From: a virus
Direction: 5' to 3' (one strand)
DNA: 64,000 nucleotides
Virus record (IMG/VR): IMGVR_UViG_3300027762_000003
Coordinates: 1 to 64,000 of that record
This document shows, one piece after another, positions 1 to 64,000 of this stretch. The translations under genes were made by a program, and so were the position numbers. Numbering within the stretch: the stretch's first letter is position 1; each line of letters starts with the position of its first letter. A model generated the notes under the pieces. The model had not been told where the DNA came from. It was given only the letters and a program-made list of their open reading frames with translations, and did not search any database.

Positions 1-3000
1 GAGGAAGCCGCCCTACGCTCAATTGAGGAATCAAAGTTCGGAGAGACAGACGTTGAGGAATTGGACAAGTTAGAGGAGGAATCTAAGAAAAAGCAACTCG
101 CTCTATATGATATGAGAGCAGAGATTTCTAAAAAAGAAATGGAATTAAGGGAGGCTCACGTAGCGGAATTGTCTGCTAAATATAAAGAAGAAAGGGAAGT
201 GACTAGCGATCATCATACGCAGATACAGAATCAGCTTGTCGAGTCACTTGAGAAACAAGAGCTTCACTATAAAGATTACAACCTCAAAAATGCCGAACTA
301 AGCAAGATGGCGATGGAAGCAGAACTTGCATCCTATCAGAAGCAACTTGAGGATTTAGCGAAACTTAAGGAGCAAGGAAAAATATCAGACATTGAGTACA
401 ATTCTGGAAGCAAGGAAATAAACAATCAGATCGTAGAAACTGAACGTCAAATACAAGAAGCTAGGCTTAACGAAATTCGGATCGCTTACGAGACGGAGGG
501 AAGCCTAAGAGAGCAATTCAAGGAGATGGCTATTCAAGCCAATGAAGACCAGTTCAGGGAGCAGAACATTTCCCTGGAAGAGTACAACAACCGAGTCAGG
601 GCTATCAACCAAATTAATCTCCAAGAGCGGCAAAAGGAGATAACTATGGAGTTGAATATGCTGATTAAGTCATTCCAGGCTGGGGAATTGGCAGCAACTC
701 AGTATATTCAAAGGAGAGAAGAGCTGGAGAGCGCGGCTAGGGAAATCTCAGGGGAGATTGAGCAACAGAGACTTGATGATTTGAAAGCTTATCATGAACA
801 GGCATTGACCGAAGTTGAAAACTTTAAGGATAAAGCGATTCTTGCTAATGAAGAGCAGTACCGACAGGGATTGATTAGCCGGGAGGATTATAAATCCAGA
901 AGCCTAGAAATCGACACAATCATGAGTTACGAAGTCCTAGAAAATCGCAAGAAGGAGCTAGAGGCTTTAGAGTCATCCTATAAGGCTGGAGAAATTGCAA
1001 CTGAGGGCTATATCGAGAGACGGAAGGAGTTGTCGAACTCAATCAAGGAAGCAGAAGACCAGCTCAATAAGGCTCGAATGGCATCAATTCGTGATTACTA
1101 CACTAAAGCCATCAAAGAGGTCGAGAGATTCACCGAGAATGAGCGACTCGAAGTCAAACGTCAATTGGCGGCCGGTGAAATCGATCGCCGTGAGTACAAT
1201 GAAGCGTTGAAGCAGATTGACCAAAGTGGCTCAGAGGAACGTAAGCGCTGGCTAGAAGCTGAGTTGAAAGCGCTTGAGGATAATAATAAGAAGGGGATTA
1301 TCTCAGTTGAGGACTTTGGCGATCGCAAGGAGGAAATCCTAGAAGAGTTAGGTGATATTGCTGAAGCGCAACTCGACCGTGAGATTGAGAAACTTGAGGA
1401 AGTCGCTAGGGCATATGAGGATAAACTTTCCATTATGGCTGAACAGATGTCGCTACAGGAGTCACTAAACGAATTGGAGATCGTTGAGGCACAAGCGGCG
1501 GGCGCTTCAGATGTACGGATAGAGCAGATGAGGCTTGAACAAGTAAAACAAATTACAGAACTTAAGCGCCAAGAATTAGAAGCACAACTTGCTAAAAACC
1601 TAGCAACGGCTGAGGATGTGGAGCTACAGCGTCAACTCAATGAATTAGCCTTACAACAGTTTGAGGTGAACGCGACAAAGGACATTAAAGGTGCAGAGAT
1701 GGGACTAAGGAATGCATTTGATTCCGCTGATTCCGCAGGCCAAGAAAGGGAGAGTGAACGTTACGAACTAAAAGGGGCTTACCTGGATGATGATATCAAT
1801 AAGTTAGAGCAAATAAACAATCTAAGAGAGGAGGAAACGCAACACATTGAACAATCACGGCAAGCCTTAGAGCAACGTGCAGCGATCGCCCAGTCCAACT
1901 CCCAAATTGTTCTCCAGGGATTAGAGCAACAGGTTGCATTAGCTGACGAACTTCTCAACCTCTTAAACGCCGGTGCAGAGGCGGACAAAATCAGGGCAGA
2001 GATTGCCAGCCAAATTGGACTACCTGCACAGGCTACGGAACTGGAGATTCTCAAGAAAAAATACGAGCTGCAAACTCAAGCTGATGAAGAGAAGCAGCGC
2101 ATGATGGACATGCAGCACCAGTTACAAGACCAGATCCTCCAGTCAGAAAACCAGCAAAACGCGATCGCCGCCGAACGTGCAGTTCAGGAAGCCTTTATCA
2201 ACAACCTGAAATCACAACAAGCGGTAATCTCAGCAGAGGCTGCAATGGCAGAAGCGCGGGCTACTGGTGCATCGGCTGATAAGATTGCAGTGCTTAAAAT
2301 CGGGCTAGACATAGCTAAACGCCAGCTTGATCTATCCGCTCGTCAAGTCGCGTCAGCACAGCAAAACGTGGAGGCAGTCAAGGATCAGAACGCTGCAAGA
2401 CAGACGGCACTTGACTTGCAACAAACAATCGAAAGCTCTGAGCAGAAAGCAACAGCAGAAGCAGCCGATCGCACCGGGCGCTTGGCGATCGCCACAGCCG
2501 AAGCCAAAGAGAACAGCGAGGGTATGGCTGACGCTATGGGCAAAGTTGCCGACAATGCCGGAAAGGCGGCTGATGAGATGGGTGAGGCGGCTGATGAGAT
2601 GGGTAAGGCGGCTGATGCTGCGAAGTCTACATCTACACAGAAGATGGCGTATCAGCGCCCCGATTTAGAGGAGATATCGAAAAAAGAGCTAGAGTTAGCA
2701 GCTAAGATAGCTGAAGCGCAGGGGGATACGGATAAAGCCCGCCAAATAAGAGACCAGATCGCTAGTGAGCAGAGAACACGAGAGCTAGAGGATCTCCAGA
2801 AAGAGGCGCGCTATTTACAAGAGCAGAGAGCGCTTTATTACAGTGAACGTGAGCGCTTTATCAAAGAGCAGACGACGATGGCTCAAAGCCTTGCGCGGGT
2901 AATGCCCGGCTTCTCCGTAGGTGATGCGAACGAAAAAGTATCGCGTATAGTCGAGAATGTATACGGTAAAGAGGGGTTAATGGGAGTAACGCCGGGCGGT

Positions 3001-3249
3001 GGAAAATCCGCTCAGTTACTTAATGAAGCGCTGCAAGGCTTTAACCCCAGCGCTCTTCAGCAAGGCAATAAAGAGATGCAGAAGTCCATGGAAAAGGGCA
3101 ATCAAGACGTGGTACAGGGACTCGATAAAGTTAATGACACTCTCGCAAAAGGTGCTGCGCGCCCCAATAATATCACCATCAACGGAAGCCAGGATACGGG
3201 AGGGGACTTAGAGAAAACACTGGGGGCACTACAGAGGGCACAGCGTTAG
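1..3249 (+). CDS. Tape-measure-like coiled-coil tail protein (5' end cut)
   Basis: The frame is open from base 1, so the true start lies outside the window and at least 1082 residues are visible. The protein is nearly all charged coiled coil. Counting from the internal TTG at base 61, four imperfect tandem modules of about 102 residues begin near residues 95, 197, 299 and 401, each with an (E/Q)L.xL...GxI(S/A) core followed by a Y..R..E segment. Near residue 830-850 there is a short A-A-D-E-M-G-(E/K) heptad repeat. The C-terminus (PNNITINGSQDTGG then an LEKTL helix) resembles the tails of phage tape-measure proteins, which set tail length and help DNA entry. No transmembrane stretch was evident in the visible part. 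The tail assignment is inference from architecture; a structural coiled-coil scaffold is the alternative. Confidence 0.6.
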   Translation, partial: EEAALRSIEESKFGETDVEELDKLEEESKKKQLALYDMRAEISKKEMELREAHVAELSAKYKEEREVTSDHHTQIQNQLVESLEKQELHYKDYNLKNAELSKMAMEAELASYQKQLEDLAKLKEQGKISDIEYNSGSKEINNQIVETERQIQEARLNEIRIAYETEGSLREQFKEMAIQANEDQFREQNISLEEYNNRVRAINQINLQERQKEITMELNMLIKSFQAGELAATQYIQRREELESAAREISGEIEQQRLDDLKAYHEQALTEVENFKDKAILANEEQYRQGLISREDYKSRSLEIDTIMSYEVLENRKKELEALESSYKAGEIATEGYIERRKELSNSIKEAEDQLNKARMASIRDYYTKAIKEVERFTENERLEVKRQLAAGEIDRREYNEALKQIDQSGSEERKRWLEAELKALEDNNKKGIISVEDFGDRKEEILEELGDIAEAQLDREIEKLEEVARAYEDKLSIMAEQMSLQESLNELEIVEAQAAGASDVRIEQMRLEQVKQITELKRQELEAQLAKNLATAEDVELQRQLNELALQQFEVNATKDIKGAEMGLRNAFDSADSAGQERESERYELKGAYLDDDINKLEQINNLREEETQHIEQSRQALEQRAAIAQSNSQIVLQGLEQQVALADELLNLLNAGAEADKIRAEIASQIGLPAQATELEILKKKYELQTQADEEKQRMMDMQHQLQDQILQSENQQNAIAAERAVQEAFINNLKSQQAVISAEAAMAEARATGASADKIAVLKIGLDIAKRQLDLSARQVASAQQNVEAVKDQNAARQTALDLQQTIESSEQKATAEAADRTGRLAIATAEAKENSEGMADAMGKVADNAGKAADEMGEAADEMGKAADAAKSTSTQKMAYQRPDLEEISKKELELAAKIAEAQGDTDKARQIRDQIASEQRTRELEDLQKEARYLQEQRALYYSERERFIKEQTTMAQSLARVMPGFSVGDANEKVSRIVENVYGKEGLMGVTPGGGKSAQLLNEALQGFNPSALQQGNKEMQKSMEKGNQDVVQGLDKVNDTLAKGAARPNNITINGSQDTGGDLEKTLGALQRAQR

Positions 3250-3331
3250 ACTGCGTTTAATAGCGGAAAAACCCACTAACAGATGGATTCATACTCTGAC
3301 GGATCAATTTTAAATCTTGCCATATGTAATT

Positions 3332-3628
3332 CTAAAGCCTCTGCTGAGTAGACGTAAACTTCACGCCGTTCCTGTGCGCGAGTTTCTGCACTTTTGAGTA
3401 GCGCAAGGATAACAGGTGCGCTACATCGCCTATGGTGTAACCGTCCTTGGCATATCGCGCAATCTGGGAAAGCAGCCGGCGATCGCGCTCATCCCTGAGC
3501 TGCTGCAATACGATTCCGTACTCCTTGCATTTTTGATGCACTCTCTGGCGGCTTACGGATTCTCGCCTACCTATTTCTGCCAGAGAGACCCCTTCAAGAA
3601 TTAATGACTCTATCTCTGATTTATTCAC
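3332..3628 (-). CDS. Small helix-turn-helix protein
   Basis: This 98-residue protein has a clear helix-turn-helix near its N-terminus (GVSLAEIGRRESVSRQRVHQ, about residues 14-33), of the kind that reads DNA with the second helix. A second possible helix pair follows at YTIGDVAHLLSLRYSKVQKL. It overlaps the end of the upstream gene by a few bases, so the two are probably co-transcribed on the minus strand. The target is unknown; a small phage regulator is the simplest reading. Confidence 0.6.
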   Translation of the reverse strand: MNKSEIESLILEGVSLAEIGRRESVSRQRVHQKCKEYGIVLQQLRDERDRRLLSQIARYAKDGYTIGDVAHLLSLRYSKVQKLAHRNGVKFTSTQQRL

Positions 3629-3878
3629 TCATCAACCTCCCAGACGCTGGAATGCTGTGGAACTCACAGCAGGATGCTGTGGAACCACATTCGTACCATC
3701 CATCCTCTCTAAGGTGGTAATAACGCCCGCTGCCTGGTACTCCAGTTATTAGGTAAGGATGGGATTGGTCACCATCCCCCTCTAGTACCGCCATACGCAG
3801 ACTTAACCTTTCCGCGACCTCATGAGGAAACTCAATTTCATGAGGAAACTCAATACTATTCATCATCTTCTCCTTCAA
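3621..3878 (-). CDS. Hypothetical protein, 85 aa
   Basis: I do not recognise this family. The N-terminus carries a tandem duplication of IEFPHE (IEFPHEIEFPHE), which is also visible as an 18-base direct repeat in the DNA. The C-terminal half is rich in Gly, Tyr and Cys (YECGSTASCCEF). It overlaps both neighbours slightly, which supports a tightly packed minus-strand operon. Confidence 0.5.
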   Translation of the reverse strand: MKEKMMNSIEFPHEIEFPHEVAERLSLRMAVLEGDGDQSHPYLITGVPGSGRYYHLREDGWYECGSTASCCEFHSIPASGRLMSE

Positions 3879-4197
3879 AAATTTGGTGAATCCGCTCCCA
3901 AAATTCCGGACACTGATCGTCCTCTGGGTAGAAGCACCCTGAAGTCTCTACCAGTTTCCGGGCTATTCCTTGCCCAAGGAACTCATCCTTGACTTCTATA
4001 GCTACGCACCTCCAATCCCCATTGATTATCATGTATCCTACGGGGATGCCGTCGGATAGCGCTACATAGTAGTCGGGGCAACCACCATACCCGTCTTCGG
4101 TGAGTTCCTCTTCCGTAAGGAAAAGCATTGCCCATTCAGCGATCTGGGCGGATTCTTCTTGGGAAATTCTATTGTGGACGTGGATTTCGATGCTCAT
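3856..4197 (-). CDS. GNAT-like acetyltransferase, small
   Basis: Taken from the internal ATG at 4197, because GAGGTAAG sits about 8 bases before it and the longer frame has no such site; the product is then 113 residues. It shows the central GNAT pattern: a strand with VGYMIINGDW, a second with CVAIEVKDEF, then the acetyl-CoA pyrophosphate loop LGQGIARKLVE (Q/RxxGxA-type). GNAT enzymes transfer acetyl groups to amines on small molecules or proteins. The protein is shorter than typical GNAT domains (about 140-160 residues) and ends soon after the loop, so it may be a minimal or degenerate member. Substrate unknown. Confidence 0.55.
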   Translation of the reverse strand: MSIEIHVHNRISQEESAQIAEWAMLFLTEEELTEDGYGGCPDYYVALSDGIPVGYMIINGDWRCVAIEVKDEFLGQGIARKLVETSGCFYPEDDQCPEFWERIHQIFEGEDDE

Positions 4198-4265
4198 GGT
4201 ACTTACCTCGTTTTGTTTATCGAACGTGCGCAAAACCGCCTCACCTACAAGGGGATGGGGTTAAC

Positions 4266-4847
4266 TTAGATATTGATATTGTCCCGATTTTCTATCCACC
4301 ATTTAGCGGATAAGGGAATCTCCTTACCGGACTTCCAAGCAAGAGCAATTTCCTCCAAATTTTGGAGGGCAATATCGCTTGCCCATTTTTTCTGTTTGTC
4401 GGAACCCTGGAAGGGATTTGACTCTACCCAGTGGAGAGCGTCCTCCACATCCGATTCATCGGGTTCAGATTCATCGGGATTGTTGTCTTCACCGTCAAAA
4501 ATAGCTCCGTAAGTATCATCGTTGTCATCTACCTCCTTGAGGTAGTGATAATAGATCTGCTCTTCCCATGCTTTTTGCCCAGATAAAGGACGGGAATCAT
4601 CGAGTGCTTCTGTTGAGAACAGAAGCAAAGTCTTCCCTTGCGGGATTTTTGAAGTTGGGTGCGCAATGTCTGATTTTTGGAAGATAAACTTCCCTTCAAA
4701 CTTGCGCTTTACGGCATTAGCAACTTTATGGCAACCAGGCTGGTCGCCATGTAAGGAGATAAGCTTATTGAGCAAGCGCTCGTAAGCGCTCGTTTCGGCT
4801 TCTGGGCAAAGAAGCCGATAGGGTTGTGGGCGTGGTCGGGATATCAT
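4266..4847 (-). CDS. Hypothetical protein, 193 aa
   Basis: Unrecognised. A basic N-terminal part (residues 1-70) is followed by a very acidic stretch (DDNDDTYG...PDESEPDESDVED, about 105-135) and a Trp-containing C-terminal region. The start is well supported: the leader reads AGACAAAACGAGGTAAACGCC directly before the ATG, downstream of a strong conserved promoter. It is the first gene read from that promoter. Confidence 0.55.
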   Translation of the reverse strand: MISRPRPQPYRLLCPEAETSAYERLLNKLISLHGDQPGCHKVANAVKRKFEGKFIFQKSDIAHPTSKIPQGKTLLLFSTEALDDSRPLSGQKAWEEQIYYHYLKEVDDNDDTYGAIFDGEDNNPDESEPDESDVEDALHWVESNPFQGSDKQKKWASDIALQNLEEIALAWKSGKEIPLSAKWWIENRDNINI

Positions 4848-4870
4848 GGCGTTTACCTCGTTTTGTCTAT

Positions 4871-4905
4871 ATCTCCATAATAGTCAAACGTTCCGCAATT
4901 GTCAA
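4871..4905 (-). promoter_or_regulatory. Conserved family promoter (for 4847 gene)
   Basis: On the minus strand TTGACA (4905-4900) and TATTAT (4882-4877) are 17 bases apart, followed by GGAGATATAGACAAAACGAGG. The spacer core GCGGAACGTTTGAC is a near-palindrome around AACGTT. It is one of eleven promoters in this window with the same spacing and flanks. Confidence 0.85.
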
Positions 4906-4963
4906 GCAATTCCTAAAACTCTCAGAAAGTGGGACAATAGCAACGACAGAGTGGAATCGGTAA

Positions 4964-6292
4964 TTAACCGATTGAACTCTTAACCAGGTTCCTGAACCGG
5001 GCGAACTCTGCATCAAAGAGTAGTTTGACAACGCCGGTCGGGCCGTTCCGATGCTTGGCGATGATGACTTCAGCGATCGCCCTGTCAGTTGTTTCAGGAT
5101 TGTAATACTCATCCCGATAGAGCATGATGATCAGATCCGCCTCCTGCTCAATACCTCCACTTTCCCGAAGATCCGACATGATGGGGCGCTTGTTTGTTCG
5201 GGATTCTACGGCTCGACTTAGTTGGGATAGTGCGATGATGGGGACATTCAATTCTCTGGCTAATCCTTTTAGTTGCCGGGTAATTTTAGACAACTCCTGA
5301 ACCCTGTTATCGCTCCCACCTTCCATTAGCTGTAGGTAGTCGATTATGACCAGACCAATATCGCCCTTTTCAGCCTTTAGCTGACGTAGCTGGCTCTTCA
5401 TTTGATTAACGGTAACGTTGGGTGAATCCTCAATACAGATAGGTAATTCAGCAAGTCTAGTATGGGCGTTAATGATCTCCTCCCACTCGTTTTCCGTTAT
5501 CCGTCCCGATTTGATTCGAGTCCCTTCTATTTGGGTCTCGTTGGAAAGTAAGCGAAGCGCTAGTTGCTCCTTGCTCATCTCTAGGGAGAAGATTGCGACA
5601 ACTTGCTCCTCTGCGTAGGCTGAGACGCTACGGGCGATCGACATTGCGAAGGCGGTCTTGCCCATTGACGGACGACCAGCGAGAATAATCAAATCCCCCC
5701 TCTGGAAGCCTGCGGTCATTGCGTCAAGATCGTAGAATCCACAGGGAATTCCTGGGGATATCTGATGAGTTGCTCTAGCTTGCATCTCTTGGTAAGTGCG
5801 GGATAGAGTATCCTCTAGCCACTCAAACCCTGTACGCTTTTGCTCTTGGGCAATATCAAAGATTGCCCCTTGAGATTTTTCCAGAACCTCTGAAGCTGGC
5901 ATTGAAGTATCATAGCCGTACCCGTTAATGCGGTGGGATGCAGTGATAACCTGACGGCGGAGGTATTTATCCATGACAAGCTTGGCGTACTCATCAATAT
6001 TAACCGCGTGAACCGTTGTGTTGATGAGGTGGAGTATTTTATTTGCTCCTCCAATCTTTTCTAGATTGTGATTGTCCTCCAGCTCGGTTCTCACGGTCAT
6101 GAAATCCACTGGAATATCTTGTGCCCATAGTTTGAGCGCTGCCAGGTAAATAATTTTATGTGCTTGTACGCTGAATGATTCCGGGTCTAGGGTGTCGGCA
6201 ATGCGCCCGATCGCCTCCCTATCCATCAGCACGCCACCTAGGATTGCCTCTTCCGCTTCAAGATTGTGTGGGGGGAGTTGTTCTTTCATCAT
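4964..6292 (-). CDS. dnaB: Replicative DNA helicase DnaB
   Basis: Full-length DnaB (about 442 residues) that unwinds DNA at the phage replication fork and recruits primase. The N-terminal domain (PPHNLEAEEAILGGVLMD) binds primase; the C-terminal RecA-type domain has Walker A GRPSMGKT at about residues 206-213, the SLEMSKEQLALRLLS region, Walker B-like LVIIDYLQLM, then LSQLSRAVESR and the arginine-containing IIAKHRNGPTG segment. The start was placed at the first of two adjacent ATGs (6292); a longer GTG-initiated frame reaches 6334 but overlaps the upstream gene. The ribosome site is poor, so the start is uncertain by a few residues. It works with the dnaG gene at 53-55 kb. Confidence 0.93.
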   Translation of the reverse strand: MMKEQLPPHNLEAEEAILGGVLMDREAIGRIADTLDPESFSVQAHKIIYLAALKLWAQDIPVDFMTVRTELEDNHNLEKIGGANKILHLINTTVHAVNIDEYAKLVMDKYLRRQVITASHRINGYGYDTSMPASEVLEKSQGAIFDIAQEQKRTGFEWLEDTLSRTYQEMQARATHQISPGIPCGFYDLDAMTAGFQRGDLIILAGRPSMGKTAFAMSIARSVSAYAEEQVVAIFSLEMSKEQLALRLLSNETQIEGTRIKSGRITENEWEEIINAHTRLAELPICIEDSPNVTVNQMKSQLRQLKAEKGDIGLVIIDYLQLMEGGSDNRVQELSKITRQLKGLARELNVPIIALSQLSRAVESRTNKRPIMSDLRESGGIEQEADLIIMLYRDEYYNPETTDRAIAEVIIAKHRNGPTGVVKLLFDAEFARFRNLVKSSIG

Positions 6293-6303
6293 CTCTGTTT
6301 TGT

Positions 6304-6543
6304 CTAAAAATAAGATTGTCGCTCTGATCGACACAAAGGGTGGCTTGCAAAATATAGGGAGCCAAGCGTGTCAACAATGTACTCGGTCGATTCATTTGTC
6401 CGGACTTTGAACCGGATTGGAGTGTACCAGCCTAATTGCCCCTTGAGAGAAGCGTATGTAAAACAAGCTGTCCTGCTGTGAATCTTGACCGCTTTAATTC
6501 CAGACTCGCTGGTGTATTCCTTTCCAATTTCAAATCTTTTCAT
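6304..6543 (-). CDS. Hypothetical protein, 79 aa
   Basis: Unrecognised small protein directly upstream of dnaB. It begins MKRFEIGKEYTSESGIKAVKI, suggesting a small beta-rich fold, and has no membrane segment. It overlaps the end of the DUF4326-like gene by about 14 bases and leads into dnaB, so it is probably part of the same transcript. Confidence 0.5.
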   Translation of the reverse strand: MKRFEIGKEYTSESGIKAVKIHSRTACFTYASLKGQLGWYTPIRFKVRTNESTEYIVDTLGSLYFASHPLCRSERQSYF

Positions 6544-6919
6544 TGTTTTGTCCGGCTATTTTTTGAAACTCATCAAAATTGTCATCAATCCAATTGAGGC
6601 ACTTCACAATCACGTCACCGTGACAGTCCTGGGGCTTGCAGTAGCATACAAGTTGCACCCCGTTGGGGTAGCGATCACTCTGCACTTTTTGCCGAATTGC
6701 CCTCAATTCCCGAATCACTGTGCGATCGCCTAAGCAGATTCTCTCGTAAAGCCATACCCTGTACTTGCGGACAACTTGTTGGCGATCGCCGTCTTCCCCA
6801 ATAGTGAACGGATTGGCGAGGGGGGATTTTCTCAGTCCCAATTTGTAGTTAGACCGCCCGATGTAAATCTTACCCTTCCCAGTCCATCCTGATTTGTAAC
6901 CATTGGTAACTCGGTACAT
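6530..6919 (-). CDS. DUF4326-type phage protein
   Basis: The 129-residue product matches the DUF4326 pattern common in phages: IGRSNYKLGLRKSPLANPFT near the N-terminus and LVCYCKPQDCHGDVIVKCL near the C-terminus, where Cys-x-Cys-x-Pro-x-x-Cys-His is the most conserved part. The Cys/His cluster suggests metal binding or nuclease-like activity, but the biochemical role is not known to me. It lies in the operon that ends with dnaB. Confidence 0.75.
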   Translation of the reverse strand: MYRVTNGYKSGWTGKGKIYIGRSNYKLGLRKSPLANPFTIGEDGDRQQVVRKYRVWLYERICLGDRTVIRELRAIRQKVQSDRYPNGVQLVCYCKPQDCHGDVIVKCLNWIDDNFDEFQKIAGQNNEKI

Positions 6920-6921
6920 CT

Positions 6922-7374
6922 TTAGATGTTAATCATTGGGATGATACGACTGCTGTAGTCATGATTGAACTGGTTCCAATATTGCTCTCTCTCGTGAATT
7001 AAGTATTCAGCGATTTGTTTCGTAAACGGGACTGCGTTTACTTCCTTTGCCGCTATTTTTTTTGCAGCGTCAAGAGTTAAAACAGAGAATCCGTGTAACC
7101 TTACAGGATCAATCGCTTTCAAGTCAAAGCAGATCCTGTTTGAGCCATACAAGTAATAGTAAATACCTTCCGGAATTTTATACACAAATGTGTATCCGTC
7201 ATACATCCATCTTCCATCTTTAATTTCTGTTTTTGTTACTCCGATCTGCGATGTCCCTTTTGAGTAAACAAGCCAGAACCCTGGTTCAACTTCAGATTCT
7301 CTAGAGGAAGCTAGACTGGGAATGTGGGAAACAAGCGCCCATCCTCTTTGCGCTGGCGATAATGCTTTAATCAT
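6922..7374 (-). CDS. Hypothetical protein, 150 aa
   Basis: Unrecognised. Tyr- and Trp-rich (DGRWMYDGYTFVYKIPEGIYYYLYG), soluble, with a mixed alpha/beta look. Its start overlaps the stop of the upstream adenine methyltransferase gene by 4 bases, implying translational coupling. Confidence 0.5.
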   Translation of the reverse strand: MIKALSPAQRGWALVSHIPSLASSRESEVEPGFWLVYSKGTSQIGVTKTEIKDGRWMYDGYTFVYKIPEGIYYYLYGSNRICFDLKAIDPVRLHGFSVLTLDAAKKIAAKEVNAVPFTKQIAEYLIHEREQYWNQFNHDYSSRIIPMINI

Positions 7375-8036
7375 GACTGGTTCTCCTGTCTATTTTGCTT
7401 TACTTGTACGTTACCAATGTCTTCAAAACTATCTTTAAACCTATCAACATCATCTCCTAAATAAAGGAAATCGTTGTAGTACCGTGGTGATTTTTCTTGA
7501 ATGCCTTCCGGAGAAATAAACGCTATCCGCTTGTAGGCTTCACAGATAGCGGAACACTGAGACTTCCACTTCAGATACCACGCAGCCCCGGTTCGATTAA
7601 GAAGTAGGATCGCGCTCTCTATACGCCCTTGTCGGTAAGAGTAGATAGCTTTTTCGAGGAAGGCTTGTTGGAGATTTCCGTAAGGGGGATTACACCAAAC
7701 TTGCCCTACCCACTGATGGTTTAATCCGTCGGTTTCTTGGGTATAGAATTTCCTGGCTTTTATCCACTCTTGAGCTATTAAGTTGGAAGCTGGATCTGTG
7801 TAAATTCCCCCCATGACCTTCCTGGCTTTCTCGATATATTCAGGAGGTGTGTACCACTCAACGGTCTGCTCCTTTCTCCACCCAATACTATCGGAGATGG
7901 CGGCGATCGCCTCATAGTGCTTTACTACCTTCTCTAATTCGTAGTATCGCGCTAATTCGGATTGAGGAACCGGCGATTGCTCTCGCTCTTTTTTGATGCG
8001 CTTCATCTCATCTAGCGCTTGTCTTTTAGTAATCAT
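7371..8036 (-). CDS. Phage DNA N6-adenine methyltransferase (Dam-like)
   Basis: The 221-residue protein matches the phage N6-adenine methyltransferase family. After a helical N-terminus it has EWYTPPEYIEKAR (about 60-72), the DPASN motif (81-85) and the catalytic NPPYG (116-120) that positions the target adenine. Such enzymes use S-adenosylmethionine to methylate DNA and commonly protect phage DNA from restriction. It is the first of several methyltransferase genes in 7.4-10.4 kb; target sequence cannot be told from sequence alone. Confidence 0.85.
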   Translation of the reverse strand: MITKRQALDEMKRIKKEREQSPVPQSELARYYELEKVVKHYEAIAAISDSIGWRKEQTVEWYTPPEYIEKARKVMGGIYTDPASNLIAQEWIKARKFYTQETDGLNHQWVGQVWCNPPYGNLQQAFLEKAIYSYRQGRIESAILLLNRTGAAWYLKWKSQCSAICEAYKRIAFISPEGIQEKSPRYYNDFLYLGDDVDRFKDSFEDIGNVQVKQNRQENQS

Positions 8037-8045
8037 TCCAAGTAA

Positions 8046-8249
8046 TCATTCCAACTCGCTATCTTTTCCCCAAAAGAGTCTATACAAAATTTCTTGAATT
8101 TCGTTATGTTCCTCTTCATATTTCTCTAGCCGTTCAAACAACTCAGGAGATATGTTAACAGCTGAAGGATTTCCAGGCTTTGCTTCATAGAATTCATAAA
8201 GATACCTTTCTTGTTCGCGCACTTCGATAAATTTAGGCTCTTCAACCAT
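8046..8249 (-). CDS. Hypothetical protein, 67 aa
   Basis: Small acidic protein (FIEVREQERYLYEFYEAKPG then Glu-rich helix LFERLEKYEEEHNEIQEI). No recognised domain. Its start overlaps the end of the cytosine methyltransferase frame by 8 bases, so it is likely co-translated. Confidence 0.5.
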   Translation of the reverse strand: MVEEPKFIEVREQERYLYEFYEAKPGNPSAVNISPELFERLEKYEEEHNEIQEILYRLFWGKDSELE

Positions 8250-8979
8250 AGTTAGCTACCTCTAGAAACTCTTGCAAAAAGACCGCCCCCAGTTGGGGGA
8301 CTATGGCGTTTCCGTAGCCACGCAGGGCATCTAATCGCCCCACTCTTTGGGATAGCCCATCAACCATCGGATGAATTCCGGGTTTAATGGGGCGGGCTTT
8401 CCCGTCGGAACACCTAACCCACTCTGGATTATCCCAGATATCAAACCTCGAATCTTTCTCAGCCCTACAGAATCCCCGGCTCCACTGTTTCCGTTCTGGG
8501 GTGGGGTTAGTGATGTGGGTGTTGGCCACAGCGCCCCAGTACAGCCGGTCGCGCTTATGGTAGGCTCCGACAGATGAAGCCGGTAGAGCGATCGCCGCGA
8601 CGGCGTAACCAATTCCTTCCAAGTCGCGTGCCACTTTATCCCACCATTTAAGGGCAGTATTTGAAACAACCTGCTCTCCAACGAGGATTGGAGGGCGACA
8701 CTGTTCAACGAGATTAAAGAAGACTGGCCACAGGTGGCGACGGTCGGTGAATCCCCTTTGGTAGCCTGCCCTTGAAAACGGCTGGCAAGGGAGACTTGCC
8801 GTCCAGATGGGGAAGTTTTGAGGGATGCCTGCCATATCGCAAGAGAGTGGCCATCCTCCAATACCACAGAAGAAGTGGCATTGAGTAAATTCAATAAGCT
8901 GAGTTGACGTGACTTCATTGATGTCAGCCTCCAGGACTTTGCCTGGAGGTAGTGTTTTATTTTGTGTGAGCAATCGCAT
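8242..8979 (-). CDS. DNA C5-cytosine methyltransferase (frame A)
   Basis: From the ATG at 8979 the product is 245 residues. Visible C5-methyltransferase motifs: I-like FCGIGG (37-42), IV PCQPFS with catalytic Cys65, VI-like GEQVV, VIII-like AYHKRDRLYW, and X-like LRGYGNAIVPQLGA at the C-terminus. It is much shorter than usual (over 300 residues), with motif I only partly preserved and a reduced recognition region. The same DNA carries a second conserved frame (8331-8918). A longer start at 9021 is open but lacks a ribosome site. Activity is plausible but not certain given the reduced length. Confidence 0.75.
   Translation of the reverse strand: MRLLTQNKTLPPGKVLEADINEVTSTQLIEFTQCHFFCGIGGWPLSCDMAGIPQNFPIWTASLPCQPFSRAGYQRGFTDRRHLWPVFFNLVEQCRPPILVGEQVVSNTALKWWDKVARDLEGIGYAVAAIALPASSVGAYHKRDRLYWGAVANTHITNPTPERKQWSRGFCRAEKDSRFDIWDNPEWVRCSDGKARPIKPGIHPMVDGLSQRVGRLDALRGYGNAIVPQLGAVFLQEFLEVANYG
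8331..8918 (-). CDS. Overlapping second conserved frame (WPTPT/PEFxxWLMGxP family)
   Basis: Read one frame away from the cytosine methyltransferase, this 195-residue frame contains segments I know from phage proteins often annotated beside or as cytosine methyltransferases: WKELVTPSRRSLYRL, SATGCTGALWPTPTS, and the C-terminal LNPEFIRWLMGYPKEW. It has its own start: GGAGG nine bases before ATG at 8918, preceded by CACAAAATAAAACACTA, a leader seen before other genes here. The GGAGG is inside a perfect hairpin (8928-8949). That both frames carry family motifs argues for genuine dual coding rather than chance, but expression is untested. Confidence 0.5.
   Translation of the reverse strand: MKSRQLSLLNLLNATSSVVLEDGHSLAIWQASLKTSPSGRQVSLASRFQGQATKGDSPTVATCGQSSLISLNSVALQSSLESRLFQILPLNGGIKWHATWKELVTPSRRSLYRLHLSEPTISATGCTGALWPTPTSLTPPQNGNSGAGDSVGLRKIRGLISGIIQSGLGVPTGKPAPLNPEFIRWLMGYPKEWGD
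8928..8972 (-). promoter_or_regulatory. Leader motif and hairpin hiding a ribosome site
   Basis: On the minus strand CACAAAATAAAACACTA (about 8972-8952) is followed by CCTCCAGG-CAAAGT-CCTGGAGG (8949-8928), a perfect 8-bp stem. The 3' arm contains the GGAGG ribosome site of the frame starting at 8918, so folding would block its translation. Confidence 0.6.
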
Positions 8980-9054
8980 CTTTTCACAGCATTTGTGGGA
9001 GCGATCGGTATAGAGAATCATTTTTTGGTTTTGGATTCCTGTTTAGGTGTCGCT

Positions 9055-9891
9055 TTAGCCATGATCAAATAATTCCACATGATCAAATAATTCCAATTGT
9101 TTACTACGTTTACCAGTACGATCACACACCCAAAGAACTTCTACTCGCTTCTCCCTGTGGTGTTGACTGGCGCTTGTATATGTCGGGATTTCGATTCTCT
9201 CTTGAGCGCTTAAAGGTTCAACGTTTTGCGCGTAGTTACTCAAGATATAGGATGACTTGCACTGATCAAGCTCAAAACATAATGATGCCCAATCCTGTGC
9301 CGTGTATCCCTTGTAGTGTCCTTGGTCATATCCAGGATAAGGTGGATCGATATAGATCAGTGTCTCCGGTGAGTCCCACCGTTTAATACAGTCAATCGCA
9401 TCACGACAAGCGATCGCCACATTACTTAATCTCTTCAGACATTGACCTAATACACTCTTCTTATTTGCCCAAGTATGGGATTGGAATTTACCCCTAACTG
9501 AGGTCTTCCACCCACCGTTTAGATCATGGGAAAAAGACTGCATAACTGCGACATAGTAAGCCCATGCTCGTTCCAGATCGGCGTATAATCCTGGATCTTC
9601 GAGAATCTCCTTAGCTCGACGGTGTTCAGCTTCTGAATAGGGGGTAAGCTCAATTAATCGCTCTAGTTCGGTAGGGAGCGATCGCGCTACTCTATACAGG
9701 TTAATCAAATCAGAAGATTTATCGTTGATAATCTCCTGTTTTGATGGTTTCTTTCTAAAGAAAACCGCCCCACCGCCAAAGAACGGTTCAAGATAGTTGA
9801 CATGGGGTATCGAGTCAACTATAGGGAGGATGTGGTGTGCAATTCTTTGCTTTCCTCCGTAGTAGGTTATCAATGGGGTCATCGGGGTCAT
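9055..9891 (-). CDS. D12-class N6-adenine DNA methyltransferase
   Basis: The 278-residue protein has the D12/Dam-type motif order: N-terminal YYGGKQRIA (10-18), the S-adenosylmethionine loop LEPFFGGGAVFF (34-45), and the catalytic IDPPYPGYD (181-189). Length fits the family. It would methylate adenine in a short site, for protection from host enzymes or for timing of replication. The C-terminal end has a near-duplicate (LELFDHVELFDHG), also visible as a short DNA repeat at the gene end. Its start overlaps the neighbouring methyltransferase gene by 4 bases. Confidence 0.9.
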   Translation of the reverse strand: MTPMTPLITYYGGKQRIAHHILPIVDSIPHVNYLEPFFGGGAVFFRKKPSKQEIINDKSSDLINLYRVARSLPTELERLIELTPYSEAEHRRAKEILEDPGLYADLERAWAYYVAVMQSFSHDLNGGWKTSVRGKFQSHTWANKKSVLGQCLKRLSNVAIACRDAIDCIKRWDSPETLIYIDPPYPGYDQGHYKGYTAQDWASLCFELDQCKSSYILSNYAQNVEPLSAQERIEIPTYTSASQHHREKRVEVLWVCDRTGKRSKQLELFDHVELFDHG

Positions 9892-10391
9892 CTTTTAACA
9901 GCGCTATCTTTTCCCGAAGTGATTTTGATAATCCCTCCTTTAATTGTCGAAATCTTCAGATGCGGGAACGCCTCCTTGATTTCTTGAACGTAGAACGAAG
10001 GGCGTTTATGCATCTGATAGCCCTTAGGGGTTTCCCCCTCTTGTTTATTACCGTCATAGTAGACGGTAATAAAAACCTCTTCGGCAACTTCTAGGGCATG
10101 AGCGATCACCGTGAGACGGACGGTCTTCTCTCGAATGACATTGAGGACATTCGAGAGAAGGACAGTGTGGTATTCGCCACTCAGGACGCGGCTGTTATGT
10201 TCAGGAGTGCGATTGAAAGGATCGTAAACCTGAGCATCAAAACCCGCATCCTTAAGGTAGTCAATGCCTAGATCATATTTACCACCACCGTAGTCAAGTA
10301 CGGATTTTCCAGAAAACAGTTGGTGGTGACGGTGCAGTGCAGGCACTTGTTTAATACTGGTCAGTGCTGATGAGTATTGTTGAGTAATCAC
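9888..10391 (-). CDS. Class I SAM-dependent methyltransferase, small
   Basis: GTG start with AAGGAG nine bases upstream and a conserved promoter in front. The 167-residue product has a Rossmann-like motif I VLDYGGGKYDLG (about 31-42), an acidic motif II end AQVYDP (about 53-58) and SNVLNVIRE (about 80) as the motif IV region. The substrate could be DNA, protein or a small molecule; there is no NPPY or PCQ motif, so a base methyltransferase is not indicated. Confidence 0.65.
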   Translation of the reverse strand: MITQQYSSALTSIKQVPALHRHHQLFSGKSVLDYGGGKYDLGIDYLKDAGFDAQVYDPFNRTPEHNSRVLSGEYHTVLLSNVLNVIREKTVRLTVIAHALEVAEEVFITVYYDGNKQEGETPKGYQMHKRPSFYVQEIKEAFPHLKISTIKGGIIKITSGKDSAVKR

Positions 10392-10419
10392 GATATGGCT
10401 CCTTGTTTTATCTATATCC

Positions 10420-10455
10420 TTATAATAACTGAATGTTTAGTTATTGTAAAGTATT
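10420..10455 (-). promoter_or_regulatory. Conserved family promoter (for 10391 gene)
   Basis: Minus strand TTTACA, 17-base spacer with ACTAAACATTCAGT, then TATTAT and AAGGATATAGATAAAACAAGG leading to the GTG start at 10391. Same design as the other ten family promoters. Confidence 0.8.
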
Positions 10456-10791
10456 TTCCACAAAGCGCTGAAACCCTTGCTGCACATCACCGATCGCCCT
10501 CTTCTTCTTAGCCATCTCACCAAGGACGTAGAGAAGCGGTAACTGCTTACCCAGTAAGTCCGCTTCTTCGGCGATCACCCTCAAGGACTTCGGCTCATCG
10601 GTCAGGACGGTGATCGCTGCGCGGGCAATTTGCTGTAGCTCCAGCGAGTCCCTAAGAGTCCCGTTTTCCGGACAAAAAAGGATCGCAATGATCTCCTCTG
10701 TGCCACGGGTTCCCTTGTCTGCATCAAATTCAAAGTATCCAGGAGGATAGACTTTTACCTCCTGCTTGGGTGTTGCTTTAGCTCTAGCCAT
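10441..10791 (-). CDS. Hypothetical protein, 116 aa
   Basis: Unrecognised soluble protein: basic N-terminus (MARAKATPKQEVKV), then a mainly helical region and VLGEMAKKKRAIGDVQQGF at the end. It starts three bases after the stop of the 447-residue winged-helix gene, so it is the distal part of that operon. Its 3' end overlaps the conserved promoter of the downstream gene. Confidence 0.5.
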   Translation of the reverse strand: MARAKATPKQEVKVYPPGYFEFDADKGTRGTEEIIAILFCPENGTLRDSLELQQIARAAITVLTDEPKSLRVIAEEADLLGKQLPLLYVLGEMAKKKRAIGDVQQGFQRFVENTLQ

Positions 10792-10794
10792 TTC

Positions 10795-12138
10795 CTAAGA
10801 CTCCAAGCTCTCAGGAGGTTCAGCAAATCCGATCAGCCGGCAATCCTTGAAGACTTCCACTAATCCGTACCTGATGGCATGTTCCCTAGACGCTTCAAGC
10901 AATGGATCATCTGGGCCCATTGCCAAGAATCGATCGCGGGCACTATTCGCTGCTGCTTCCTTCTTCTCATCTTTCCTGGTAGGAAGAAGTCCCCGAACCG
11001 TCTTTAGGTATCCAACGCTCTGCTTCTTGCTAGAATCAGGTTGAGATGCACCCTGGGTTCCCTGCTCCTCTTGAGCGATTCCGGTTCTGGAATCGGCGGG
11101 GTTTATTTTGGGTTGGGGTGCGGGTTCCTCAACGTAGATTGAAGTAGGGGAAACGGCTGCAAGATGGCGAACAAACTGCTCTTGCTCTTCGGCGGGAATA
11201 GACAAGCCTGCATCTATTCTGGTCTTGACGTTATTGGCGCGTTTTTCAAAATGCCGGCAGTAGACGTTCCAGTCAGCTTCTAATCGCTCGTATTTTAACT
11301 GAGCGTCAGCATCCCGATCTTCAGACGTTTTACCACTAACGCGATAGTAGCCCAATACTTGCGGTTCAGCTAAGTCTTCTTTGCCCGTTTTAACGTTCTT
11401 GAATCGGTCACTAAAAGTGTCGATCCAGCAATCAATTTTCCACGCCAAGAACTCTGGCTTTATCCTTCTGTGTTCATTTTTCCATGGGCCATCGGGGATG
11501 GATGCGTGAGGGTTGGCGTTCAGAGATCTCTGTCCCCACTGGTTACGGGTGGGTTGAATACCAAAGTGCGGGTCTGTGGTACTGATTTCGCCGGGATTTG
11601 AGATCTCCTCTACCTTTTCCTCAGTAACCTCTACCTTTTCCTCAGTAACCTCTACCTTTTCCTCTATAACCGGAGCCGGTGCGGGTGGCTTGGGTGGCTT
11701 GGGTGACTTGGGCTTGGTGTTTTTCCGCTTCTCAGAGGATGCCGGTTTGGTTGGGGTTGGAACTGGGATGGACTTCTTTAGCCAGCGATAAAGCTGTGCG
11801 TACTTACCGCTAACTCTCTCTAGAATGCCTTCCTTGATTAGCTTGGCAATAAAACGTTGGGGTGTCCGCTCGGACTGGTATCCAAGCTTTTGAGCCAAAA
11901 ACCTAGGATCTAATCTGAACTCCCCACCGTTCCTACACTCAAAGGGATAGAGCGTTTGGATCTGGATGACAAAAAACCGGAGTGGTGGGTTCACGATTTT
12001 CTCCCGGATGTAGTCAAGGAAGGAGCTTGTGCAGGGGAAAAACTTCTCCTTGATTTTCTTGTCAACTTTGGAGCTGACTGTGCTATGATCAGAGGAGCTT
12101 AACTCCAAGTCAAAGGAAGTTGTTGTAGAAGCCGTCAT
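10795..12138 (-). CDS. Winged-helix protein with proline/glutamate-rich linker
   Basis: The 447-residue protein has three parts. Residues about 35-115 form a likely winged helix (FFVIQIQTLYPFEC...FLAQKLGYQSERTPQRFIAKLIKEGIL), typical of DNA-binding replication or partition proteins. Residues about 125-185 are a low-complexity linker with Pro-Lys-Pro runs and three copies of EEKVEVT. The C-terminal half is a soluble region without a domain I know. Location beside dnaB and clamp-type genes suggests a replication initiator or loader, which is inference only. It contains one of three copies of the 20-base palindrome CGATTCCGGTTCTGGAATCG (11076-11095). Confidence 0.6.
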   Translation of the reverse strand: MTASTTTSFDLELSSSDHSTVSSKVDKKIKEKFFPCTSSFLDYIREKIVNPPLRFFVIQIQTLYPFECRNGGEFRLDPRFLAQKLGYQSERTPQRFIAKLIKEGILERVSGKYAQLYRWLKKSIPVPTPTKPASSEKRKNTKPKSPKPPKPPAPAPVIEEKVEVTEEKVEVTEEKVEEISNPGEISTTDPHFGIQPTRNQWGQRSLNANPHASIPDGPWKNEHRRIKPEFLAWKIDCWIDTFSDRFKNVKTGKEDLAEPQVLGYYRVSGKTSEDRDADAQLKYERLEADWNVYCRHFEKRANNVKTRIDAGLSIPAEEQEQFVRHLAAVSPTSIYVEEPAPQPKINPADSRTGIAQEEQGTQGASQPDSSKKQSVGYLKTVRGLLPTRKDEKKEAAANSARDRFLAMGPDDPLLEASREHAIRYGLVEVFKDCRLIGFAEPPESLES

Positions 12139-12446
12139 TCCGCCCCTCCGACACTTTCCGAAATATCTGCATCAGACCGCTCTTGCCACATCTCCGCAAG
12201 GGCGGTTTTGATGTGTTGGGATGTTGTACAGAGGGTGTTGGCGATCGACTCTATCTCGCGGGCAATCACTTCATTAGTGAGTAGCTCAAACTTAATTTCA
12301 GATTCAAGCTCACTAGGGAGTCTATGTATCGTTTGAGTCTCTGTGCTTTGGTTGTGACGGATCGGGGTGTTGGGAACCGCCATCAGTGGGGGAAGTTTTA
12401 GGGTATTTTCACCAGACTTGTTATCTGGCTTAGATTCTGATATCAT
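12135..12446 (-). CDS. Hypothetical protein, 103 aa
   Basis: Unrecognised, mainly helical from residue 45 on. It precedes the winged-helix gene with a 4-base stop/start overlap, so the two are probably translated together. The start is preceded by the leader CACAAAATAAAACACTA only a few bases upstream, the same leader seen before the 8918 and 17370 starts, and has no strong ribosome site. Confidence 0.55.
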   Translation of the reverse strand: MISESKPDNKSGENTLKLPPLMAVPNTPIRHNQSTETQTIHRLPSELESEIKFELLTNEVIAREIESIANTLCTTSQHIKTALAEMWQERSDADISESVGGAE

Positions 12447-12562
12447 GAGATTAGTGTTTTATTTTGTGTAAGGGTTGGCGTTTGGAAAGCCGGGTTTTCT
12501 AAAATCCTCCTTCATTCGCCTCCCCCTTTTTTTTCTCTCTTCACAGGTTCAACCTCGAAAGT

Positions 12563-12928
12563 ATGAAAAATCACCATTTTTCCCTCCAGTCTATTATAGT
12601 CAATTGCCTCAAGGACTTAGATGTACCAACAAGTTACTTATCGGAAGTTACCGGTAGAACACCCCAAGCGATTAACAAAATCAAACGAATGGGTGGCGGT
12701 ACTCAAGTAGAGACATTAGAAGCCATTATACAATCTGTCTCAGCATCTTATCCAGAGTTTTGTCCGATCTTCATAGATCGGATTCATCAATCTTTGGGGT
12801 ATCAACCCCCGGAAAGCGCTGACCGGAGCAAGATAGCAATGGCGGCTATCCGTTCCTCTTCCTTCAATGAAGCCTTCCTTTATTATAAGTCCATCAGTGA
12901 TCGCCTGATGCGGGAGGATCTTCTTTGA
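12563..12928 (+). CDS. HTH regulator, divergent (CI/Cro-like)
   Basis: A 121-residue protein with an N-terminal helix-turn-helix: DVPTSYLSEVTGRTPQAINK (about 20-39), matching Xre-type DNA-binding domains, followed by a helical C-terminal part. It is the first gene on the plus strand opposite the long minus-strand block, the usual place for a phage repressor or Cro-type regulator. A TATTATAG-like stretch lies just upstream inside the leader. Confidence 0.6.
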   Translation: MKNHHFSLQSIIVNCLKDLDVPTSYLSEVTGRTPQAINKIKRMGGGTQVETLEAIIQSVSASYPEFCPIFIDRIHQSLGYQPPESADRSKIAMAAIRSSSFNEAFLYYKSISDRLMREDLL

Positions 12929-13126
12929 TTTTTCTAGTCCTGCGTCTTCTCTTGATTTCGGAGAGGATCAGCAAGTTGTCAGCTAGGTTAGTTTGGAGTA
13001 AGCTAAGTAGCTCATCGTCTGGGATACGTTGGAGATCCCTGGGTTTCACGCTGTATTGTTCCCCTCCTCCTTTGTTGTTTTGTCATTATAACACATACCC
13101 ATTATATTTACACAGGATCAAGAAAT

Positions 13127-13708
13127 GTGTCAAGAGAAAAATTTGTCCGAGTCCAGATCGTTGTCACTCCAGAGCTGAAGGATCAGTTAGACAAGCTATC
13201 TAATAAGAGTGCATTCATCCGTGCTGCGATCGCCGAAAAGCTTGGTATCGATGCCCATACATTTGAGATTGATACTGAGGATACCCGACTGGTTGACCAT
13301 CAATGCCAGGTCTACGTTACGGAATCCATGAAGCAAGCTTTGTCAGAAGTAGAGAATCAGAGCGAATTTGTCCGACAGGCGATCGCTGCACGAATGCGAA
13401 AATTTGGGCTATGTAATGATGACTATTCTAGACTAAAATCCCTCGCTGCTGGATTGGGGCTACCCTTAGATGAATTAGTGTACCGGGTTCTGAAATCGGC
13501 AATCAAGGATGGTGATCGGGGACAGTTACGGCTCGACTATGTTGAGCGGTTCCGAGATCTGCTGCCAAGGGGCGATCGGGAATTAAGAGAATTGAGTGAG
13601 CGATCGGGTGTGGAATTACAGAAGCTTAGGGATATTCGCTCAGGGAAGCTCAACGACTTAAGACACAAGGAGTTATCCCGCCTCCAGGAAGCATTAGGAG
13701 TCGATTAA
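13127..13708 (+). CDS. Double ribbon-helix-helix DNA-binding protein
   Basis: GTG start. The 193-residue protein begins FVRVQIVVTPELKDQLDKL...SAFIRAAIAEKLG (about 6-40), a ribbon-helix-helix, followed by a second copy CQVYVTESMKQALSEV...SEFVRQAIAARM (about 60-92). The C-terminal part ends ELSERSGVELQKLRDIRSGKL, a helix-turn-helix-like segment. Two RHH units in one chain form a built-in pseudo-dimer. It lies directly next to the palindrome-rich long repeat at 13.77 kb, so it is a candidate to bind those sites; that link is inference. Confidence 0.65.
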   Translation: MSREKFVRVQIVVTPELKDQLDKLSNKSAFIRAAIAEKLGIDAHTFEIDTEDTRLVDHQCQVYVTESMKQALSEVENQSEFVRQAIAARMRKFGLCNDDYSRLKSLAAGLGLPLDELVYRVLKSAIKDGDRGQLRLDYVERFRDLLPRGDRELRELSERSGVELQKLRDIRSGKLNDLRHKELSRLQEALGVD

Positions 13709-13770
13709 GTGTTACGGATATCAAATCGGGCTAGGGGTTGTTTCGGTTCTTACCAAGATGACCCCCCTCT

Positions 13771-14176
13771 TTTTCAGTATTTTCAACAGGCAGGAAACGA
13801 CATTCTTGTCGTTTAGTGGGTATAAGTAAGCGACATCTTTGTCGTTTCCTCGACGACAGGTTTGTCGTTTAAACGATCACTTTGTCGCTTCCTTCGTCTG
13901 AAAGTCTTATAAATCAAGCTTTCCAGGTTCTCTTAGATCTTTAAGATCTAAATACAAATAGATCTATAGGAATTACAGATCTTGATCATTAAAACAAGAA
14001 GGAAAGGCAAAGCGCGTAAAACCCCTAATTTCAAAATCAACGCTCTTAAAAATAAATTACATCTCTCTTTGGTTGAAAAACAAAAATCAATATCCTCACC
14101 CACAACCTTAAAGAAAAGATCCTTATGGGGTTGACGAAAAAATCAATAGTCATAGGGGTTGACGAAAAAATCAACA
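13771..14176 (+). repeat. Long inverted repeat, left copy
   Basis: A non-coding stretch of about 400 bases whose reverse complement recurs at 44507-44906 with high identity by eye. It contains four palindromes built on CGACA...TGTCG, a palindrome TTAGATCTTTAAGATCTAA near 13932, a conserved middle GATCTTGATCATTAAAACAA, and two copies of TTGACGAAAAAATCAA at 14131 and 14159. No coding frame is credible. Candidate roles are replication origin, centromere-like partition site or recombination site. Confidence 0.85.
13795..13890 (+). repeat. Four palindromic sites (iteron-like)
   Basis: Sites at 13795-13814, 13828-13847, 13852-13870 and 13871-13890 share the form A(A/G)(A/G)CGACA-N4-TGTCG(T/C)TT, with the fourth weaker on one arm. 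They are closely packed like iterons or operator arrays. The same four sites occur in reverse order within 44787-44882. Confidence 0.75.
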
Positions 14177-14294
14177 TTATTGAGGGTGTAGGTGTTGAAC
14201 AATGAGTCAATACCATAGGTAAAGACACTAAAAAAAACGAGGTCGGTTATACCACCTCGGCTGGTTGATGAGTCGCTCAAATTTGCCCCTACGG

Positions 14295-15863
14295 CTAACT
14301 AGCCAGCTTAACCCTCTGTTCCCTCTTTTCAATCTTATCCATCGCCTCCTGGACAAATATAAGGGCTTTGTGGCTCACGCCTGGGTACTCATTGAAAAAC
14401 TCGGATTGAACCCAACCCCGATCGCTACCTGAGCATTCCCAGAGATATTCTAGATAATCCTCCTTGCTGCATCCCGTAAAGGAGTAGGCACGCCAATTGC
14501 TTGGCGGTAGCTCACCGACTTCCGTTTTGTACTGGAAGAAAGCCCAGCTAGGAGGGTAACCCAAATCATAGGCTTGTCGGATTGATTCATAGTAGATATC
14601 GCGCTTCTCCTGGATTGTGAGCTTCCTGATTTTAGGCTTTTTGACCACCAACTCCTCAAGCTCTCGCTCTTTCCTGATTTCCTTAGCCCAGGTATATCCA
14701 CAAGAACAGACCTGTACGAAGCAATAATGAATCTCTCCGCACTCTGGACACTCTTTCATTGGTACATCACCCCGACCAACCTCTTTCGCCTCATCTAGGG
14801 TAAATTTTCGCATGGATTCAGGAAGCCCAAGAGTCTTGCAGTTTCCGGTCTGGTCGAGTACGATGCAATTCTTTTTCCCTGGTGCGATCCGCATTCCCCG
14901 GCCAATCTGCTGGAAGTGGATCGCCTTAGATTTGGTGTGTCGTAGGAGCATCAAGCAATCAACCAGTGGGGAATCGAAACCTATGGACACGACCATGCAT
15001 GAGGTTAATACCAAGATCTCACCGGATTCAAGCTTGGAGTAGATCCGGTTCCGTTCAGCTATGGGAGTCTCACCGCTCACCGTAGCAGCCGGGATGCCCG
15101 CTTCATTGAAGGCGATCGCCACCGCTTCAGCGTGAGAGACATCCACACAGAAAGCCAGCGATCGTCGTCCGTTTGCCTTCTCTCTCCAATCGTTAATGAT
15201 TGCCTTGATTAGTTCGGGGTCATTACAAGCGTTCGACAGGTCTTTGGTTTTGTAATCTCCTTGGCTTAAGGGGACATTAGAAACATCTGCTTGCTGCTTT
15301 AAGCTGAAGTACCTCATCTTGCATAGGTATCCCATCTCTTGAAGCTTGTGGGGCACAGGAGCAGCCAGTAGCGAATCGAAATAGGTTTTCATCCCTTCCT
15401 TCTTACTGAGGCGGTAGGGGGTAGCCGTGAATCCTATGCGCTTGGATTCCAGATTCTCCATAATCCACTTTCCTGCCGTGGAGAATGCGGTGGTGTGCGC
15501 TTCATCCAGAACCACCATCTTCCAGGGTTGATGCTTCCACCAATCCCGTCGGGCTAAGGTCTGTGCTGACGCGACTTGGATTGCCATGCGTCGGTCTTCT
15601 TTGAAGCGCCCGGCGATGATGCCGATATTGTAAACGCCTACGGATTGGAGCTTGGCGATCGTTTGTCCGATGAGTACATCCATGTGAACAACGATGAGGA
15701 CTTGGCACGGTTGCCAGACGGCTGGAGCGACATACCTGGAACAGGCTTCGGAGAAAATGACGGTTTTGCCTGCACCGGTTGGAGCGCAAACGCATGTCCG
15801 TGCGTCTGAGGGTAACCCCATGATTTGGTCAATTAGTTCTTGTTGGTAGTCTCGGAGTTTCAT
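14295..15863 (-). CDS. SF2 DEAH-type DNA helicase (UvsW/RecG-like role)
   Basis: The 522-residue protein has the superfamily 2 motifs in order: Q-like LRDYQQELI (3-11), Walker A APTGAGKT (27-34), DEAH box VVLDEAHTT (about 117-125), FTATPYRLS (motif III), SIGFDSPLVD (motif V region) and QQIGRGMRIAPGK (motif VI). A zinc ribbon CPECGEIHYC...CSCG follows (about 370-395), then a C-terminal domain with PPSWAFFQYKTEVG. Phage enzymes of this type unwind branched DNA during replication and recombination. The leader contains ATAGACAAAACAATG. It lies beside the left long repeat, consistent with a replication role. Confidence 0.88.
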   Translation of the reverse strand: MKLRDYQQELIDQIMGLPSDARTCVCAPTGAGKTVIFSEACSRYVAPAVWQPCQVLIVVHMDVLIGQTIAKLQSVGVYNIGIIAGRFKEDRRMAIQVASAQTLARRDWWKHQPWKMVVLDEAHTTAFSTAGKWIMENLESKRIGFTATPYRLSKKEGMKTYFDSLLAAPVPHKLQEMGYLCKMRYFSLKQQADVSNVPLSQGDYKTKDLSNACNDPELIKAIINDWREKANGRRSLAFCVDVSHAEAVAIAFNEAGIPAATVSGETPIAERNRIYSKLESGEILVLTSCMVVSIGFDSPLVDCLMLLRHTKSKAIHFQQIGRGMRIAPGKKNCIVLDQTGNCKTLGLPESMRKFTLDEAKEVGRGDVPMKECPECGEIHYCFVQVCSCGYTWAKEIRKERELEELVVKKPKIRKLTIQEKRDIYYESIRQAYDLGYPPSWAFFQYKTEVGELPPSNWRAYSFTGCSKEDYLEYLWECSGSDRGWVQSEFFNEYPGVSHKALIFVQEAMDKIEKREQRVKLAS

Positions 15864-15894
15864 TGTTTTGTCTATGTGGGATAGGGTTCAAAGG

Positions 15895-16428
15895 CTAGAA
15901 GGGGCTATCCAAGAACAACTCTTGCTCCGTGATAATTTTCCAGTCCTCACGGTTATAAGCAAGCGCTTCTTGTAAATCTTCGTTAGTCCACCGCTCAAAA
16001 TATTTAATCTTTTCGTCTAAATAGGATAGAGAGCGATTAGAAAACAAATCATCTAGAATTCTCTCTAGTCCAGTTTCTCCGAAAGCGGCTAATAGAACGA
16101 TGGATTCCGATCTTCTATTGGTGATTGCATCCCAAGTGACAAACTTGATGAAGTCTCGGACGGATATCGTTTGGGATCTAGTTCCATACCTCTCAGATGA
16201 GATCTGTACCTCAATTTGACAACCCGTGAAACCCTGTTCCTGTAAAGCTTTGAGGGCTTTCTTGCCGTTTTTTGGCAACCTGCCTAAATACTCCTTACTG
16301 CGTCCGATCGCTAAAGAAGCGCCTGTCACCCCAATCCGTTTTTCCCCATCAGGGAGCATGTAGCAGTCCAGTGCCACATCCCCTGCTAACTTTAATTCCG
16401 CATTAACAGCTCTAATGGTATCATTCAT
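15895..16428 (-). CDS. Cyanobacterial antirepressor-like protein
   Basis: The 177-residue protein resembles a family I know from cyanobacterial genomes with the pattern MLPDGEKRIGVTGASLAIG...YLGRLP..GKKALKALQEQGFTG, then a domain with QTISVRDFIKFVTWDAI and a helical end LLAAFGETGLERILDDLF. These proteins resemble phage antirepressors in layout, but the function is unproven. Support for a regulatory role comes from its hairpin leader, which it shares with the Bro-N and KilA-N genes in this window. Confidence 0.55.
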   Translation of the reverse strand: MNDTIRAVNAELKLAGDVALDCYMLPDGEKRIGVTGASLAIGRSKEYLGRLPKNGKKALKALQEQGFTGCQIEVQISSERYGTRSQTISVRDFIKFVTWDAITNRRSESIVLLAAFGETGLERILDDLFSNRSLSYLDEKIKYFERWTNEDLQEALAYNREDWKIITEQELFLDSPF

Positions 16429-16496
16429 ATGTTGACCTCTACTACAGGTTGACCACGCCCTCGGTTGCTGATAACAACGCGGGGGTACTTTAATGC
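16429..16496 (-). promoter_or_regulatory. Hairpin leader L1 (GGTCAACCT family)
   Basis: After a TATGATACGATATAA promoter region, the minus-strand leader forms a stem from CCCCCGCGTTG and CAACCGAGGG around TTATCAG, followed by GTGGTCAACCTGTAGTAGAGG and the ATG at 16428. ACCT can pair with AGGT at the ribosome site. Four other leaders here share this plan. Confidence 0.65.
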
Positions 16497-16566
16497 TTAT
16501 ATCGTATCATAAAAAGCACGGTAAAAACCGCGCTTAACTATCAGTTATTCAGAGGTTTAATACGGT

Positions 16567-17370
16567 TTAATACGGGATATCTTCCTCCTCCATCGGCGGA
16601 TAACTCCCCTTACGCTTAGTGACCCACTCCACCCAAGCGGCTCCCTTTTTACCACTTTCAGAAGCGGGTAAGTTGTCAAAGCAATCTTGAATATAAGTGA
16701 TGTCCCATTCGGGCAACTCTCCCTGTGCCCATATTATTGCATCATCCGGATTCTTCCACTTTCTCCAAGGTTTAGACGGGTCATCGATCGCCGCCACATT
16801 CCCCACTACCGGCGCGGGGGTCTCTCTCGGTTGAACGTTGAGAACTTGAGAACCGGGGTATTGCTTGGCGATCGCCGAAGCCGCCGCACTAACCGCTCTT
16901 TGTTCCTGTTGCCTTGGCGATGTTTGTACAGGTCTTGCCGGGGGTCTACTTCCTCCCCCATTTCTTTCCCGTCCTTTTTTGTGGTATAAGTCGAGACCTA
17001 GCCCAAATTTTGCACAACAGCGCCGAAACGCCATAGCTTCTGCGTTAGAGGTCGGATCGCCAAAGGAGCGTTTCCGTTTCCCGTCAGACTTAAAAACATT
17101 ATGAGCGTCGTGCTCTTCTTGCCCGGTTGATTGCCTGGAAAGGGCAATATCTTCCCCTTGGATCGTAAGCTTACCGATCACGATGGTTCTATCATCGTGG
17201 TGTCTCACCTCTATTTCCCATTCCCAGAGATAATCGGCGCGCTCGTTAAGCAAATCTACTAGGTTATACCAGGAGATATAAGAGACCTCTGTCCCTTCCT
17301 CCCTTTTGATAGAGACAAGCTCTTGGGGTACGGGGGCGCGTAGTGCGGCTAGGATTTCAGAAATATTCAT
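16567..17370 (-). CDS. Rad52/Rad22-type single-strand annealing protein
   Basis: The 267-residue protein has the features of phage Rad52-like annealing proteins: an N-terminal beta-beta-alpha core (VSYISWYNLVDLLNERADYLWEWEIEV), the SRQSTGQEEH and DPTSNAEAMAFRRCCAKFGLGLDLY segment (about 100-130) that is the most conserved part of the family, then a low-complexity Pro/Gln linker and an acidic tail. Such proteins anneal complementary single strands during phage recombination and genome circularisation or concatemer formation. The start is preceded by CACAAAATAAAACACAGG. Confidence 0.85.
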   Translation of the reverse strand: MNISEILAALRAPVPQELVSIKREEGTEVSYISWYNLVDLLNERADYLWEWEIEVRHHDDRTIVIGKLTIQGEDIALSRQSTGQEEHDAHNVFKSDGKRKRSFGDPTSNAEAMAFRRCCAKFGLGLDLYHKKGRERNGGGSRPPARPVQTSPRQQEQRAVSAAASAIAKQYPGSQVLNVQPRETPAPVVGNVAAIDDPSKPWRKWKNPDDAIIWAQGELPEWDITYIQDCFDNLPASESGKKGAAWVEWVTKRKGSYPPMEEEDIPY

Positions 17371-17439
17371 GCTTCACCTGTGTTTTATTTTGTGGTGTGC
17401 TAGTATCGATGAATCACGCTTCGTGTCGTGATTTTCTTT

Positions 17440-17531
17440 GTTTTGTCTATGCATGAAGGGGAGAGATGCTTGTCCGGCGCTCTCCCTTTCGTGTATGTAT
17501 CTACAATAGCGCGATATTTTACTATTGTAAA
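17440..17531 (-). promoter_or_regulatory. Conserved family promoter with hairpin leader (for 17370 gene)
   Basis: Minus strand TTTACA (17531-17526) and TATTGT (17508-17503) are 17 bases apart. The leader begins CACGAAAGGGAG and folds GGGAGAG (17486-17480) with CTCTCCC (17464-17458). The same arrangement, CACGAAAGGGA plus hairpin, follows the promoter at 59667. Confidence 0.75.
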
Positions 17532-17594
17532 TAGATGCGATAAACCACATTAGTGTTAAACTCAGCTATAATACGTTTACAATAGCGAGGCGCT

Positions 17595-17855
17595 ATGGTT
17601 AAAAAAGGCGAAAAACGAGAAGTAACCTGGACTCCGAACCCCGACGGTTGTCCTTTGTTTGGCAAGAAATATAAATTCGAGCCAAGGTATGGGAAAAGGA
17701 TGGGAAAGTCGATAACCCTGGCTATGCTCACTGAGGATTATATGCGCGTAAAGGATCGGGCTAAGGAAGAGAATCGCAGTGTACAGGATTTCATCCGTGC
17801 GGCGATCGTCTACGCGCTAGAACACCCAGAAACCATTAAGGAGGAGCGCCAGTAA
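17595..17855 (+). CDS. Small ribbon-helix-helix protein
   Basis: An 86-residue basic protein. The C-terminal half ([21 protein letters not shown]...[17 protein letters not shown]) has the strand-helix-helix pattern of RHH DNA-binding proteins. It is transcribed away from the Rad52-like gene, and TATAATACGTTTACAATAG lies just upstream. Its 3' end overlaps the tail gene on the other strand by 20 bases. Confidence 0.6.
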
Positions 17856-19839
17856 TGTAAATTTCGGTTATATTCCCTACCTTCCTCTGCTCAATGGGGC
17901 AACCGTTAACGCCCTGGACGAATGCGGCGACGTTAGGGTATGTGCCCCAATCCCAGACAGGGAATAATGCATTAGGATCTGTGAAGTTTGTGGCTAAGTT
18001 GTCATCTCCATCGTAGGCACCGAACCTGAAATAATAGTTGGTGGTAACGCTGGCATCGGGGTTAATGACATCAACCTGCCAGAAGTGTACATCTCGAACG
18101 TCAGCTTGGCTATAAACTACATGGCCCCTAAGTTCCTCACAAGGGTTAGGTTCTGGCGTAGGTGTTGGCGTAGGCGTTGGCGTAGGTGCTGGCGTAGGTG
18201 CTGGACTTGGAGATGGACTTGGAGATGGACTTGGAGATGGGGATGGTGCTGGACTTGGAGATGGGGATGGTGCTGGACTTGGTGCAGGAGTGGGCGCTGG
18301 ACTTGGTGCAGGAGTGGGCGCTGGACTTGGTGCAGGAGTGGGCGCTGGACTTGGAGATGGGGATGGTGGAGAAGGCGCTGGAGTAGGGTAAGGTGATGGT
18401 GCGGGGGTTGGGGTGGGTGGGTCTTTCTCTTCTTCTTCCTCCTCCTCCTCTTCTTCTTCCTCCCGTTTTTCGGGGCGAAACTCTAATGCCCAACTTCCCC
18501 ATGGACTCAAAAACTCTTCCTCTCCTTCTTTGTACCCTATTTTGTAGTGAATAAAATCAACGTACCCTTCTTTTTTTTCTTCTCCTGCAATAACTGTGGG
18601 TTCGGTATAAGTAGGGTATACAACATTTTTCTTGGTGACCGTTCCTACGTTATCAAGAAAACCGCCTCTCGAATACTCTAGCTGACTTTTAGGTTTAACC
18701 TTGGCTAAATAAGTGCCTGGTGGTAGTACAACAAAATTAGTAGACAAGGGAGACGGTGCGCCCGGATTACCTATTTGTGTGTCACACTTATATTGCCCAT
18801 CTTTGTAATATTCTCTATTTTTAGTAGAGTAATATTTTGAGTCTACCTGTTCAGACCACTTGCCCCCATTTATTAGCTTGCTGTCTGACATTAACGAGAA
18901 ACCCCTTTGTGTCTTTATCCTACCATCGACTCCCGTAGGAAGGCACTCGTATCTTAATGGAAATATAGCCTCAATTGATTTCGTGGATATGTCAGCTATA
19001 GGATTACATGCAGCCACTTCTAGTCCCCTAGGTAGAAGCCTAATTTTTATTTTTACACGAGTTCCTTTTGACTGATAAGAAAAACTGTCGCTACCCAGCA
19101 CATCATACAATCTTCTATATTTAAAAACTTTGAGATCCTCATCCCATTCCACTTTTGCTCCTTTACTGGACTCATGATCGTAGCTATCTACTTTAAATCC
19201 TTCTACTGCTTTTGTCTCTGCGTCTTTAAGGATTGAAGGCGTTATCTCTACGGTTCTAGAGTCAGTGTTATCTAAGATAGTCTCTTTTTCCAAAGTAGGG
19301 GAATCATCATCATTTACATATATTGTCGATCCGCCTTTTTCATTGTTTGGTGTTGTCGATGCAAGAAATGGCCATCCCACTTTTATTTCATTCCAGGGTG
19401 GTGGAGCCTCACCCGCATCATAATTCAAGCAGGACGTGCTAAACTTCCACATATGATCGTGATCTGGCCAAAATAGCATCTCGACCGTCTCGTCTTCTGG
19501 ATCAAGGGTAACCTTGTCTTCTTCTTCCTCATCCGATCGCCGCTTCTTCCGATCCTGCTCCAGATTCACCCGTGGTTTGTACGTTATTGACTTCGCATTT
19601 CCCTCCATTCGCGGCACAACTTTCTCGCCTTTCTTGATGCCACCAGAAGCGAGGTTATGGACTTCAGTTTCTCGACCGTTCACTTTGACGATCGCCTGTC
19701 CATTTTTATAGCCTACAAAATAGGTGTCCTTGCGCTCCTCATCCGCTTTCTCCCTTTCTGCCACTTCCTCTGTGTGCTTCTGGCGATTCTGTGCGGCTAG
19801 GCGTTGAATTAAGCGCTGCTCTTCTCTGGAGAAAGTCAT
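17836..19839 (-). CDS. Tail-module protein with P-(S/T/A)-P low-complexity region
   Basis: A 667-residue protein in the tail cluster. Residues 1-60 are charged helix; residues about 60-460 look like beta-rich soluble structure; residues about 465-480 are a Glu run; residues about 480-575 are a Pro-Ser/Thr/Ala repeat ([13 protein letters not shown]-type) encoded by near-identical DNA repeats; the last 95 residues are a compact beta domain ([21 protein letters not shown]). Extended Pro-rich stalks joining globular domains are common in exposed tail or adhesion proteins. Role in the tail is inferred from position only. Confidence 0.6.
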
Positions 19840-19841
19840 TT

Positions 19842-20117
19842 TTAATAATATCTACGAGTCCTGTTTTTAGCGAGAATCATGATATCCGCACCTACCCTAG
19901 TCGCGACACCTTTACCGTAAGATGCGTTGGTCATCATCCTTGGGTTAGGGATCTCTTTTCCAGTTGCATCCGAGATGACCTTACGCCCTCGGATAGTAAC
20001 CGATTCATCCGCATTCCCCCCTTGCGCTGCCTTTGATTTCTCCTGAGTGCCACCGCCATTTCTAACGGAGTGAACATAGCGATTAAGCAGCGCCATCTCT
20101 TCTAAAGATAGACCCAT
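19842..20117 (-). CDS. Tail-module small protein, 91 aa
   Basis: The start is set at 20117: GGAGG lies a few bases upstream and the ATG overlaps the previous stop as TAATG. The 91-residue product is soluble, with helical N-terminus [21 protein letters not shown] and a Gly/Lys-rich middle. Not a recognised family; probably a tail assembly or head-tail component, judged by its place between tail genes. Confidence 0.55.
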
Positions 20118-20779
20118 TAGACTATCCTCCCCCAAAGCTGATTTTGCCTGAATAAAGAAGTCGAGCCGGTCTGGATATTTGCAGCCGGTGAAAGGACTTG
20201 ATAAAGCTTGACAACCGCCTGGCAATATCGCACTCCTAAAGTACCCGCACCCCCATTGGTAATGTCAATGGTGTTGCCGGAAATATTATCTTTCAATGTG
20301 ATAGTGGTCGAGTTTGTAACCCCTACATAATAAAAAGCGTCCGCAGTCGTTCCACCCGGTGCTGTAGCTCCTGCTATTTCATGGATCATTACCCGGTCAT
20401 TTTCCGCAAAACCATGGGCAGCGCCAAAGGTGATCGTATTATTTGCGGGGGAAATTGTGGAAATAATAATCTCTGGAGTCGCGCTAACTGCTGTCGGTTG
20501 AGCCATTACAAAAGTCGAGATCACAGTAAAGTCATCCGCACCTGTAATGATGGCTTCTACAAGCGTTTCAGCCTGGAGAGTTAGCGATTTCCAAGATACT
20601 GCATTAGCGTTAAAATTAAGGAGCGGGCGCGTTCCTTGATCCGTGATTTCGTTGCTGTAATATTCTAAGTCAGTCGTGTCTATTGTCGGTGCGGCTAAAC
20701 TACAAAAGCCTAACCGCCATTGGTAGGCATTGATGTGTAGTTTAGCTAAGTCTAATATTCCTTGTTTAGTTGATGGCAT
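20117..20779 (-). CDS. Tail-module protein, 220 aa
   Basis: Unrecognised but probably structural: short helical N-terminus, then a long Thr/Ile/Asn-rich beta region (VISTFVMAQPTAVSATPEIIISTISPANNTITFGAAHGF) with a Gly-rich end. Composition resembles virion surface or fibre proteins. It overlaps its downstream neighbour by a TAATG stop/start junction. Confidence 0.6.
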   Translation of the reverse strand: MPSTKQGILDLAKLHINAYQWRLGFCSLAAPTIDTTDLEYYSNEITDQGTRPLLNFNANAVSWKSLTLQAETLVEAIITGADDFTVISTFVMAQPTAVSATPEIIISTISPANNTITFGAAHGFAENDRVMIHEIAGATAPGGTTADAFYYVGVTNSTTITLKDNISGNTIDITNGGAGTLGVRYCQAVVKLYQVLSPAANIQTGSTSLFRQNQLWGRIV

Positions 20780-20787
20780 AGTAATTC

Positions 20788-21144
20788 TTAAATAGCTAAG
20801 TGTTCAATCTCTAAATCATCTAATATTAGCTCTGGTGTAGCTAGTATATTGCAAGTCTCATCCCATAAAGATTTATTGATTAGTCCATGGTAAATATGAT
20901 CATAAATTTGAACACAGTATCCTCCTAGTGCTTGCCCTTGGTTGATGTATCTACCTCCATTTAAATCCATGACGCTAGTAAACTCTACAGTCCCTTTATC
21001 GTTAGGGTAGGGGGACGCACTACCAAATAACTCAAAAAAGAAGATCTGTAAATGTTGACTAGCCTGACCAATAAAGTCATGCGATCGCCTCCACCTATTA
21101 GCGCTTTCGTAGTCGTCAAAGATTAAATACTTCATATTCCCCAC
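20788..21144 (-). CDS. Tail-module protein, 118 aa
   Basis: Unrecognised small soluble protein (MKYLIFDDYESANRWRRSHDFIGQ). Its start overlaps the stop of the 1365-residue gene, so both are in one tail transcript. Possibly a tail chaperone or fibre cap; this is a guess from location. Confidence 0.5.
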   Translation of the reverse strand: MGNMKYLIFDDYESANRWRRSHDFIGQASQHLQIFFFELFGSASPYPNDKGTVEFTSVMDLNGGRYINQGQALGGYCVQIYDHIYHGLINKSLWDETCNILATPELILDDLEIEHLAI

Positions 21145-24100
21145 CTGGTCATCATTTCGTTCTCTATTTTAGCAATGTCAGTAGTTGAATAGGAATCGCT
21201 AAATACAGCTATTTCCGCTACATACATCTGAGCCATATATCCCTCATGGGATCTACCTATTAAAAAGTTAATCGTATCTCTGACGAAACTCGTTTTATAT
21301 GACTTATCCCAAACTACGGTTAAGCAGAAAAAGTTATTGATTGGAGCGCAGCTAAAGGGAGAGGATAGCCCACTACCATTTTTTCTGACTAATGCGGGGG
21401 ATGGGTTATTATTGAAATAAGTCTGCCCTGATTCAAATAGATAAGAGCGATAAGCTGGAGCGTTTTGGGCGGGGTAAGAAAAGACTTGTCCAAAGGTTGA
21501 CCAATTTGCCCCAACTGAGCGTAATACCGCACATATACCGTAAACATGGGGGGATGCTTTTGCGTGGTTGGACAGCCATGTTGATCCGTTAAAGTGGACT
21601 GTATCTCCTAAACGGGCATCTGAATAAATTAAAGGCTGATTAACTTTTGTTGTTTGTATCGCGTCCTCTCCAGACCCATTGTTAGCCCAAGCGGAAACAC
21701 TATTAATTCCTGAGCTGGTATCAATGGTCAATCCCATATCAGCTCTAAACCAATAGTAAAGATCAAAGGAGGCGATATCTGTGTAAGAATGAGTAGCTCC
21801 AATATTCCACCTTGCTATCATCTCATCTTCAATGTCCTCAATATCTGGCGCACTTAAAGCGGTATCATGAATTACAATTTCTGCGAGATAAAATCCTAAA
21901 TAGTAATTCTCGAAACTTCTATTAATTCTAAAGTTTTCAGCCCCTGAAATACGGTTATTTATATAAGTGGGATTGAATACCACGGTAATACAGAACCATT
22001 CATCTATTGGAGCGCAATTAAATGGTGATGAAACGCTTATTTTATTCCTCCTTACTAATGCGGGGGATGGGTTATTATTGAAATAAGTCTGCCCTGATTC
22101 AAATAGATAAGAGCGATAAGCTGGAGCGTTTTGGGCGGAGTAAGAGAAGACTTGTCCAAACAAAGGTACTTGGATAGTTCTCCACTGTGGTAGAGTGCTT
22201 CTAATGATCGCCGTGAAGCCATAATAAGCTTTAGTTACCCCACTATCTGTTAATCCCAAGAAAGTTGGGTTGTCGAAATACGCAGCGTTAATTTTGCCGA
22301 CTTTGAAATATTGGGGCTGATTTGATTTAGTGGTTTGAGTTAGTGACTCAGCAGATCCTTGGTTAGTCCAGGTAGAAATCCCCGCATAAGTCGTGTAGTC
22401 GATTGTGATACCTTCGTCAGTCCTGAACCAGAAGCGGGGGTTAAGAGCGGCGATCGCGCTCGTTCGATCCTCATATTCCAATGCCCCGCCATAGTTGAAT
22501 CCGCCGGTTAATTCATGAACGCTCGTTTGATCCTCATATTCTGACGTACCGCCATAATTAAACCCGCCGGTTAATTCATATATCTCACCAAGCACGTAAG
22601 CTAAATTTCCACCGTAGCCTACCCATGCCTCAGCATTGATGATGGTGGGAATGATTTGCTCCAATTTCCCCGTATACCCCCACAGATACTCAGTTTTCAC
22701 ATAGGGAATATAAGCTTCTGATAAGTCGCTACCGTGGAGATACTCCCCTTCAGACTCGACGATCTGATCGCCGTGGATTGTCATACCCCCATAGTTCCAT
22801 TCGTCTATTAAATTGAACTCCTCTGGTGTGTTCGGATCGAAGTTGAACCACTGCGCCGATCCGCCATGCCTCCACCCTCCCGTCAGGATAGGTACAGGTT
22901 GGGGGATGATTAATGGGGGCGGTGGAACCGGTGACGGACTCGGTACGGGTACAGGAGAGGGGACTGGAGTTGGTGCGGGGGTGGGGGCGATCGGATCTTT
23001 GGGGTCTGTGGGGATGATGGGGGGCGGGTTGAGCTGCGGGTAGTATTGCTGAGTGCGGATAAAGAAATTCGGGACGCTCTTATAAAGGATGAGATCCATG
23101 GACATCAAAGCGGTATCGTTTTCCAGAGTCCAGGAAATTCCCTCTGCGATATACATGAAGGTTCGATCAAGGCTCGTGAACTTGTTGCGTCCGTACTCCT
23201 GCACTTTAATGAAGCCCACTGGCTTGAAGTTCTGAACGATATCTTCTCGCAGTGGGATAACTAGTTCGTGAAGCCAAACACGCCCTTGATCGAGGGCGGC
23301 GATCGCATTACCGATTTCGGACAAGTTCGACTTGTCTTTGATGAACTCTAACCGGATGTCTTTTTGCTTGGGGCGATACTCTGCATAGGCTGGCGCTTGC
23401 ATCTCGACTTCGCATTCAATGTTCTCGGTTTCCTTACCAGAGCTTTCTTCCTGCATTGCGTCGCTCATGGTTTCCGGTTCGGGTGGTTGAGAGTCTCCCG
23501 AGTTAGAAAGAATGTACTCGGATTCTTCCATATCCACCCTTAAATTAAGGGCATCCTCCCTAGAAACCGCATCATCTCCTCTGGCTATCTTGCCATGAGA
23601 TTGCCAGACAACTTTATTCCACTGCCATTCATCTTTCCTAAATTCTTCCCAGGTCTGCTCTTCTTTGTAGGTAGGAACAAGATCTAGTATCCAATTGGCA
23701 TTATTAAACAACTCGTAGGCACTCTCAAAAGGCCAATAACCAAACTCCCTCTCAACGTCCCTTGGGGACATCTTGACACCTTCATTCTCCTTCTCGGATT
23801 CTGACTCTTCCTCCTCTTCTTTTTTGTCTTTCTCAATTACATACTTCTTCCCGTACCACATCTCGAATTTATAGTATTTTGACGTGATAGATCCTTTAGG
23901 TTCCTTAATTAATTTTGTATACTTATTAGTGACTCCGGTCTTTTCGTCAAAAAACCACTTTTCCTCAACTTCCCTGATCGGCACTGTCATTGTAGCGATA
24001 TCAACGTTAGCAAAATAGTTCCTGTAATATTCTACCTTCTCTCCAGTGTTTGACCTTTCAACTTCTTCCGGTATCTGATCCATTAAATCCTTTAGAATCT

Positions 24101-25229
24101 CTCCTGGCATCCTTTGCTCGAATGTTTCTCGTTTATGAAGAATTCCATCGGAATTGTAATACCATTTTTCTTGAATTCCTTCTTTTGATATTAAATACCC
24201 CTGCCCTCCCCTCTTTGCCCAAAAAACTAGCCCTCTACGCCGCCTAATTGCTGTTGTTACCCAACGAATCCACCCATCCCCATTTTTTTCCCATCTATCG
24301 CACTTCTTCTCCTCTATGACCCATAAGTTGTTTTTTGATTCCGAAAATATACTCCCATTTGCTGGTTCAAGATCAGCCATTGTCCCATGAACCCGACGGG
24401 TAGAACACCCATCGTCCTCTTCTTCCCCTTCCTCTCCTTCCTCCCCATCACTCGTATCGCCCTCTGCTGTGAACAGGTACTTACTTGGGGGAATATCCAT
24501 ACCTGTGATGGACTTATAAGATATCTCCATCCCGTTATCACCCCCAATCACAATATCGGGGAACTTATGGCTAATCTTACTGGGAACGATGCGAACGGCT
24601 CTAAGTTTTTCGGTGTTGTCGATCCAAAGAGCATGACCGCCACCAAATGCGATATCACCGCACAATTCAATATAGGAGCCACTCCCTAATTTATCGGCTT
24701 TTACGGCAAGCGGATAATCGGGAATTGTGCCCTGTAACTGAATATTCGGAATCCCCTGCTCTTTTGCGAGATTGGAGAGGATTTCATTAATAATTTGATG
24801 TCTAGGCTTTTCCTGCTTCTTAGTTTCCTCCTCCTGCTTATCCTTATCTGGTGGGGACGCAAAATCAAGCAGGGTCAGCAAGCACCCAATTTCAATCTCA
24901 ATGTAATCTTTACCAGGGTAGGGAGGTGCGGGGTCTCTGATGATTCGTAGCGCTCCCCTGGGGTGTCTGTATCTAAACCATCTCCCGTTTCTGCTGAATT
25001 CGACTTCAATAATGACAGGCGATCCCCTGGAGAATATGGGGTTAGTTCTGGAGTCTAGATCGATCACCCCATTATCCATAATTTGCAGGGTTCCCGATGT
25101 CTTTATCAGTCCACGGCTAATCTTCTCATCGCTAACACCAAAGAAAGTACCACCACCGCCAACGAGTTCGGAGACATCCACGCCTCCGACAGTTACCATA
25201 TGAGCGATCGCCCCTGCAAATACGGTCAC
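21132..25229 (-). CDS. Large tail hub/fibre protein with two lectin-like domains
   Basis: A 1365-residue protein. The first 200 residues (SRGLIKTSGTLQIMDNGVIDL...RHPRGALRIIRDPAPPYPGKDYIEIEIGCLLTLLDF) look like a baseplate hub domain. The middle is charged and modular, with a Pro-rich linker near residue 755-780, then several short FNYGG(T/A)xEYEDxTS repeats. The C-terminal 430 residues hold two copies of a concanavalin/LamG-like domain, each starting (Y/F)WFR(A/T)D.G(I/L)TID and ending IEDEM..RW. Lectin-like pairs at the end suggest binding of cell-surface sugars for host recognition. Confidence 0.7.
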   Translation of the reverse strand: MTVFAGAIAHMVTVGGVDVSELVGGGGTFFGVSDEKISRGLIKTSGTLQIMDNGVIDLDSRTNPIFSRGSPVIIEVEFSRNGRWFRYRHPRGALRIIRDPAPPYPGKDYIEIEIGCLLTLLDFASPPDKDKQEEETKKQEKPRHQIINEILSNLAKEQGIPNIQLQGTIPDYPLAVKADKLGSGSYIELCGDIAFGGGHALWIDNTEKLRAVRIVPSKISHKFPDIVIGGDNGMEISYKSITGMDIPPSKYLFTAEGDTSDGEEGEEGEEEDDGCSTRRVHGTMADLEPANGSIFSESKNNLWVIEEKKCDRWEKNGDGWIRWVTTAIRRRRGLVFWAKRGGQGYLISKEGIQEKWYYNSDGILHKRETFEQRMPGEILKDLMDQIPEEVERSNTGEKVEYYRNYFANVDIATMTVPIREVEEKWFFDEKTGVTNKYTKLIKEPKGSITSKYYKFEMWYGKKYVIEKDKKEEEEESESEKENEGVKMSPRDVEREFGYWPFESAYELFNNANWILDLVPTYKEEQTWEEFRKDEWQWNKVVWQSHGKIARGDDAVSREDALNLRVDMEESEYILSNSGDSQPPEPETMSDAMQEESSGKETENIECEVEMQAPAYAEYRPKQKDIRLEFIKDKSNLSEIGNAIAALDQGRVWLHELVIPLREDIVQNFKPVGFIKVQEYGRNKFTSLDRTFMYIAEGISWTLENDTALMSMDLILYKSVPNFFIRTQQYYPQLNPPPIIPTDPKDPIAPTPAPTPVPSPVPVPSPSPVPPPPLIIPQPVPILTGGWRHGGSAQWFNFDPNTPEEFNLIDEWNYGGMTIHGDQIVESEGEYLHGSDLSEAYIPYVKTEYLWGYTGKLEQIIPTIINAEAWVGYGGNLAYVLGEIYELTGGFNYGGTSEYEDQTSVHELTGGFNYGGALEYEDRTSAIAALNPRFWFRTDEGITIDYTTYAGISTWTNQGSAESLTQTTKSNQPQYFKVGKINAAYFDNPTFLGLTDSGVTKAYYGFTAIIRSTLPQWRTIQVPLFGQVFSYSAQNAPAYRSYLFESGQTYFNNNPSPALVRRNKISVSSPFNCAPIDEWFCITVVFNPTYINNRISGAENFRINRSFENYYLGFYLAEIVIHDTALSAPDIEDIEDEMIARWNIGATHSYTDIASFDLYYWFRADMGLTIDTSSGINSVSAWANNGSGEDAIQTTKVNQPLIYSDARLGDTVHFNGSTWLSNHAKASPHVYGICAVLRSVGANWSTFGQVFSYPAQNAPAYRSYLFESGQTYFNNNPSPALVRKNGSGLSSPFSCAPINNFFCLTVVWDKSYKTSFVRDTINFLIGRSHEGYMAQMYVAEIAVFSDSYSTTDIAKIENEMMTRWGI
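21380..22165 (-). repeat. Duplicated lectin-like domain sequence
   Basis: A segment of about 100 bases encoding QVFSYSAQNAPAYRSYLFES and onward occurs twice, near 21390-21490 and 22055-22155, almost identical, whereas the flanking parts of the two domains have diverged. The contrast suggests recent gene conversion or exchange in the C-terminal tail domains. Confidence 0.75.
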
Positions 25230-25313
25230 AAATTCCCCTTATTCCAACACTATGCCTATCTTAATTCCGTGGTGGGCAGGCTACACTAGAAATATACTTA
25301 CTCTAAAGTAGCC

Positions 25314-25514
25314 ATGATTAAAAAACGGAAACTCAACATCGCCCAACTCCGAGAAAAACGGGGACTGACGCAACGTCAATTAGCAGCAGAAATCGGAGTC
25401 GCACAAAAGACCATATCAAATTGGGAAGTAGGTCGTTACGGCTTCATGATGATCGACACGGTTGTAAACCTTTGCCAGGCTTTGGACTGTAAACCAGAAG
25501 ACTTAATCAGTTAA
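25314..25514 (+). CDS. Xre-family HTH regulator
   Basis: A 66-residue minimal helix-turn-helix protein: LNIAQLREKRGLTQRQLAAE then IGVAQKTISNWEVGRYGF, a textbook HTH_3 domain, with no extra domain. The upstream sequence has TATACTTACTCTAAAGTAG as likely promoter/operator. It lies alone on the plus strand within the tail block and could be a phage repressor or an antitoxin without a visible partner. Confidence 0.8.
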   Translation: MIKKRKLNIAQLREKRGLTQRQLAAEIGVAQKTISNWEVGRYGFMMIDTVVNLCQALDCKPEDLIS

Positions 25515-26131
25515 AAACCACGCTGCAAGATTTCCAATTCTGTAGCGGTGAAATCGACCGAAACATACCCAAACCGCACCGAGCCAAATTGAGCCATGGT
25601 GAAATCTGTTAGAGCGACGTTGTAGACTCGGTAGCCAGCATGATTGAAGTATCCATTGGCAATAGGATCGCTTAGGTCTGGGCTTCCAGGTTCCTGGCTT
25701 GCTCCGAACTCACCGATATTCCACGATGCCAGTGCCCTGGATGTTCCAGGATCTTGTTTCCCTAAAACATTTTCAGAGTAAAACGAATCCGCATAGATCG
25801 TATCCTCTAGCAGAATTCTCCACTCATCCCCCGCCGCCATGTCGTAACGTTGGCGATCCAGCATTGATTGGATCGCCCAAGCCGATTTCTCTTTCACTAT
25901 CCCCCCAGCAACTTTCCATTGCCAATAGCGATGATAGAACGAATCTTTCATGAAGATATTACCCCAGTGTGATCGCTCGATCTTCCTCTCTGAGATCATC
26001 GATTTCTGCACCGCTCCATAATCTCGGAAGATATTCACGGTGACTTCCCATACTGGAAGGCGCTTGTAAACTAAGCGAATCCTCCCCCATGGCTCTTGTT
26101 CTTCTGGAATAAAGGGTGGGGATAGTGGCAT
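25511..26131 (-). CDS. Tail-module protein, 206 aa
   Basis: Unrecognised. It starts with Pro-rich MPLSPPFIPEEQEPWGRIRLV and continues with aromatic-rich beta-like structure (SFYHRYWQWKVAGGIV). It is at the upstream end of the tail block and overlaps the HTH gene by four bases on the opposite strand. Structural tail role is inferred from position. Confidence 0.5.
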   Translation of the reverse strand: MPLSPPFIPEEQEPWGRIRLVYKRLPVWEVTVNIFRDYGAVQKSMISERKIERSHWGNIFMKDSFYHRYWQWKVAGGIVKEKSAWAIQSMLDRQRYDMAAGDEWRILLEDTIYADSFYSENVLGKQDPGTSRALASWNIGEFGASQEPGSPDLSDPIANGYFNHAGYRVYNVALTDFTMAQFGSVRFGYVSVDFTATELEILQRGF

Positions 26132-26137
26132 AGGGCA

Positions 26138-26455
26138 TTAGGGGAGAAGGGTTTCTAGTTCTTTCTTGACTGTATTTTCTGCTATCCTAGCCTCCTCAAC
26201 GCAGTCAAAAGTTGCCTTACCTTGCGCTAAAGCTTGGAAGATTTTCTCAAGGAAAAGAACAGCAGCGCGTTGGTTCTCAAACCCGGCAAGCGGGTGTCCA
26301 TATATGTCTCCGCCCTGCGAGAGAGATACAGTTGCGGAACATACAATATAGGGTTCCTCAAATCCATCAAATTCACATTCCGATCCATCATCTACGGAGA
26401 TACTGTTAACCAATACTGTGTTAACAAGTAAATTATCCTTTGTTTTCATCCACAT
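26138..26455 (-). CDS. Small protein of a paralogous family, 105 aa
   Basis: Layout: an N-terminal MKTKDNLLVNTVLVNSISV, a middle strand YIVCSATVSL, then AAVLFLEKIFQALAQGKATFDC. The same plan occurs in the proteins at 32597-32863 and 32863-33156. I recall similar short proteins in cyanobacteria and phages (I..KT.D...VNL... then A..LL..I...L..G), function unknown. Confidence 0.5.
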   Translation of the reverse strand: MWMKTKDNLLVNTVLVNSISVDDGSECEFDGFEEPYIVCSATVSLSQGGDIYGHPLAGFENQRAAVLFLEKIFQALAQGKATFDCVEEARIAENTVKKELETLLP

Positions 26456-26466
26456 ATTTTTGTAGT

Positions 26467-27039
26467 TTACCTAGCGATCGTGACTTCGTGCTTCTGATCT
26501 TGGTATTTGCCGACACCGTAAGATTCACGGCAAGGAGCGCCTTCAAATAACAGCACTTGGGCAATTCCTTCATTGGCATAAACCTTGATTGGGTTGGGGC
26601 TTGCGTTGAAGAACTCTAATGTTAAATGACCGCGCCAACCGGGTTCTACTGGGGTCATATTCGTGATCAGCCCACATCGAGCATAGGTCGATTTTCCCAT
26701 ACAGATTCCTAGTGCGTTCTCAGGCATATTGAATTCTTCAACTGATACGCCCAAAGCGTAAGAATTGGCAGGTAAAAGAAAGAATGTACCCGTATCATTA
26801 GTCGATGCACCCGCCTGCTTGAATATCCCAGCCTCTAAGTCTTTGGGGTCTACAACCGTCCCTCTCGGTTGAAAAATTCTGAAATCTTTTGAGGACAAGC
26901 GAATATCGTAGCCGTAGCTTGACAATCCAAAGCTAACGGCACTCGCTACACCGCTGATTGTTTCTATGATTCGGGTTTTCCCTGACAGGAATGGGTTGAA
27001 TATTTTCTTTTCTTCTATTTGTCTATCGCTCAGAATCAT
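26467..27039 (-). CDS. dcd: dCTP deaminase
   Basis: Start set at 27039, giving MILSDRQI, the usual N-terminus of the family; the longer frame is out of line with it. The product is 190 residues, the normal length. Motifs: SYGYDIRLS, the active-site region GKSTYARCGL and EPGWRGHLTLEFFN with the catalytic Glu, and the C-terminal AQVLLFEG. The enzyme turns dCTP into dUTP, feeding dUMP to the ThyX encoded divergently next to it. The gene pair with ThyX, NrdA, NrdB and thymidylate kinase forms a dNTP-supply set. Confidence 0.93.
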   Translation of the reverse strand: MILSDRQIEEKKIFNPFLSGKTRIIETISGVASAVSFGLSSYGYDIRLSSKDFRIFQPRGTVVDPKDLEAGIFKQAGASTNDTGTFFLLPANSYALGVSVEEFNMPENALGICMGKSTYARCGLITNMTPVEPGWRGHLTLEFFNASPNPIKVYANEGIAQVLLFEGAPCRESYGVGKYQDQKHEVTIAR

Positions 27040-27069
27040 ACTATAATGGGGTAAATTTCTACCATTATT

Positions 27070-27345
27070 ATGGCACAAAATAAACACCGCGTGAAGTTGG
27101 ATTTTAATTTGCTCACGCCCGGACAAAAAGAGATGTTTCAATCTATCGCATCCTATGATAAAGATTCAGCATATCGCTACTATAAAATAGTCACCAGCCC
27201 CGACTACGGGATGATCACGAATACAGAGAGTAAGAAGCAGAATTATGGAATTCAAAGTAACCACGATCGCCAAAACCCCAAACCCACAACAAGTCACATG
27301 GTGCGCTATGCACCAGTGCTATTCCTCGCACCCTATTGGAATTGA
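27070..27345 (+). CDS. Possible small protein overlapping thyX
   Basis: An open frame of 91 residues starting MAQNKHRVKLDFNLL, preceded by a TATAAT-like element and TTATT. Its first 58 residues precede thyX; the last third overlaps the thyX start in another frame and looks less protein-like. It may be a short leader gene with an untidy end, or not a gene. Confidence 0.35.
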   Translation: MAQNKHRVKLDFNLLTPGQKEMFQSIASYDKDSAYRYYKIVTSPDYGMITNTESKKQNYGIQSNHDRQNPKPTTSHMVRYAPVLFLAPYWN

Positions 27346-27958
27346 AGAGCTGCCCACTGAAGAGAAGTGTGGGGAGATTGTGGTACGTCGGTTGTTGAAG
27401 GGCGATCGCGGTCATTATGGCCCGTTAGAGCATCCTCAAATCACTTTTGCTTGCGCTAATTTTCCCCATAGCGTAATGCAGCAGGCACGCACCCACAGAG
27501 TCGGGGTGAGTTTCGATTGCCAGAGCATGAGGTACACGGCAGAGCATATTCTGATGGTTGCTAAAGGAGAGCGCTTACCGGAGGAGGTCTTCTATTTGCG
27601 TCCGGTTGGGGAATACGGCGATCGCCAAGGAACCCGATACGAATACACTCACGAACTCAGAGAGCAACACCTAAGTCTCATTCAGGATATGTGCCAGTCC
27701 TATGCTGATGCCGTGGACATGGGGATGCCCTACGAACAAGCGCGGGGGTTGATTCCGTTTGATGTCCGTCAGCATTTTGTGGTGTCATTCAACTTGCGCT
27801 CGTTGATGCACTTTCTAGACTTGCGCGCCAAAAAAGACGCACAACTCGAAATTCAAAAGCTGTGCGAATCAATGATGATGGAGTTTGAATGCTGGTGTCC
27901 GGCGATCGCCCAGTGGTACAAAGAGAATCGATGGGGGAAAGCGAGGTTAGCGCCATGA
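27245..27958 (+). CDS. thyX: Flavin-dependent thymidylate synthase ThyX
   Basis: The 237-residue protein carries the ThyX signature region RTHRVGVSFDCQSMRYT at residues 82-98 (RHR-type motif with the later conserved Ser/Arg), and FDVRQHFVVSFNLRSLMHFLDLR near the C-terminus, where the FAD and dUMP sites lie. ThyX methylates dUMP to dTMP with methylene-tetrahydrofolate and FAD, using no dihydrofolate reductase. It sits divergently to dcd, which supplies dUTP. Confidence 0.93.
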   Translation: MEFKVTTIAKTPNPQQVTWCAMHQCYSSHPIGIEELPTEEKCGEIVVRRLLKGDRGHYGPLEHPQITFACANFPHSVMQQARTHRVGVSFDCQSMRYTAEHILMVAKGERLPEEVFYLRPVGEYGDRQGTRYEYTHELREQHLSLIQDMCQSYADAVDMGMPYEQARGLIPFDVRQHFVVSFNLRSLMHFLDLRAKKDAQLEIQKLCESMMMEFECWCPAIAQWYKENRWGKARLAP

Positions 27959-27960
27959 TA

Positions 27961-28161
27961 CTAAGCAGGAAGTCCTGGGACACTGAGTTGAGATACTTTA
28001 GGGGTAACTATAAGTCTGAGTATCTTAGGCTCTAATTCTAGCGGACTATCTTCTATTACTTCTCCGTCTAATACAATTATTCTATGGATCGGTGAGTTCC
28101 AGTGCCTCTCTCTTTCTGTCTTTGGGAAGAACAGAGTCCAATGTAGCCATACAGAATTCAC
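27961..28161 (-). CDS. Possible small protein, 66 aa
   Basis: GTG start and no strong ribosome site. The C-terminal part (SPIHRIIVLDGEVIEDSPLELEPKI, shown here in part) looks protein-like. It lies tail-to-tail with thyX. A near-repeat GAGTTGAGATACTTT / GGGTTGAGATACTTT occurs at its two ends. Weak call. Confidence 0.35.
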   Translation of the reverse strand: MNSVWLHWTLFFPKTERERHWNSPIHRIIVLDGEVIEDSPLELEPKILRLIVTPKVSQLSVPGLPA

Positions 28162-28232
28162 GTCTGAAGGACTGCGGGTTGAGATACTTTTAGGATTGCC
28201 AGATCCATACCCTGCAAGGGTTAAAGTAAGGA

Positions 28233-28276
28233 AAAAGCCCGCAATCCGCTACGCTGTCAGGGATTGCGGGCTTTTC
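28233..28276. terminator. Strong bidirectional terminator
   Basis: AAAAGCCCGCAATCC pairs perfectly with GGATTGCGGGCTTTT around a short loop, with T or A runs on both sides. It would end the 28692 gene transcript on the minus strand and separates it from the thyX region. Confidence 0.85.
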
Positions 28277-28281
28277 AAATG

Positions 28282-28692
28282 TTACGTTTCAAGCAGTTCT
28301 TTGTATTCCGCGATTATCGCGGGTAACTTGTCGACAACGAATTCTTCCGCCTCGAATTGGCTCCACTCCTTGTGGATCGACTCGATTTCTCTGTCAATCT
28401 CCCTTGACAGATCCAAGGGGAGATCCCCATTGTAATATGCATCGAATAAGGCACTTGGATTATAGTGCCTTGCTTTGCCTTGCATCACGAGGTCGATGCA
28501 ATCCAAAAATGCATCTTTTTTGCTTTGAAAGCCGAAAGAGAGTCCTTCTAAGGAACCAACACATACCCATCCGTCAATCCGACCCGGCTCTTGGACTGCC
28601 CTGTATTCCTCTTCTGGAAGATCTGGATTTACCCAGATCTTCCAATTATGCTCTCCTGAGTTCAAATTCGAGAGAAAATCTTTAAGGCTCAT
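28282..28692 (-). CDS. Hypothetical protein, 136 aa
   Basis: Unrecognised acidic soluble protein (LKDFLSNLNSGEHNWKIWVN at the start, helical Glu-rich C-terminus ReidreiesIHKEWSQFEAE). It is a single-gene unit: conserved promoter upstream, strong terminator downstream. Its promoter family places it among the early/accessory genes. Confidence 0.55.
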   Translation of the reverse strand: MSLKDFLSNLNSGEHNWKIWVNPDLPEEEYRAVQEPGRIDGWVCVGSLEGLSFGFQSKKDAFLDCIDLVMQGKARHYNPSALFDAYYNGDLPLDLSREIDREIESIHKEWSQFEAEEFVVDKLPAIIAEYKELLET

Positions 28693-28722
28693 TGTTGCTT
28701 TCCTCTAAGTTCTTATTTTTTA

Positions 28723-28751
28723 ATAATAGCAAGATGTCCCGTTATTGTCAA
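28723..28751 (-). promoter_or_regulatory. Conserved family promoter (for 28692 gene)
   Basis: Minus strand TTGACA (28751-28746), 17-base spacer, TATTAT (28728-28723). The leader lacks the usual ATAGACAAAAC stretch but has AGAGGAAAG before the ATG. Confidence 0.8.
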
Positions 28752-28752
28752 G

Positions 28753-29793
28753 CTAAAGATCCTCCCAACCCTCAAGTCCGGATGACATCACGTAGCTGGT
28801 AACCCCCGCTTCAAAGAAGTTGGACTTAGTGGAAGCGTCAGCAGAAGTGTCCGCAAACCGCTCCAGGTGAGCATAGGGGTTTTTCTCTTGTTCGTAGAGC
28901 GTGTCCAGTCCGATCGCTTTTAGCCGGATGTTGGCCAAATAGCGCGTGTATTGCTCTGTACTTGCCTCGGTTATTCCCAGAATCTGATCGCCGATGATGT
29001 GATTTGTCCACCTGCACTCTTGCCGTACCGCTTCACGGAACATCTCACTGATTTGGGCTTTCGAGTGGGGGAAGACCGTCATCCCCTCTGTGATCAGCTT
29101 CTGAAAGATGCGGACGTGGGATAGTTCATCTCGGTTGATGAGCCGGAAAACATCGGCGCTACCAGACATGAGCTGACGACTAGCCAAGTTGTAGAAGAAG
29201 CAGAATCCGTTGAAGAAATAGAGACCCTCTAAAAGGTAATTCGCAATTAGGGTGATGAAGTAGTTCTCCTCCGTGGGGTCATCGATATACTGCTGGTAGT
29301 ACTGTGCAATGAACTCACAGCGCTCTTTGAGAATGGGGTCGGTTCGCCAAAAGTCATAGATGTCGTTACGGCGATCGCCCGGCACAATCGCCTCAAGCAT
29401 AGTCTGATAACTTTGGCTGTGCAATGCCTCCTGTGATGCCTGCTCGGTCAAACACAAGGCGATTTCAGGGGCGGTGATAGGACTTTTGATGTAGGGCAAA
29501 TTATAGGTTTGCACTGAGTCCAGGAATGTGAGGTAAGAAAGAATCCCGTCATAGGCGCGGCGTTCATGGATGGTCAGATTGGCGTAGTCCGTCACGTCCG
29601 TGGTGAGGTCGAGCTTTTCGGGTATCCAGAAGTTCTCTCTCATCTGCTTGTAAATCTTGGCGGCCCAATCATAGCGGATATTGTTGAGCTGCATCAGGTT
29701 GGTGGATCTGCCGTGCCACGCTTTCCGGGCTTCACGGCGATCGTCTCCTTGGGGGTTAAATACTGGGTTGGGTTTTAGTGTTGGTTGGTTCAT
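28753..29793 (-). CDS. nrdB: Ribonucleotide reductase class I small subunit
   Basis: The 346-residue protein holds the diiron site of R2 proteins: Asp92, Glu122 and His125 (EALH), Glu189, Glu223 and His226 (ELSH). The radical tyrosine is present four residues after the first His (Tyr129), so this is a tyrosyl-radical enzyme rather than the Phe-type class Ic. It generates the radical passed to NrdA (41.5-43.8 kb, other strand) to make dNDPs or dNTPs. The two subunits lie 12 kb apart, unlike the usual adjacent pair. Confidence 0.94.
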   Translation of the reverse strand: MNQPTLKPNPVFNPQGDDRREARKAWHGRSTNLMQLNNIRYDWAAKIYKQMRENFWIPEKLDLTTDVTDYANLTIHERRAYDGILSYLTFLDSVQTYNLPYIKSPITAPEIALCLTEQASQEALHSQSYQTMLEAIVPGDRRNDIYDFWRTDPILKERCEFIAQYYQQYIDDPTEENYFITLIANYLLEGLYFFNGFCFFYNLASRQLMSGSADVFRLINRDELSHVRIFQKLITEGMTVFPHSKAQISEMFREAVRQECRWTNHIIGDQILGITEASTEQYTRYLANIRLKAIGLDTLYEQEKNPYAHLERFADTSADASTKSNFFEAGVTSYVMSSGLEGWEDL

Positions 29794-29820
29794 GGTTGTT
29801 TTTGGATTAGATGAAAGAAA

Positions 29821-29850
29821 ATCGCCCTCATTTAAGATAACAAGGGCGAT
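29821..29850 (-). terminator. Terminator after Bro-N gene
   Basis: Minus strand ATCGCCCT pairs with AGGGCGAT, followed by TTTTC. It lies between the Bro-N stop and the nrdB start. Confidence 0.65.
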
Positions 29851-29863
29851 CTAGAAGGGTTGA

Positions 29864-30517
29864 TTACTGAGCAAAAACTTCGTCTAAGATTTCAATCAGA
29901 TACTGGTTGATTTTCCCATACTTGGAGTCATGTGAATCGTGGATTGGGATACCCCGACTACGAGAAAGTGCGGCCGCTTTTCTTCCCAGTAGGTTAGCTT
30001 CTTTAGATGTGATTTGAATCCCCAAGATATTGGCATATCCCAAAATCGTGTAGTAGTGTCCATCGGGGTGAGAGATTCGGTCAAGCTCCGCATTGTGACG
30101 GGTGACGGTTTCCTCAACTTGAGCTAGTCGGCGTTCCTGCTCTCGATATGCTAGAGCCATCTCAACGAGCGCGTCACCGGTGGTTTTCTGGATGGCGTAA
30201 GAGCCGGTTTTACGAATAGATGGCAAGACTTCAGATGTCACCCACTTACGAAAAGGTTTTGCTTCAGGCTTACGTGAAGACAGCACCAGCGCATACATGC
30301 CGGACTCTGAAACTACTGCTGTGCTTGGGTTTCCCCGATTACCCTCATTTAGAATGATAGTATTCTTTTCTTCTTCATCAAGCCGGGTTAATGCCTGACT
30401 CGGATTGCTGATTTCCAAAACTTCGCACAAGTCCTTAGCAACAAACCAAGGCTCTCCATCTTGAGTGATGATGCGAACATCTTGACCTTTGAAGTCGAAA
30501 ACTGATAACTTATTCAT
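29864..30517 (-). CDS. Bro-N domain antirepressor
   Basis: A 217-residue protein with an N-terminal Bro-N domain (FDFKGQDVRIITQDGEPWFV, then VAKDLCEVLEISNPSQAL, then SESGMYALVLSSRKPEAKPF and KWVTSEVLPSIRKTGSY), about residues 6-105, a helical linker, and a C-terminal domain resembling phage antirepressor C-termini (YYTILGYANILGIQITSKEA). Antirepressors bind and remove phage repressors to trigger lytic growth. Its hairpin leader is shared with other regulator genes here. Confidence 0.88.
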   Translation of the reverse strand: MNKLSVFDFKGQDVRIITQDGEPWFVAKDLCEVLEISNPSQALTRLDEEEKNTIILNEGNRGNPSTAVVSESGMYALVLSSRKPEAKPFRKWVTSEVLPSIRKTGSYAIQKTTGDALVEMALAYREQERRLAQVEETVTRHNAELDRISHPDGHYYTILGYANILGIQITSKEANLLGRKAAALSRSRGIPIHDSHDSKYGKINQYLIEILDEVFAQ

Positions 30518-30590
30518 GTTAGCCTCTAGTACAGGTTGACCAAACCCCCGGATGTTGATAGCATCGCGGGGGTTGTTATGTTTTTATTAT
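30518..30590 (-). promoter_or_regulatory. Hairpin leader L2 (GGTCAACCT family)
   Basis: A TACTATAATAA promoter region precedes a perfect stem: CCCCCG and GATG pair with CATC and CGGGGG around CTATCAA. TTTGGTCAACCTGTACTAGAGGC follows and leads to ATG at 30517. CCT can pair with AGG of the ribosome site. Confidence 0.75.
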
Positions 30591-30620
30591 AGTATAGACT
30601 CTAGTTGTTAGTCGCAAAAA

Positions 30621-31199
30621 CTAAGCCGTGAGAAGGTCTTTTATTTTCCGTTTCTTGCGTACTTTTTTGATGTTCTCCTTGATGATTTTCTGGAGGCTCG
30701 GATCGCACCCAACCTTGGCAATAAGTTCAGACGAATTAACATCCCGATCGCTCTCATGTCCACAACAAGCGCAATGGTAGACGGGTTTGTTGATATCCAT
30801 TTCTGGATCATAGGACAGGCACTGAGAGCAGATCCGAGATAAAGGTAAATCCGACGCAGGTTTTAATCGCGTCATCTTTTTGCCAAACTCTTGAGTTTTC
30901 TTGTCGATTAAGTCGATTTGCTGACCGATCGCCGCGTCCAAATTACTCTTATTTTGACCCGCTAAAGCCGCTCCCGTCATCCTTGGCTTTGGCTTTGACT
31001 TTCCCTACCTTCTTCTGCAAGCCATCCTCAACTGCGATACCGGATGAATAGGTGGTCAGGTAAGAAGCGATGCGGTACTGGTGCGATCGCCGTCTGCGTT
31101 TCGTCTTCTCATGGATGCGTCTTATCCTCTGCTTACACTCCTTTACTCCTTGGGAATCACCGCAATGTTTCCACCGTAGGCGTTGAATAGTCCTGGGAT
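30621..31199 (-). pseudogene. Decayed TnpB/Cas12-like RuvC nuclease fragment
   Basis: Two overlapping frames together read as the C-terminal half of a TnpB-like protein. Frame 1 (31199 to 30949) has RIRRIHEKTKRRRRSHQYRI then GIAVEDGL, matching the helical bundle and the RuvC-II Glu. Frame 2 (30980-30621, 119 residues) has the zinc ribbon C-S-Q-C...C-A-C-C-G and the RuvC-III DRDVNSS. A frame change near 30950-30985 and the missing N-terminal half indicate decay. The fragment ends about 30 bases from the CRISPR array, so a former type V-U effector is possible; ordinary IS1341-type TnpB is the main alternative. Confidence 0.6.
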
Positions 31200-31231
31200 A
31201 AGGGCTTCGAGGATTTTAAGAGGATTGAGCA

Positions 31232-31548
31232 GGATCTAATACTCTCTTAGGGATTGAAACCGAACACCAAATCGCATTAATCACTGCCGAAATTCAGGAT
31301 TCAATGGATCTAATACTCTCTTAGGGATTGAAACGTAATCCTGATCAACCCAAGCTAAGGCATTAGCCAGATTCAATGGATCTAATACTCTCTTAGGGAT
31401 TGAAACAAGCTTGTGGGTAGCTCGCAGATCCCCATCAAGATGATTCAATGGATCTAATACTCTCTTAGGGATTGAAACTGTTGCGTGCTAAATTAGAATC
31501 ATCAATTGAGAGATTCAATAGATCTAATACTCTCTTAGAGATTGAAAC
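31232..31548 (+). CRISPR. CRISPR array, five repeats, four spacers
   Basis: Repeats of 37 bases at 31298-31334, 31370-31406, 31442-31478 and 31512-31548 begin GATTCAATGGATCTAATAC and end CTTAGGGATTGAAAC. The first copy (31232-31260) keeps only the 29-base core, and the last has two substitutions (G to A), usual for array ends. Spacers at 31261-31297 (37), 31335-31369 (35), 31407-31441 (35) and 31479-31511 (33) are all different. ATTGAAAC is a common repeat 3' end in cyanobacteria. No intact cas gene or adaptation gene is adjacent; a TnpB/Cas12-like fragment lies beside it and a type IV-B locus 17 kb away. Confidence 0.97.
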
Positions 31549-31562
31549 GATTAAATCAACAA

Positions 31563-31597
31563 AAAAAAGCGATCGCCCCCAAAGACGACCGCTTTTT
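31563..31597. terminator. Terminator after CRISPR array
   Basis: AAAAAAGCG and CGCTTTTTT pair around a loop containing GATCGCCCCC. It would stop array transcripts and the opposite minus-strand 32034 gene. Confidence 0.75.
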
Positions 31598-31614
31598 TGC
31601 TACGCTTCCGACCT

Positions 31615-32034
31615 TTAGCCGGACATTCCATCCCCCATAAAAATGATGAGAACGTTGTCCGTCTTCAGTGACTCAGAAGCTTTCCGAGCGATCGCCACCG
31701 CCTCACCGTAACTCTGCACCGGCAGTGCCACCAGCGCACCACTGACCCGACCCCGTAAGACGTGGGTAAATTCGTGCGTGCAGGTGGTCACGCCCCGGTT
31801 CCCTGGTACGGCGCGGTTTATTTCAGCAACAGCATGATCGCCGGGAACGAACAACGCCCAGCCAACGCTAGGGCACGTCGAGTAAACCTTGGGTGCGGCG
31901 GCGATTCCGGTTCTGGAATCGGCGATCGCTGTCTCTCCCATATTTACGATGCCATTGGTCACCCCGATGATTGCCCCCACAAGCATCCCGACTACGGTTG
32001 CTATCATAGTGGTAAGTTTAGATGTCTTGCTCAT
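31615..32034 (-). CDS. Membrane-anchored hypothetical protein, 139 aa
   Basis: An N-terminal hydrophobic segment (MIATVVGMLVGAIIGVTNGI, about residues 10-29) looks like a signal anchor. The outer part contains H-E-F-T-H at residues 87-91, which fits the HExxH zinc-peptidase pattern, but I see no further family support, so activity is uncertain. Three cysteines (54, 85 and region) could form a disulfide. It includes the second copy of the palindrome CGATTCCGGTTCTGGAATCG. Confidence 0.55.
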   Translation of the reverse strand: MSKTSKLTTMIATVVGMLVGAIIGVTNGIVNMGETAIADSRTGIAAAPKVYSTCPSVGWALFVPGDHAVAEINRAVPGNRGVTTCTHEFTHVLRGRVSGALVALPVQSYGEAVAIARKASESLKTDNVLIIFMGDGMSG

Positions 32035-32097
32035 TGTTTCACCTCTTGTTGTTGGTTGTGGATGGCGATCGTCGGTGGTTCGGCGATCGCCTTTTTC

Positions 32098-32382
32098 TTA
32101 GCGGATCGCGTAGTTTTTAGCGCTCAGGTTAAGGTAGGGTTGCATATTCCTTAGCGCCCGAACTGCTGCATCAAAATGATCAATGCCGCCTTCTGGAATA
32201 GGTAGACTATTTAATGCCTTAACCGCCGCGTTAAAAGGTTTGATATCATCCTCCCTAGAGAGCTGTTGGAGAGTATTGATTGCCGCATCAAAAGACTCGA
32301 TATCGTCTTCCGTGGAAAGTTGCCGAAGGGCGGCGATCGCCTCTTCCTTGTACCGATGAATCCGTACTTCGTTGTGGGTCAT
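32098..32382 (-). CDS. Small repeat protein, 94 aa
   Basis: Start set at 32382, where GACAAAAGGAAAAGAAA precedes the ATG. The body is three imperfect helical repeats of about 25 residues, each with (L/N)xLxxx(E/P)..(I/G)xxFDAA(I/V)xAL: residues about 10-85. Such short helical repeats usually bind proteins. Function unknown. Confidence 0.6.
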   Translation of the reverse strand: MTHNEVRIHRYKEEAIAALRQLSTEDDIESFDAAINTLQQLSREDDIKPFNAAVKALNSLPIPEGGIDHFDAAVRALRNMQPYLNLSAKNYAIR

Positions 32383-32434
32383 TTTCTTTTCCTTTTGTCT
32401 ATGTGTTCTAGGGGTTTTGGAGTCCCCCAAACTC

Positions 32435-32596
32435 TTAAAGTCGAATGTGCATCGTGGATAAAATCGCTGCTTTCAGATCGGCGGATGTGTGTCCGCGATC
32501 GATAAAGTATTTAGCCAAATCCACCGCTACAGCGATAATCTTTTCCTCTTCAATTGAGAGGGGTCTAACCTCATAAATACCCTTGGTTTCTGTCAT
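32435..32596 (-). CDS. Small protein, 53 aa
   Basis: A short frame starting at ATG 32596, immediately after the stop of the 88-residue gene (stop 32599-32597), with GGAGGCGGAG upstream as ribosome site. The product (MTETKGIYEVRPLSIEEE, a helix with VAVDLAKYFIDRG and an ending AAILSTMHIRL) is helical. It is probably translated with its neighbour. No known family. Confidence 0.6.
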   Translation of the reverse strand: MTETKGIYEVRPLSIEEEKIIAVAVDLAKYFIDRGHTSADLKAAILSTMHIRL

Positions 32597-32863
32597 TTAC
32601 TCCGCCTCCTTAATGGCATCCAGGATATCGGATATATTGCAGTATTTATCGCCAGAGATCCAACGGTGGATAATCTCGTCTAGGATGGTTTGGGCGATTA
32701 CTTCATCATCGGCTTCGTGGAGGGTCACGAACTTATATCCTTCTGATTCTGAAGGATAGCTGCCTTGAATGAAGTATTTTCTGCTTCCTTTTGTGATGAG
32801 GAAGTGTGTGAATTTGTTGTTCAGATTAACGTAGGTGTTGTCAGTTAATAACTTTAAAATCAT
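32597..32863 (-). CDS. Small protein of a paralogous family, 88 aa
   Basis: Related in plan to its upstream neighbour and to the 26138-26455 product: N-terminal strand (LKLLTDNTYVNLNNKFTHFLI), middle strand, then the helix IAQTILDEIIHRWISGDKYC. Starts on the last base of the upstream gene. Function unknown. Confidence 0.55.
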   Translation of the reverse strand: MILKLLTDNTYVNLNNKFTHFLITKGSRKYFIQGSYPSESEGYKFVTLHEADDEVIAQTILDEIIHRWISGDKYCNISDILDAIKEAE

Positions 32864-33156
32864 CAGAAGATCTCCTCAATAGATGTAGATAGTTTGTTGA
32901 TTTCTTCCCGAATTTTGTAGTAGCTACAGTAGTCCCACCCTTGCGACATCCGTAGCATTATTTCCGAGAGGAGCGCTACTGCATCATCCTTAGAATCGGC
33001 AGTAGCAATCACTTCATCAAACGGTGCAACGTGGGGATACCGAGGAATCAGTTCGGCGGTGATGCACCACCCCTCGTCGATTTCTCCTTGTTGCACATGG
33101 AATTTGTGGTAGTGGGAGAGATTGTAAAACTCGTCGTCAGCAGTTCTAAAAATCAT
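32863..33156 (-). CDS. Small protein of a paralogous family, 97 aa
   Basis: Same plan as the gene downstream: N-terminal FRTADDEFYNLSHYHKFHV, middle strand region, then DDAVALLSEIMLRMSQGWDYC. The DYC/KYC ending after the helix is shared. These tandem paralogues look like a local duplication. Function unknown. Confidence 0.55.
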   Translation of the reverse strand: MIFRTADDEFYNLSHYHKFHVQQGEIDEGWCITAELIPRYPHVAPFDEVIATADSKDDAVALLSEIMLRMSQGWDYCSYYKIREEINKLSTSIEEIF

Positions 33157-33181
33157 GGTGTAGGTGTACCTCTGTCAACAT

Positions 33182-33211
33182 ATCCGATTAAATCCGATTA
33201 AATCCGATTAA
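33182..33211. repeat. Short tandem repeat ATCCGATTAA x3
   Basis: Three tandem copies of a 10-base unit reading ATCCGATTAA. It overlaps the end of the dnaN coding frame and reaches into the space before the 33156 gene. Confidence 0.85.
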
Positions 33212-34287
33212 TAATCCCTAATCTGAACCGGCATAATCAACACAAGACGATCACCGTCCTTCACGACCGCCGGGGTATTCGGTTGATTGACGTGGAGAGT
33301 AAACTCACCATCAGGAAGGGCGGACACAAGGTAGGGGTGATGGATAGCGATTCTGAACGGCTCATCAATAATGGATGCAACGACTTCCTCGCTCGCAGAT
33401 CCGGTATCCCCGCTACATGAGAATGACTCAACTTTTGCGAGAACGCCTTCCCCAAATTGGAGCGCGACATTCCTGGTATCACCACAAGTGATTGCTACCC
33501 GATCTAGAGCCGCTTTCAACTCACTCCCATTCATGGTGATTTCATGCTTGAATTCAGCCGGTATAAGCCTAAGTGCATCAGGATACTGCCCAGAAGGGAT
33601 GCGTGCTGCAATTCGGGTATCTCCAGTGATAAATAAAATCTGAGAATCATCAAACTTGAATTCGATATTCCCATCAGCCGCCACCTTGAGAATGGCAACC
33701 GCCGATCCGGGAATAGTAACCATGAAATCATCAGACTTCAATTCTCCAGATGAGTAGCCCAAGCGCTTTCCGTCTGTGGCGATCGCGTGGAGAATATTGT
33801 CGGCAATCGAAACATTTACCCCGGTCAAAACCTGCTTCGTTTCATCTTTGCTGGCATAGCGCGAAGCGAACCGAAGATGTTCTATGACTGACTCAGGGAG
33901 CGTGTAGGCACGGTCGCTTTCGATTTCGGGGAATTCCGGAAAATCGTCAGCAGCGATCGCCTTGTATTGAAACTTACCTTTACTCCACTTAATCAAGACA
34001 TTGAACTCATCATCAATGTCTAGGCTGATTTCCTGATTGCGGTCGATTTTGCTAACGACTTGCTTTAGGAAATCGTAGGGGATACAGAATTCTCCAGAGT
34101 CGGAACTTTCCACTGGAATCTTGGTGGCGATCGCCGTCTTCAGATCTGATCCCGTCACCAGTAAGGAGTCCTCTGTTAATACCATCTTGACGTTAAGTAG
34201 CATGGTATTGAATGGTCGGGAATCGATTGTGCGCCCAACAATATCAAGAGCGCTTTTTAGGACTGCAACATTACAACTAAATTTCAT
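33208..34287 (-). CDS. dnaN: DNA polymerase sliding clamp (beta)
   Basis: The 359-residue product has the three-domain clamp layout: MKFSCNVAVLKSALDIVGRTI at the start, SRPFNTMLLNVKMVL, the second domain with LPESVIEHLRFASRYASKDE and GVNVSIADNILHAIATDGKRLG, and the usual C-terminal LIMPVQIRDY (family MPMRL-type end). It encircles DNA and tethers polymerase. A phage-encoded beta clamp suggests its own or host-borrowed PolIII-type replication. The start overlaps the upstream gene as TAATG. Confidence 0.95.
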   Translation of the reverse strand: MKFSCNVAVLKSALDIVGRTIDSRPFNTMLLNVKMVLTEDSLLVTGSDLKTAIATKIPVESSDSGEFCIPYDFLKQVVSKIDRNQEISLDIDDEFNVLIKWSKGKFQYKAIAADDFPEFPEIESDRAYTLPESVIEHLRFASRYASKDETKQVLTGVNVSIADNILHAIATDGKRLGYSSGELKSDDFMVTIPGSAVAILKVAADGNIEFKFDDSQILFITGDTRIAARIPSGQYPDALRLIPAEFKHEITMNGSELKAALDRVAITCGDTRNVALQFGEGVLAKVESFSCSGDTGSASEEVVASIIDEPFRIAIHHPYLVSALPDGEFTLHVNQPNTPAVVKDGDRLVLIMPVQIRDY

Positions 34288-34442
34288 TATTGATCTTCCT
34301 CGATACTTAGAATAGCTAAAGCTCTGGACATGGCGCTTAGTGCTGTTTTGAAAAGTTCACGATCTCGTAGATTGTTTACCTCACTAAGCGCCTCTTTGGC
34401 GGTGGTGATCGCTTTCTGGAATTCAACCTCATGCCTGCTCAT
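34287..34442 (-). CDS. Small helical protein, 51 aa
   Basis: Start at 34442, forming an ATGA overlap with the preceding small gene; a longer GTG-led frame exists but is less likely. The product (VEFQKAITTAKEALSEV then LFKTALSAMSRALAILS) is two amphipathic helices. It is coupled to dnaN by a TAATG junction, so it may help clamp expression or function. Unknown family. Confidence 0.6.
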   Translation of the reverse strand: MSRHEVEFQKAITTAKEALSEVNNLRDRELFKTALSAMSRALAILSIEEDQ

Positions 34443-34606
34443 AATTTCGATCCAACGGCTTTGTCTTCCATTATCCACCCGATCGCCATCCAGTCGTACT
34501 CAGACATAATGACCCCCGTGTTAGATCTCCATCCGTTGGGGTCTTTAAATAGCACCTTAGTGTTGCCACTAACTTGATGTTTGAATCGAACAAATTGTAA
34601 TGCCAT
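34439..34606 (-). CDS. Small protein, 55 aa
   Basis: Starts MALQFVRFKHQVSGNTKVLF at ATG 34606 with AGAGGGAAAACC as ribosome site, ends at TGA overlapping the next ATG. It contains WRSNTGVIMSEYDWMAIGW, a beta-like stretch. Leads the small operon that includes dnaN. Unknown. Confidence 0.6.
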   Translation of the reverse strand: MALQFVRFKHQVSGNTKVLFKDPNGWRSNTGVIMSEYDWMAIGWIMEDKAVGSKL

Positions 34607-34617
34607 GGTTTTCCCTC

Positions 34618-34997
34618 TTATTTAATCAATGCAGAAAAATCTATCAAATCATCCAACTCTTTAATTATTGGATATTTACTTGAGAGTCTGTTTAATTTCG
34701 TAGTGGCTTTTTCATCACTACAGACAATAATAAGCCTCTCAATTACCCACCCTTAGCTTCCACAAAGAGAGACGGAACGGTTTCTCCTTTTTTGATGACC
34801 GCAAAATCACATCGCCATACAAGACTACGATTGGGCTTAACATAGGAATTACTTGGGCAAAGCGGGATTCTATATTGCTGGTCTATCCGGTGTTCGCTTT
34901 CTGGGAAATGGTCTAACAGATGGTAGTAAACGCAAGCTTCAAAATTTGAGTCAAACTTCTTACCCTCCAAATAAGTTACATTGCTTCGATACCTCAT
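34618..34997 (-). pseudogene. Frameshifted phage nuclease-like gene
   Basis: The first frame (34997-34743, 84 residues) starts MRYRSNVTYLEGKKFDSNFE and has the nuclease-like core DFAVIKKG...FVEAKGG (D...E-x-K, as in PD-(D/E)XK nucleases), then stops. The next frame continues directly with W-V-I-E-R-L-I-I-V-C-S-D-E-K and ends LDDLIDFSALIK at 34618. One base change of frame at the G run after EAKG would restore a protein of about 125 residues. Either decay, a base error or translational slippage. Confidence 0.65.
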
Positions 34998-35560
34998 TTG
35001 ATCTTCTCCATGTGTGAATTAACTTTCTCTGCCCAACTTGGATCGGTGGCGTAAACTTCTCCAATTAGTTTAAGGCTTTCCTCTGGATTTGTCTTAGTAA
35101 ATTCAGTTGTTCTACCATGTTCCTTGAGGATGTTCTCTACCGTTTGAGCAAACAGAATATCGCTCTTGTCGTCTGCAAATCCCAAGTCCTGCACAACCAT
35201 TTGCCCGCCATAATATTCGGTGGTGGTGGTGGTGACATCGTTACCCTTGATTCCCCAATGATTGTTCTCGCCAATTACTGCTGCGCCGTTACCTGTTTCG
35301 TGAGAGGCGATCGCCAATGTAATTGCAGGGTTGATGCCGTAATCTTTCTCCAGATCTTGCGCGATCGGGTAGAGGGATTTCTGATATTCATCAAGGTTAG
35401 TCAGTGTTGTTAGCTGTTGCTCTCCTGGATTAGATAGCGGTATCCACCAATGGGATTGCCCTAGGTTGCCCAGGATGAGATGAATAGATAAAAGCCCGGC
35501 TGCCATTAGGCTAATTTTGGCTAGGAGCTGTAGCTGTGGGTCGTGGCTCGTTTGTTCCAT
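34994..35560 (-). CDS. Membrane-anchored glucosaminidase-like lysin
   Basis: An N-terminal transmembrane segment (ISLMAAGLLSIHLILGNLG, about 16-34) is followed by a FlgJ/LytB-type glucosaminidase domain: INPAITLAIASHETGNGAA with the likely catalytic Glu, NNHWGIKGND, and GEVYATDPSWAEKVNSHMEK at the end. Such enzymes cut peptidoglycan sugar chains. It sits with a lipoprotein, an M23 peptidase and an ATPase, so it may open the wall for an envelope-spanning machine or act in lysis. Confidence 0.8.
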   Translation of the reverse strand: MEQTSHDPQLQLLAKISLMAAGLLSIHLILGNLGQSHWWIPLSNPGEQQLTTLTNLDEYQKSLYPIAQDLEKDYGINPAITLAIASHETGNGAAVIGENNHWGIKGNDVTTTTTEYYGGQMVVQDLGFADDKSDILFAQTVENILKEHGRTTEFTKTNPEESLKLIGEVYATDPSWAEKVNSHMEKIK

Positions 35561-35909
35561 AGATAGTGTCTAGTCCTAGTTCGTAGGCTCTTGCGTTTGC
35601 AAATTCTCTCGCTGATTCGATTGAGTTAAATTCAATGGGGTAAATGCTATACCTAATCCCTTCAAGGGTGCAGGTTTGCCCAATTGGGGGAGTCAGGGCG
35701 ATCGCCACATAATAAGTATTTCCCTTAGCTCTGGTTGGGCATGTGTCACCAGGTTGGTTATTTTTACCCTTGATGTTGACATCAAAATCCCCAATAAATG
35801 TGTGGTCGAATTCATCCGGGATGATTCTGTATTCGCCTTTGGGAGTGGCGAGCGTGCAACTGGATATTAGTCCAGTGATTAAAGTCAAAAACACGAGCTT
35901 GAGTTTCAT
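35511..35909 (-). CDS. Putative lipoprotein, 132 aa
   Basis: The N-terminus MKLKLVFLTLITGLISSC is a signal peptide with lipobox I-S-S-C (Cys18), predicting lipid anchoring in a membrane. The mature part is beta-like with two further Cys (PGDTCPT, GQTCTLE) that could be disulfide bonded. Its end overlaps the glucosaminidase gene by 50 bases, its start overlaps the M23 gene by 4, so it is coupled to both. Confidence 0.75.
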   Translation of the reverse strand: MKLKLVFLTLITGLISSCTLATPKGEYRIIPDEFDHTFIGDFDVNIKGKNNQPGDTCPTRAKGNTYYVAIALTPPIGQTCTLEGIRYSIYPIEFNSIESAREFANARAYELGLDTIYGTNEPRPTATAPSQN

Positions 35910-36586
35910 GGCTTGAGTACCTTCTCTAAAAGTTCTCTGGATGGAATGGGGCGATCGCCGTTCTTGTCCTTGAGCCTCAAGTCCAAATGGGGGCCGGTTC
36001 CTGCATCCCCACTTTCGGCGATCTTCTGTCCCTTCTTGGCAGCGCCTGGGGTGCAGTCATGTAAGTGGAGAAATTGAACGGTGTACGTGCCTTCTGGGCT
36101 AGGGAACTCAGCCACTAATCCGGCTAATCCGCCATAATTGGGACATTGCACCGTAGTGTCAAAAGGTGCGTAAAGTGGAGTGCCGGTTGGCGTTCCAACA
36201 TCGATCGCTGCATGATAAGAGGAGCAGCCGCTACAGGGTGAGACTCTTGGCCCATAGCCAGAGGTCACGGGATGTCCAGCAATGGAGTCACCGGGAACTA
36301 GGCTTATGTTTGAAATTAGTTGAGCGTCTTGAATAGCTCCAGAGGTAGGGATGTTTGCCGTGCTTTTAGTCTTGCCGGGTTTACCTAATTGAGATTCTAG
36401 AAAAGATTGCCAGGGTTTCATTGTTTCATCCCATGTTTTATTTAAGTTTGGAAGGATTTGGATAGCCACAGCACCACAAGTTATAATGGTTGTGATCAGG
36501 AGAACACTGGTTTTTCTATTCGAGATCGTGGGACTTTTATTGCTGCGTTGAACTTCTTGCAGGTGGGGGGTGGTGATGCCCCCCAT
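35906..36586 (-). CDS. Membrane-anchored M23 peptidase
   Basis: Taken from the internal ATG at 36586, after the small membrane gene; a longer frame to 36673 overlaps it. One transmembrane segment (VLLITTIITCGAVAIQIL, about 27-44) is followed by a linker and an M23/LytM domain: GYGPRVSPCSGCSSYHAAID, LYAPFDTTV, LHLHD and GPHLDLRL. These hold the zinc ligands (His, Asp, His). The enzyme would cut peptide cross-links. Part of the envelope module. Confidence 0.85.
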   Translation of the reverse strand: MGGITTPHLQEVQRSNKSPTISNRKTSVLLITTIITCGAVAIQILPNLNKTWDETMKPWQSFLESQLGKPGKTKSTANIPTSGAIQDAQLISNISLVPGDSIAGHPVTSGYGPRVSPCSGCSSYHAAIDVGTPTGTPLYAPFDTTVQCPNYGGLAGLVAEFPSPEGTYTVQFLHLHDCTPGAAKKGQKIAESGDAGTGPHLDLRLKDKNGDRPIPSRELLEKVLKP

Positions 36587-36605
36587 TTTTACTTTGAGCT
36601 GGAAA

Positions 36606-36737
36606 TCAAGAGCCACCTTTAATAATCTCCACAATATTTGGGATATAGGAGCGTCGATAGCCTGGTGCGTCAAAACTCAAGGCGACTATCGCAAAAGCGC
36701 AGCAGGCTATAATTATTCCTTTGCTTATCGACCCCAT
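36606..36737 (-). CDS. Small membrane protein, 43 aa
   Basis: A short frame beginning MGSISKGIIIACCAFAIVAL at ATG 36737: a single hydrophobic helix with two Cys and a short polar tail. It lies between the 84-residue membrane gene and the M23 peptidase. Too short for most gene callers; supported by the continuous operon and hydrophobic profile only. Confidence 0.45.
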   Translation of the reverse strand: MGSISKGIIIACCAFAIVALSFDAPGYRRSYIPNIVEIIKGGS

Positions 36738-36979
36738 GGCATTTGCACCGATGTAGGACGAATGGGACTTGTGTTGTTAGCGGCTTGATTGGCTCCGATA
36801 TTTCCGATCCAATAAGCCGCGCCAACAAAGAAGCAAATAACGATAACGGAAGTGCCTACGACTTGCGACATAACCGAGAATCCACCGGCCACCGTATCGG
36901 TAACGGTGTGTGCCACATCAATCGTTGTTTTACGTTTCGCTAGACTTCCACCACGGGAAACCATATCAATATCTGCCAT
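36725..36979 (-). CDS. Single-pass membrane protein, 84 aa
   Basis: Polar N-terminus with SLAKRKTTIDVAHTVTDTV, one strong membrane helix (VVGTSVIVICFFVGAAYWIG, about 40-59) and a polar tail. Starts three bases after the ATPase stop. Resembles small subunits of envelope-spanning machines or minor coat-like proteins; the role is not known. Confidence 0.6.
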   Translation of the reverse strand: MADIDMVSRGGSLAKRKTTIDVAHTVTDTVAGGFSVMSQVVGTSVIVICFFVGAAYWIGNIGANQAANNTSPIRPTSVQMPWGR

Positions 36980-36981
36980 GA

Positions 36982-38223
36982 TTATGCTCCTTTCTTCTTG
37001 AATTCGATTACATTACTTTTTGGCTGGGGATTGGATGGCGCTTGTACCGATAAATCAGGGGTAGCGGTCACGAAAGGATCGTCCCCTTCTCTGCAAATAA
37101 TCGCCGCATATTTACCAAGCGCAATCCTTTCTCTGTGTAGTTTTTTCCTGTCCCAATGGTCAGGAATAATGGTGTTCGTATCGTTAATTAAGTTGCCCAA
37201 CAAGTACCAATGCATCTGCATGGTTGCGCTGGAATCAAGCTCGCACATTCCTTTTTTGAGGGAGTGCAACCCTAGGAAAACATCGACGTGAAACTTACGG
37301 AATCCATTCTGGATATAGGTAATCATTTCAGCCATTTCCTTGCCCGCACCAGTCCGGGTGATAAACCCTTGATATTCATCGATCACTACCAATAGCGGGG
37401 GTTCTTTTTTTAGGATCGCTTCTTCTCTTCTTAGCCCTTCCTGGTAAACCTTGTTGAACGCGGATAAAGCTTTGAACGGGTCTCTGACTACAATTTGGCC
37501 ATGCTCATCTTCTGAACATCCAGACAACCAGGACTCTTCATCGGGGTCATAGTGGGGGTCAATGATTAGAAGCTTTGTATCCGGCCTCGCTTGCAACCGC
37601 TTGCTGAGTAAGTGTCTCAGTGCGGATGACTTCCCCGAACCACGGGAACCCGCGATGATTGCCGATCCATTATGAAAAATCTTCTCGATTTCACTGAAGG
37701 GTTCAGATTCCTCATTGAATCCCATCCCATCAGCCCTGGCCGGGAATGAGGGTAACTCTTCCTCCTCTTCTTCGTCCCACAAGTCAATCGGGCTTGGGGA
37801 TATAGGTTGTGGACGAGACCCAGCCGTAAATGGTGGGGGACTGCTGAAGATGTTGAACGAGCGCTCGGTGGTATCTGTTGGCTCTTCTTCTGCGCTTCTT
37901 GGTTCCGATGTCTGCCATGATTCTTCTTCCTCTTTGTCTAGTTCGTAATCGTCGATTCCGGTCACGGAATCGTCTATGGGTTCATTAGTTTCTTTGATTT
38001 GCTTCTTGTTCGGGGTGTAGGCATATAGCCCGCCTATCGCTGCCCCGCCGATCATCATCATTCCCAATCCCTTGAAGAGTGGGTGCGCGGGCGGCTGCAC
38101 AGCTTCCTGGATGGATGAGTACGGGGTGGAGTTAAGCTCAATGGGTGGCTGGTAGCTGAAGGTGATCGCCCCACCTATCGCCAGGAGTGTCGATGCTGCC
38201 AGTACAGCCGGATTAAAAGGCAT
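36982..38223 (-). CDS. FtsK/HerA-like membrane ATPase
   Basis: Two N-terminal membrane segments (VLAASTLLAIGGAITFSY, about 7-24; LGMMMIGGAAIGGLYAY, about 53-69), an acidic disordered linker (about 75-175), then an ATPase domain: Walker A GSRGSGKSS at 192-200, LLIIDPHYDPDE, Walker B LLVVIDEYQGF. The layout is that of DNA-pumping coupling proteins (FtsK, TraD, HerA) or inovirus assembly ATPases. No relaxase is visible, so conjugation is not shown. Overlaps the next gene by one base. Contains the palindrome CGATTCCGGTCACGGAATCG. Confidence 0.75.
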   Translation of the reverse strand: MPFNPAVLAASTLLAIGGAITFSYQPPIELNSTPYSSIQEAVQPPAHPLFKGLGMMMIGGAAIGGLYAYTPNKKQIKETNEPIDDSVTGIDDYELDKEEEESWQTSEPRSAEEEPTDTTERSFNIFSSPPPFTAGSRPQPISPSPIDLWDEEEEEELPSFPARADGMGFNEESEPFSEIEKIFHNGSAIIAGSRGSGKSSALRHLLSKRLQARPDTKLLIIDPHYDPDEESWLSGCSEDEHGQIVVRDPFKALSAFNKVYQEGLRREEAILKKEPPLLVVIDEYQGFITRTGAGKEMAEMITYIQNGFRKFHVDVFLGLHSLKKGMCELDSSATMQMHWYLLGNLINDTNTIIPDHWDRKKLHRERIALGKYAAIICREGDDPFVTATPDLSVQAPSNPQPKSNVIEFKKKGA

Positions 38224-38939
38224 CAGTGTACACCTCCATCCATCGTGATTGTTATGGTGGGATCGATTGAGCGTTGAACATCAAAAGCAATATCAGAGCG
38301 ATTGTTGGCACGTTCGAGATCTCGGTATCCTTCCAGAACTTTCCGGCTATTCGCCAACTCCTTTAACCACACTCCGTCTGTATCACCGCCTAAGTCTCTG
38401 TCAAAAACTAGCGCGGTATGGGCCGCCTGATGTTTGACAATTGCAAAAGCTTTTAATTCCTCATCGGAAACTGCTAATTCTACTCTCCTGCCTTCACGGT
38501 TGACATAGATGATCTTGGCTTGAGTGCCCCCAACCGTTGCATCATTAGCTAAGTCTTGGGCATTGGCGATCGCCCCTAGGATGGCTTGATGTTCAGGAAC
38601 TCGATACAGGGGAGACTCTGGATTTGTGGACGCATCTTTAACCCGATCCTTCATGCTTGACGCAACCGAGCTAATGATTTGCTGGTGGATACCCATTTGG
38701 GTTGGACTTGGTGTGCGGTCATTATCAAAGTAATCCTTTAGGTAGGTGTTCCATGCTTGCTGGAGATTGTCGGATGTCTGCGCCTGCTCTTGAGTAATCT
38801 GCGGAATAACTGCACCGTAAGGAACTTGGGAGCGGAAGGGTTGCATCGCTACGATCAGAATAGATGCAAAAAGGATGGAGGCGGCGATCGAGATTTGTTG
38901 TAAATTGAATTTGAACCGTGCAAGGGTAAAAGCTTCCAT
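38223..38939 (-). CDS. Membrane-anchored protein of envelope module, 238 aa
   Basis: One N-terminal membrane helix (ISIAASILFASILIVAMQPF, about 17-36) and a soluble, mainly helical outer or inner domain of about 190 residues. No domain recognised. Its stop overlaps the ATPase start, implying that the two work together, for example as anchor and motor. Confidence 0.6.
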   Translation of the reverse strand: MEAFTLARFKFNLQQISIAASILFASILIVAMQPFRSQVPYGAVIPQITQEQAQTSDNLQQAWNTYLKDYFDNDRTPSPTQMGIHQQIISSVASSMKDRVKDASTNPESPLYRVPEHQAILGAIANAQDLANDATVGGTQAKIIYVNREGRRVELAVSDEELKAFAIVKHQAAHTALVFDRDLGGDTDGVWLKELANSRKVLEGYRDLERANNRSDIAFDVQRSIDPTITITMDGGVH

Positions 38940-38941
38940 GA

Positions 38942-39160
38942 TTAGAATCCTCCAAAAGGAACGACGGCGGGGGTAACGGGTTGCTCGTAGGGGTAGGCGC
39001 TAATCCCCTCCCGAATGAGTGAGCCAATATATAAAGCAGATCCGATCGCTACCCAAGTGGAGGTCACGTGAACCACCGCCGCTATGAACGGCATTGGTAG
39101 CGCCCAAGCAATGATAGGGATGAGTGGGGAAATAATCATAAGGTCGATGATGCGATCCAT
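38942..39160 (-). CDS. Two-helix membrane protein, 72 aa
   Basis: Start at 39160 with ACAGGA upstream; the longer frame overlaps another gene. The product has two hydrophobic helices (IIDLMIISPLIPIIAWALPM and FIAAVVHVTSTWVAIGSALY) and a short Pro-rich tail. Size and place recall holins or small subunits of secretion machines. Its neighbours include two wall hydrolases, so holin is possible. Confidence 0.6.
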   Translation of the reverse strand: MDRIIDLMIISPLIPIIAWALPMPFIAAVVHVTSTWVAIGSALYIGSLIREGISAYPYEQPVTPAVVPFGGF

Positions 39161-39186
39161 TTTTCTGATTCCTGTCGTTATGTTGT

Positions 39187-39549
39187 TTATTTCTCTCTCC
39201 TGAAGCCAATGAACGCGCCTAGCGCTGCTACGGCTAAGGCTGAGAAAAGAGGGGAAAGGGTGGGGTGGATTGCGTACCCGACAAATCCACCGATACCGGA
39301 GATGGGTGCGGCACAAAGTAAAACTTGGCGCTGCTCTTTCCAGGCTAGTTGCTGCTGCTGAGATACGAACTCGGCAAGCAGGGCTTCACTGGTTGGGGTA
39401 TCGATCCAGCGATGACTGCCATCGTCTTCTCTACCGGGCGCAATCCCAACTCCCCCAGTGCTTGGTCTAAAGGGCTTTCGTAAATCTCCCTCATTGCTTG
39501 CATCCGTGATTCGATTAATCGCTGCCCCAACTCTTCCAGGGATTGAGCT
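39187..39549 (-). other. Start-less membrane-protein frame reached by -1 shift
   Basis: This frame has no ATG, GTG or TTG before its protein-like part (PSTGGVGIAPGREDDGS...LLAEFVSQQQQLAWKEQ, shown in part) and ends in two hydrophobic segments (VLLCAAPISGIGGFVGYAI and LFSALAVAALGAFIGF). It overlaps the 181-residue gene in the -1 frame. A run of five G (39456-39452) lies in the overlap and would allow a clean -1 slip at G-GGG-G. Joined, the two frames give a protein of about 234 residues with a C-terminal membrane hairpin. Either programmed frameshift or a single-base mutation. Confidence 0.6.
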
Positions 39550-39890
39550 TCACCTGCAACATAAGCGCGCAAGGTTTCAGTCCCGGTTAGAACCCCTGCT
39601 GTCGCTCCCCTTTGAATGCCCTGGCTACGAAGCACGGAAAAGATATCACGGTGGGCGCGATCACCACTCGAAAGGTTGGATATAGTTTCCTGTTCTGGAG
39701 TCAGGTCGCCGCCCTTCACTTGTTGGCGGTTCGCATTCTGTGCAGCCTTCTCTTTTGCTGATAATAATTGCTCAACAATTTCATCGGGAATCTCATTGAC
39801 CCCATAAAGCGTTTTGTCGATAGCTGACAGCATTTTGTCAAGCTGGGGATTGGTCACGTTGATAAGTTGTAATACTTCTGCTCGTTTCAT
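39345..39890 (-). CDS. Helical protein, 181 aa (frameshift partner)
   Basis: A soluble, helical protein (VLQLINVTNPQLDKMLSAID, then LLSAKEKAAQNANRQQ, GTETLRAYVAGEAQSLEELG). The frame reads well to about residue 150; the last 35 residues (SIPQPVKPCLPSSYLSSSN) look unlike protein and may only result from missing the -1 shift. It starts the envelope module and overlaps the HTH gene start by 4 bases. Confidence 0.6.
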   Translation of the reverse strand: MKRAEVLQLINVTNPQLDKMLSAIDKTLYGVNEIPDEIVEQLLSAKEKAAQNANRQQVKGGDLTPEQETISNLSSGDRAHRDIFSVLRSQGIQRGATAGVLTGTETLRAYVAGEAQSLEELGQRLIESRMQAMREIYESPLDQALGELGLRPVEKTMAVIAGSIPQPVKPCLPSSYLSSSN

Positions 39891-40297
39891 TTGTTTTTCC
39901 TGAAGTTAAAGTGAATGATGGTTTGACTTTCTCTCTGTCCGTTCAGCCGCTTGTTGTATTGTGCCAAGCTGAATTTCTCTGGTTCGGTAATTAATGCTGT
40001 TTTGATTTCCTCTCGTTTCAACCTCTTCTTGCCTGGAGACCTACCAGGCTCGGTATAGGGTGGGGAGGTGAAAATTTTTAGGAGCCAGATCACGTAATCA
40101 TCGAGTGGTGACCTGGGATTAACAACAGCTTCATCGCAAAGAGCGGAGATTGTTGTTAATAAATAATGCAAAGAAGACGTTCGATAAATACCTAAATCAT
40201 CGGCTATTTGATGACGGGTCAACGTTCGGTTGGACAATGTAATCACTTTGTTTTTACTGTGTTTAATTCCTCTGTGATGTCTATGCTCATGTGACAA
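39887..40297 (-). CDS. HTH protein, 136 aa
   Basis: A basic protein with a helix-turn-helix-like segment LTRHQIADDLGIYRTSSLHYLL (about 26-47, described in part) and a His-rich N-terminus (SHEHRHHRG). It precedes the envelope module and may control it. The rest is not recognised. Confidence 0.55.
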   Translation of the reverse strand: MSHEHRHHRGIKHSKNKVITLSNRTLTRHQIADDLGIYRTSSLHYLLTTISALCDEAVVNPRSPLDDYVIWLLKIFTSPPYTEPGRSPGKKRLKREEIKTALITEPEKFSLAQYNKRLNGQRESQTIIHFNFRKNK

Positions 40298-40437
40298 AAT
40301 CGTTTTATTTGTTTCTGTCGCATGAGCTTAAGTTAGCCCATATAAATCGAGGGTTCAATGGTTGTGTAGCGACTTGCTCGCGTGGGTCGTCACATGAGCG
40401 ATTGCACAGTGCTTCCGGGGAATATGGCACTAAAAAA

Positions 40438-40457
40438 GCCAAGTCTCTAAACTTGGC
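40438..40457 (-). terminator. Terminator after 40485 gene
   Basis: GCCAAGT and ACTTGGC form a stem with T/A runs either side (AAAAAA before, TTAAAATTTTT after). It ends the minus-strand pair 40995-40485. Confidence 0.8.
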
Positions 40458-40484
40458 TTAAAATTTTTGGGGTTGTTTTTTCGA

Positions 40485-40742
40485 TCAAAATAGTGCTAGT
40501 TGTCCAGATCTCTCGTGCCTCAGTTCTTCGAGTCGATCCACCTGCTCTTTAGCCAACCCAATACAGTGGTCAGCTTCGCCTGAAACATTTTCCACTACGC
40601 ACGACCAAGCAGAATCGTTGCTATCTACCACGCTTAAAACAGGGGGACTATATTCAGAAATAAAGATCCTATATCCCCGGTACTCATCAATGAGAGTGTC
40701 TAACTCAAGAATATAGCGCGCATAAACTTCACCCCATCCCAT
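40485..40742 (-). CDS. Hypothetical protein, 85 aa
   Basis: Start at 40742 (MGWGEVYARYILELDTLIDE) inside the end of the preceding HTH gene; a start at 40763 is also open. The protein has a strand-rich middle (YRIFISEYSPPVLSVVDS) and a helical end with a LEELRHERSGQLALF tail. Looks like a small phage protein of unknown function. Confidence 0.5.
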   Translation of the reverse strand: MGWGEVYARYILELDTLIDEYRGYRIFISEYSPPVLSVVDSNDSAWSCVVENVSGEADHCIGLAKEQVDRLEELRHERSGQLALF

Positions 40743-40995
40743 GGCTAGATTTCCTCCCCGCACTCATAACATGATCAGCGATCGCCAACTGAAGCAATGT
40801 ACTGCGTGGTGGCTTGTGTTGCCCGCACACCCATTTGCGAACAGTGACCGGATGGACTTTTAGTAATTCAGCCACTTTTGTATAGCTGCATTCCCACCTC
40901 TGTAAGAAGGTGGTGATGGTGTACCCCTCGTACTTCCTGAAGAAGTGAGAAGCGTTCAGGATGTCTTCATCCGTTAGATATATGGGATGATGCAT
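40729..40995 (-). CDS. HTH regulator, 88 aa
   Basis: The protein has a helix-turn-helix CSYTKVAELLKVHPVTVRKW (about 35-54) followed by VCGQHKPPRSTLLQLAIADH, typical of small Xre/MerR-like phage regulators. GGAGG lies five bases before ATG. It has a hairpin leader of the GGTCAACCT-like family. Confidence 0.7.
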   Translation of the reverse strand: MHHPIYLTDEDILNASHFFRKYEGYTITTFLQRWECSYTKVAELLKVHPVTVRKWVCGQHKPPRSTLLQLAIADHVMSAGRKSSHGMG

Positions 40996-41066
40996 GTAAG
41001 CCTCCTATAGGTTCGGTCTATTGGGGGTCAGAAGTGATCGTTGGGTGGCCGCCCGGCGATCACTTC
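40996..41066 (-). promoter_or_regulatory. Hairpin leader L3 (divergent member)
   Basis: Minus-strand GAAGTGATCG (41066-41057) pairs perfectly with CGATCACTTC (41040-41031) around a GC-rich loop that has its own GGG/CCC pairing. GACCGAACCTATAGGAGGC then leads to ATG 40995, resembling the GGTCAACCT...AGAGG box of the other leaders. Confidence 0.6.
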
Positions 41067-41159
41067 GTCTTTTGTGTCACATGATAGCACTATTCACTCG
41101 AAATAGATACACTGTCAACACAAATTAGATAGAATCGATTCAAGAGAAAGGAGACAAGT

Positions 41160-41381
41160 ATGAATAACGAGCGAATATTGATCACGTTAAGCCAAGACGA
41201 GCTAAGACTACTCAAACTCTGGGCCGCTTGGCACGGAAAACCGCAATCCACTTATGCCGGACAGATATTGGGAGCTAGATTGGAGGCGAACCGAGAACTG
41301 ATCGAAGATCTAGTGAGATCGGCAGCAGAAAACCGAGGCATGAGCCATGAACAACTCTGTAAAGAATGGTTGGATGAGTAG
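41160..41381 (+). CDS. Small RHH-like protein, 73 aa
   Basis: MNNERILITLSQDELRLLKL then a helix GKPQSTYAGQILGARLEANR: a strand-helix-helix pattern like CopG/ribbon-helix-helix proteins. GAAAGGAGAC precedes the ATG. Divergent to the HTH gene; likely a small DNA-binding regulator. Confidence 0.6.
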   Translation: MNNERILITLSQDELRLLKLWAAWHGKPQSTYAGQILGARLEANRELIEDLVRSAAENRGMSHEQLCKEWLDE

Positions 41382-41488
41382 TACACCTATTGTTTTTTAC
41401 ATTGAAAACTATGCTAATCATCAGTATGTTTTACTGGTAATTAATGTTAGGAGAAGGTATGATTAAGGGGTGAGTTAATAACAGCCCT

Positions 41489-43762
41489 ATGCACAAAATA
41501 AACACTACTCAGAAAACACAACCGGAAGAAATCATCGGAGGCAAATCTAACGAGATTTCTGTAACTCGAAGAAACGGGTCGGTTGTGCCCTTAGATATTA
41601 CGAAAATCAGAAGAGTTGTAGAGTGGGCGTGTGACGGATTGGGAGCCAGTCCCATCGTTCTTGAATCCGGTCTCTGTGTTCGCCTTTGTGACGGTATTTC
41701 AACTAAGAGTATTCAGGACAATTTAATTAGCGTCTGCCTAGAGATGTGTTCCCCAGAAGAGCCTTATTGGCGTTATGTGGCTGGACGCTTACACATCTGG
41801 AGTTTGTGGAAAAATACCCTGGTTAGCCGTGGCTATCAATATGGGAATTATGCCGGATGGGTCAAGCACCAACTAGAGGCTAAGAAGTATGACGATCGCC
41901 TAGGCATCTATTCCAGTGAAGAACTACAAGAAGCGGGTAGTTGGATTAATCCAGATTGGGATGCTGACTACGATTACGCTGGAGCCACCCTACTAACCCG
42001 GCGCTATCTTTTAGAGAATGAATTACCCCAAGAGGCTTTCCTAACTTGTGCGCTATTGCTTGCATCGGTAGAAGAACATCGCGATCGCCTGAAGTGGGCG
42101 CGTCAATTCTACGAGGCGATCGCCCAACGGAAGCTCTCCCTAGCTACACCCATCCTTGCCAACCTCCGTATTCCCGGCGGCTCCCTCTCCAGTTGTTTCA
42201 TCACCGCCATGGATGACAACCTAGAGAGTATCTTTGGGGTAATCACCGATACTGCTCGAATCTCTAAGAATGGGGGCGGTGTTGGGGTCAATGTAAGCCG
42301 TGTTCGGGCCACGGGTTCGGATGTGATGGGACGTAGCAATGCATCCGGTGGTGTGGTTCCTTGGGTTAAGCTACTCAACGACACGGCGATCGCAGTTAAC
42401 CAGGGTGGAAGACGGGCCGGCGCGGTCACGGTTAGCCTCGATATCTGGCATCTAGATATCCTTGAATTCTTGGAGATGCAAACCGAGAACGGCGATCAAC
42501 GGCGTAAAGCTTACGATGTCTTTCCTCAGTTAGTGATTACTGATGAGTTCATGCGGCGGGTTGATGCTAAAGAGGAGTGGACGCTCGTTGATCCCCATGA
42601 AGTAAAAACCAAGTTAGGTATTGACTTACCGATCCTCTGGGGTGAGAAATTTGAGGAAGCCTGGGGAATCGTAGAAAGGGAGGTGGGGCGATCGCTCAAG
42701 CTTTATAACCGAATCAATGCCAGGGATCTCTTCAAGACCATAATGCGTACCCAAGTGGAAACGGGGATGCCCTATCTGGCTTTCAAGGATACGATCAACC
42801 GTTTTAACCCGAATCAGCATCTGGGGTACATCCCTGGGGTTAATTTATGTTGTGAAAGCTTCTCGAATGTAAGCCCTGGCAAAGAGGTACATTGCTGTAA
42901 TTTAGTCAGCCTGAACCTAGCAAACTTGGAGATTGCGGACATTCCAGATCTATGCCGTGCGGCTGTACGAATGCTGGACAACACCATCGACCTAACTAAC
43001 CCGCCGATCTCCGCCGCCGAAAACCACAATAGTATCTACCGCACTATTGGAGTCGGGGCGATGGGTCTTGCCGATTGGCTGGCCAAGAGGGAATTGAGCT
43101 ACTCAGACACCATGGCAATAGGGTTACTTTTTGAGGAAGTCGCCTATTGGTGTACCCATGCTTCTATGGAGTTGTCCAAGACTAGGGGGTGGTATCCTGG
43201 ATTCCCTGGTAGTGAATGGCAGAAAGGGAAAATCATTGGGCATGATGCCGAGTGGTTCAAGTACCATTCAATGATTCCGGATAGATGGCAGCATTTGGCG
43301 TATCTAATCCGGATTAATGGCATCAGGAACAGCCATATAACAGCAATCGCCCCTAATACCTCATCTTCCCTCGTCCAAGGCTGTACAGCGAGCGTTTTGC
43401 CCACGTTCAATCGATTTTTCTACGATAAGTCGTCTAAGGGTGGCGTGCCTGTCGCTCCTCCGTTCATCGACTCCCATTACTGGTACTACCAAGAGAGCCG
43501 GAACATGAATCAAGATGTGGTGGTGCAGGCGATCGCCACCATTCAACAATGGATCGACACAGGGATATCGATGGAGTTGCTCTTTAATCTGAACGAGGGC
43601 GTTTACTTCCCAGATGAACCGGAGCGGGCGCTTAAGGCGATCGATATTTTCGAGACGTTGATGCTGGCTTGGCGATCGGGGTGTAAAGCGGTCTACTACG
43701 TGAGAACTGTGCAGCGTGATGATTTCAAAGAGTCGGGCGGATGTAGTACTTGCGCTAATTAA
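41489..43762 (+). CDS. nrdA: Ribonucleotide reductase class I large subunit
   Basis: The 757-residue protein starts with an ATP-cone-like region (VTRRNGSVVPLDITKIRRVV, about 26-45), then LATPILANLRIPGGSLSSCF, the KNGGGVGVNVS loop, NLCCESFSNVSPGKEVHCCN with the catalytic-region Cys residues, and the GTASVLPT-like GCTASVLPTFNRFF. The C-terminus has the redox pair Cys752-x-x-Cys755. It reduces ribonucleotides using the radical from NrdB. Start context is ATGCACAAAATAAACACTAC, in which the coding start itself resembles a leader motif seen elsewhere here. Confidence 0.95.
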   Translation: MHKINTTQKTQPEEIIGGKSNEISVTRRNGSVVPLDITKIRRVVEWACDGLGASPIVLESGLCVRLCDGISTKSIQDNLISVCLEMCSPEEPYWRYVAGRLHIWSLWKNTLVSRGYQYGNYAGWVKHQLEAKKYDDRLGIYSSEELQEAGSWINPDWDADYDYAGATLLTRRYLLENELPQEAFLTCALLLASVEEHRDRLKWARQFYEAIAQRKLSLATPILANLRIPGGSLSSCFITAMDDNLESIFGVITDTARISKNGGGVGVNVSRVRATGSDVMGRSNASGGVVPWVKLLNDTAIAVNQGGRRAGAVTVSLDIWHLDILEFLEMQTENGDQRRKAYDVFPQLVITDEFMRRVDAKEEWTLVDPHEVKTKLGIDLPILWGEKFEEAWGIVEREVGRSLKLYNRINARDLFKTIMRTQVETGMPYLAFKDTINRFNPNQHLGYIPGVNLCCESFSNVSPGKEVHCCNLVSLNLANLEIADIPDLCRAAVRMLDNTIDLTNPPISAAENHNSIYRTIGVGAMGLADWLAKRELSYSDTMAIGLLFEEVAYWCTHASMELSKTRGWYPGFPGSEWQKGKIIGHDAEWFKYHSMIPDRWQHLAYLIRINGIRNSHITAIAPNTSSSLVQGCTASVLPTFNRFFYDKSSKGGVPVAPPFIDSHYWYYQESRNMNQDVVVQAIATIQQWIDTGISMELLFNLNEGVYFPDEPERALKAIDIFETLMLAWRSGCKAVYYVRTVQRDDFKESGGCSTCAN

Positions 43763-43856
43763 TCTTTGAAAAAAAGGGGTTTTAGACCCATTCTTCTGAC
43801 AATTAATCCCCAAAAAAAGAAACTAAAGCTTTCGTCTAAACAGATCGAAGCCCATC

Positions 43857-43882
43857 AACCCCCTGGAGCGATTCGGGGGTTT
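43857..43882 (+). terminator. Terminator after nrdA
   Basis: AACCCCC pairs with GGGGGTT, followed by TTTT. It lies between the nrdA stop and the convergent coiled-coil gene. Confidence 0.8.
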
Positions 43883-44434
43883 TTACTTGGAGATTAAGAT
43901 GATGTGGGAGATAAACCCGGCAAGCGCGGCGATCGCTCCAGGAACCAAGATGACCATGAGGTGGAGCGTATCCAAGGAACTCTGCATCTTGACCTTGTAC
44001 TCAATCAGTCGATCCTGATCGCCTTCAATCTCGGAGAGCCGTTTGTCAATCCGGCTCAGATGCTCTTCTGTCCGGACTTTAAGCTGATCCATCCGATCGC
44101 GTAGTTCAGAGCGATGGAGATTTTGTAGATCTACAATCTGCTTGTGCCAAGTGAGCATCGACTCCTTAAGAGCCGCAGAACGCTCTGCTTCATTGGTGGC
44201 CATCTCAACAGCCGCCGCATTCTTTTGAAGCGCATCCAAGAAGAATTTCATTAGCTCATCGTCGATGTTTTTATCCATGCCTATCCTCCTGAGTTCCTCT
44301 ATGGCATTTTTGAGGGTAATCAGTTTTCGCTGCAAGCGCTTCACACCATAGCGATTGATGCCCACATCAACTTTACTGTACCCCAGAATCCCGGTCGAAA
44401 ATCGGATCTCTGTATTCGGGTCTTCTGCATTCAT
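43883..44434 (-). CDS. Coiled-coil protein with C-terminal membrane anchor
   Basis: The 183-residue protein is helical, with coiled coil from about residue 35 to 155 (LQRKLITLKNAIEELRRIG, RMDQLKVRTEEHLSRIDKRL) and a membrane helix at the end (LMVILVPGAIAALAGFISHI, about 159-178). Tail-anchored coiled coils often act as tethers. It lies beside the right copy of the long repeat, so a DNA- or membrane-tethering role is imaginable but unproven. Confidence 0.65.
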   Translation of the reverse strand: MNAEDPNTEIRFSTGILGYSKVDVGINRYGVKRLQRKLITLKNAIEELRRIGMDKNIDDELMKFFLDALQKNAAAVEMATNEAERSAALKESMLTWHKQIVDLQNLHRSELRDRMDQLKVRTEEHLSRIDKRLSEIEGDQDRLIEYKVKMQSSLDTLHLMVILVPGAIAALAGFISHIILISK

Positions 44435-44506
44435 CCGATCACCTCCCTTTGTGTAAGTTACTCCTATCGTATCTGCTCAGGAAGGGGCACACCTATATCA
44501 TGACTG

Positions 44507-44906
44507 TTGACTTTTTCGTCAACCCCAATAATGTTGATTTTTTCGTCAACGCCATAAGATCTTTTCTTTAAGGTTGTGGGTTAGCTATCAATATTTTTTT
44601 CAACCAAAGAGAGATGTAACTTATGTTGGAAGACCTGATTTTAAAATTAAGGGGTTTTTACGCGCGGCTGTTTCCTTCTTGTTTTAATGATCAAGATCTG
44701 TAATTCCTGTAGATCCCTTATGTATTTACATCTTAAAGATCTAAGGCAACTTGAAAAGCTTGATTTATAAGACTTTCAAGGATCGGAAACGACAAAGTGA
44801 TCGTTTAAACGACAAACCTGTCGTCGAGGAAACGACAAGAATGTCGCTTACTTATGCCCACTAAACGACAAGAATGTCGTTTCCTACCTGTTGAAAATAC
44901 TGAAAA
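44507..44906 (-). repeat. Long inverted repeat, right copy
   Basis: Reverse-complement partner of 13771-14176, about 30.7 kb away. Conserved elements in mirrored order: two TTGACGAAAAA(A/G)TCAA palindromes near 44508-44555, GATCATTAAAACAAGAAGGAA, GATCTTTAAGAT, and the four CGACA/TGTCG palindromes at 44787-44882. Differences are scattered single bases and small gaps, so the copies have diverged but kept the motifs. No gene is seen in 44435-44954. Confidence 0.85.
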
Positions 44907-44954
44907 CCCTACCCTTATTTTGGTAAATTCTGAAAAGAGGAAACGACAAAATAC

Positions 44955-45581
44955 TTAAGTACATGGCTTCTGTATACGGGCGATCACTCCACCCGATCGC
45001 CTCTTCACCTCTAGGAATATATCCCTAGCAATATCCTCGATCACCCCAACACTATCGACCCGGATATAGCTTTCTCCAGCAAGAGCCAATCGGTAGCCAG
45101 CCCTTACCCTTTGCCAGAATTGGTCAGATCGCCAGTCGAGCTTATCGTTGCCTACCCGCCCTTTAATTTGCTGCTTACTAAACTCCAATGGTGGATCTAT
45201 CCACACTACAAAATCCGGCTTTCTGGCGGGGATAGCTCTGTGAATCTCATTGATTAAGTGCAAGTCAACTCCCGCTCCATATCCGTCATAGGCAATGGTC
45301 GAGTAGAGCGAACGATCGCTGATCACCCACTTTCCCTCTTGTAATGCCGGGTTGATGACTTCCTTATAGTGCTGTGCCCTATCTGAGCAGAATCGCAGGC
45401 ATTGAGCCAAAGGGCAGAGATCCCGCCCCATTACCGCCTCATAGACAAGAAGTCCGTAATCTGTGGCTCCTGGCTCTTTGGTTAAGATGTGGGGAATTTC
45501 TAGCTCGTGCAGGCGATCGCTTAGTAGTTTCGCCTGTTCAGATTTCCCCGATCCATCAATCCCCTCAAACGCGATAAACAT
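44955..45581 (-). CDS. tmk: Thymidylate kinase
   Basis: The 208-residue protein starts MFIAFEGIDGSGKSEQAKLL with the P-loop at 6-14, has the DR(Y/S) motif in SDRSLYSTIAYDGYGAG, and WIDPPLEFSKQQIKGR as the lid region. It phosphorylates dTMP to dTDP. Together with ThyX and dCTP deaminase it completes a phage-encoded path to dTTP. Length is normal. Confidence 0.93.
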   Translation of the reverse strand: MFIAFEGIDGSGKSEQAKLLSDRLHELEIPHILTKEPGATDYGLLVYEAVMGRDLCPLAQCLRFCSDRAQHYKEVINPALQEGKWVISDRSLYSTIAYDGYGAGVDLHLINEIHRAIPARKPDFVVWIDPPLEFSKQQIKGRVGNDKLDWRSDQFWQRVRAGYRLALAGESYIRVDSVGVIEDIARDIFLEVKRRSGGVIARIQKPCT

Positions 45582-45665
45582 TGCGGTTCCCCATTTCTCA
45601 CTACTGTCATTCTATTTGGAAGATCCCTCTTCCATAGGGCGCTAAGATTTTCTTAGATGAACTGC

Positions 45666-45694
45666 TTGACAATAGTTGAATATCACGTTATTGT
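45666..45694 (+). promoter_or_regulatory. Conserved family promoter (for 45733 gene)
   Basis: TTGACA (45666-45671), 17-base spacer, TATTGT (45689-45694), then AGATATATAAACAAAAAGAGG and a second ACAAAACGGAG immediately before the ATG at 45733. Confidence 0.88.
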
Positions 45695-45732
45695 AGATAT
45701 ATAAACAAAAAGAGGACAAAACGGAGAAAATC

Positions 45733-45963
45733 ATGAGTAGAACCAAACGAGACGAATTTGCTTTGAGCGGCTACACAGCCTTCCGGAAGTGCCGGACTAT
45801 AAACCGAAAAGCTGAAGTTATGGCAATCAGTGCTGTACAGGAAGAGGGATTTCTCCCTTCCAATCGCCAAAAACACCGTGCGAATAGGGGTAGACTTATA
45901 CGCGGAGGCTACCGCGAAATTGCCGCCCTACGTGAGCTTCCCAAAGCTTGCTGGACGCGGTAA
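45733..45963 (+). CDS. Small basic protein, 76 aa
   Basis: Unrecognised, rich in Arg and Lys (KCRTINRKAEVMAISAVQEE, then RQKHRANRGRLIRGGYREI). Likely binds nucleic acid by charge, but no motif is seen. The start is well supported by the family promoter and ACAAAACGGAG leader. Confidence 0.6.
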   Translation: MSRTKRDEFALSGYTAFRKCRTINRKAEVMAISAVQEEGFLPSNRQKHRANRGRLIRGGYREIAALRELPKACWTR

Positions 45964-46004
45964 TAGGGAGACGTATGAAAACTGATGGCGCATCAAGCGT
46001 GACG

Positions 46005-46055
46005 CTGTGACTCAAATTCACTGCGCCATCATTGCCAGATATCTGGTAAGTATAC
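46005..46055 (+). terminator. Hairpin after 45733 gene
   Basis: GATGGCGC pairs with GCGCCATC around a loop of about 30 bases. It follows the 45963 stop; the T run is weak, so termination is uncertain. Confidence 0.4.
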
Positions 46056-46072
46056 ATTCAGAAAAAAACTGC

Positions 46073-46101
46073 TTGACAACAGCTAACTATTTAGCTATCA
46101 T
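46073..46101 (+). promoter_or_regulatory. Conserved family promoter (for 46133 gene)
   Basis: TTGACA (46073-46078), 17-base spacer AACAGCTAACTATTTAG region, TATCAT (46096-46101), then AGGTGTATAGACAAAACGGAG before the ATG at 46133. Confidence 0.88.
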
Positions 46102-46132
46102 AGGTGTATAGACAAAACGGAGAAAGAAAATC

Positions 46133-46684
46133 ATGTTAGTAGGTGAATCAGTATTTGTGTATTGGGGTGGAGATGTAATCGAGGGTGAGATCTACTACGA
46201 AGCAGTCGTAGTCGATTACATCCCCGCCTCCTATGATGTGATTAAAGATGTATGTGATTTCTGGTTTTTGGGGGTATTCCCCCCCCATACAAAAGAATTC
46301 GGCAGGGTAAGAGAAGGGATTGCAGTCTTGCAGTCTGTCTTAGGATGCGGCGACTGTTTTACAGCCCCTGCCGATAGGGTATTTCGTCTTCTTCCCCCCC
46401 AAGGTGAGTATCCTCAAAAAGTCGTTCCTTTTGAGTCTCTCTTGCGAGACTTCAAGAAAGTCGAGTTAAAAGAGACTCAGCTCATTGGTGGTGTGCGGAT
46501 TTTCCGCACCGAACACATTACGACTACGCTGCGAAATGGAATGATGAGTTCCGAGAGGGTCTTTGAATGGAAGGCTGAGATCTCCCAAGAGCGGGGGAAT
46601 GGGTTTTATCTCACGACATCCGAAGATCTCTCCTGGGAGGAGATCTATTCAAAGGCTGTTAAAAAGTTCACATTTCAAAGGTAA
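46133..46684 (+). CDS. Hypothetical protein, 183 aa
   Basis: Unrecognised. It begins MLVGESVFVYWGGDVIEGEI, a small beta-barrel-like start, and has several aromatic strands and a Cys pair (LGCGDCF). It is followed after six bases by the HD-domain gene and led by the family promoter, so the two form an operon. Confidence 0.55.
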   Translation: MLVGESVFVYWGGDVIEGEIYYEAVVVDYIPASYDVIKDVCDFWFLGVFPPHTKEFGRVREGIAVLQSVLGCGDCFTAPADRVFRLLPPQGEYPQKVVPFESLLRDFKKVELKETQLIGGVRIFRTEHITTTLRNGMMSSERVFEWKAEISQERGNGFYLTTSEDLSWEEIYSKAVKKFTFQR

Positions 46685-46690
46685 GGATCG

Positions 46691-47596
46691 ATGCCAAAAT
46701 TTATCACCCAACCCATGTTGTCAAACTTCTACACTGATGCCGTCTGCTTCGCGCTCGAAGCGCACCGGCAACAAATCAGAAAAAACGGAACACCCTATGC
46801 CGCACATCTCTTAGCGGTATCCAGCCTTGTGCTTGAGGCTGGAGGAACGGAGAAAGAGGCGATCTCCGCACTTTTTCACGACCTGCTTGAAGATATCTGG
46901 GGTGGAAAATTCCCAGATCAATGCTTGAACCGCAAAGGGGAATTTATCATTCCTTGCAACGATCCATACGTTCCGTCTGATTGGGTCGTTGACGGCGATA
47001 TCCTCCGAATCATGAAGGCGCTGAGTGAGGATAAGTCCCTCCCCAAAGCGGATAGGAAAGCTCAGTACATCATAGGAGTGTCTGATCTCTCCAATCCTCT
47101 CCACAAGTCTATAGCACTCGTAAGTGCGGCGGATAAGCTCCATAATCTCAGGAGCTATTACCACGATTTCTGCACCTACGGCACTCTGATTGATGCTGAA
47201 GCTAAACGCTTCAACAAGCATTTAGTAGATGTTTACGCGGTAGCTGAATCTGTGCCCAGTCACTGGGTGAATGAAATGAATCGAATCTTAGAGCAACTAT
47301 TAGACGAATACAACCTCCTCGAACTTGAGGAGGTCCGCTTCGATTTGAAAACGTGCGAGAAACAAATCGATGACAGAGAGAACGAGATCCGGAGGGAGTG
47401 CGGCGATATCATTTCCCTTCTTGATAACCTAATCAGGGAGCATGAGACCCTGAATGATGACGGAACTCCCAGCCTTACAGGAGAGCAAGTGAGAGAGAGG
47501 GCTGCTCCACTCATCAAAAGGCTTGAAAGCTTTGCCCACAACTGGAAGAGACGCTTCTCTCCCGAAGAACGGTTCTTTCTAACAGGAGAAGAGTGA
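46691..47596 (+). CDS. HD-domain hydrolase, SpoT/MESH1-like
   Basis: Residues 1-190 match the (p)ppGpp hydrolase HD fold: ALEAHRQQIRKNGTPYAAHL with His25 and His39, ALFHDLLED with His63-Asp64, and SAADKLHNLRSYY with the later Asp. The C-terminal 100 residues are charged coiled coil (LLELEEVRFDLKTCEKQIDD) and not typical. No synthetase domain is present, so this would be a hydrolase. A phage enzyme removing alarmones could blunt host stringent or defence signalling; that is inference. Confidence 0.8.
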   Translation: MPKFITQPMLSNFYTDAVCFALEAHRQQIRKNGTPYAAHLLAVSSLVLEAGGTEKEAISALFHDLLEDIWGGKFPDQCLNRKGEFIIPCNDPYVPSDWVVDGDILRIMKALSEDKSLPKADRKAQYIIGVSDLSNPLHKSIALVSAADKLHNLRSYYHDFCTYGTLIDAEAKRFNKHLVDVYAVAESVPSHWVNEMNRILEQLLDEYNLLELEEVRFDLKTCEKQIDDRENEIRRECGDIISLLDNLIREHETLNDDGTPSLTGEQVRERAAPLIKRLESFAHNWKRRFSPEERFFLTGEE

Positions 47597-47695
47597 GTGA
47601 AGGGCAAAATCTTCTTGCCTAGATCCCCTGACTAATCGCATTTCATTCACCTAGTCACTGGGTGAATGAAATGAATCGAATCTTAGAGCAACTAT
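47258..47695 (+). repeat. 43-base direct repeat pair flanking HD gene end
   Basis: The identical 43-base segment beginning AGTCACTGGGTGAATG and ending GCAACTAT occurs at 47258-47300, within the HD gene, and at 47653-47695, just before the next gene. The second copy also forms a hairpin with the preceding bases: CATTTCATTCACC (47639-47651) pairs with GGTGAATGAAATG (47661-47673). The structure suggests a duplicated and partly inverted gene fragment reused as a leader. Confidence 0.9.
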
Positions 47696-47704
47696 AGAGG
47701 TAGC

Positions 47705-48718
47705 ATGAAATACATCGTAACGACAAGATTTGCAGCGATCGCCCAGGTCAAAAAGTTCGCCATGGTAGATGGAACGGTGCCGGGATGGTTGGCAGCAAGT
47801 GGTGATGACTTGCACTATGATCACCACCGGCCCGGCGGGGCGGATATCCAGATCTTGGAGATGGACACTGCTCCAATCCTGCGCGATACTGATGGTTATA
47901 CCATCGTAACGACGCAAATAGACGCGGATGCCTGCGTAGCGGCGGCATGGCTTCAGCTTAACGAAGATGAACGTCAGGTTAACCTGCGGAAATTATCGGC
48001 GATCGCCTATGACTGCGACCACCTTGCAGTTCCCAGTTACCTTGCTAACCTTTCGAGCTTCGCAGCGCAAGCAGTCGCTGCCATGAAGACCGGTTCATCA
48101 AGCCTAGTTAAGGAACTAGACTTGCCCGCCGACCGTAAGGGGTGGAGCGTCCTAGACAAGGAGGAGTACGCTTCTAAAGCGTTTGAGGCTGGCACACAAG
48201 CTATCCTTGACGCTTGCCGGGGAATTGCCCCATGGCCAGGAGAAAATGGGGAAGCGTCTGGGTACTGGCAGACCGTTGAGAAAAATGTTCAAATGATTTT
48301 GGATGGCGATCGGGTAAGCCTTTACAAAGGTTGCTTGATCTTTGATGGGAAAGGGCTTCAAGGGAAGTATATCGATCCAAGGTGCTGGTTACGGGCAGCG
48401 CAAGCAATGGGTATCCGCGACGATGCACCCTTGCAGTCTCGGACGCTTTGCCCTATAACCCTTACTCAAAGGGAGGTTTACATTGAGGATACCTTCCAGG
48501 GTTACTCTTACACCATCGGGTGTATACCGTTCCATCCCAAGCTCAACGAACTCGACTTCACCAGTGGGACATTTGATGCGCTTACTAAAGCGGAAAAATC
48601 AATTAATCCCCATGCTGATGGGTGGGGAGGACGCAAGACAGTTGGCGGATCTGGGTGGAATACTCCATCTAACCTTTCGCCGCAGGAAATTATTGATATA
48701 GCTGTTAAATGTTTTTAG
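47705..48718 (+). CDS. Possible DHH-like phosphoesterase, 337 aa
   Basis: The protein has VTTRFAAIAQVKKFAMVDGT, then LHYDHHRPGG (about 36-45) with a DHH triad, and VTTQIDADACVAAAWLQL (about 68-85), an Asp-rich motif followed by a helix. Both recall the MYG1/DHH-type metal-dependent phosphoesterases, but order and spacing are not typical, so the call is tentative. It lies between the HD gene and the type IV-B genes, separated from the latter by a strong terminator. Confidence 0.5.
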   Translation: MKYIVTTRFAAIAQVKKFAMVDGTVPGWLAASGDDLHYDHHRPGGADIQILEMDTAPILRDTDGYTIVTTQIDADACVAAAWLQLNEDERQVNLRKLSAIAYDCDHLAVPSYLANLSSFAAQAVAAMKTGSSSLVKELDLPADRKGWSVLDKEEYASKAFEAGTQAILDACRGIAPWPGENGEASGYWQTVEKNVQMILDGDRVSLYKGCLIFDGKGLQGKYIDPRCWLRAAQAMGIRDDAPLQSRTLCPITLTQREVYIEDTFQGYSYTIGCIPFHPKLNELDFTSGTFDALTKAEKSINPHADGWGGRKTVGGSGWNTPSNLSPQEIIDIAVKCF

Positions 48719-48797
48719 GAGGAGAACAGGGAAATCTTTTCCAAGATATGGAAAGGCATCCATTGGGAAGTCCTTTCTCCTAAAACTTAATCCACTT

Positions 48798-48837
48798 AAC
48801 TAAAAAGCACCGGTAAAAAAACCGGTGCTTTTTAGTT
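48798..48837. terminator. Strong bidirectional terminator
   Basis: A perfect 17-bp stem: AACTAAAAAGCACCGGT pairs with ACCGGTGCTTTTTAGTT around six A. It insulates the type IV-B genes from the upstream accessory operon. Confidence 0.92.
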
Positions 48838-48846
48838 AAACTTGAA

Positions 48847-49437
48847 GTGCAATCCAAGGAAGCAAAAACAAGGATCAAAGTGTACCGATTTTACGGAATG
48901 CCAGCAACTACGGAACCCAGGTATGGATTAATTTCGGCCATATCTTATGCAGTATTGATCTGCCGAGATCGTCGTCGAAGTCAGCTTCAAGGGACTAGCT
49001 TCTGGGAGCGATTTCACAAGTGTGTCTATGATGCTGGAATCAGATCGACTAATCTCCTGGAGTATCCAGCACTCCTATGCCAAGGGGTGAGTTCAGACTT
49101 AACCCAGGCTATCCTCAAGGGATTGTCCATCCCTCTATCCGAATGCCCTGATATTCACCTCCCCATCCTCCCCACTGGAGAAGCGGGGGACTTGTTCACC
49201 CCCAACCAGTCCCCACTACTGACAGCCTATTGGGTAGAGACCGTGGCTAAATGCTGCAAACTCCACGGATATACAGAAGAGGATATTCTGGAAATTCCTA
49301 GGGATATCACCAAGTCGCAATGGGTAGCGGTCTCTTGTCGGGTCAGAAGAGAGGAGGATAAGGAGATAGCCAAGGTTAATAGTGATCGAGCCAAGGCACT
49401 GGAAGAATTGGAAACAATTGAAGTCGAGGTAAGTTAA
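48847..49437 (+). CDS. Type IV-B small-subunit-like protein (Cas11-like)
   Basis: First gene of the CRISPR operon, two bases before csf2. The 196-residue product (or 185 from the GTG at 48880, which has AAGG six bases upstream) is helical, with FWERFHKCVYDAGIRSTNLL and LLTAYWVETVAKCCKLHGYT. In type IV-B loci the gene next to csf2 encodes a helical small subunit that lines the backbone of the effector filament. The call rests mostly on position and helical content, because these subunits share little sequence. Confidence 0.6.
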   Translation: MQSKEAKTRIKVYRFYGMPATTEPRYGLISAISYAVLICRDRRRSQLQGTSFWERFHKCVYDAGIRSTNLLEYPALLCQGVSSDLTQAILKGLSIPLSECPDIHLPILPTGEAGDLFTPNQSPLLTAYWVETVAKCCKLHGYTEEDILEIPRDITKSQWVAVSCRVRREEDKEIAKVNSDRAKALEELETIEVEVS

Positions 49438-49439
49438 TA

Positions 49440-50603
49440 ATGGACTACGATATCCACGATCGCCGTCACGTCACTTATCACTGTGTATTCGATCTGCTCT
49501 CCCCCTTGAGCCACATTGGGGAAACTCTCGGTGGTAGCAATATCACCGTACTTAAACAAGCCAAACGCATCGCCATTGATGGGAGGGAGCGATCTCACTT
49601 CGTTTTTTCTTCCAACGCATTCAGAAACGCCATATTTAGACGCAAGGGATTTGGATTTACCCTTGACGGATTAGGCGTGCAAGTTGACCCCACCACCCAT
49701 CACACCCTTTTTGCAGGAGGGCGGATCGACTCCGGGACAGTTGCCAATATCGAGCTTGAAGACCAGTTTCGGCGCTGGCTTCCTGGCTTATCCGTACTCG
49801 GAACCGCCAAACCTAAAGACATGGGAGGGGAGAAAGGCTCCCAGATGATTAGTGGGCGGCTATCCGTAGGTGATGCTGTTCTTGTTTGTTACGAAACTAT
49901 TAATTACATTTATCAGCAAGCGCCTGGATTGATTCCCTATTCAATTTACTCATCCGTCAAGCGGATTATGGAGGCAAGGGAGGCGATCACTGCCGATATT
50001 TTTTCGCAACCGTCTCCAGAGGCGAGCGCTGCTTATGAGAAAGCACTGGAGGAGGAGCTACCCAAAATCAAGCAGCACTTGAAATCCTCTACTGCGTGCA
50101 TTTCCACTAATCGCTTCTATCGCCGCGATAGCGAGAGTGATCCTGATTTAGTGAAATACCTGAAAGCGCCTGAGCAGAAACTCATCGGCACTATCCCCGG
50201 ACTTACGGAGGAAAAAAAGAAGCCGGTAGCAGAGAAACAGGAGTCTCGATTCATGGGAGACGACCACTTGATTGCTCCAGGCAACCAACTCTATAGCCGG
50301 ATGGACATGCACGGCACGACTGTAGAGGAAGGATTTCTCTGTGCAGCGCTCCTAGAATTCGCCAAGCACCCTTATATAGGTGGTAAATCGAATCGAGGTA
50401 ATGGGCACGTAAACTTGAGGATAAATTACAAGGATCACACCATAGGGGAATCGGGAATATTGCTTTCGGTGGGAACCGACTACCAGCAATTAAGCGATCG
50501 CGCTCAAGAGAATTACCGTCGGTATTGTAATCATTTGGAGGAATTTAAGCACCATCTGGAATCCGCAGATTCTATGCCTAGACATCTTTTAGGAGGGAAA
50601 TAA
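49440..50603 (+). CDS. csf2: Type IV-B CRISPR backbone protein Csf2 (Cas7)
   Basis: The 387-residue protein has the Cas7-group N-terminus CVFDLLSPLSHIGETLGGSN (about 14-33), a strand followed by the His-Ile-Gly loop, then FRNAIFRRKGFGFTLDGLGV and LFAGGRIDSG (Gly-rich segments), and a C-terminal GGKSNRGNGHVNLRINY strand region. Cas7 copies polymerise along crRNA as the backbone. Length and motifs fit Csf2 of type IV. It is preceded by the small subunit and followed by csf3, with GGAGGG for the latter. Confidence 0.88.
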   Translation: MDYDIHDRRHVTYHCVFDLLSPLSHIGETLGGSNITVLKQAKRIAIDGRERSHFVFSSNAFRNAIFRRKGFGFTLDGLGVQVDPTTHHTLFAGGRIDSGTVANIELEDQFRRWLPGLSVLGTAKPKDMGGEKGSQMISGRLSVGDAVLVCYETINYIYQQAPGLIPYSIYSSVKRIMEAREAITADIFSQPSPEASAAYEKALEEELPKIKQHLKSSTACISTNRFYRRDSESDPDLVKYLKAPEQKLIGTIPGLTEEKKKPVAEKQESRFMGDDHLIAPGNQLYSRMDMHGTTVEEGFLCAALLEFAKHPYIGGKSNRGNGHVNLRINYKDHTIGESGILLSVGTDYQQLSDRAQENYRRYCNHLEEFKHHLESADSMPRHLLGGK

Positions 50604-50609
50604 ATAGAA

Positions 50610-51296
50610 ATGGAACCCATACAGATTACCGCTTGGATGAGTAGCGCGATCGCGCTGCCCGACGATTGGTCGCCCGACTTGGTGGGCATAGTGATCGCTA
50701 CCATATTTGATAAAGATCCTCGCCCTTTTCAAGAGGATTTATCCACACTTGAGGGGGTTCCCTTTGCTAAAACCGATTTAGGTTCCCCTCTACTTTGGTA
50801 TTTTGCCTGCTCGTCCCCTTGCTACGAGCTACTTAGTGAAGAGGTGACCCGTTTCCGAAAACGCTGGGACGCTGATGACGGTCGGGTTAGCTGGGGTAAG
50901 CGCAAGCCCCAATTTAACGCATCGGAGGGGAGTGAGAAAAATTATGATCTCCCTCTTCCTCTCAGGGGAATGGAGCGGATCGATTGGTTCGCCATTGGAG
51001 ATATCGGAGGCGCAGAGCGACTGCTCAAGCAAGTCACCCACCTAGGGAAAAAACGGAAAGGGGTTGTGGCGCGGTGGGTGGTGAAGGCAATCGCTCACGA
51101 CTGGCATCTGTACCGCAACAACGAGCTAATGCGTCCTATCCCTATTAGCTGCAAGCGTCCCGAATGTCTTTCATACGGCATTCGGGATTGGGGATGGCGG
51201 CCCCCAATCTGGCTACCTAAGAATAAGGAGCGGTGTGCCATGCCGGTAATCACAGTAATCAAGCCATGGATGAACAATCAAGAGCAAGCTTTTTAG
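50610..51296 (+). CDS. csf3: Type IV-B Csf3 (Cas5-group) protein
   Basis: The 228-residue protein begins ITAWMSSAIALPDDWSPDLV, the characteristic opening of Csf3, has VSWGKRKPQFNASEG and GMERIDWFAIGDIGGAERLL in the middle, and a Gly/Trp-rich C-terminal end (SYGIRDWGWRPPIWLP). Cas5-group proteins cap the crRNA 5' handle. It follows csf2 by seven bases and overlaps the cysH-like gene. Confidence 0.85.
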   Translation: MEPIQITAWMSSAIALPDDWSPDLVGIVIATIFDKDPRPFQEDLSTLEGVPFAKTDLGSPLLWYFACSSPCYELLSEEVTRFRKRWDADDGRVSWGKRKPQFNASEGSEKNYDLPLPLRGMERIDWFAIGDIGGAERLLKQVTHLGKKRKGVVARWVVKAIAHDWHLYRNNELMRPIPISCKRPECLSYGIRDWGWRPPIWLPKNKERCAMPVITVIKPWMNNQEQAF

Positions 51297-51958
51297 GATG
51301 GACTCAACTCCCTCGATTTAAGAAAAGAGTGGAGGAAGCCAAGCGAACCATCAATGAGGCACTGGCGATCGCTCCCTCCTATGTTGCGGTTAGTTGGGGA
51401 AAAGATAGCACCGTACTACTCCACCTGTGCCAACAAATCGATCCGAATATCAAGGCTATTTCACTAGGGAATCCGGATCGCTCTTTTTGTGGCTATGAGC
51501 AGGTAATTTCGGACTACTGCGATCGCTTCCCAACCAATCTCGAAACAATCGAAATAGAGGGAGATCACGTTCCCGACAAACTCAAGCAACTGCGACTGTG
51601 GGAGCGGTATCCTATGGCGATCGTAGGAGTACGGAAAGAGGAATCGCAATATCGCTCGATGGCTATTTCTCGTTATGGGCTGATCTACCAATTCACCAAT
51701 GGCGAAAAGGAGGGAAGTTGGAGGTGCTTTCCTTTGGGATATTGGGGATGGCAAGATGTCTGGGGTTATATAGTGCAGCACGATTTACCTTATCTGAGTG
51801 CCTACGATCGCCAATCTTGGGAAAGGGGAAGGACGACTGACCATTTGAGTAAAAGCACTAAAAAGCGATGGCAGCGTACCCGATTAGAGGGATTAGCGTC
51901 CATCGCTCCTGAATACTATCAGTATTTGCTCAAGCAATACCCAGAAATGTTCAACTAG
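51266..51958 (+). CDS. cysH: CysH-like PP-loop protein of type IV-B
   Basis: Start at 51266 (MDEQSRASFLGWTQLPRFKK); the open frame reaches 51233 inside csf3. The PP-loop is AVSWGKDSTVLLHL (about 41-54), in the place of the SGGKDS motif of PAPS reductases. GVRKEESQYR and the RCFPLGYWGWQDVWGYIVQH region match the adenylyl-binding and C-terminal parts of the family. CysH-like proteins are a constant, unexplained partner of type IV-B. The C-terminal Cys of classical PAPS reductases is absent here, so sulfonucleotide reduction is unlikely. Confidence 0.85.
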   Translation: MDEQSRASFLGWTQLPRFKKRVEEAKRTINEALAIAPSYVAVSWGKDSTVLLHLCQQIDPNIKAISLGNPDRSFCGYEQVISDYCDRFPTNLETIEIEGDHVPDKLKQLRLWERYPMAIVGVRKEESQYRSMAISRYGLIYQFTNGEKEGSWRCFPLGYWGWQDVWGYIVQHDLPYLSAYDRQSWERGRTTDHLSKSTKKRWQRTRLEGLASIAPEYYQYLLKQYPEMFN

Positions 51959-52283
51959 CTAGGACAAAATCGACCCCATTAGGGGTTACAATCCCATCCC
52001 CGTAGCTGACCGAAATAAACTCCAACCCTTCATGTCCAATATCGGAAAATCCATGAACTTGCCCGGATTCCTTATGGTAAAGATCCCCCTTCTTTATCTG
52101 GTGATTTTTGTCTCCATCAAACCAGATCCCACTTCCTCTTAGGATTTGGATACTACAGGGTACTTCGTGACTATGGGGAGGGACTTCACCACCCTCTTCT
52201 ATCCTCACCAGGAGGACTTGAGTATTGTAGCGATTGAAGATATTTTGAACGGTTGTTTTCTTGCACTCGTCAATCTCAAACAT
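51951..52283 (-). CDS. Small cupin protein
   Basis: A 110-residue single cupin: VPPHSHEVPCSIQILRGSGI (motif 1, with the PxHxHE metal ligands) and KKGDLYHKESGQVHGFSDIG (motif 2 with His). Cupins bind metals and small molecules as enzymes or sensors. It lies on the opposite strand, nested between cysH and csf1, and overlaps the cysH end by 8 bases. Whether it belongs to the CRISPR locus or is a passenger cannot be told. Confidence 0.75.
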   Translation of the reverse strand: MFEIDECKKTTVQNIFNRYNTQVLLVRIEEGGEVPPHSHEVPCSIQILRGSGIWFDGDKNHQIKKGDLYHKESGQVHGFSDIGHEGLEFISVSYGDGIVTPNGVDFVLAS

Positions 52284-52320
52284 ACACTAATCCAATTTTG
52301 TTGACCCATCTATTTTAACC

Positions 52321-52995
52321 ATGAATTACTGTTATCTGTGCGGGAAAGACGGAGATCGCCCATTAGATCTTCCCAAAACATTCACCGCCCATAACCTAGC
52401 CAAAAACCCCACGTCTGACGTACTCTGTGATCGCTGTTACGGGACGATTGCAGGTGACGAAAAACAGCTCTACTACTGGAACGAGAACAAGAATCCGCCT
52501 GCATGGTCAAAGTTATGGGGGCGATCGCTCTCCAGGCTTTACGTGGGAGAAGAACTGAGATCACCCATCATCGAAGGAGAGCGGGAAGGTACGGCGATCG
52601 TCCACTCTTTACCCACTCGTGTAGAAATCCGGCAATGGCTCATCAATCCACCTGAGCCACCATTTACAATCGCCATCTCGGTTTCAGGGCAAAAGCATAT
52701 TTTACCTTTTGCCCAAGAAGCGCATGATAGAGAGCGGTTTCCGATTCGATTTGAGTTAACCTCTTTGGAGGTCAACCGCCAAGAATTCACTCGCCTACTC
52801 GCTAATTTTGAAATGCTTTACGACATGGGATTGACTAAAGCGGAAATCCTTAAAGGCAATTACAGTGTGTCACGAGTGGCGGCGATTCCTTATGCGGATT
52901 TCCTGAAAAGAGAGGAGGAGATCGCGCAGTACCGTGGCACTGACCTGCTAGAGTTGGCGGCGTTTGTAGCGCAAAAGGAAGGGGCGATCGAGTAG
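52321..52995 (+). CDS. csf1: Type IV-B Csf1 (large-subunit-like)
   Basis: The 224-residue protein opens with a zinc finger, Cys4-x2-Cys7 and Cys36-x2-Cys39, typical of Csf1, with FTAHNLAKNP between. The middle has EPPFTIAISVSGQKHILPFA, which I recognise from Csf1, then a helical C-terminal region (FEMLYDMGLTKAEILKGNYS). Csf1 replaces Cas8 in type IV complexes. It is separated from csf2-csf3-cysH by the antisense cupin gene; in published IV-B operons csf1 usually heads the operon. Confidence 0.85.
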   Translation: MNYCYLCGKDGDRPLDLPKTFTAHNLAKNPTSDVLCDRCYGTIAGDEKQLYYWNENKNPPAWSKLWGRSLSRLYVGEELRSPIIEGEREGTAIVHSLPTRVEIRQWLINPPEPPFTIAISVSGQKHILPFAQEAHDRERFPIRFELTSLEVNRQEFTRLLANFEMLYDMGLTKAEILKGNYSVSRVAAIPYADFLKREEEIAQYRGTDLLELAAFVAQKEGAIE

Positions 52996-53046
52996 GGTAA
53001 AGGTGATCGTGGATTTGTTGTATAAATCGATTTGATTAACGACTTA

Positions 53047-53072
53047 AACGCTAGTCGAAACCAGCGTTTTTT
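53047..53072. terminator. Terminator between csf1 and dnaG
   Basis: AACGCT pairs with AGCGTT, followed by TTTTTT. It closes the CRISPR genes and the convergent primase transcript. Confidence 0.7.
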
Positions 53073-53075
53073 GTG

Positions 53076-54965
53076 TTAAAAATTAGTAGATCTCAATAAC
53101 TCCAGTTCCCTCTCGCGTTTCTTACCTTCAATTAACTGCTGACTAAAATACTCATACTCTTTTAAGTCGAGCTTGACATTGATTTTCGCTATCTGTTCAG
53201 TAGCGTATTGAATGCGCTTTTTGCAGATCAATTTTTCCACAGTTAACACCGCTTTCTCGATTGAAAGAATAGGCTTTTGAATATCCGATAAGTGTTTTTC
53301 CTGTAGGCATAATAATCTGTGGTACTGCTCACCAGCCTCTATGTATTCCAGTTCACTTTGCAGCCTAGAGATTAAATCGGTAGAGTCTATGGGCAGGCTT
53401 TCTTGTAATTCCTTGATCTGATTCCAGAGCGCTTGATGGTGGGGATACTGGAACGAGAGACGACGATCTCTCACAACCCGCAAGAAATAATCACGCGCTT
53501 CAGGTGCGTGGAGGTAGATTCGCAAAATCAGACTCTCGGCTTCAAGTAGTAACCGGTCTTCTGGGTTGGACTCGATTTTGATTTTCGGAATACTGGGATT
53601 ACTTCTAGATTGGGGAATGTGGCGTAAGCGCTGCACTTGCCTTGCCAAGTCTGCGGTAATCAATTTGAGGCGATCGCTGTTACCCCGGCTTAGATACTCA
53701 CTACAGACCCCAATATAATAATTCCGCATAGTAGGGTCATCGATTTTGCTTAAGACTTTTACCCAAGCTTGCGCTACCTCTTGGAATTCGTGAGCAGAAC
53801 CGAGATCCTTACCTTTCATGGTTTGCTCAATCTGCCAGTCAATCCAGAGGGAAGCTTTCTGCACCAGGTCTAAATAGGCTTGATTTCCTGAAGATTTCAG
53901 AAACTCATCAGCATCTTTACTTTGGGGGAGACTAAGAATGCGAAGTTGGATTTGCCCTTGATAGACTAGATCCGCAATCTCTGAAATAGCGCGCCCTGTG
54001 GCCGTGGTTCCTGCTTGGTCGGTATCAAAATTGAGGATGATTACCTTGGAGTACCGAGCCAACCTCTTGATTTGGGAGCTACTCAATGCAGTACCCAAAG
54101 ACGCGACAGACTCGGAAACGCCGGAGGCATGGAGGGCAATCGCATCGAAGTAACCCTCGACCACAATAGTCCGATCCTGCTTGACGATCGCCTTCTTGGC
54201 TTTGTCGAGTCCAAACAGCAGATTCCCCTTTTCAAAGATGGGGGTTTCTGGAGAATTCAGATACTTTGGCTTTGCATCCCCTAACGCTCTTCCCCCGAAG
54301 CCCACAACCCGCCCCTGGATATCGCAAATGGGAATCATTAGGCGATCGCGGAACCGGTCATAATAACCAGAGGATTTGCGCTTAATCACCAACCCCGCTT
54401 TCTCAACCACGCTTACCGGATATCCCTTGACCTCTACCAAGTGGCGATAGAGGTCTTGCCACTCATTTGGTGCATAGCCCAATCCGAATCCCTGGATCGT
54501 CTCCCTGGACAAACCTCGCTGTTCCTGTAGGTAAGTTAGCGCTTTTGTCGCGTTGGGTTGATGTAGGGCATGTTGGAAAAAGTTGGCGGCGATCGCCATA
54601 ACCTCAAACAACTGTTCATTCAGGGATAACTGTCGTTGAAACTCCTTACTGTCCTGATTATCCATTGTGCGGATGGGGACTTCGTAGCGTTTTGCCAGAT
54701 CTAAGGCTACTTCCCCAAACGAGCGACTATCCAACTGTTTCAGGAAGCTAATGGCATCCCCACCCGCGCCACAGCCGAAGCAGTGAAAAACCTGCTTAGT
54801 CGGGCTAACGGTAAAGCTTGGACTCCTTTCGTCATGGAACGGACACAACCCGGCAAACTCACGCCCCTGTTTCTTCAGTACCACCCGCTCCGAGATGATC
54901 TCGACAATATCAATCCGTTGCTTGATTTCTTCAATGGTGTCGGGGTGGAGTCTAGGGATATTCAT
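53076..54965 (-). CDS. dnaG: DNA primase DnaG
   Basis: Start set at 54965 (MNIPRLHPDTIEEIKQRIDI), the usual N-terminus; the open frame to 55175 extends upstream without homology. 629 residues. Zinc-binding domain: Cys41, His44, Cys62, Cys65. Toprim domain includes VVEGYFDAIALHASG and the LNFDTDQAG acidic motif. The C-terminal helicase-binding domain is helical. It synthesises RNA primers for the DnaB fork. Phage primases of full bacterial length suggest a bacterial-like replisome. Confidence 0.94.
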   Translation of the reverse strand: MNIPRLHPDTIEEIKQRIDIVEIISERVVLKKQGREFAGLCPFHDERSPSFTVSPTKQVFHCFGCGAGGDAISFLKQLDSRSFGEVALDLAKRYEVPIRTMDNQDSKEFQRQLSLNEQLFEVMAIAANFFQHALHQPNATKALTYLQEQRGLSRETIQGFGLGYAPNEWQDLYRHLVEVKGYPVSVVEKAGLVIKRKSSGYYDRFRDRLMIPICDIQGRVVGFGGRALGDAKPKYLNSPETPIFEKGNLLFGLDKAKKAIVKQDRTIVVEGYFDAIALHASGVSESVASLGTALSSSQIKRLARYSKVIILNFDTDQAGTTATGRAISEIADLVYQGQIQLRILSLPQSKDADEFLKSSGNQAYLDLVQKASLWIDWQIEQTMKGKDLGSAHEFQEVAQAWVKVLSKIDDPTMRNYYIGVCSEYLSRGNSDRLKLITADLARQVQRLRHIPQSRSNPSIPKIKIESNPEDRLLLEAESLILRIYLHAPEARDYFLRVVRDRRLSFQYPHHQALWNQIKELQESLPIDSTDLISRLQSELEYIEAGEQYHRLLCLQEKHLSDIQKPILSIEKAVLTVEKLICKKRIQYATEQIAKINVKLDLKEYEYFSQQLIEGKKRERELELLRSTNF

Positions 54966-54988
54966 GGGAAGTCCGGAGGGCGATCGGG

Positions 54989-55060
54989 TATAATATAGAA
55001 GTGCCCCCGCGATGTAATCAGCAACCGAGGGCGTGACCCATCTAGAACAAGTAGACAGGT
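54989..55060 (+). promoter_or_regulatory. Hairpin leader L4 (GGTCAACCT-like)
   Basis: TATAAT (54989-54994) is followed by a hairpin CCCCCGCGATG / GCAACCGAGGG, then GACCCATCTAGAACAAGTAG and ATG at 55061. Its sequence closely follows L1 (GTTATCAG vs GTAATCAG in the loop), while the promoter faces away from dnaG on the other strand. Confidence 0.65.
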
Positions 55061-55204
55061 ATGAATAAGTTAAGATATTTTGACGGAATCCGCTATGGGG
55101 AATACCGCGATCTTGAGGTATTGGTTGGTCGTCTTTGGGGAGGGCGATCGGTAAATGTCCATAATGCCTACTCATGCCCGCCTATGTCGGTTTGTGTCCA
55201 TTGA
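55061..55204 (+). CDS. Small protein, 47 aa, after leader L4
   Basis: A short frame (MNKLRYFDGIRYGEYRDLEV, then a basic Gly-rich end with VCVH) begins right after the leader. Its first residues resemble the start of the Bro-N protein (MNKLSVFDFKGQDVRI), so it may be a degenerate regulator remnant or a small regulator gene in its own right. Confidence 0.4.
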   Translation: MNKLRYFDGIRYGEYRDLEVLVGRLWGGRSVNVHNAYSCPPMSVCVH

Positions 55205-55262
55205 TATGTCCGTATGTATTTGGCGTGCGATAATGGACGCATTAATTTAGTTATTTAGCCTT

Positions 55263-55637
55263 ATGGCAAAAAAATCTAGGTTCACCAACACTCAGAAGAG
55301 AACTATCTTAGTTGAGTCTGTCGCTCTTGGTGATAGTGCTACGGCAAAAAAATATAATATAGACCCTAAGACACTGTTTCGATGGCGAAAAGAGATAGAT
55401 CAAGAGGAGTTAGATAGAGCCATAGAAGAGGCTGGCCCATTTTCGACAGAATTCAACGAAACCCTCAAACTCTCCACTCAATTCCTGAATGAACTCCTGA
55501 AGAAGGCGATCGTTAATATCCAGAACATGAATGACCAAGGGGAGTCCAGGGCGATCGCCGCCTACCATGGATTATTTAAGGCGTGTGCCGATCTTAATAT
55601 CCTGAAAGAGTTAGAACGAGACTCAGAGGATGATTAG
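55263..55637 (+). CDS. terS: Terminase small subunit
   Basis: The 124-residue product has an N-terminal helix-turn-helix (VALGDSATAKKYNIDPKTLF, about 20-39) and a helical C-terminal half (FNETLKLSTQFLNELLKKAI) for oligomer formation. It overlaps the large subunit start by 8 bases. Small terminase recognises the phage packaging site. Confidence 0.82.
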   Translation: MAKKSRFTNTQKRTILVESVALGDSATAKKYNIDPKTLFRWRKEIDQEELDRAIEEAGPFSTEFNETLKLSTQFLNELLKKAIVNIQNMNDQGESRAIAAYHGLFKACADLNILKELERDSEDD

Positions 55638-57120
55638 CATACAAGCCAGAATTAATGAAAAGCTTAATCGGAGGCGACAAAAACGCAGAGAAGGCAGGAG
55701 GTCACCACTAATTAAGCTTGAGCAAGCGATCTCCGACATCGATGGGCCAGTTGATTTCACACGCCAGATTCTTGGCATCAAGCTCTACCCCAAACAAGAA
55801 GAACTCTTAGCCGCGATCTGGCAACCTGGAGTTACCCACGTGGTGTTGTCACTCGGCAGACGTTCCGGTAAGACCACCATGGCGGCTATTTGTGCGGTTT
55901 ATGCTGCAATCTGCTTGGGCGATCGCTACCGTAAAGCGCTTGGTCTACGCTCCACGTTTAATATCCTCTGTATCGCCAACAAGGAGGCACAATCCAAAGT
56001 CGCGCTAGGGATGATTAGGGACTTAATTCAGAAAGCGCCCCTACTCAAACCCTTAATCAAGCGCCAAGCAATGGAAACCCTAGAACTAACCAACGGGGCA
56101 ATCTTTACGGCATCCCCCGCCTCATCTAGGGGTATCCGTGGGGAAGCATCACCCCTAATTATTTTCGATGAGTTGGCTCACTCCCTCGACACATCCGGAA
56201 ACGCAGCCGGTGACCAACTCTATCAAGCGGTGGCTCCTGGCGCTGCTCAGTTCGGGAAGTACGCCAAGATTCTTATGCTTTCTACCCCATGGATTCAAGG
56301 GGGAATTTTTTGGGACTTCTATAACCAAGGGCAATCCCCCGATTACCCGTCCACGTTCTCTATTTCCTTGCCAACATGGGAAGTTAACCCCCATCTACCC
56401 TATGATGGGGAATTCCTCAAAGAAGAGCGCGATCGCGACCCATGGTCATTTAACATCGAGTACGGCGCTAACTTTGCCTCACCCGTAGGCGCTTTTCTCT
56501 CGTCTGATGACGTGGAAGCGTGCATACTCAGAGAACATGCCAACCCCACCCCAACGAAGTCAGACCACTACTACACCCTTTCTCTTGACCCTGCTAAAGG
56601 TGGGCGGGATGAGTATGTAGCCTGCATCCTCCACTGGGAAAAGGATGAGTGCATAGTCGATCGCTGGTATGTATTTGAGCCATCCGTCCAGGATGGTAAG
56701 CGGAAACTCGTAAGCGTGGAAGAAGTAGAGAATTGGATTATCGAGAGCGATCGCCGCTACCGGTTCCACAAGATTATCCTCGACCAGTACAACAGTCAAA
56801 GCACTATACAGAGCCTAAAGAAGCGCGGGTTACCTTGCCGTGAACTTCATTGGTCAGCCAAGTCGGTGACGGAAGCCTACACCAAACTAAGAAACCTGGT
56901 CATCTCTGGCAACCTAAACCTGTACCGGCACAAGAAGGCGATCGAACAGTTGAAGGGATTAATTGTGAGGTACAACAGCGTAGGCACAATGTCTATTAGC
57001 GGCGGTGACGGTGCGGGGGTTGACGACTACTGCGCTGCTCTTGCCGGCGCTGTGTTGGTGAGTACGCCACCCAGACCGCCAGGGCGATCGGGTACGTTCT
57101 CGATGAGTATGTGGGGGTGA
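55630..57120 (+). CDS. terL: Terminase large subunit
   Basis: The 496-residue protein has the packaging motor motifs: Walker A LGRRSGKTT (75-83), Walker B PLIIFDELAH (about 170-179), the C motif MLSTPW, and the nuclease core YTLSLDPAKGGRDEYV (about 315-330) with further Asp residues (IILDQYNSQ and DDYCAAL). It pumps and cuts genome concatemers. Family Terminase_6-like with the DDE-type nuclease. Packaging by headful or cos is not visible. Confidence 0.92.
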   Translation: MISIQARINEKLNRRRQKRREGRRSPLIKLEQAISDIDGPVDFTRQILGIKLYPKQEELLAAIWQPGVTHVVLSLGRRSGKTTMAAICAVYAAICLGDRYRKALGLRSTFNILCIANKEAQSKVALGMIRDLIQKAPLLKPLIKRQAMETLELTNGAIFTASPASSRGIRGEASPLIIFDELAHSLDTSGNAAGDQLYQAVAPGAAQFGKYAKILMLSTPWIQGGIFWDFYNQGQSPDYPSTFSISLPTWEVNPHLPYDGEFLKEERDRDPWSFNIEYGANFASPVGAFLSSDDVEACILREHANPTPTKSDHYYTLSLDPAKGGRDEYVACILHWEKDECIVDRWYVFEPSVQDGKRKLVSVEEVENWIIESDRRYRFHKIILDQYNSQSTIQSLKKRGLPCRELHWSAKSVTEAYTKLRNLVISGNLNLYRHKKAIEQLKGLIVRYNSVGTMSISGGDGAGVDDYCAALAGAVLVSTPPRPPGRSGTFSMSMWG

Positions 57121-57132
57121 CCCCACTACTGC

Positions 57133-57855
57133 CTAGCAGCAAAGGTAGGAGAGAAATTGCCCTCCGTTACCTTCCCAGATTGTCGATTTGGCTCCTTCTA
57201 GGACAAGGTATCGGACTGTCCGGATCATGGTTTCCCAGTCTTCTACCGGAAAGCTCATTAAAAGTCTTTCCTCTAACTTTAGCCGTCCTATAGAGTCCAC
57301 CTCTACAGCCCCAAAGGGGACGTGACGTTTCCCCAATGGTATGTCTTCCCCACCGGCAGTTGCCAGGATTACCTTGGCTCCAGACCTTAGCTCAGGGGCG
57401 ATCGCCTCGTAGTTGGCGTTTAGCCAGTGGGCGACATCCCCACTCATCAATCCATTGCTGGCAATTTCCGCCAGTAGGTCGGTAATCTCTAATCCATCCT
57501 TGGACTCTAACACCATGGACAACCGTCCATCGATTCGCGCGGTAGCGATCGCGTACCGGATACCGTAGGCAGCTTCACGGAGAGAGTCTCCACACCGGAA
57601 AAGCTTGTAGACCAAGTCGGTCACTCGCTCCATATCCGAATTTCGGACATCTACCAGGCTTAACCCGTAGCCTGCTAGGGCTTCTAGAGCCTGTGCCTTT
57701 AGCGCTGCTTTGGCGCTAAAGGATTTGAAGCTTACGAACCGCGCCCCAATCCCGGAGGCAACCACAAACCAGCAATTAGCCCATTTTTCTACCCGCTTGA
57801 TAGCAGTGACCTCTACAGATAGGATGTTAGCGAATTGAGAGAAGAAGTTAAACAT
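57133..57855 (-). CDS. Hypothetical protein, 240 aa
   Basis: Unrecognised soluble alpha/beta protein. It starts MFNFFSQFANILSVEVTAIK and includes SGDVAHWLNANYEAIAPELR and GKRHVPFGAVEVDSIGRLKL. It is convergent with terL and led by a family promoter, so it is an early/accessory-type gene placed inside the head region. Confidence 0.55.
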   Translation of the reverse strand: MFNFFSQFANILSVEVTAIKRVEKWANCWFVVASGIGARFVSFKSFSAKAALKAQALEALAGYGLSLVDVRNSDMERVTDLVYKLFRCGDSLREAAYGIRYAIATARIDGRLSMVLESKDGLEITDLLAEIASNGLMSGDVAHWLNANYEAIAPELRSGAKVILATAGGEDIPLGKRHVPFGAVEVDSIGRLKLEERLLMSFPVEDWETMIRTVRYLVLEGAKSTIWEGNGGQFLSYLCC

Positions 57856-57903
57856 TGGGGAACCTCGTAGGATAAAGGGCTGTAGCCGTTTGGTTATATT
57901 TCT

Positions 57904-57932
57904 ATAATAGTATAATGTTTCGCTATTGTCAA
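57904..57932 (-). promoter_or_regulatory. Conserved family promoter (for 57855 gene)
   Basis: Minus strand TTGACA (57932-57927), 17-base spacer AATAGCGAAACATTATAC core, TATTAT (57909-57904), leader AGAAATATAACC; a variant without the ACAAAAC stretch. Confidence 0.85.
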
Positions 57933-57948
57933 GCAGTTTACCAAAAGA

Positions 57949-57973
57949 AAAACCCGGTAGTTAACCGGGTTTT
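57949..57973. terminator. Terminator, CCGGT-TTAACC type
   Basis: AAAACCCGGT and ACCGGGTTTT pair around AGTTA. One of a series of related terminators with a TTAACC loop in 57.9-63.8 kb. Confidence 0.85.
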
Positions 57974-57990
57974 GATTTAGCGAATTAAGA

Positions 57991-58332
57991 TCAAAGCTTG
58001 TTCCATTCCTTGGGGAAGAACCCAGGATCTGCAATCATTGCTTGTCTATGTTCCTCGGCTTCTCTGCGTGCTTGTGGACTGTTCCAGTCAAATCCCTTCA
58101 TAAAAGGGTTTTCCTTAACTTTGTAAGCGCGACAAAGATAGTCGTCATTGGGCGCGTGTTTCCTCACGAATTCGGTGCAGTCTTCCAGCTTTTCAACATA
58201 GAAAAGCGCGTCTTTGATCCCTTTAGGGGTTTTGGGGAACTCGTGAGTCTTGCCCGTCCGATCTTTTACGAACACTCGTTCGCCGACAGTCTTGATACAT
58301 CCTTGTTTTACGTTGGGAGTTTTAGCAGCCAT
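57991..58332 (-). CDS. Hypothetical protein, 113 aa
   Basis: Unrecognised soluble basic/acidic protein (VFVKDRTGKTHEFPKTPKGI, then AREAEEHRQAMIADPGFFPK-like C-terminus). Single gene flanked by a family promoter and a terminator. Another small accessory unit in this region. Confidence 0.55.
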   Translation of the reverse strand: MAAKTPNVKQGCIKTVGERVFVKDRTGKTHEFPKTPKGIKDALFYVEKLEDCTEFVRKHAPNDDYLCRAYKVKENPFMKGFDWNSPQARREAEEHRQAMIADPGFFPKEWNKL

Positions 58333-58363
58333 GATTTAGTCCTCTTTGTTTTGTCTATATCTA

Positions 58364-58392
58364 TACAATAAGGGAATGTTTCGCTATTGTCA
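58364..58392 (-). promoter_or_regulatory. Conserved family promoter (for 58332 gene)
   Basis: Minus strand TTGACA (58392-58387), 17-base spacer, TATTGT (58369-58364), then ATAGATATAGACAAAACAAAGAGG into the ATG at 58332. Confidence 0.88.
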
Positions 58393-58417
58393 AGCAGTTC
58401 AGTAAATCAGATCTAGC

Positions 58418-58446
58418 ATTGACAATAGCCAGATATATGAGTATTA
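58418..58446 (+). promoter_or_regulatory. Conserved family promoter (for 58474 gene)
   Basis: TTGACA (58418-58423), 17-base spacer, TATTAT (58441-58446), AGAGTTATAGATGAACGGAG, ATG at 58474. It lies back to back with the 58364 promoter, their -35 ends 25 bases apart. Confidence 0.86.
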
Positions 58447-58473
58447 TAGAGTTATAGATGAACGGAGAACACC

Positions 58474-58656
58474 ATGAACTACACAACCATTGAAGAAATC
58501 AAAACCCTGAGCAAGAAAGACGCTTTAGCGCTACGCAAGGACTATCTGAAAGAGATCCCCTTCTACGTTTCGATGGGCGGCGATCGTGATGAGACTGCTG
58601 TAGAGATGAGGTTGGTAGTTGGGCTTATAGATAGCCTCTACCCCAGGAAAAAATAA
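58474..58656 (+). CDS. Small protein, 60 aa
   Basis: Helical acidic protein starting MNYTTIEEIKTLSKKDALAL and ending VVGLIDSLYPRKK. Led by a family promoter and followed by a terminator, so it is an independent small unit. No known domain; small proteins in such settings often modify host machinery, but nothing here shows that. Confidence 0.6.
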   Translation: MNYTTIEEIKTLSKKDALALRKDYLKEIPFYVSMGGDRDETAVEMRLVVGLIDSLYPRKK

Positions 58657-58675
58657 AGGGAAATAAAGAAAAGTA

Positions 58676-58703
58676 AATCGGGGTTAACCCCGATTTTTTT
58701 ATT
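58676..58703 (+). terminator. Terminator after 58474 gene
   Basis: AATCGGGG and CCCCGATT pair around TTAA and a run of seven T follows. Confidence 0.88.
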
Positions 58704-58724
58704 GGTTATATTTAGGCAAAGAAA

Positions 58725-58745
58725 AACCCGGCGGTTAACCGGGTT
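58725..58745. terminator. Hairpin, CCGGCGGTTAACCGG type
   Basis: AACCCGG pairs with CCGGGTT around CGGTTAA. Related to the hairpins at 57949, 63431 and 63748. Confidence 0.7.
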
Positions 58746-58783
58746 GTAGTTCATGTCCCGTAGGCGGGGCTGATGGGATGGGG

Positions 58784-59026
58784 TTAACCGGGATATTCCC
58801 ACTCTTCAAATACATTTAGTGATTCTTCAATAAGCTTCATATCGCGAATGTCTCGGCATTTGCACCGATTAATGTTAATACCGGGTACACGATAGGCGGG
58901 GGGTTCACTCCCCTCGATCAAGGTCGAGGGAGGGATCAGCGAGGCGATCGCCTCTTGCTCAGAATCCGCTTCTATAAATAACCGGTGGGTTACGATCTCT
59001 TTTATCTCTATAATATATCTAGCCAT
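58784..59026 (-). CDS. Small protein, 80 aa
   Basis: Start at 59026 (MARYIIEIKEIVTHRLFIEA) with AGAGGACAAAATC upstream. It has a ferredoxin-like opening strand then helix EADSEQEAIASLIPPST, resembling small DpnD/PcfM-like or other alpha/beta accessory proteins, and two Cys near the end. Function unknown. Confidence 0.55.
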   Translation of the reverse strand: MARYIIEIKEIVTHRLFIEADSEQEAIASLIPPSTLIEGSEPPAYRVPGININRCKCRDIRDMKLIEESLNVFEEWEYPG

Positions 59027-59054
59027 GATTTTGTCCTCTTTGTTGTGTGTGTAG

Positions 59055-59140
59055 TATGTGGTCATGCCCTCAAAGGAGAGGGCGGTGAAAATCAGTATAT
59101 GTGGTCATGCCCTCAAAGGAGAGGGCGGTGAAAATCAGTA
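59055..59140. repeat. Tandem duplication of a 43-base hairpin unit
   Basis: Two adjacent copies (59055-59097 and 59098-59140) of a unit with GCCCTC-AAAGGA-GAGGGC. The stem could be a terminator for the 59584 gene on the minus strand; the second copy includes that gene's stop codon. Confidence 0.9.
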
Positions 59141-59584
59141 GACGTAGTTTAGAGAATCGGCTTTCCAGCATCCGTGATCGCGATCGCCCCAGTAGATCTC
59201 CTCCTGCCCTCGCTGGTAGTCGTCATCATCCCGTTGTGCTTTCTTGTAGCCAGCCATGTACGCCTGGCTGGTTTCTTGGGGTTCCAAGCCGGTCAACCAA
59301 TCCTCGTACCCACGGCGGTGGGTACGGGCATAATCATCTGGGCGGTAGGCGAGTGCCACCTTGTAGCCCAGCTCATAAAACTTGAAAAAATATAAATTTT
59401 CTTTTTGGGTGTGCAGGGGGGAGAAGGGGCGGTAGGCGAGTGCGTCAGCCACAGCCTGACGCACAATGAGGGAACCGGGGCAGCGATCGTAGCGAGGCGA
59501 GAGGTGGTAACCGATGGTGGGGTCGGTGTAGATCGAAGAGTAGGTCGAGAGGTGAAGTGTGTTAGACTTGTCGTTAGAAGACAT
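59135..59584 (-). CDS. Hypothetical protein, 149 aa
   Basis: Unrecognised Tyr/Arg-rich protein with three similar Y.xGY..(A/W)L..G / YMAGYKKAQ segments near residues 70-125, hinting at short repeats. Soluble, no membrane segment. Led by a family promoter with hairpin leader. Confidence 0.5.
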   Translation of the reverse strand: MSSNDKSNTLHLSTYSSIYTDPTIGYHLSPRYDRCPGSLIVRQAVADALAYRPFSPLHTQKENLYFFKFYELGYKVALAYRPDDYARTHRRGYEDWLTGLEPQETSQAYMAGYKKAQRDDDDYQRGQEEIYWGDRDHGCWKADSLNYVY

Positions 59585-59613
59585 GAGGTTTTACCTTTTG
59601 TTTGCGAGTGAGA

Positions 59614-59690
59614 GGGAAGCGAGACTTTGGTCGGTAGCGCTTCCCTTTCGTGTATATCTCTATAATAACTAAACATTTCGCTGTTGTCAA
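59614..59690 (-). promoter_or_regulatory. Conserved family promoter with hairpin leader (for 59584 gene)
   Basis: Minus strand TTGACA (59690-59685), 17-base spacer, TATTAT (59667-59662). The leader reads CACGAAAGGGAAGCG and folds GGGAAGCG (59645-59638) with CGCTTCCC (59621-59614). Same plan as the 17440-17531 region. Confidence 0.8.
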
Positions 59691-59762
59691 GTAGAAAAAT
59701 AAAATTCATTCAAGTAAGCCGCAATCCTTTTGTGGGAAGGCGTTGAGGGCGATCGGTTGTGC

Positions 59763-59854
59763 TATAATAATCAAAAGCCCAGAGCGCAGGATTGCGGGAA
59801 ACAATCCAGGCTCTATCACCGGGCTGGTCAACCTAGAACAAGTAGGCCAACTAC
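59763..59854 (+). promoter_or_regulatory. Hairpin leader L5 (GGTCAACCT family)
   Basis: TATAAT (59763-59768), then a nested stem: AGCCC/GGGCT outside, AGAGC/GCTCT, and GGATTG/CAATCC inside. GGTCAACCTAGAACAAGTAGG follows and leads to ATG at 59855. The stem sequence differs from L1/L2 while its position and the box are kept. Confidence 0.72.
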
Positions 59855-60574
59855 ATGGATTTTACCGAATTAGTGTCCAGCACACAACGTGCTGATGGTT
59901 TTGTCAACGCTACCAAGTGGTGTAAAGAATTTGGCTATGAAGTCAAAAATTGGAAGCGACTGCCTGAGACCAAGAAGCGAGCCAAAGCTTTACAGGATGA
60001 GGTTTTCAGGTTAACGGGTGAAAAAATTACGCCCATTATTTCTGAGAATAAAGGACGTGCCGGATCGGTAACTTGGGTACATCCCATCATGGCTATCCAC
60101 TTAGCCCAATACCTTTCCCCTGAGTTTGCCAACTTTGTCGCTGAAGTCTTTCAACGCTACCTTGAGTCCGATATCACCCTGGCTGATGAGATCGTGCAGC
60201 GCCAAGATGATCCAGAGCGGGTTAAGTGGCTGAAGGAGCGGATTGAGGGCAAGCTTGCACGTTTCTATTTCACTGATGTTCTGAAACGACATGGAGTCGG
60301 TGAAGTCAATCGGGGTCGGTATCGTGAGAACGGCTACGCTCTCTGCACCGAGGCAATCAACAAAACCCTTTTCGGCAAGACTGCCAAGCAGATCCGGGAA
60401 GAGCGCCAAGTCCAAGAAACCAGGGACGGATTAAGCCGCGTGGAATTGGCAGCGCTCAACTTAGCTGAAACGATCGCCGCCGAAAATATCCGAGAGGGCG
60501 ATCGCCGTGGCAATCGGCAGTGCCGGGACAGTTGTCAGGACGCGGCATCAAGGGTGCGCCGCGTCTTTGATTAG
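59855..60574 (+). CDS. KilA-N domain protein
   Basis: The 239-residue protein has the KilA-N domain at residues about 1-110: SSTQRADGFVNATKWCKEFG, then a WVHPIMAIHLAQYLSPEFAN segment and FVAEVFQRYLESD. KilA-N proteins are DNA-binding antirepressor or toxic phage proteins. The C-terminal part is charged and its last 30 residues (REGDRRGNRQCRDSCQD...) are basic. Leader L5 precedes it. Confidence 0.88.
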   Translation: MDFTELVSSTQRADGFVNATKWCKEFGYEVKNWKRLPETKKRAKALQDEVFRLTGEKITPIISENKGRAGSVTWVHPIMAIHLAQYLSPEFANFVAEVFQRYLESDITLADEIVQRQDDPERVKWLKERIEGKLARFYFTDVLKRHGVGEVNRGRYRENGYALCTEAINKTLFGKTAKQIREERQVQETRDGLSRVELAALNLAETIAAENIREGDRRGNRQCRDSCQDAASRVRRVFD

Positions 60575-60597
60575 CGGGTCACAGGTTCTCACCTAGT

Positions 60598-61104
60598 TCA
60601 CTTCCCAACGAAGTGAACCCAACAACCCCCGTCTGGCATACAGGCTTCCTTGATTAGGGCGTAGGAGTAGTGCAGGTTTTTCCCTGATGCCTTAGTATCA
60701 TAGCCGTCAGCCCACCACTCCCCCCACGGGTCGTTTACAAAGAACCCCCTTTCGTCAAAACCCTTGACCACAATGATATGTCCAGAACTGGTGAAGTATC
60801 CGTGGATAATACAAGGTTTTTTTGCTATTAAATGGTCTTTAATATCTTTAATCCGAGCGTCACTACGAAATTCATCTTTGTGTCCATAGTCTTTAATTAA
60901 AGAAGCTAAATCATGGGGACTGTGACGGTCTAGTCCATGGTCAAGGCAGTATCGGTAAAGCTCGTCTTCTAGTTGCTCATTGGGGTTTGCTGGTTTAACC
61001 CCATAGTAAAGCAAACACATTGCAACGCTCGACACATTACACGATCCGGATGGATTATATTCATTGTCTCGCTGTGATCTGTAGGGAACATCTAGATTAA
61101 TCAT
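60598..61104 (-). CDS. C39-like cysteine peptidase
   Basis: A 168-residue single-domain protein: catalytic Cys22 in SCNVSSVAM, His109 in SSGHIIVVKGFD, and Asn125-Asp126 in VNDPWGEW. This is the Peptidase_C39-like arrangement. It lacks a signal or membrane segment. Phage roles could be lysis, head maturation or cleavage of host proteins. Confidence 0.78.
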   Translation of the reverse strand: MINLDVPYRSQRDNEYNPSGSCNVSSVAMCLLYYGVKPANPNEQLEDELYRYCLDHGLDRHSPHDLASLIKDYGHKDEFRSDARIKDIKDHLIAKKPCIIHGYFTSSGHIIVVKGFDERGFFVNDPWGEWWADGYDTKASGKNLHYSYALIKEACMPDGGCWVHFVGK

Positions 61105-61211
61105 AATTACCCCCCCACTTCTTATTCCCTTTAACTTAAATTCTAGAGACCTATATATATTATAGCTTCATCAAAAATGAACTAGAATAAAGGTATTTTA
61201 TCTCTAAAAAT
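61105..61211. promoter_or_regulatory. Divergent AT-rich intergenic region before portal
   Basis: AT-rich spacer with TATATATATTATAG (about 61150-61163) that could give a -10 on either strand. No family promoter is present, consistent with the portal gene being controlled differently from the accessory genes. Confidence 0.4.
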
Positions 61212-62555
61212 ATGCCCTATTCACCTGAAGTTAAATGGGATTTTTACCAAGGCGATCACGAAACAGCGATCGCCTACTGGAGTGGCCCCCGCCCATCCGA
61301 AACCCAACGCAGTGCCGACACATTTAACCGGTATCTTGACCAGTCGATTAACACCTACAACATCATCAAGGAACTGGTGTCCCACTATGTGAACGCCTTA
61401 GTAGGTAAGCCATTCAACTATCCAGAAGATGAACTTCTATCTGAGTGGCTCCATACCCAAAGACGCTTATCCGCTTTCCGTCGTCGCGCCGACCCATTTA
61501 TGGAGGCGGTCACACAAGCGCTAGTCTCTGGGCGATCGTTCATCCGCTTGTACACCCCGGAAAGATTCCAGAACTCTAAAAATTCCCTACTCCTAGTTAC
61601 CCCGCACCTGTGCCATCTTCAAGACTCTAAGCCAGAGTACGATTCTGATGGATTCTTAAATCGATTCACCTATACCTATCGCGATTCAAAGGGCGGGCGA
61701 AAGCAAGAAGTATATTTCATTGATGAATCGGGATACACTCACATCCTGGCTAATGGTGAGGAGATTATTGTCGATCGCCGTGGGATGATGCCTATCTTTG
61801 AGCTATCGGTCGATCCGGTAATCTCGGATGCTGCCATCTGTGCCCAGAGAGCGCTTACCGTACTACTCACGATGTTAAATGAGTTTATCTGCTCTTCTGC
61901 CCTTCCTGAGCATATCGTCACCAATGCTCAAGTACCAGGTGAAATCATTGAAGATCCCGATCACCCTAGGGGACAACGGTTTGAGCCGAGACAAGATCTA
62001 CTTGAGTTTGGGGCTAACCAGTTAGTGATGCTCGATGGGAAACCAATCGGCGATCCAGATATGCCATCAGGGTTCACCAGTCCGTCCGTTTACTTCAAGG
62101 AACCGAGTAACCCGCAAACTTTTAGGACTGCATTAGACATCCTCATGGAGACGGTTTATAGAGAGGCGGGATTGGGGCATTTACTGACGAGTGGAGATGG
62201 TTCATTGTCCGGGGTAAGTCGTGCCACACTAAAGTCCGACTTTGAGCTTCGACTAGGGAACTATAGGGAATATATTGAGGATTTCTTTAACGCTATTCTG
62301 GAGTATGTCTTGATTGAATTGGGGCAAAAAGACCCCTATGTAGAGACTCAATTAAATCTTGATACCGGGAATATTTTACCAGAGGAACGTAATGCAATCT
62401 TAGAGGAACTCAACTCAGGAATCCGATCTCGTAGGTCTGCTATGCGGGCGCTCGGCATTGAAGACCCTGATGCAGAGGAGGAGCAAATACTACTGGAACA
62501 AAACCGGGATATGGGGGTGACCGATATCCCGGATGAAGAAGCTACCCTCGATTAA
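61212..62555 (+). CDS. Portal protein (SPP1 gp6-like)
   Basis: The 447-residue protein matches the phage portal family: AYWSGPRPSETQRSADTF, VSHYVNALVGKPFNYP, FMEAVTQALVSGRSFIRLYT, and the crown-side helix region near SGVSRATLKSDFELRLGNYR. The acidic C-terminus (EEEQILLEQNRDMG) is usual. The portal ring lets DNA enter and leave the head. It is on the same strand as terL but separated by 4 kb of accessory genes. Confidence 0.88.
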   Translation: MPYSPEVKWDFYQGDHETAIAYWSGPRPSETQRSADTFNRYLDQSINTYNIIKELVSHYVNALVGKPFNYPEDELLSEWLHTQRRLSAFRRRADPFMEAVTQALVSGRSFIRLYTPERFQNSKNSLLLVTPHLCHLQDSKPEYDSDGFLNRFTYTYRDSKGGRKQEVYFIDESGYTHILANGEEIIVDRRGMMPIFELSVDPVISDAAICAQRALTVLLTMLNEFICSSALPEHIVTNAQVPGEIIEDPDHPRGQRFEPRQDLLEFGANQLVMLDGKPIGDPDMPSGFTSPSVYFKEPSNPQTFRTALDILMETVYREAGLGHLLTSGDGSLSGVSRATLKSDFELRLGNYREYIEDFFNAILEYVLIELGQKDPYVETQLNLDTGNILPEERNAILEELNSGIRSRRSAMRALGIEDPDAEEEQILLEQNRDMGVTDIPDEEATLD

Positions 62556-63210
62556 AGTTTAAGCGGGTTCTTTTTAGATAATCCCCAACTAGATCCTCTT
62601 TCTTGCTGGCCGGGCGATCGTTACTTGGTGCGCTTGGCAGCGATCGCTCCCGTGTTTGGGGTTCAGGTGATTCTCGCTTGAGCGCGGGGAGGAACATGCT
62701 GAGGGTCGGGTCACTGGCGATCGCCTGGGTTATTTCCTGAGATTGGTAATATGCTTTCCCTCCTGAAATCTCAATGCTGTCCACATCAATAGCCGAAATA
62801 TTAGAGAGGATATTTGCATCAAACCCAGTTAGCCTACTCACCTCTTGCAGCGTGTATTTCCGGTTGATGGTTTGCAATTCTTGTCGGCTTTCCGCTAATT
62901 CATTCTTAGCCAGTTCCAAGTCTGATTTCATCCTTTGATTAGCCAGGTGTAAATCTCGTTTCTCTTGTGAGACTTTCTTCACTACCTGGTCAATGGAAAT
63001 CGTCGGATCACTACCCTCTAATAGGCTTTGGATTTCTGATTGTGCGCTTGCCAACTCAGCTTCAGCCTTGCGCAACTTATCGTTCTTTTCCCTGATTTCA
63101 CCAATAACTTTAGTCTTGCCGGATTCTAGTTCGGAAATTCGAGAGGCGATCGCGGTTTTTATTTCTTCATCCGCAATAGCCTCTAAGGCTTGTTCGTAAT
63201 TGTAAGGCAT
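62542..63210 (-). CDS. Coiled-coil protein, scaffold-like
   Basis: The 222-residue protein is coiled coil from about residue 20 to 120 (KNDKLRKAEAELASAQSEIQ, LELAKNELAESRQELQTINR), followed by LTGFDANILSNISAIDVDSI and a disordered Pro/Ser/Arg end. This resembles phage scaffolding proteins or DUF4355-like head proteins. It is on the strand opposite the portal, overlapping its end by 14 bases, which is unusual for a scaffold. Confidence 0.5.
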   Translation of the reverse strand: MPYNYEQALEAIADEEIKTAIASRISELESGKTKVIGEIREKNDKLRKAEAELASAQSEIQSLLEGSDPTISIDQVVKKVSQEKRDLHLANQRMKSDLELAKNELAESRQELQTINRKYTLQEVSRLTGFDANILSNISAIDVDSIEISGGKAYYQSQEITQAIASDPTLSMFLPALKRESPEPQTRERSLPSAPSNDRPASKKEDLVGDYLKRTRLNFNRG

Positions 63211-63386
63211 AGTATTTTTAGGGTTTCAATCTCTGATATTGAATTATCTATTAGAAATCGCCGGTTGATCTCACCAGCAAATTGTGGCTGCCAAGACTGC
63301 ACCACCATACCCCCCGAAACCGGGGAACATCCGAGGACGTTAGAATTATTATAACAGCAAAACAAAGACAATTAGAGTCAACGATT

Positions 63387-63426
63387 GCCCCACCCCCACC
63401 CGCATTTCTACGAGTGGGGGTGGGGC
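63387..63426. terminator. Strong GC-rich hairpin
   Basis: A perfect 13-bp stem: GCCCCACCCCCAC pairs with GTGGGGGTGGGGC around CCGCATTTCTACGA. No long T run; possibly a terminator or RNA end protector. The region 63211-63484 has no credible gene otherwise. Confidence 0.6.
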
Positions 63427-63430
63427 AACA

Positions 63431-63456
63431 GAAAGCCCGGTTAACCACCGGGCTTT
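63431..63456. terminator. Terminator, CCGGTTAACC type
   Basis: AAAGCCCGG pairs with CCGGGCTTT around TTAACCA. It ends the 63706 gene on the minus strand. Confidence 0.8.
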
Positions 63457-63484
63457 GGGCATATTTAATATTCGATTTATTGCA

Positions 63485-63706
63485 TTACATCCAAGGGCAT
63501 CCAGAATATCCGTGCCTATAGATTACCCAATCAATGGATTTCTTCAAATCCTCTCCTTCATCAAGGATATTCTTCATGTCGTCATAAAACAGCCAGTCTT
63601 GGGTGTAAATTCTCCACCCATCCTCTCCTTCATTCCGATTCCGAACTGCTACGGTGCTTTCAGTGAATCGGACTTCGTGGGTTGTTCCAGTGAATAACGA
63701 GTTCAT
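63485..63706 (-). CDS. Hypothetical protein, 73 aa
   Basis: Start at 63706 (MNSLFTGTTHEVRFTESTVA). Upstream, an 11-base duplication ATGAACTCGTT creates a second ATG at 63717 that is nearer the AAGGA ribosome site and opens a four-codon frame ending in ATGA at the real start, so translation may be coupled. The longer frame to 63781 runs through a hairpin and is less likely. Function unknown. Confidence 0.5.
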   Translation of the reverse strand: MNSLFTGTTHEVRFTESTVAVRNRNEGEDGWRIYTQDWLFYDDMKNILDEGEDLKKSIDWVIYRHGYSGCPWM

Positions 63707-63817
63707 AACGAGTTCATATTGGTTTCCTTTTTGCGATTGAAAGAAAACCCGGCGGTTAACCGGGCTGTGGGGTGGGGTCATATTGGTCTCCTTGTTTTTT
63801 GTTTTGTGTATATTACT

Positions 63818-63846
63818 ATAATAACTGAACGTTCAGCTAATGTCAA
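63818..63846 (-). promoter_or_regulatory. Conserved family promoter (for 63706 gene)
   Basis: Minus strand TTGACA (63846-63841), 17-base spacer holding the perfect palindrome CTGAACGTTCAG, TATTAT (63823-63818), then AGTAATATACACAAAACAAAA. The best view of the operator core in this family. Confidence 0.88.
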
Positions 63847-63890
63847 TTGATTTAGGGAAAAAACTTTTCTAGATCCTTCAAGCCCTTATA

Positions 63891-63980
63891 GTTGCCACAC
63901 TTTAGGTGATCGCCCTATAATAGATTCAACTCAGCCACTGGTGGCATTCAGTCGCGTGCTGGCACGTACGACTGATTGGA
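63891..63980 (+). promoter_or_regulatory. Promoter and hairpin leader at the right edge
   Basis: TTGCCA, 18-base spacer, CTATAAT (about 63909-63914), then a stem CAGTCG-CGTGC / GCACG-CGACTG with a short bulge (about 63950-63974). Resembles the hairpin-leader family in layout, but the GGTCAACCT box is not reached before the window ends. Confidence 0.5.
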
Positions 63981-63983
63981 GAG

Positions 63984-64000
63984 CAGGGAATAGCTCAGAG
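63984..64000 (+). tRNA. Possible 5' end of a tRNA (cut by edge)
   Basis: The last 17 bases (CAGGGAATAGCTCAGAG) fit the start of a tRNA: seven acceptor bases, T8, A9, then GCTCAG of the D arm with A14. The rest is outside the window, so this is only a hint. Confidence 0.25.

Follow-up and report, generated by a model that had tools for sequence, protein, structure and literature searches.

The window analysed here is a stretch of 64,000 nucleotides from an 80,027-base virus record (IMG/VR record IMGVR_UViG_3300027762_000003). On its minus strand, it carries two genes, designated alpha and beta, which share the same DNA in different reading frames, beta lying entirely within alpha in the +1 frame. 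The features of the locus and its two neighbours are as follows; the coordinates are those of the window and the basis of each assignment is given in brackets.

7371..8036, minus strand: neighbour, N6-adenine DNA methyltransferase (Dam, PF05869; E=2e-13)
8242..9021, minus strand: alpha, C5-cytosine DNA methyltransferase (C5-MTase) large subunit, 259 aa (PF00145, phrog_363)
8293..8319, minus strand: alpha motif X, GYGNAIVPQ (sequence; hhalign to canonical motif X, E=1.3e-5)
8331..8918, minus strand: beta, nested +1-frame ORF, 195 aa, predicted motif IX/target-recognition subunit (phrog_1008, wobble constraint)
8340..8387, minus strand: beta predicted motif IX, LNPEFIRWLMGYPKEW (hhalign; strongest wobble constraint)
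8514..8528, minus strand: beta WPTPT, the +1 reading over alpha VANTH after motif VIII (sequence)
8536..8559, minus strand: alpha motif VIII, HKRDRLYW (sequence)
8568..8699, minus strand: beta core, residues 74-117, helix plus beta-hairpin (confident AlphaFold2 part; one of two wobble-constrained zones)
8782..8790, minus strand: alpha catalytic PCQ, motif IV (sequence)
8928..8932, minus strand: beta Shine-Dalgarno GGAGG, 9 nt before the ATG (sequence; enrichment of Shine-Dalgarno plus ATG in homologues)
8928..8949, minus strand: RNA hairpin CCUCCAGG-loop-CCUGGAGG over the beta Shine-Dalgarno (z = -3.1; one genome)
8951..8967, minus strand: leader motif ACACAAAATAAAACACT (exact; also upstream of other gene starts in the window)
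9055..9891, minus strand: neighbour, D12-class N6-adenine DNA methyltransferase (PF02086; E=1.2e-19)

The nested genes and their setting

When both frames were searched with HMMs, alpha matched PF00145 (E=2.6e-16) and phrog_363 (E=2.4e-55), in agreement with the original prediction, which had read one frame as a C5-cytosine methyltransferase. Both PCQPFS and HKRDRLYW are present in alpha, as in the catalytic domain of the PF00145 C5-MTases. The gene had first been placed at 8242-8987; the lower end of this interval stands, and the alpha start has to be moved from 8987 to 9021. Alpha carries the motifs through VIII, plus X. Motif IX is absent between motifs VIII and X of the alpha chain, the C-terminal profile of which matches canonical C5-MTases at motif X only.

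The beta ORF matched phrog_1008 (E=3.5e-17) and phrog_31772 (E=4e-6) in the same searches, and the beta of the window had no match in Pfam and NCBIfam. Similarly, phrog_1008 was matched by 64/64 scanned beta proteins and phrog_31772 by 61/64, and Pfam returned no family for the 64 beta members. Beta starts at the ATG at 8918, which is preceded at the spacing listed above by the GGAGG that had been predicted for the shifted frame, and it ends before motif X, which stays in alpha. The beta Shine-Dalgarno is covered by a perfect 8-bp hairpin, which ribosomes on alpha may open; in this one sequence, the hairpin suggests that the translation of beta would be coupled to the ribosomes reading alpha.

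A leader motif found before other genes had also been announced, and ACACAAAATAAAACACT does occur in four copies against 0.12 expected in the window, all of them on the minus strand and just upstream of ORF starts (8951-8967 and 12453-12469, exact; 17379-17395, two mismatches; 63793-63809, three mismatches). A related element, ATAGACAAAAC(A/G), stands ahead of several more ORFs, which lie on either strand (4870, 10415, 15875, 46108 and 58358). Both elements are possibly a phage promoter or a translation leader.

The alpha/beta pair sits in a methyltransferase cluster (7371-10391, minus strand), along with the PF05869 Dam gene, the D12-class adenine methyltransferase gene and a weak Methyltransf_23 match, and scanning of the neighbours of the pair brought up no restriction gene. 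The host of the virus is probably a cyanobacterium, because GCGATCGC, which we take to be the HIP1-type palindrome typical of cyanobacterial genomes, occurs 68 times in the window against 0.8 expected.

Selection on the two reading frames

The openness of the alternative frames was compared with that obtained after shuffling the synonymous codons within each gene. In the gene of the window, the longest open run of the +1 frame spans 228 codons versus 113 expected (0/500 shuffles as long), and the +2 frame has an ordinary open length (P=0.50). In essentially all homologues, the +1 frame is open over about 80-95% of alpha, far above the synonymous shuffles, and the +2 frames are again ordinary. 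An open +1 frame could in principle be an untranslated by-product, left open and similar by the conservation of the methyltransferase and by its codon bias. Such a reading is consistent with the conservation of alpha itself and with the high GC content of some homologues, but the effect is also observed in genes of about 50% GC. Furthermore, in 12 other C5-MTases, including E. coli dcm, the +1 stops are near the shuffled expectation and the open runs cover 12-31% of the gene.

The wobble bases also oppose the by-product reading. Of 143 representatives sharing less than 70% identity in alpha, 139 contain the beta motif LxP.....LMG. The alpha residue facing the Met of LMG varies (His 61, Asp 38, Asn 34, Tyr 3), but its codon is NAT in 136/136 homologues with H, D, N or Y in alpha, and the Gly codon after NAT is GGG in 132/134 cases versus 20.6% in the rest of these genes (P=1.7e-87). 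Hence, the Leu-Met-Gly of beta is fixed through codon choice in 139 alpha homologues. Column by column, there are two blocks in which the wobble bases depart from the usage of their own gene, with z reaching 22: one covers beta residues ~75-137, the other the C-terminal motif. The tail after beta lacks such a constraint in this test. With stops scored as neutral, the mean z values of divergent pairs are 3.4 for the core, 5.1 for motif IX, 0.2 for the N-half and 0.0 for the tail. This restriction of the constraint to the core and motif IX of beta is not what a by-product of alpha would leave.

The synonymous-site constraint that had been anticipated across homologues is apparent in 666 close pairs, the differences at four-fold sites falling from 0.31 before beta to 0.28 in the N-half, 0.18 in the core and 0.075 at motif IX, and amounting to 0.22 in the tail. 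In these pairs, the amino-acid change of alpha over the motif IX stretch (0.112) is no lower than elsewhere. In addition, a Shine-Dalgarno plus ATG is present at beta in 58/142 homologues, versus 7.8 expected from synonymous resampling. The N-terminal ~65 residues of beta are open, but their amino acids are no more conserved than expected from frame 1; this N-terminal third is the part of beta that fits the by-product reading, which we nevertheless regard as extremely improbable. Together, the wobble-base test, the four-fold-site divergence, the Shine-Dalgarno enrichment and the control genes strongly support dual coding with purifying selection on both frames, as originally predicted.

Copies with one frame broken and the other intact were confined to a decaying locus of Arsenophonus (L155) and to a few contigs with truncations or frameshifts. 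In two loci of the Arsenophonus endosymbiont (L155 and L169), stops and an indel break alpha and long parts of beta are still open. These are decaying copies with an ordinary pseudogene pattern.

Motif IX, single-chain relatives and distribution of the pair

Modelled alone with AlphaFold2, beta gave a low-confidence structure (mean pLDDT 62, pTM 0.25), which is confident only in a helix (residues 74-90), a hairpin (97-117) and the motif-IX helix, and these parts coincide with the wobble-constrained zones. A Foldseek search of the PDB with this model returned no match, and searching PDB sequences with the beta profile (hmmsearch) gave chance matches only.

The nature of beta was approached through single-chain actinophage C5-MTases (e.g., L373 and L358), which share the motif segment with beta but carry it as LxxxFxEWMMGxPxGW in the catalytic frame, between motifs VIII and X of one protein. 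First, the C-terminus of beta (LNPEFIRWLMGYPKEW) aligns with this in-frame VIII-X segment (hhalign, E=1.2e-10). Second, the single-chain enzymes match canonical motif IX-X (E=8e-5) and align end to end with canonical C5-MTases, the segment falling on RRLTPRECARLMGF of E. coli Dcm, which is motif IX. Third, beta matches canonical motif IX directly (hhalign, E=0.009), this match being weak because it spans 18 columns only, so that the motif IX identity of LNPEFIRWLMGYPKEW depends on the single-chain bridge. By these profile alignments, LNPEFIRWLMGYPKEW is the C5-MTase motif IX that is missing from alpha. The AlphaFold2 model of the single-chain L373 is confident in the catalytic domain and the C-terminus, and its best PDB match (Foldseek) is M.HhaI, which supports a C5 fold for the model without displaying the residue pairing at motif IX.

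The distribution of beta points in the same direction. All 21 loci retrieved with a beta-only query (21/21) carry alpha in the -1 frame, and all 80 matches in bacterial genomes (80/80) carry alpha in the other frame. The nested pair is also present in records of coliphage N15, epsilon15, and Paenibacillus, Lacticaseibacillus and Microcystis phages, and hundreds of further phages and prophages share the arrangement, which is mostly unrecognised in them. Among 491 loci, 359 have the motif in the +1 frame and 45 have it within the alpha chain, between VIII and X; no locus has it in both or in the +2 frame (0 and 0), in a homologue sample biased toward the reach of the pattern scans. The remaining 87/491 fit neither placement (66 unassigned, 17 in which the motif lies further downstream and four at contig ends). 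Many of them come from the two widest searches, and others that were inspected include clear alpha genes with a beta motif deviating from the pattern.

We also considered beta as a stand-alone phage family and rejected this candidate, since every recovered copy overlaps alpha or sits in-chain. The separate family to which the shifted frame had initially been ascribed is thus not upheld by the beta-query and bacterial loci, and beta is better read as a putative piece of the same enzyme, the one with motif IX, that has become detached. A related alternative is that beta is translated and acts as an effector of its own, such as a regulator or an anti-restriction protein, and not as a methyltransferase subunit. 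It would accord with the lack of a recognisable fold in isolated beta, and with the alpha-beta complex being a prediction. We consider it unlikely, given that the most conserved segment of beta corresponds to the very C5-MTase motif that alpha lacks, that the same segment occurs in-chain between VIII and X in the single-chain relatives, and that beta never occurs without alpha.

Several loci depart from the usual arrangement. In four single-chain loci (L358, L364, L373 and L477), the +1 frame retains SGMxRxGxxxxLP..LPTPxAS, which resembles the N-half of beta and is perhaps the relic of a split ancestor. In L275, the alpha ORF stops after motif VIII and beta reads on, within its own frame, into motif X. 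In mycobacteriophage Jarcob (gp69/gp70), the catalytic gene is split over two frames, with motifs VIII, IX and X in the second, and a natural frameshift, recoding or a sequencing error may account for this split. Public annotation is uneven (e.g., L105, L107 and L112), alpha alone being annotated in some records and both ORFs in others; in the PhiXhv-7 match (L105), the sole annotation is a hypothetical protein in the beta frame.

A predicted two-subunit methyltransferase and its known counterparts

We propose that alpha and beta very probably form a two-subunit C5-cytosine DNA methyltransferase produced from one dual-coding stretch, their assembly being deduced from the sequences. Alpha, read in frame 1, would provide cofactor binding and catalysis, with the motifs through VIII and X. 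The translation of beta would initiate inside the alpha gene, in the +1 frame, from its own Shine-Dalgarno and ATG. Beta would contribute motif IX, and the target-recognition domain would probably come from it too. The two polypeptides would then assemble into the active methylating enzyme. In view of the methyltransferase cluster, we infer that this enzyme and the flanking adenine methyltransferases most likely serve the phage to methylate its DNA and so protect it from host restriction.

Alternatively, a programmed ribosomal frameshift might fuse motifs I-VIII of alpha to the C-terminus of beta in one chain, in line with the existence of single-chain relatives and with the split of Jarcob gp69/gp70 between frames. 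We favour the independent initiation of beta, and regard frameshifting as very improbable, because beta has its own Shine-Dalgarno and ATG, with the Shine-Dalgarno enriched among homologues; because the ~65 codons upstream of the conserved core stay open, though unconserved and needless for a fusion product; and because such a product would lose motif X, which lies in frame 1.

On a broader scale, we see even chances that these genes represent a global branch of phage C5-MTases in which a +1-frame subunit supplies motif IX and target recognition, split and single-chain forms interconvert by frameshift, and specificity evolves under the constraint of dual coding; they would then constitute a very large unrecognised family of overlapping genes. 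Long same-strand overlaps in which one gene is fully nested and selection is measurable on each frame have rarely been documented in DNA phages or bacteria, and hundreds of natural copies are available for testing the alpha/beta overlap. The nested frames explain the varying output of gene callers, which annotate alpha, beta or both, and recoding the alpha gene during cloning would silently destroy the predicted second subunit. In the literature searched, we found neither a description of dual coding of C5-MTases across phages nor an assignment of phrog_1008 as a motif-IX subunit. Both phrog_1008 and phrog_31772 are labelled only 'DNA methyltransferase', the out-of-frame motif-IX subunit not being recognised there, and a phage protein family bearing this sole label gains a likely function from the present reading.

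The same nested pair has been annotated as overlapping ORFs in Kagunavirus K1H (ORF28 'Mte8-like protein' and ORF29 'C-specific methylase') and in Paenibacillus phage Jacopo (gp56/gp57), for which no functional or dual-coding analysis was found in the literature searched. The alpha/beta gene is not discussed in a survey of frame transitions (PMC3711429), and the HNH endonuclease inserted in actinophage methylases is a different out-of-frame element (PMC11855218). M.AquI (CYCGRG) is a two-polypeptide C5-methyltransferase with motifs IX and X both in the small subunit (PMC3404938). Alpha/beta resembles M.AquI in being a predicted C5-methyltransferase made of two polypeptides with a separate C-terminal piece, but it is not of the AquI type, motif X remaining in alpha and the genes being fully nested; L275 looks M.AquI-like.

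Among the closest counterparts is EcoHK31I, in which the small gene is nested within the large gene, in the other frame. M.EcoHK31I (YGGCCR) is a two-polypeptide C5-methyltransferase, the large subunit of which carries motifs I-VIII and X, with motif IX on the smaller polypeptide (PMC3404938). Compared with this description, alpha likewise has the motifs through VIII and X and no motif IX, which would lie here on the smaller polypeptide, beta. Unlike EcoHK31I, which belongs to a restriction-modification system, alpha/beta is a phage pair standing beside adenine methyltransferases. The nested split C5-MTase has in M.EcoHK31I a characterised precedent, known but obscure, and the arrangement is here very widespread.
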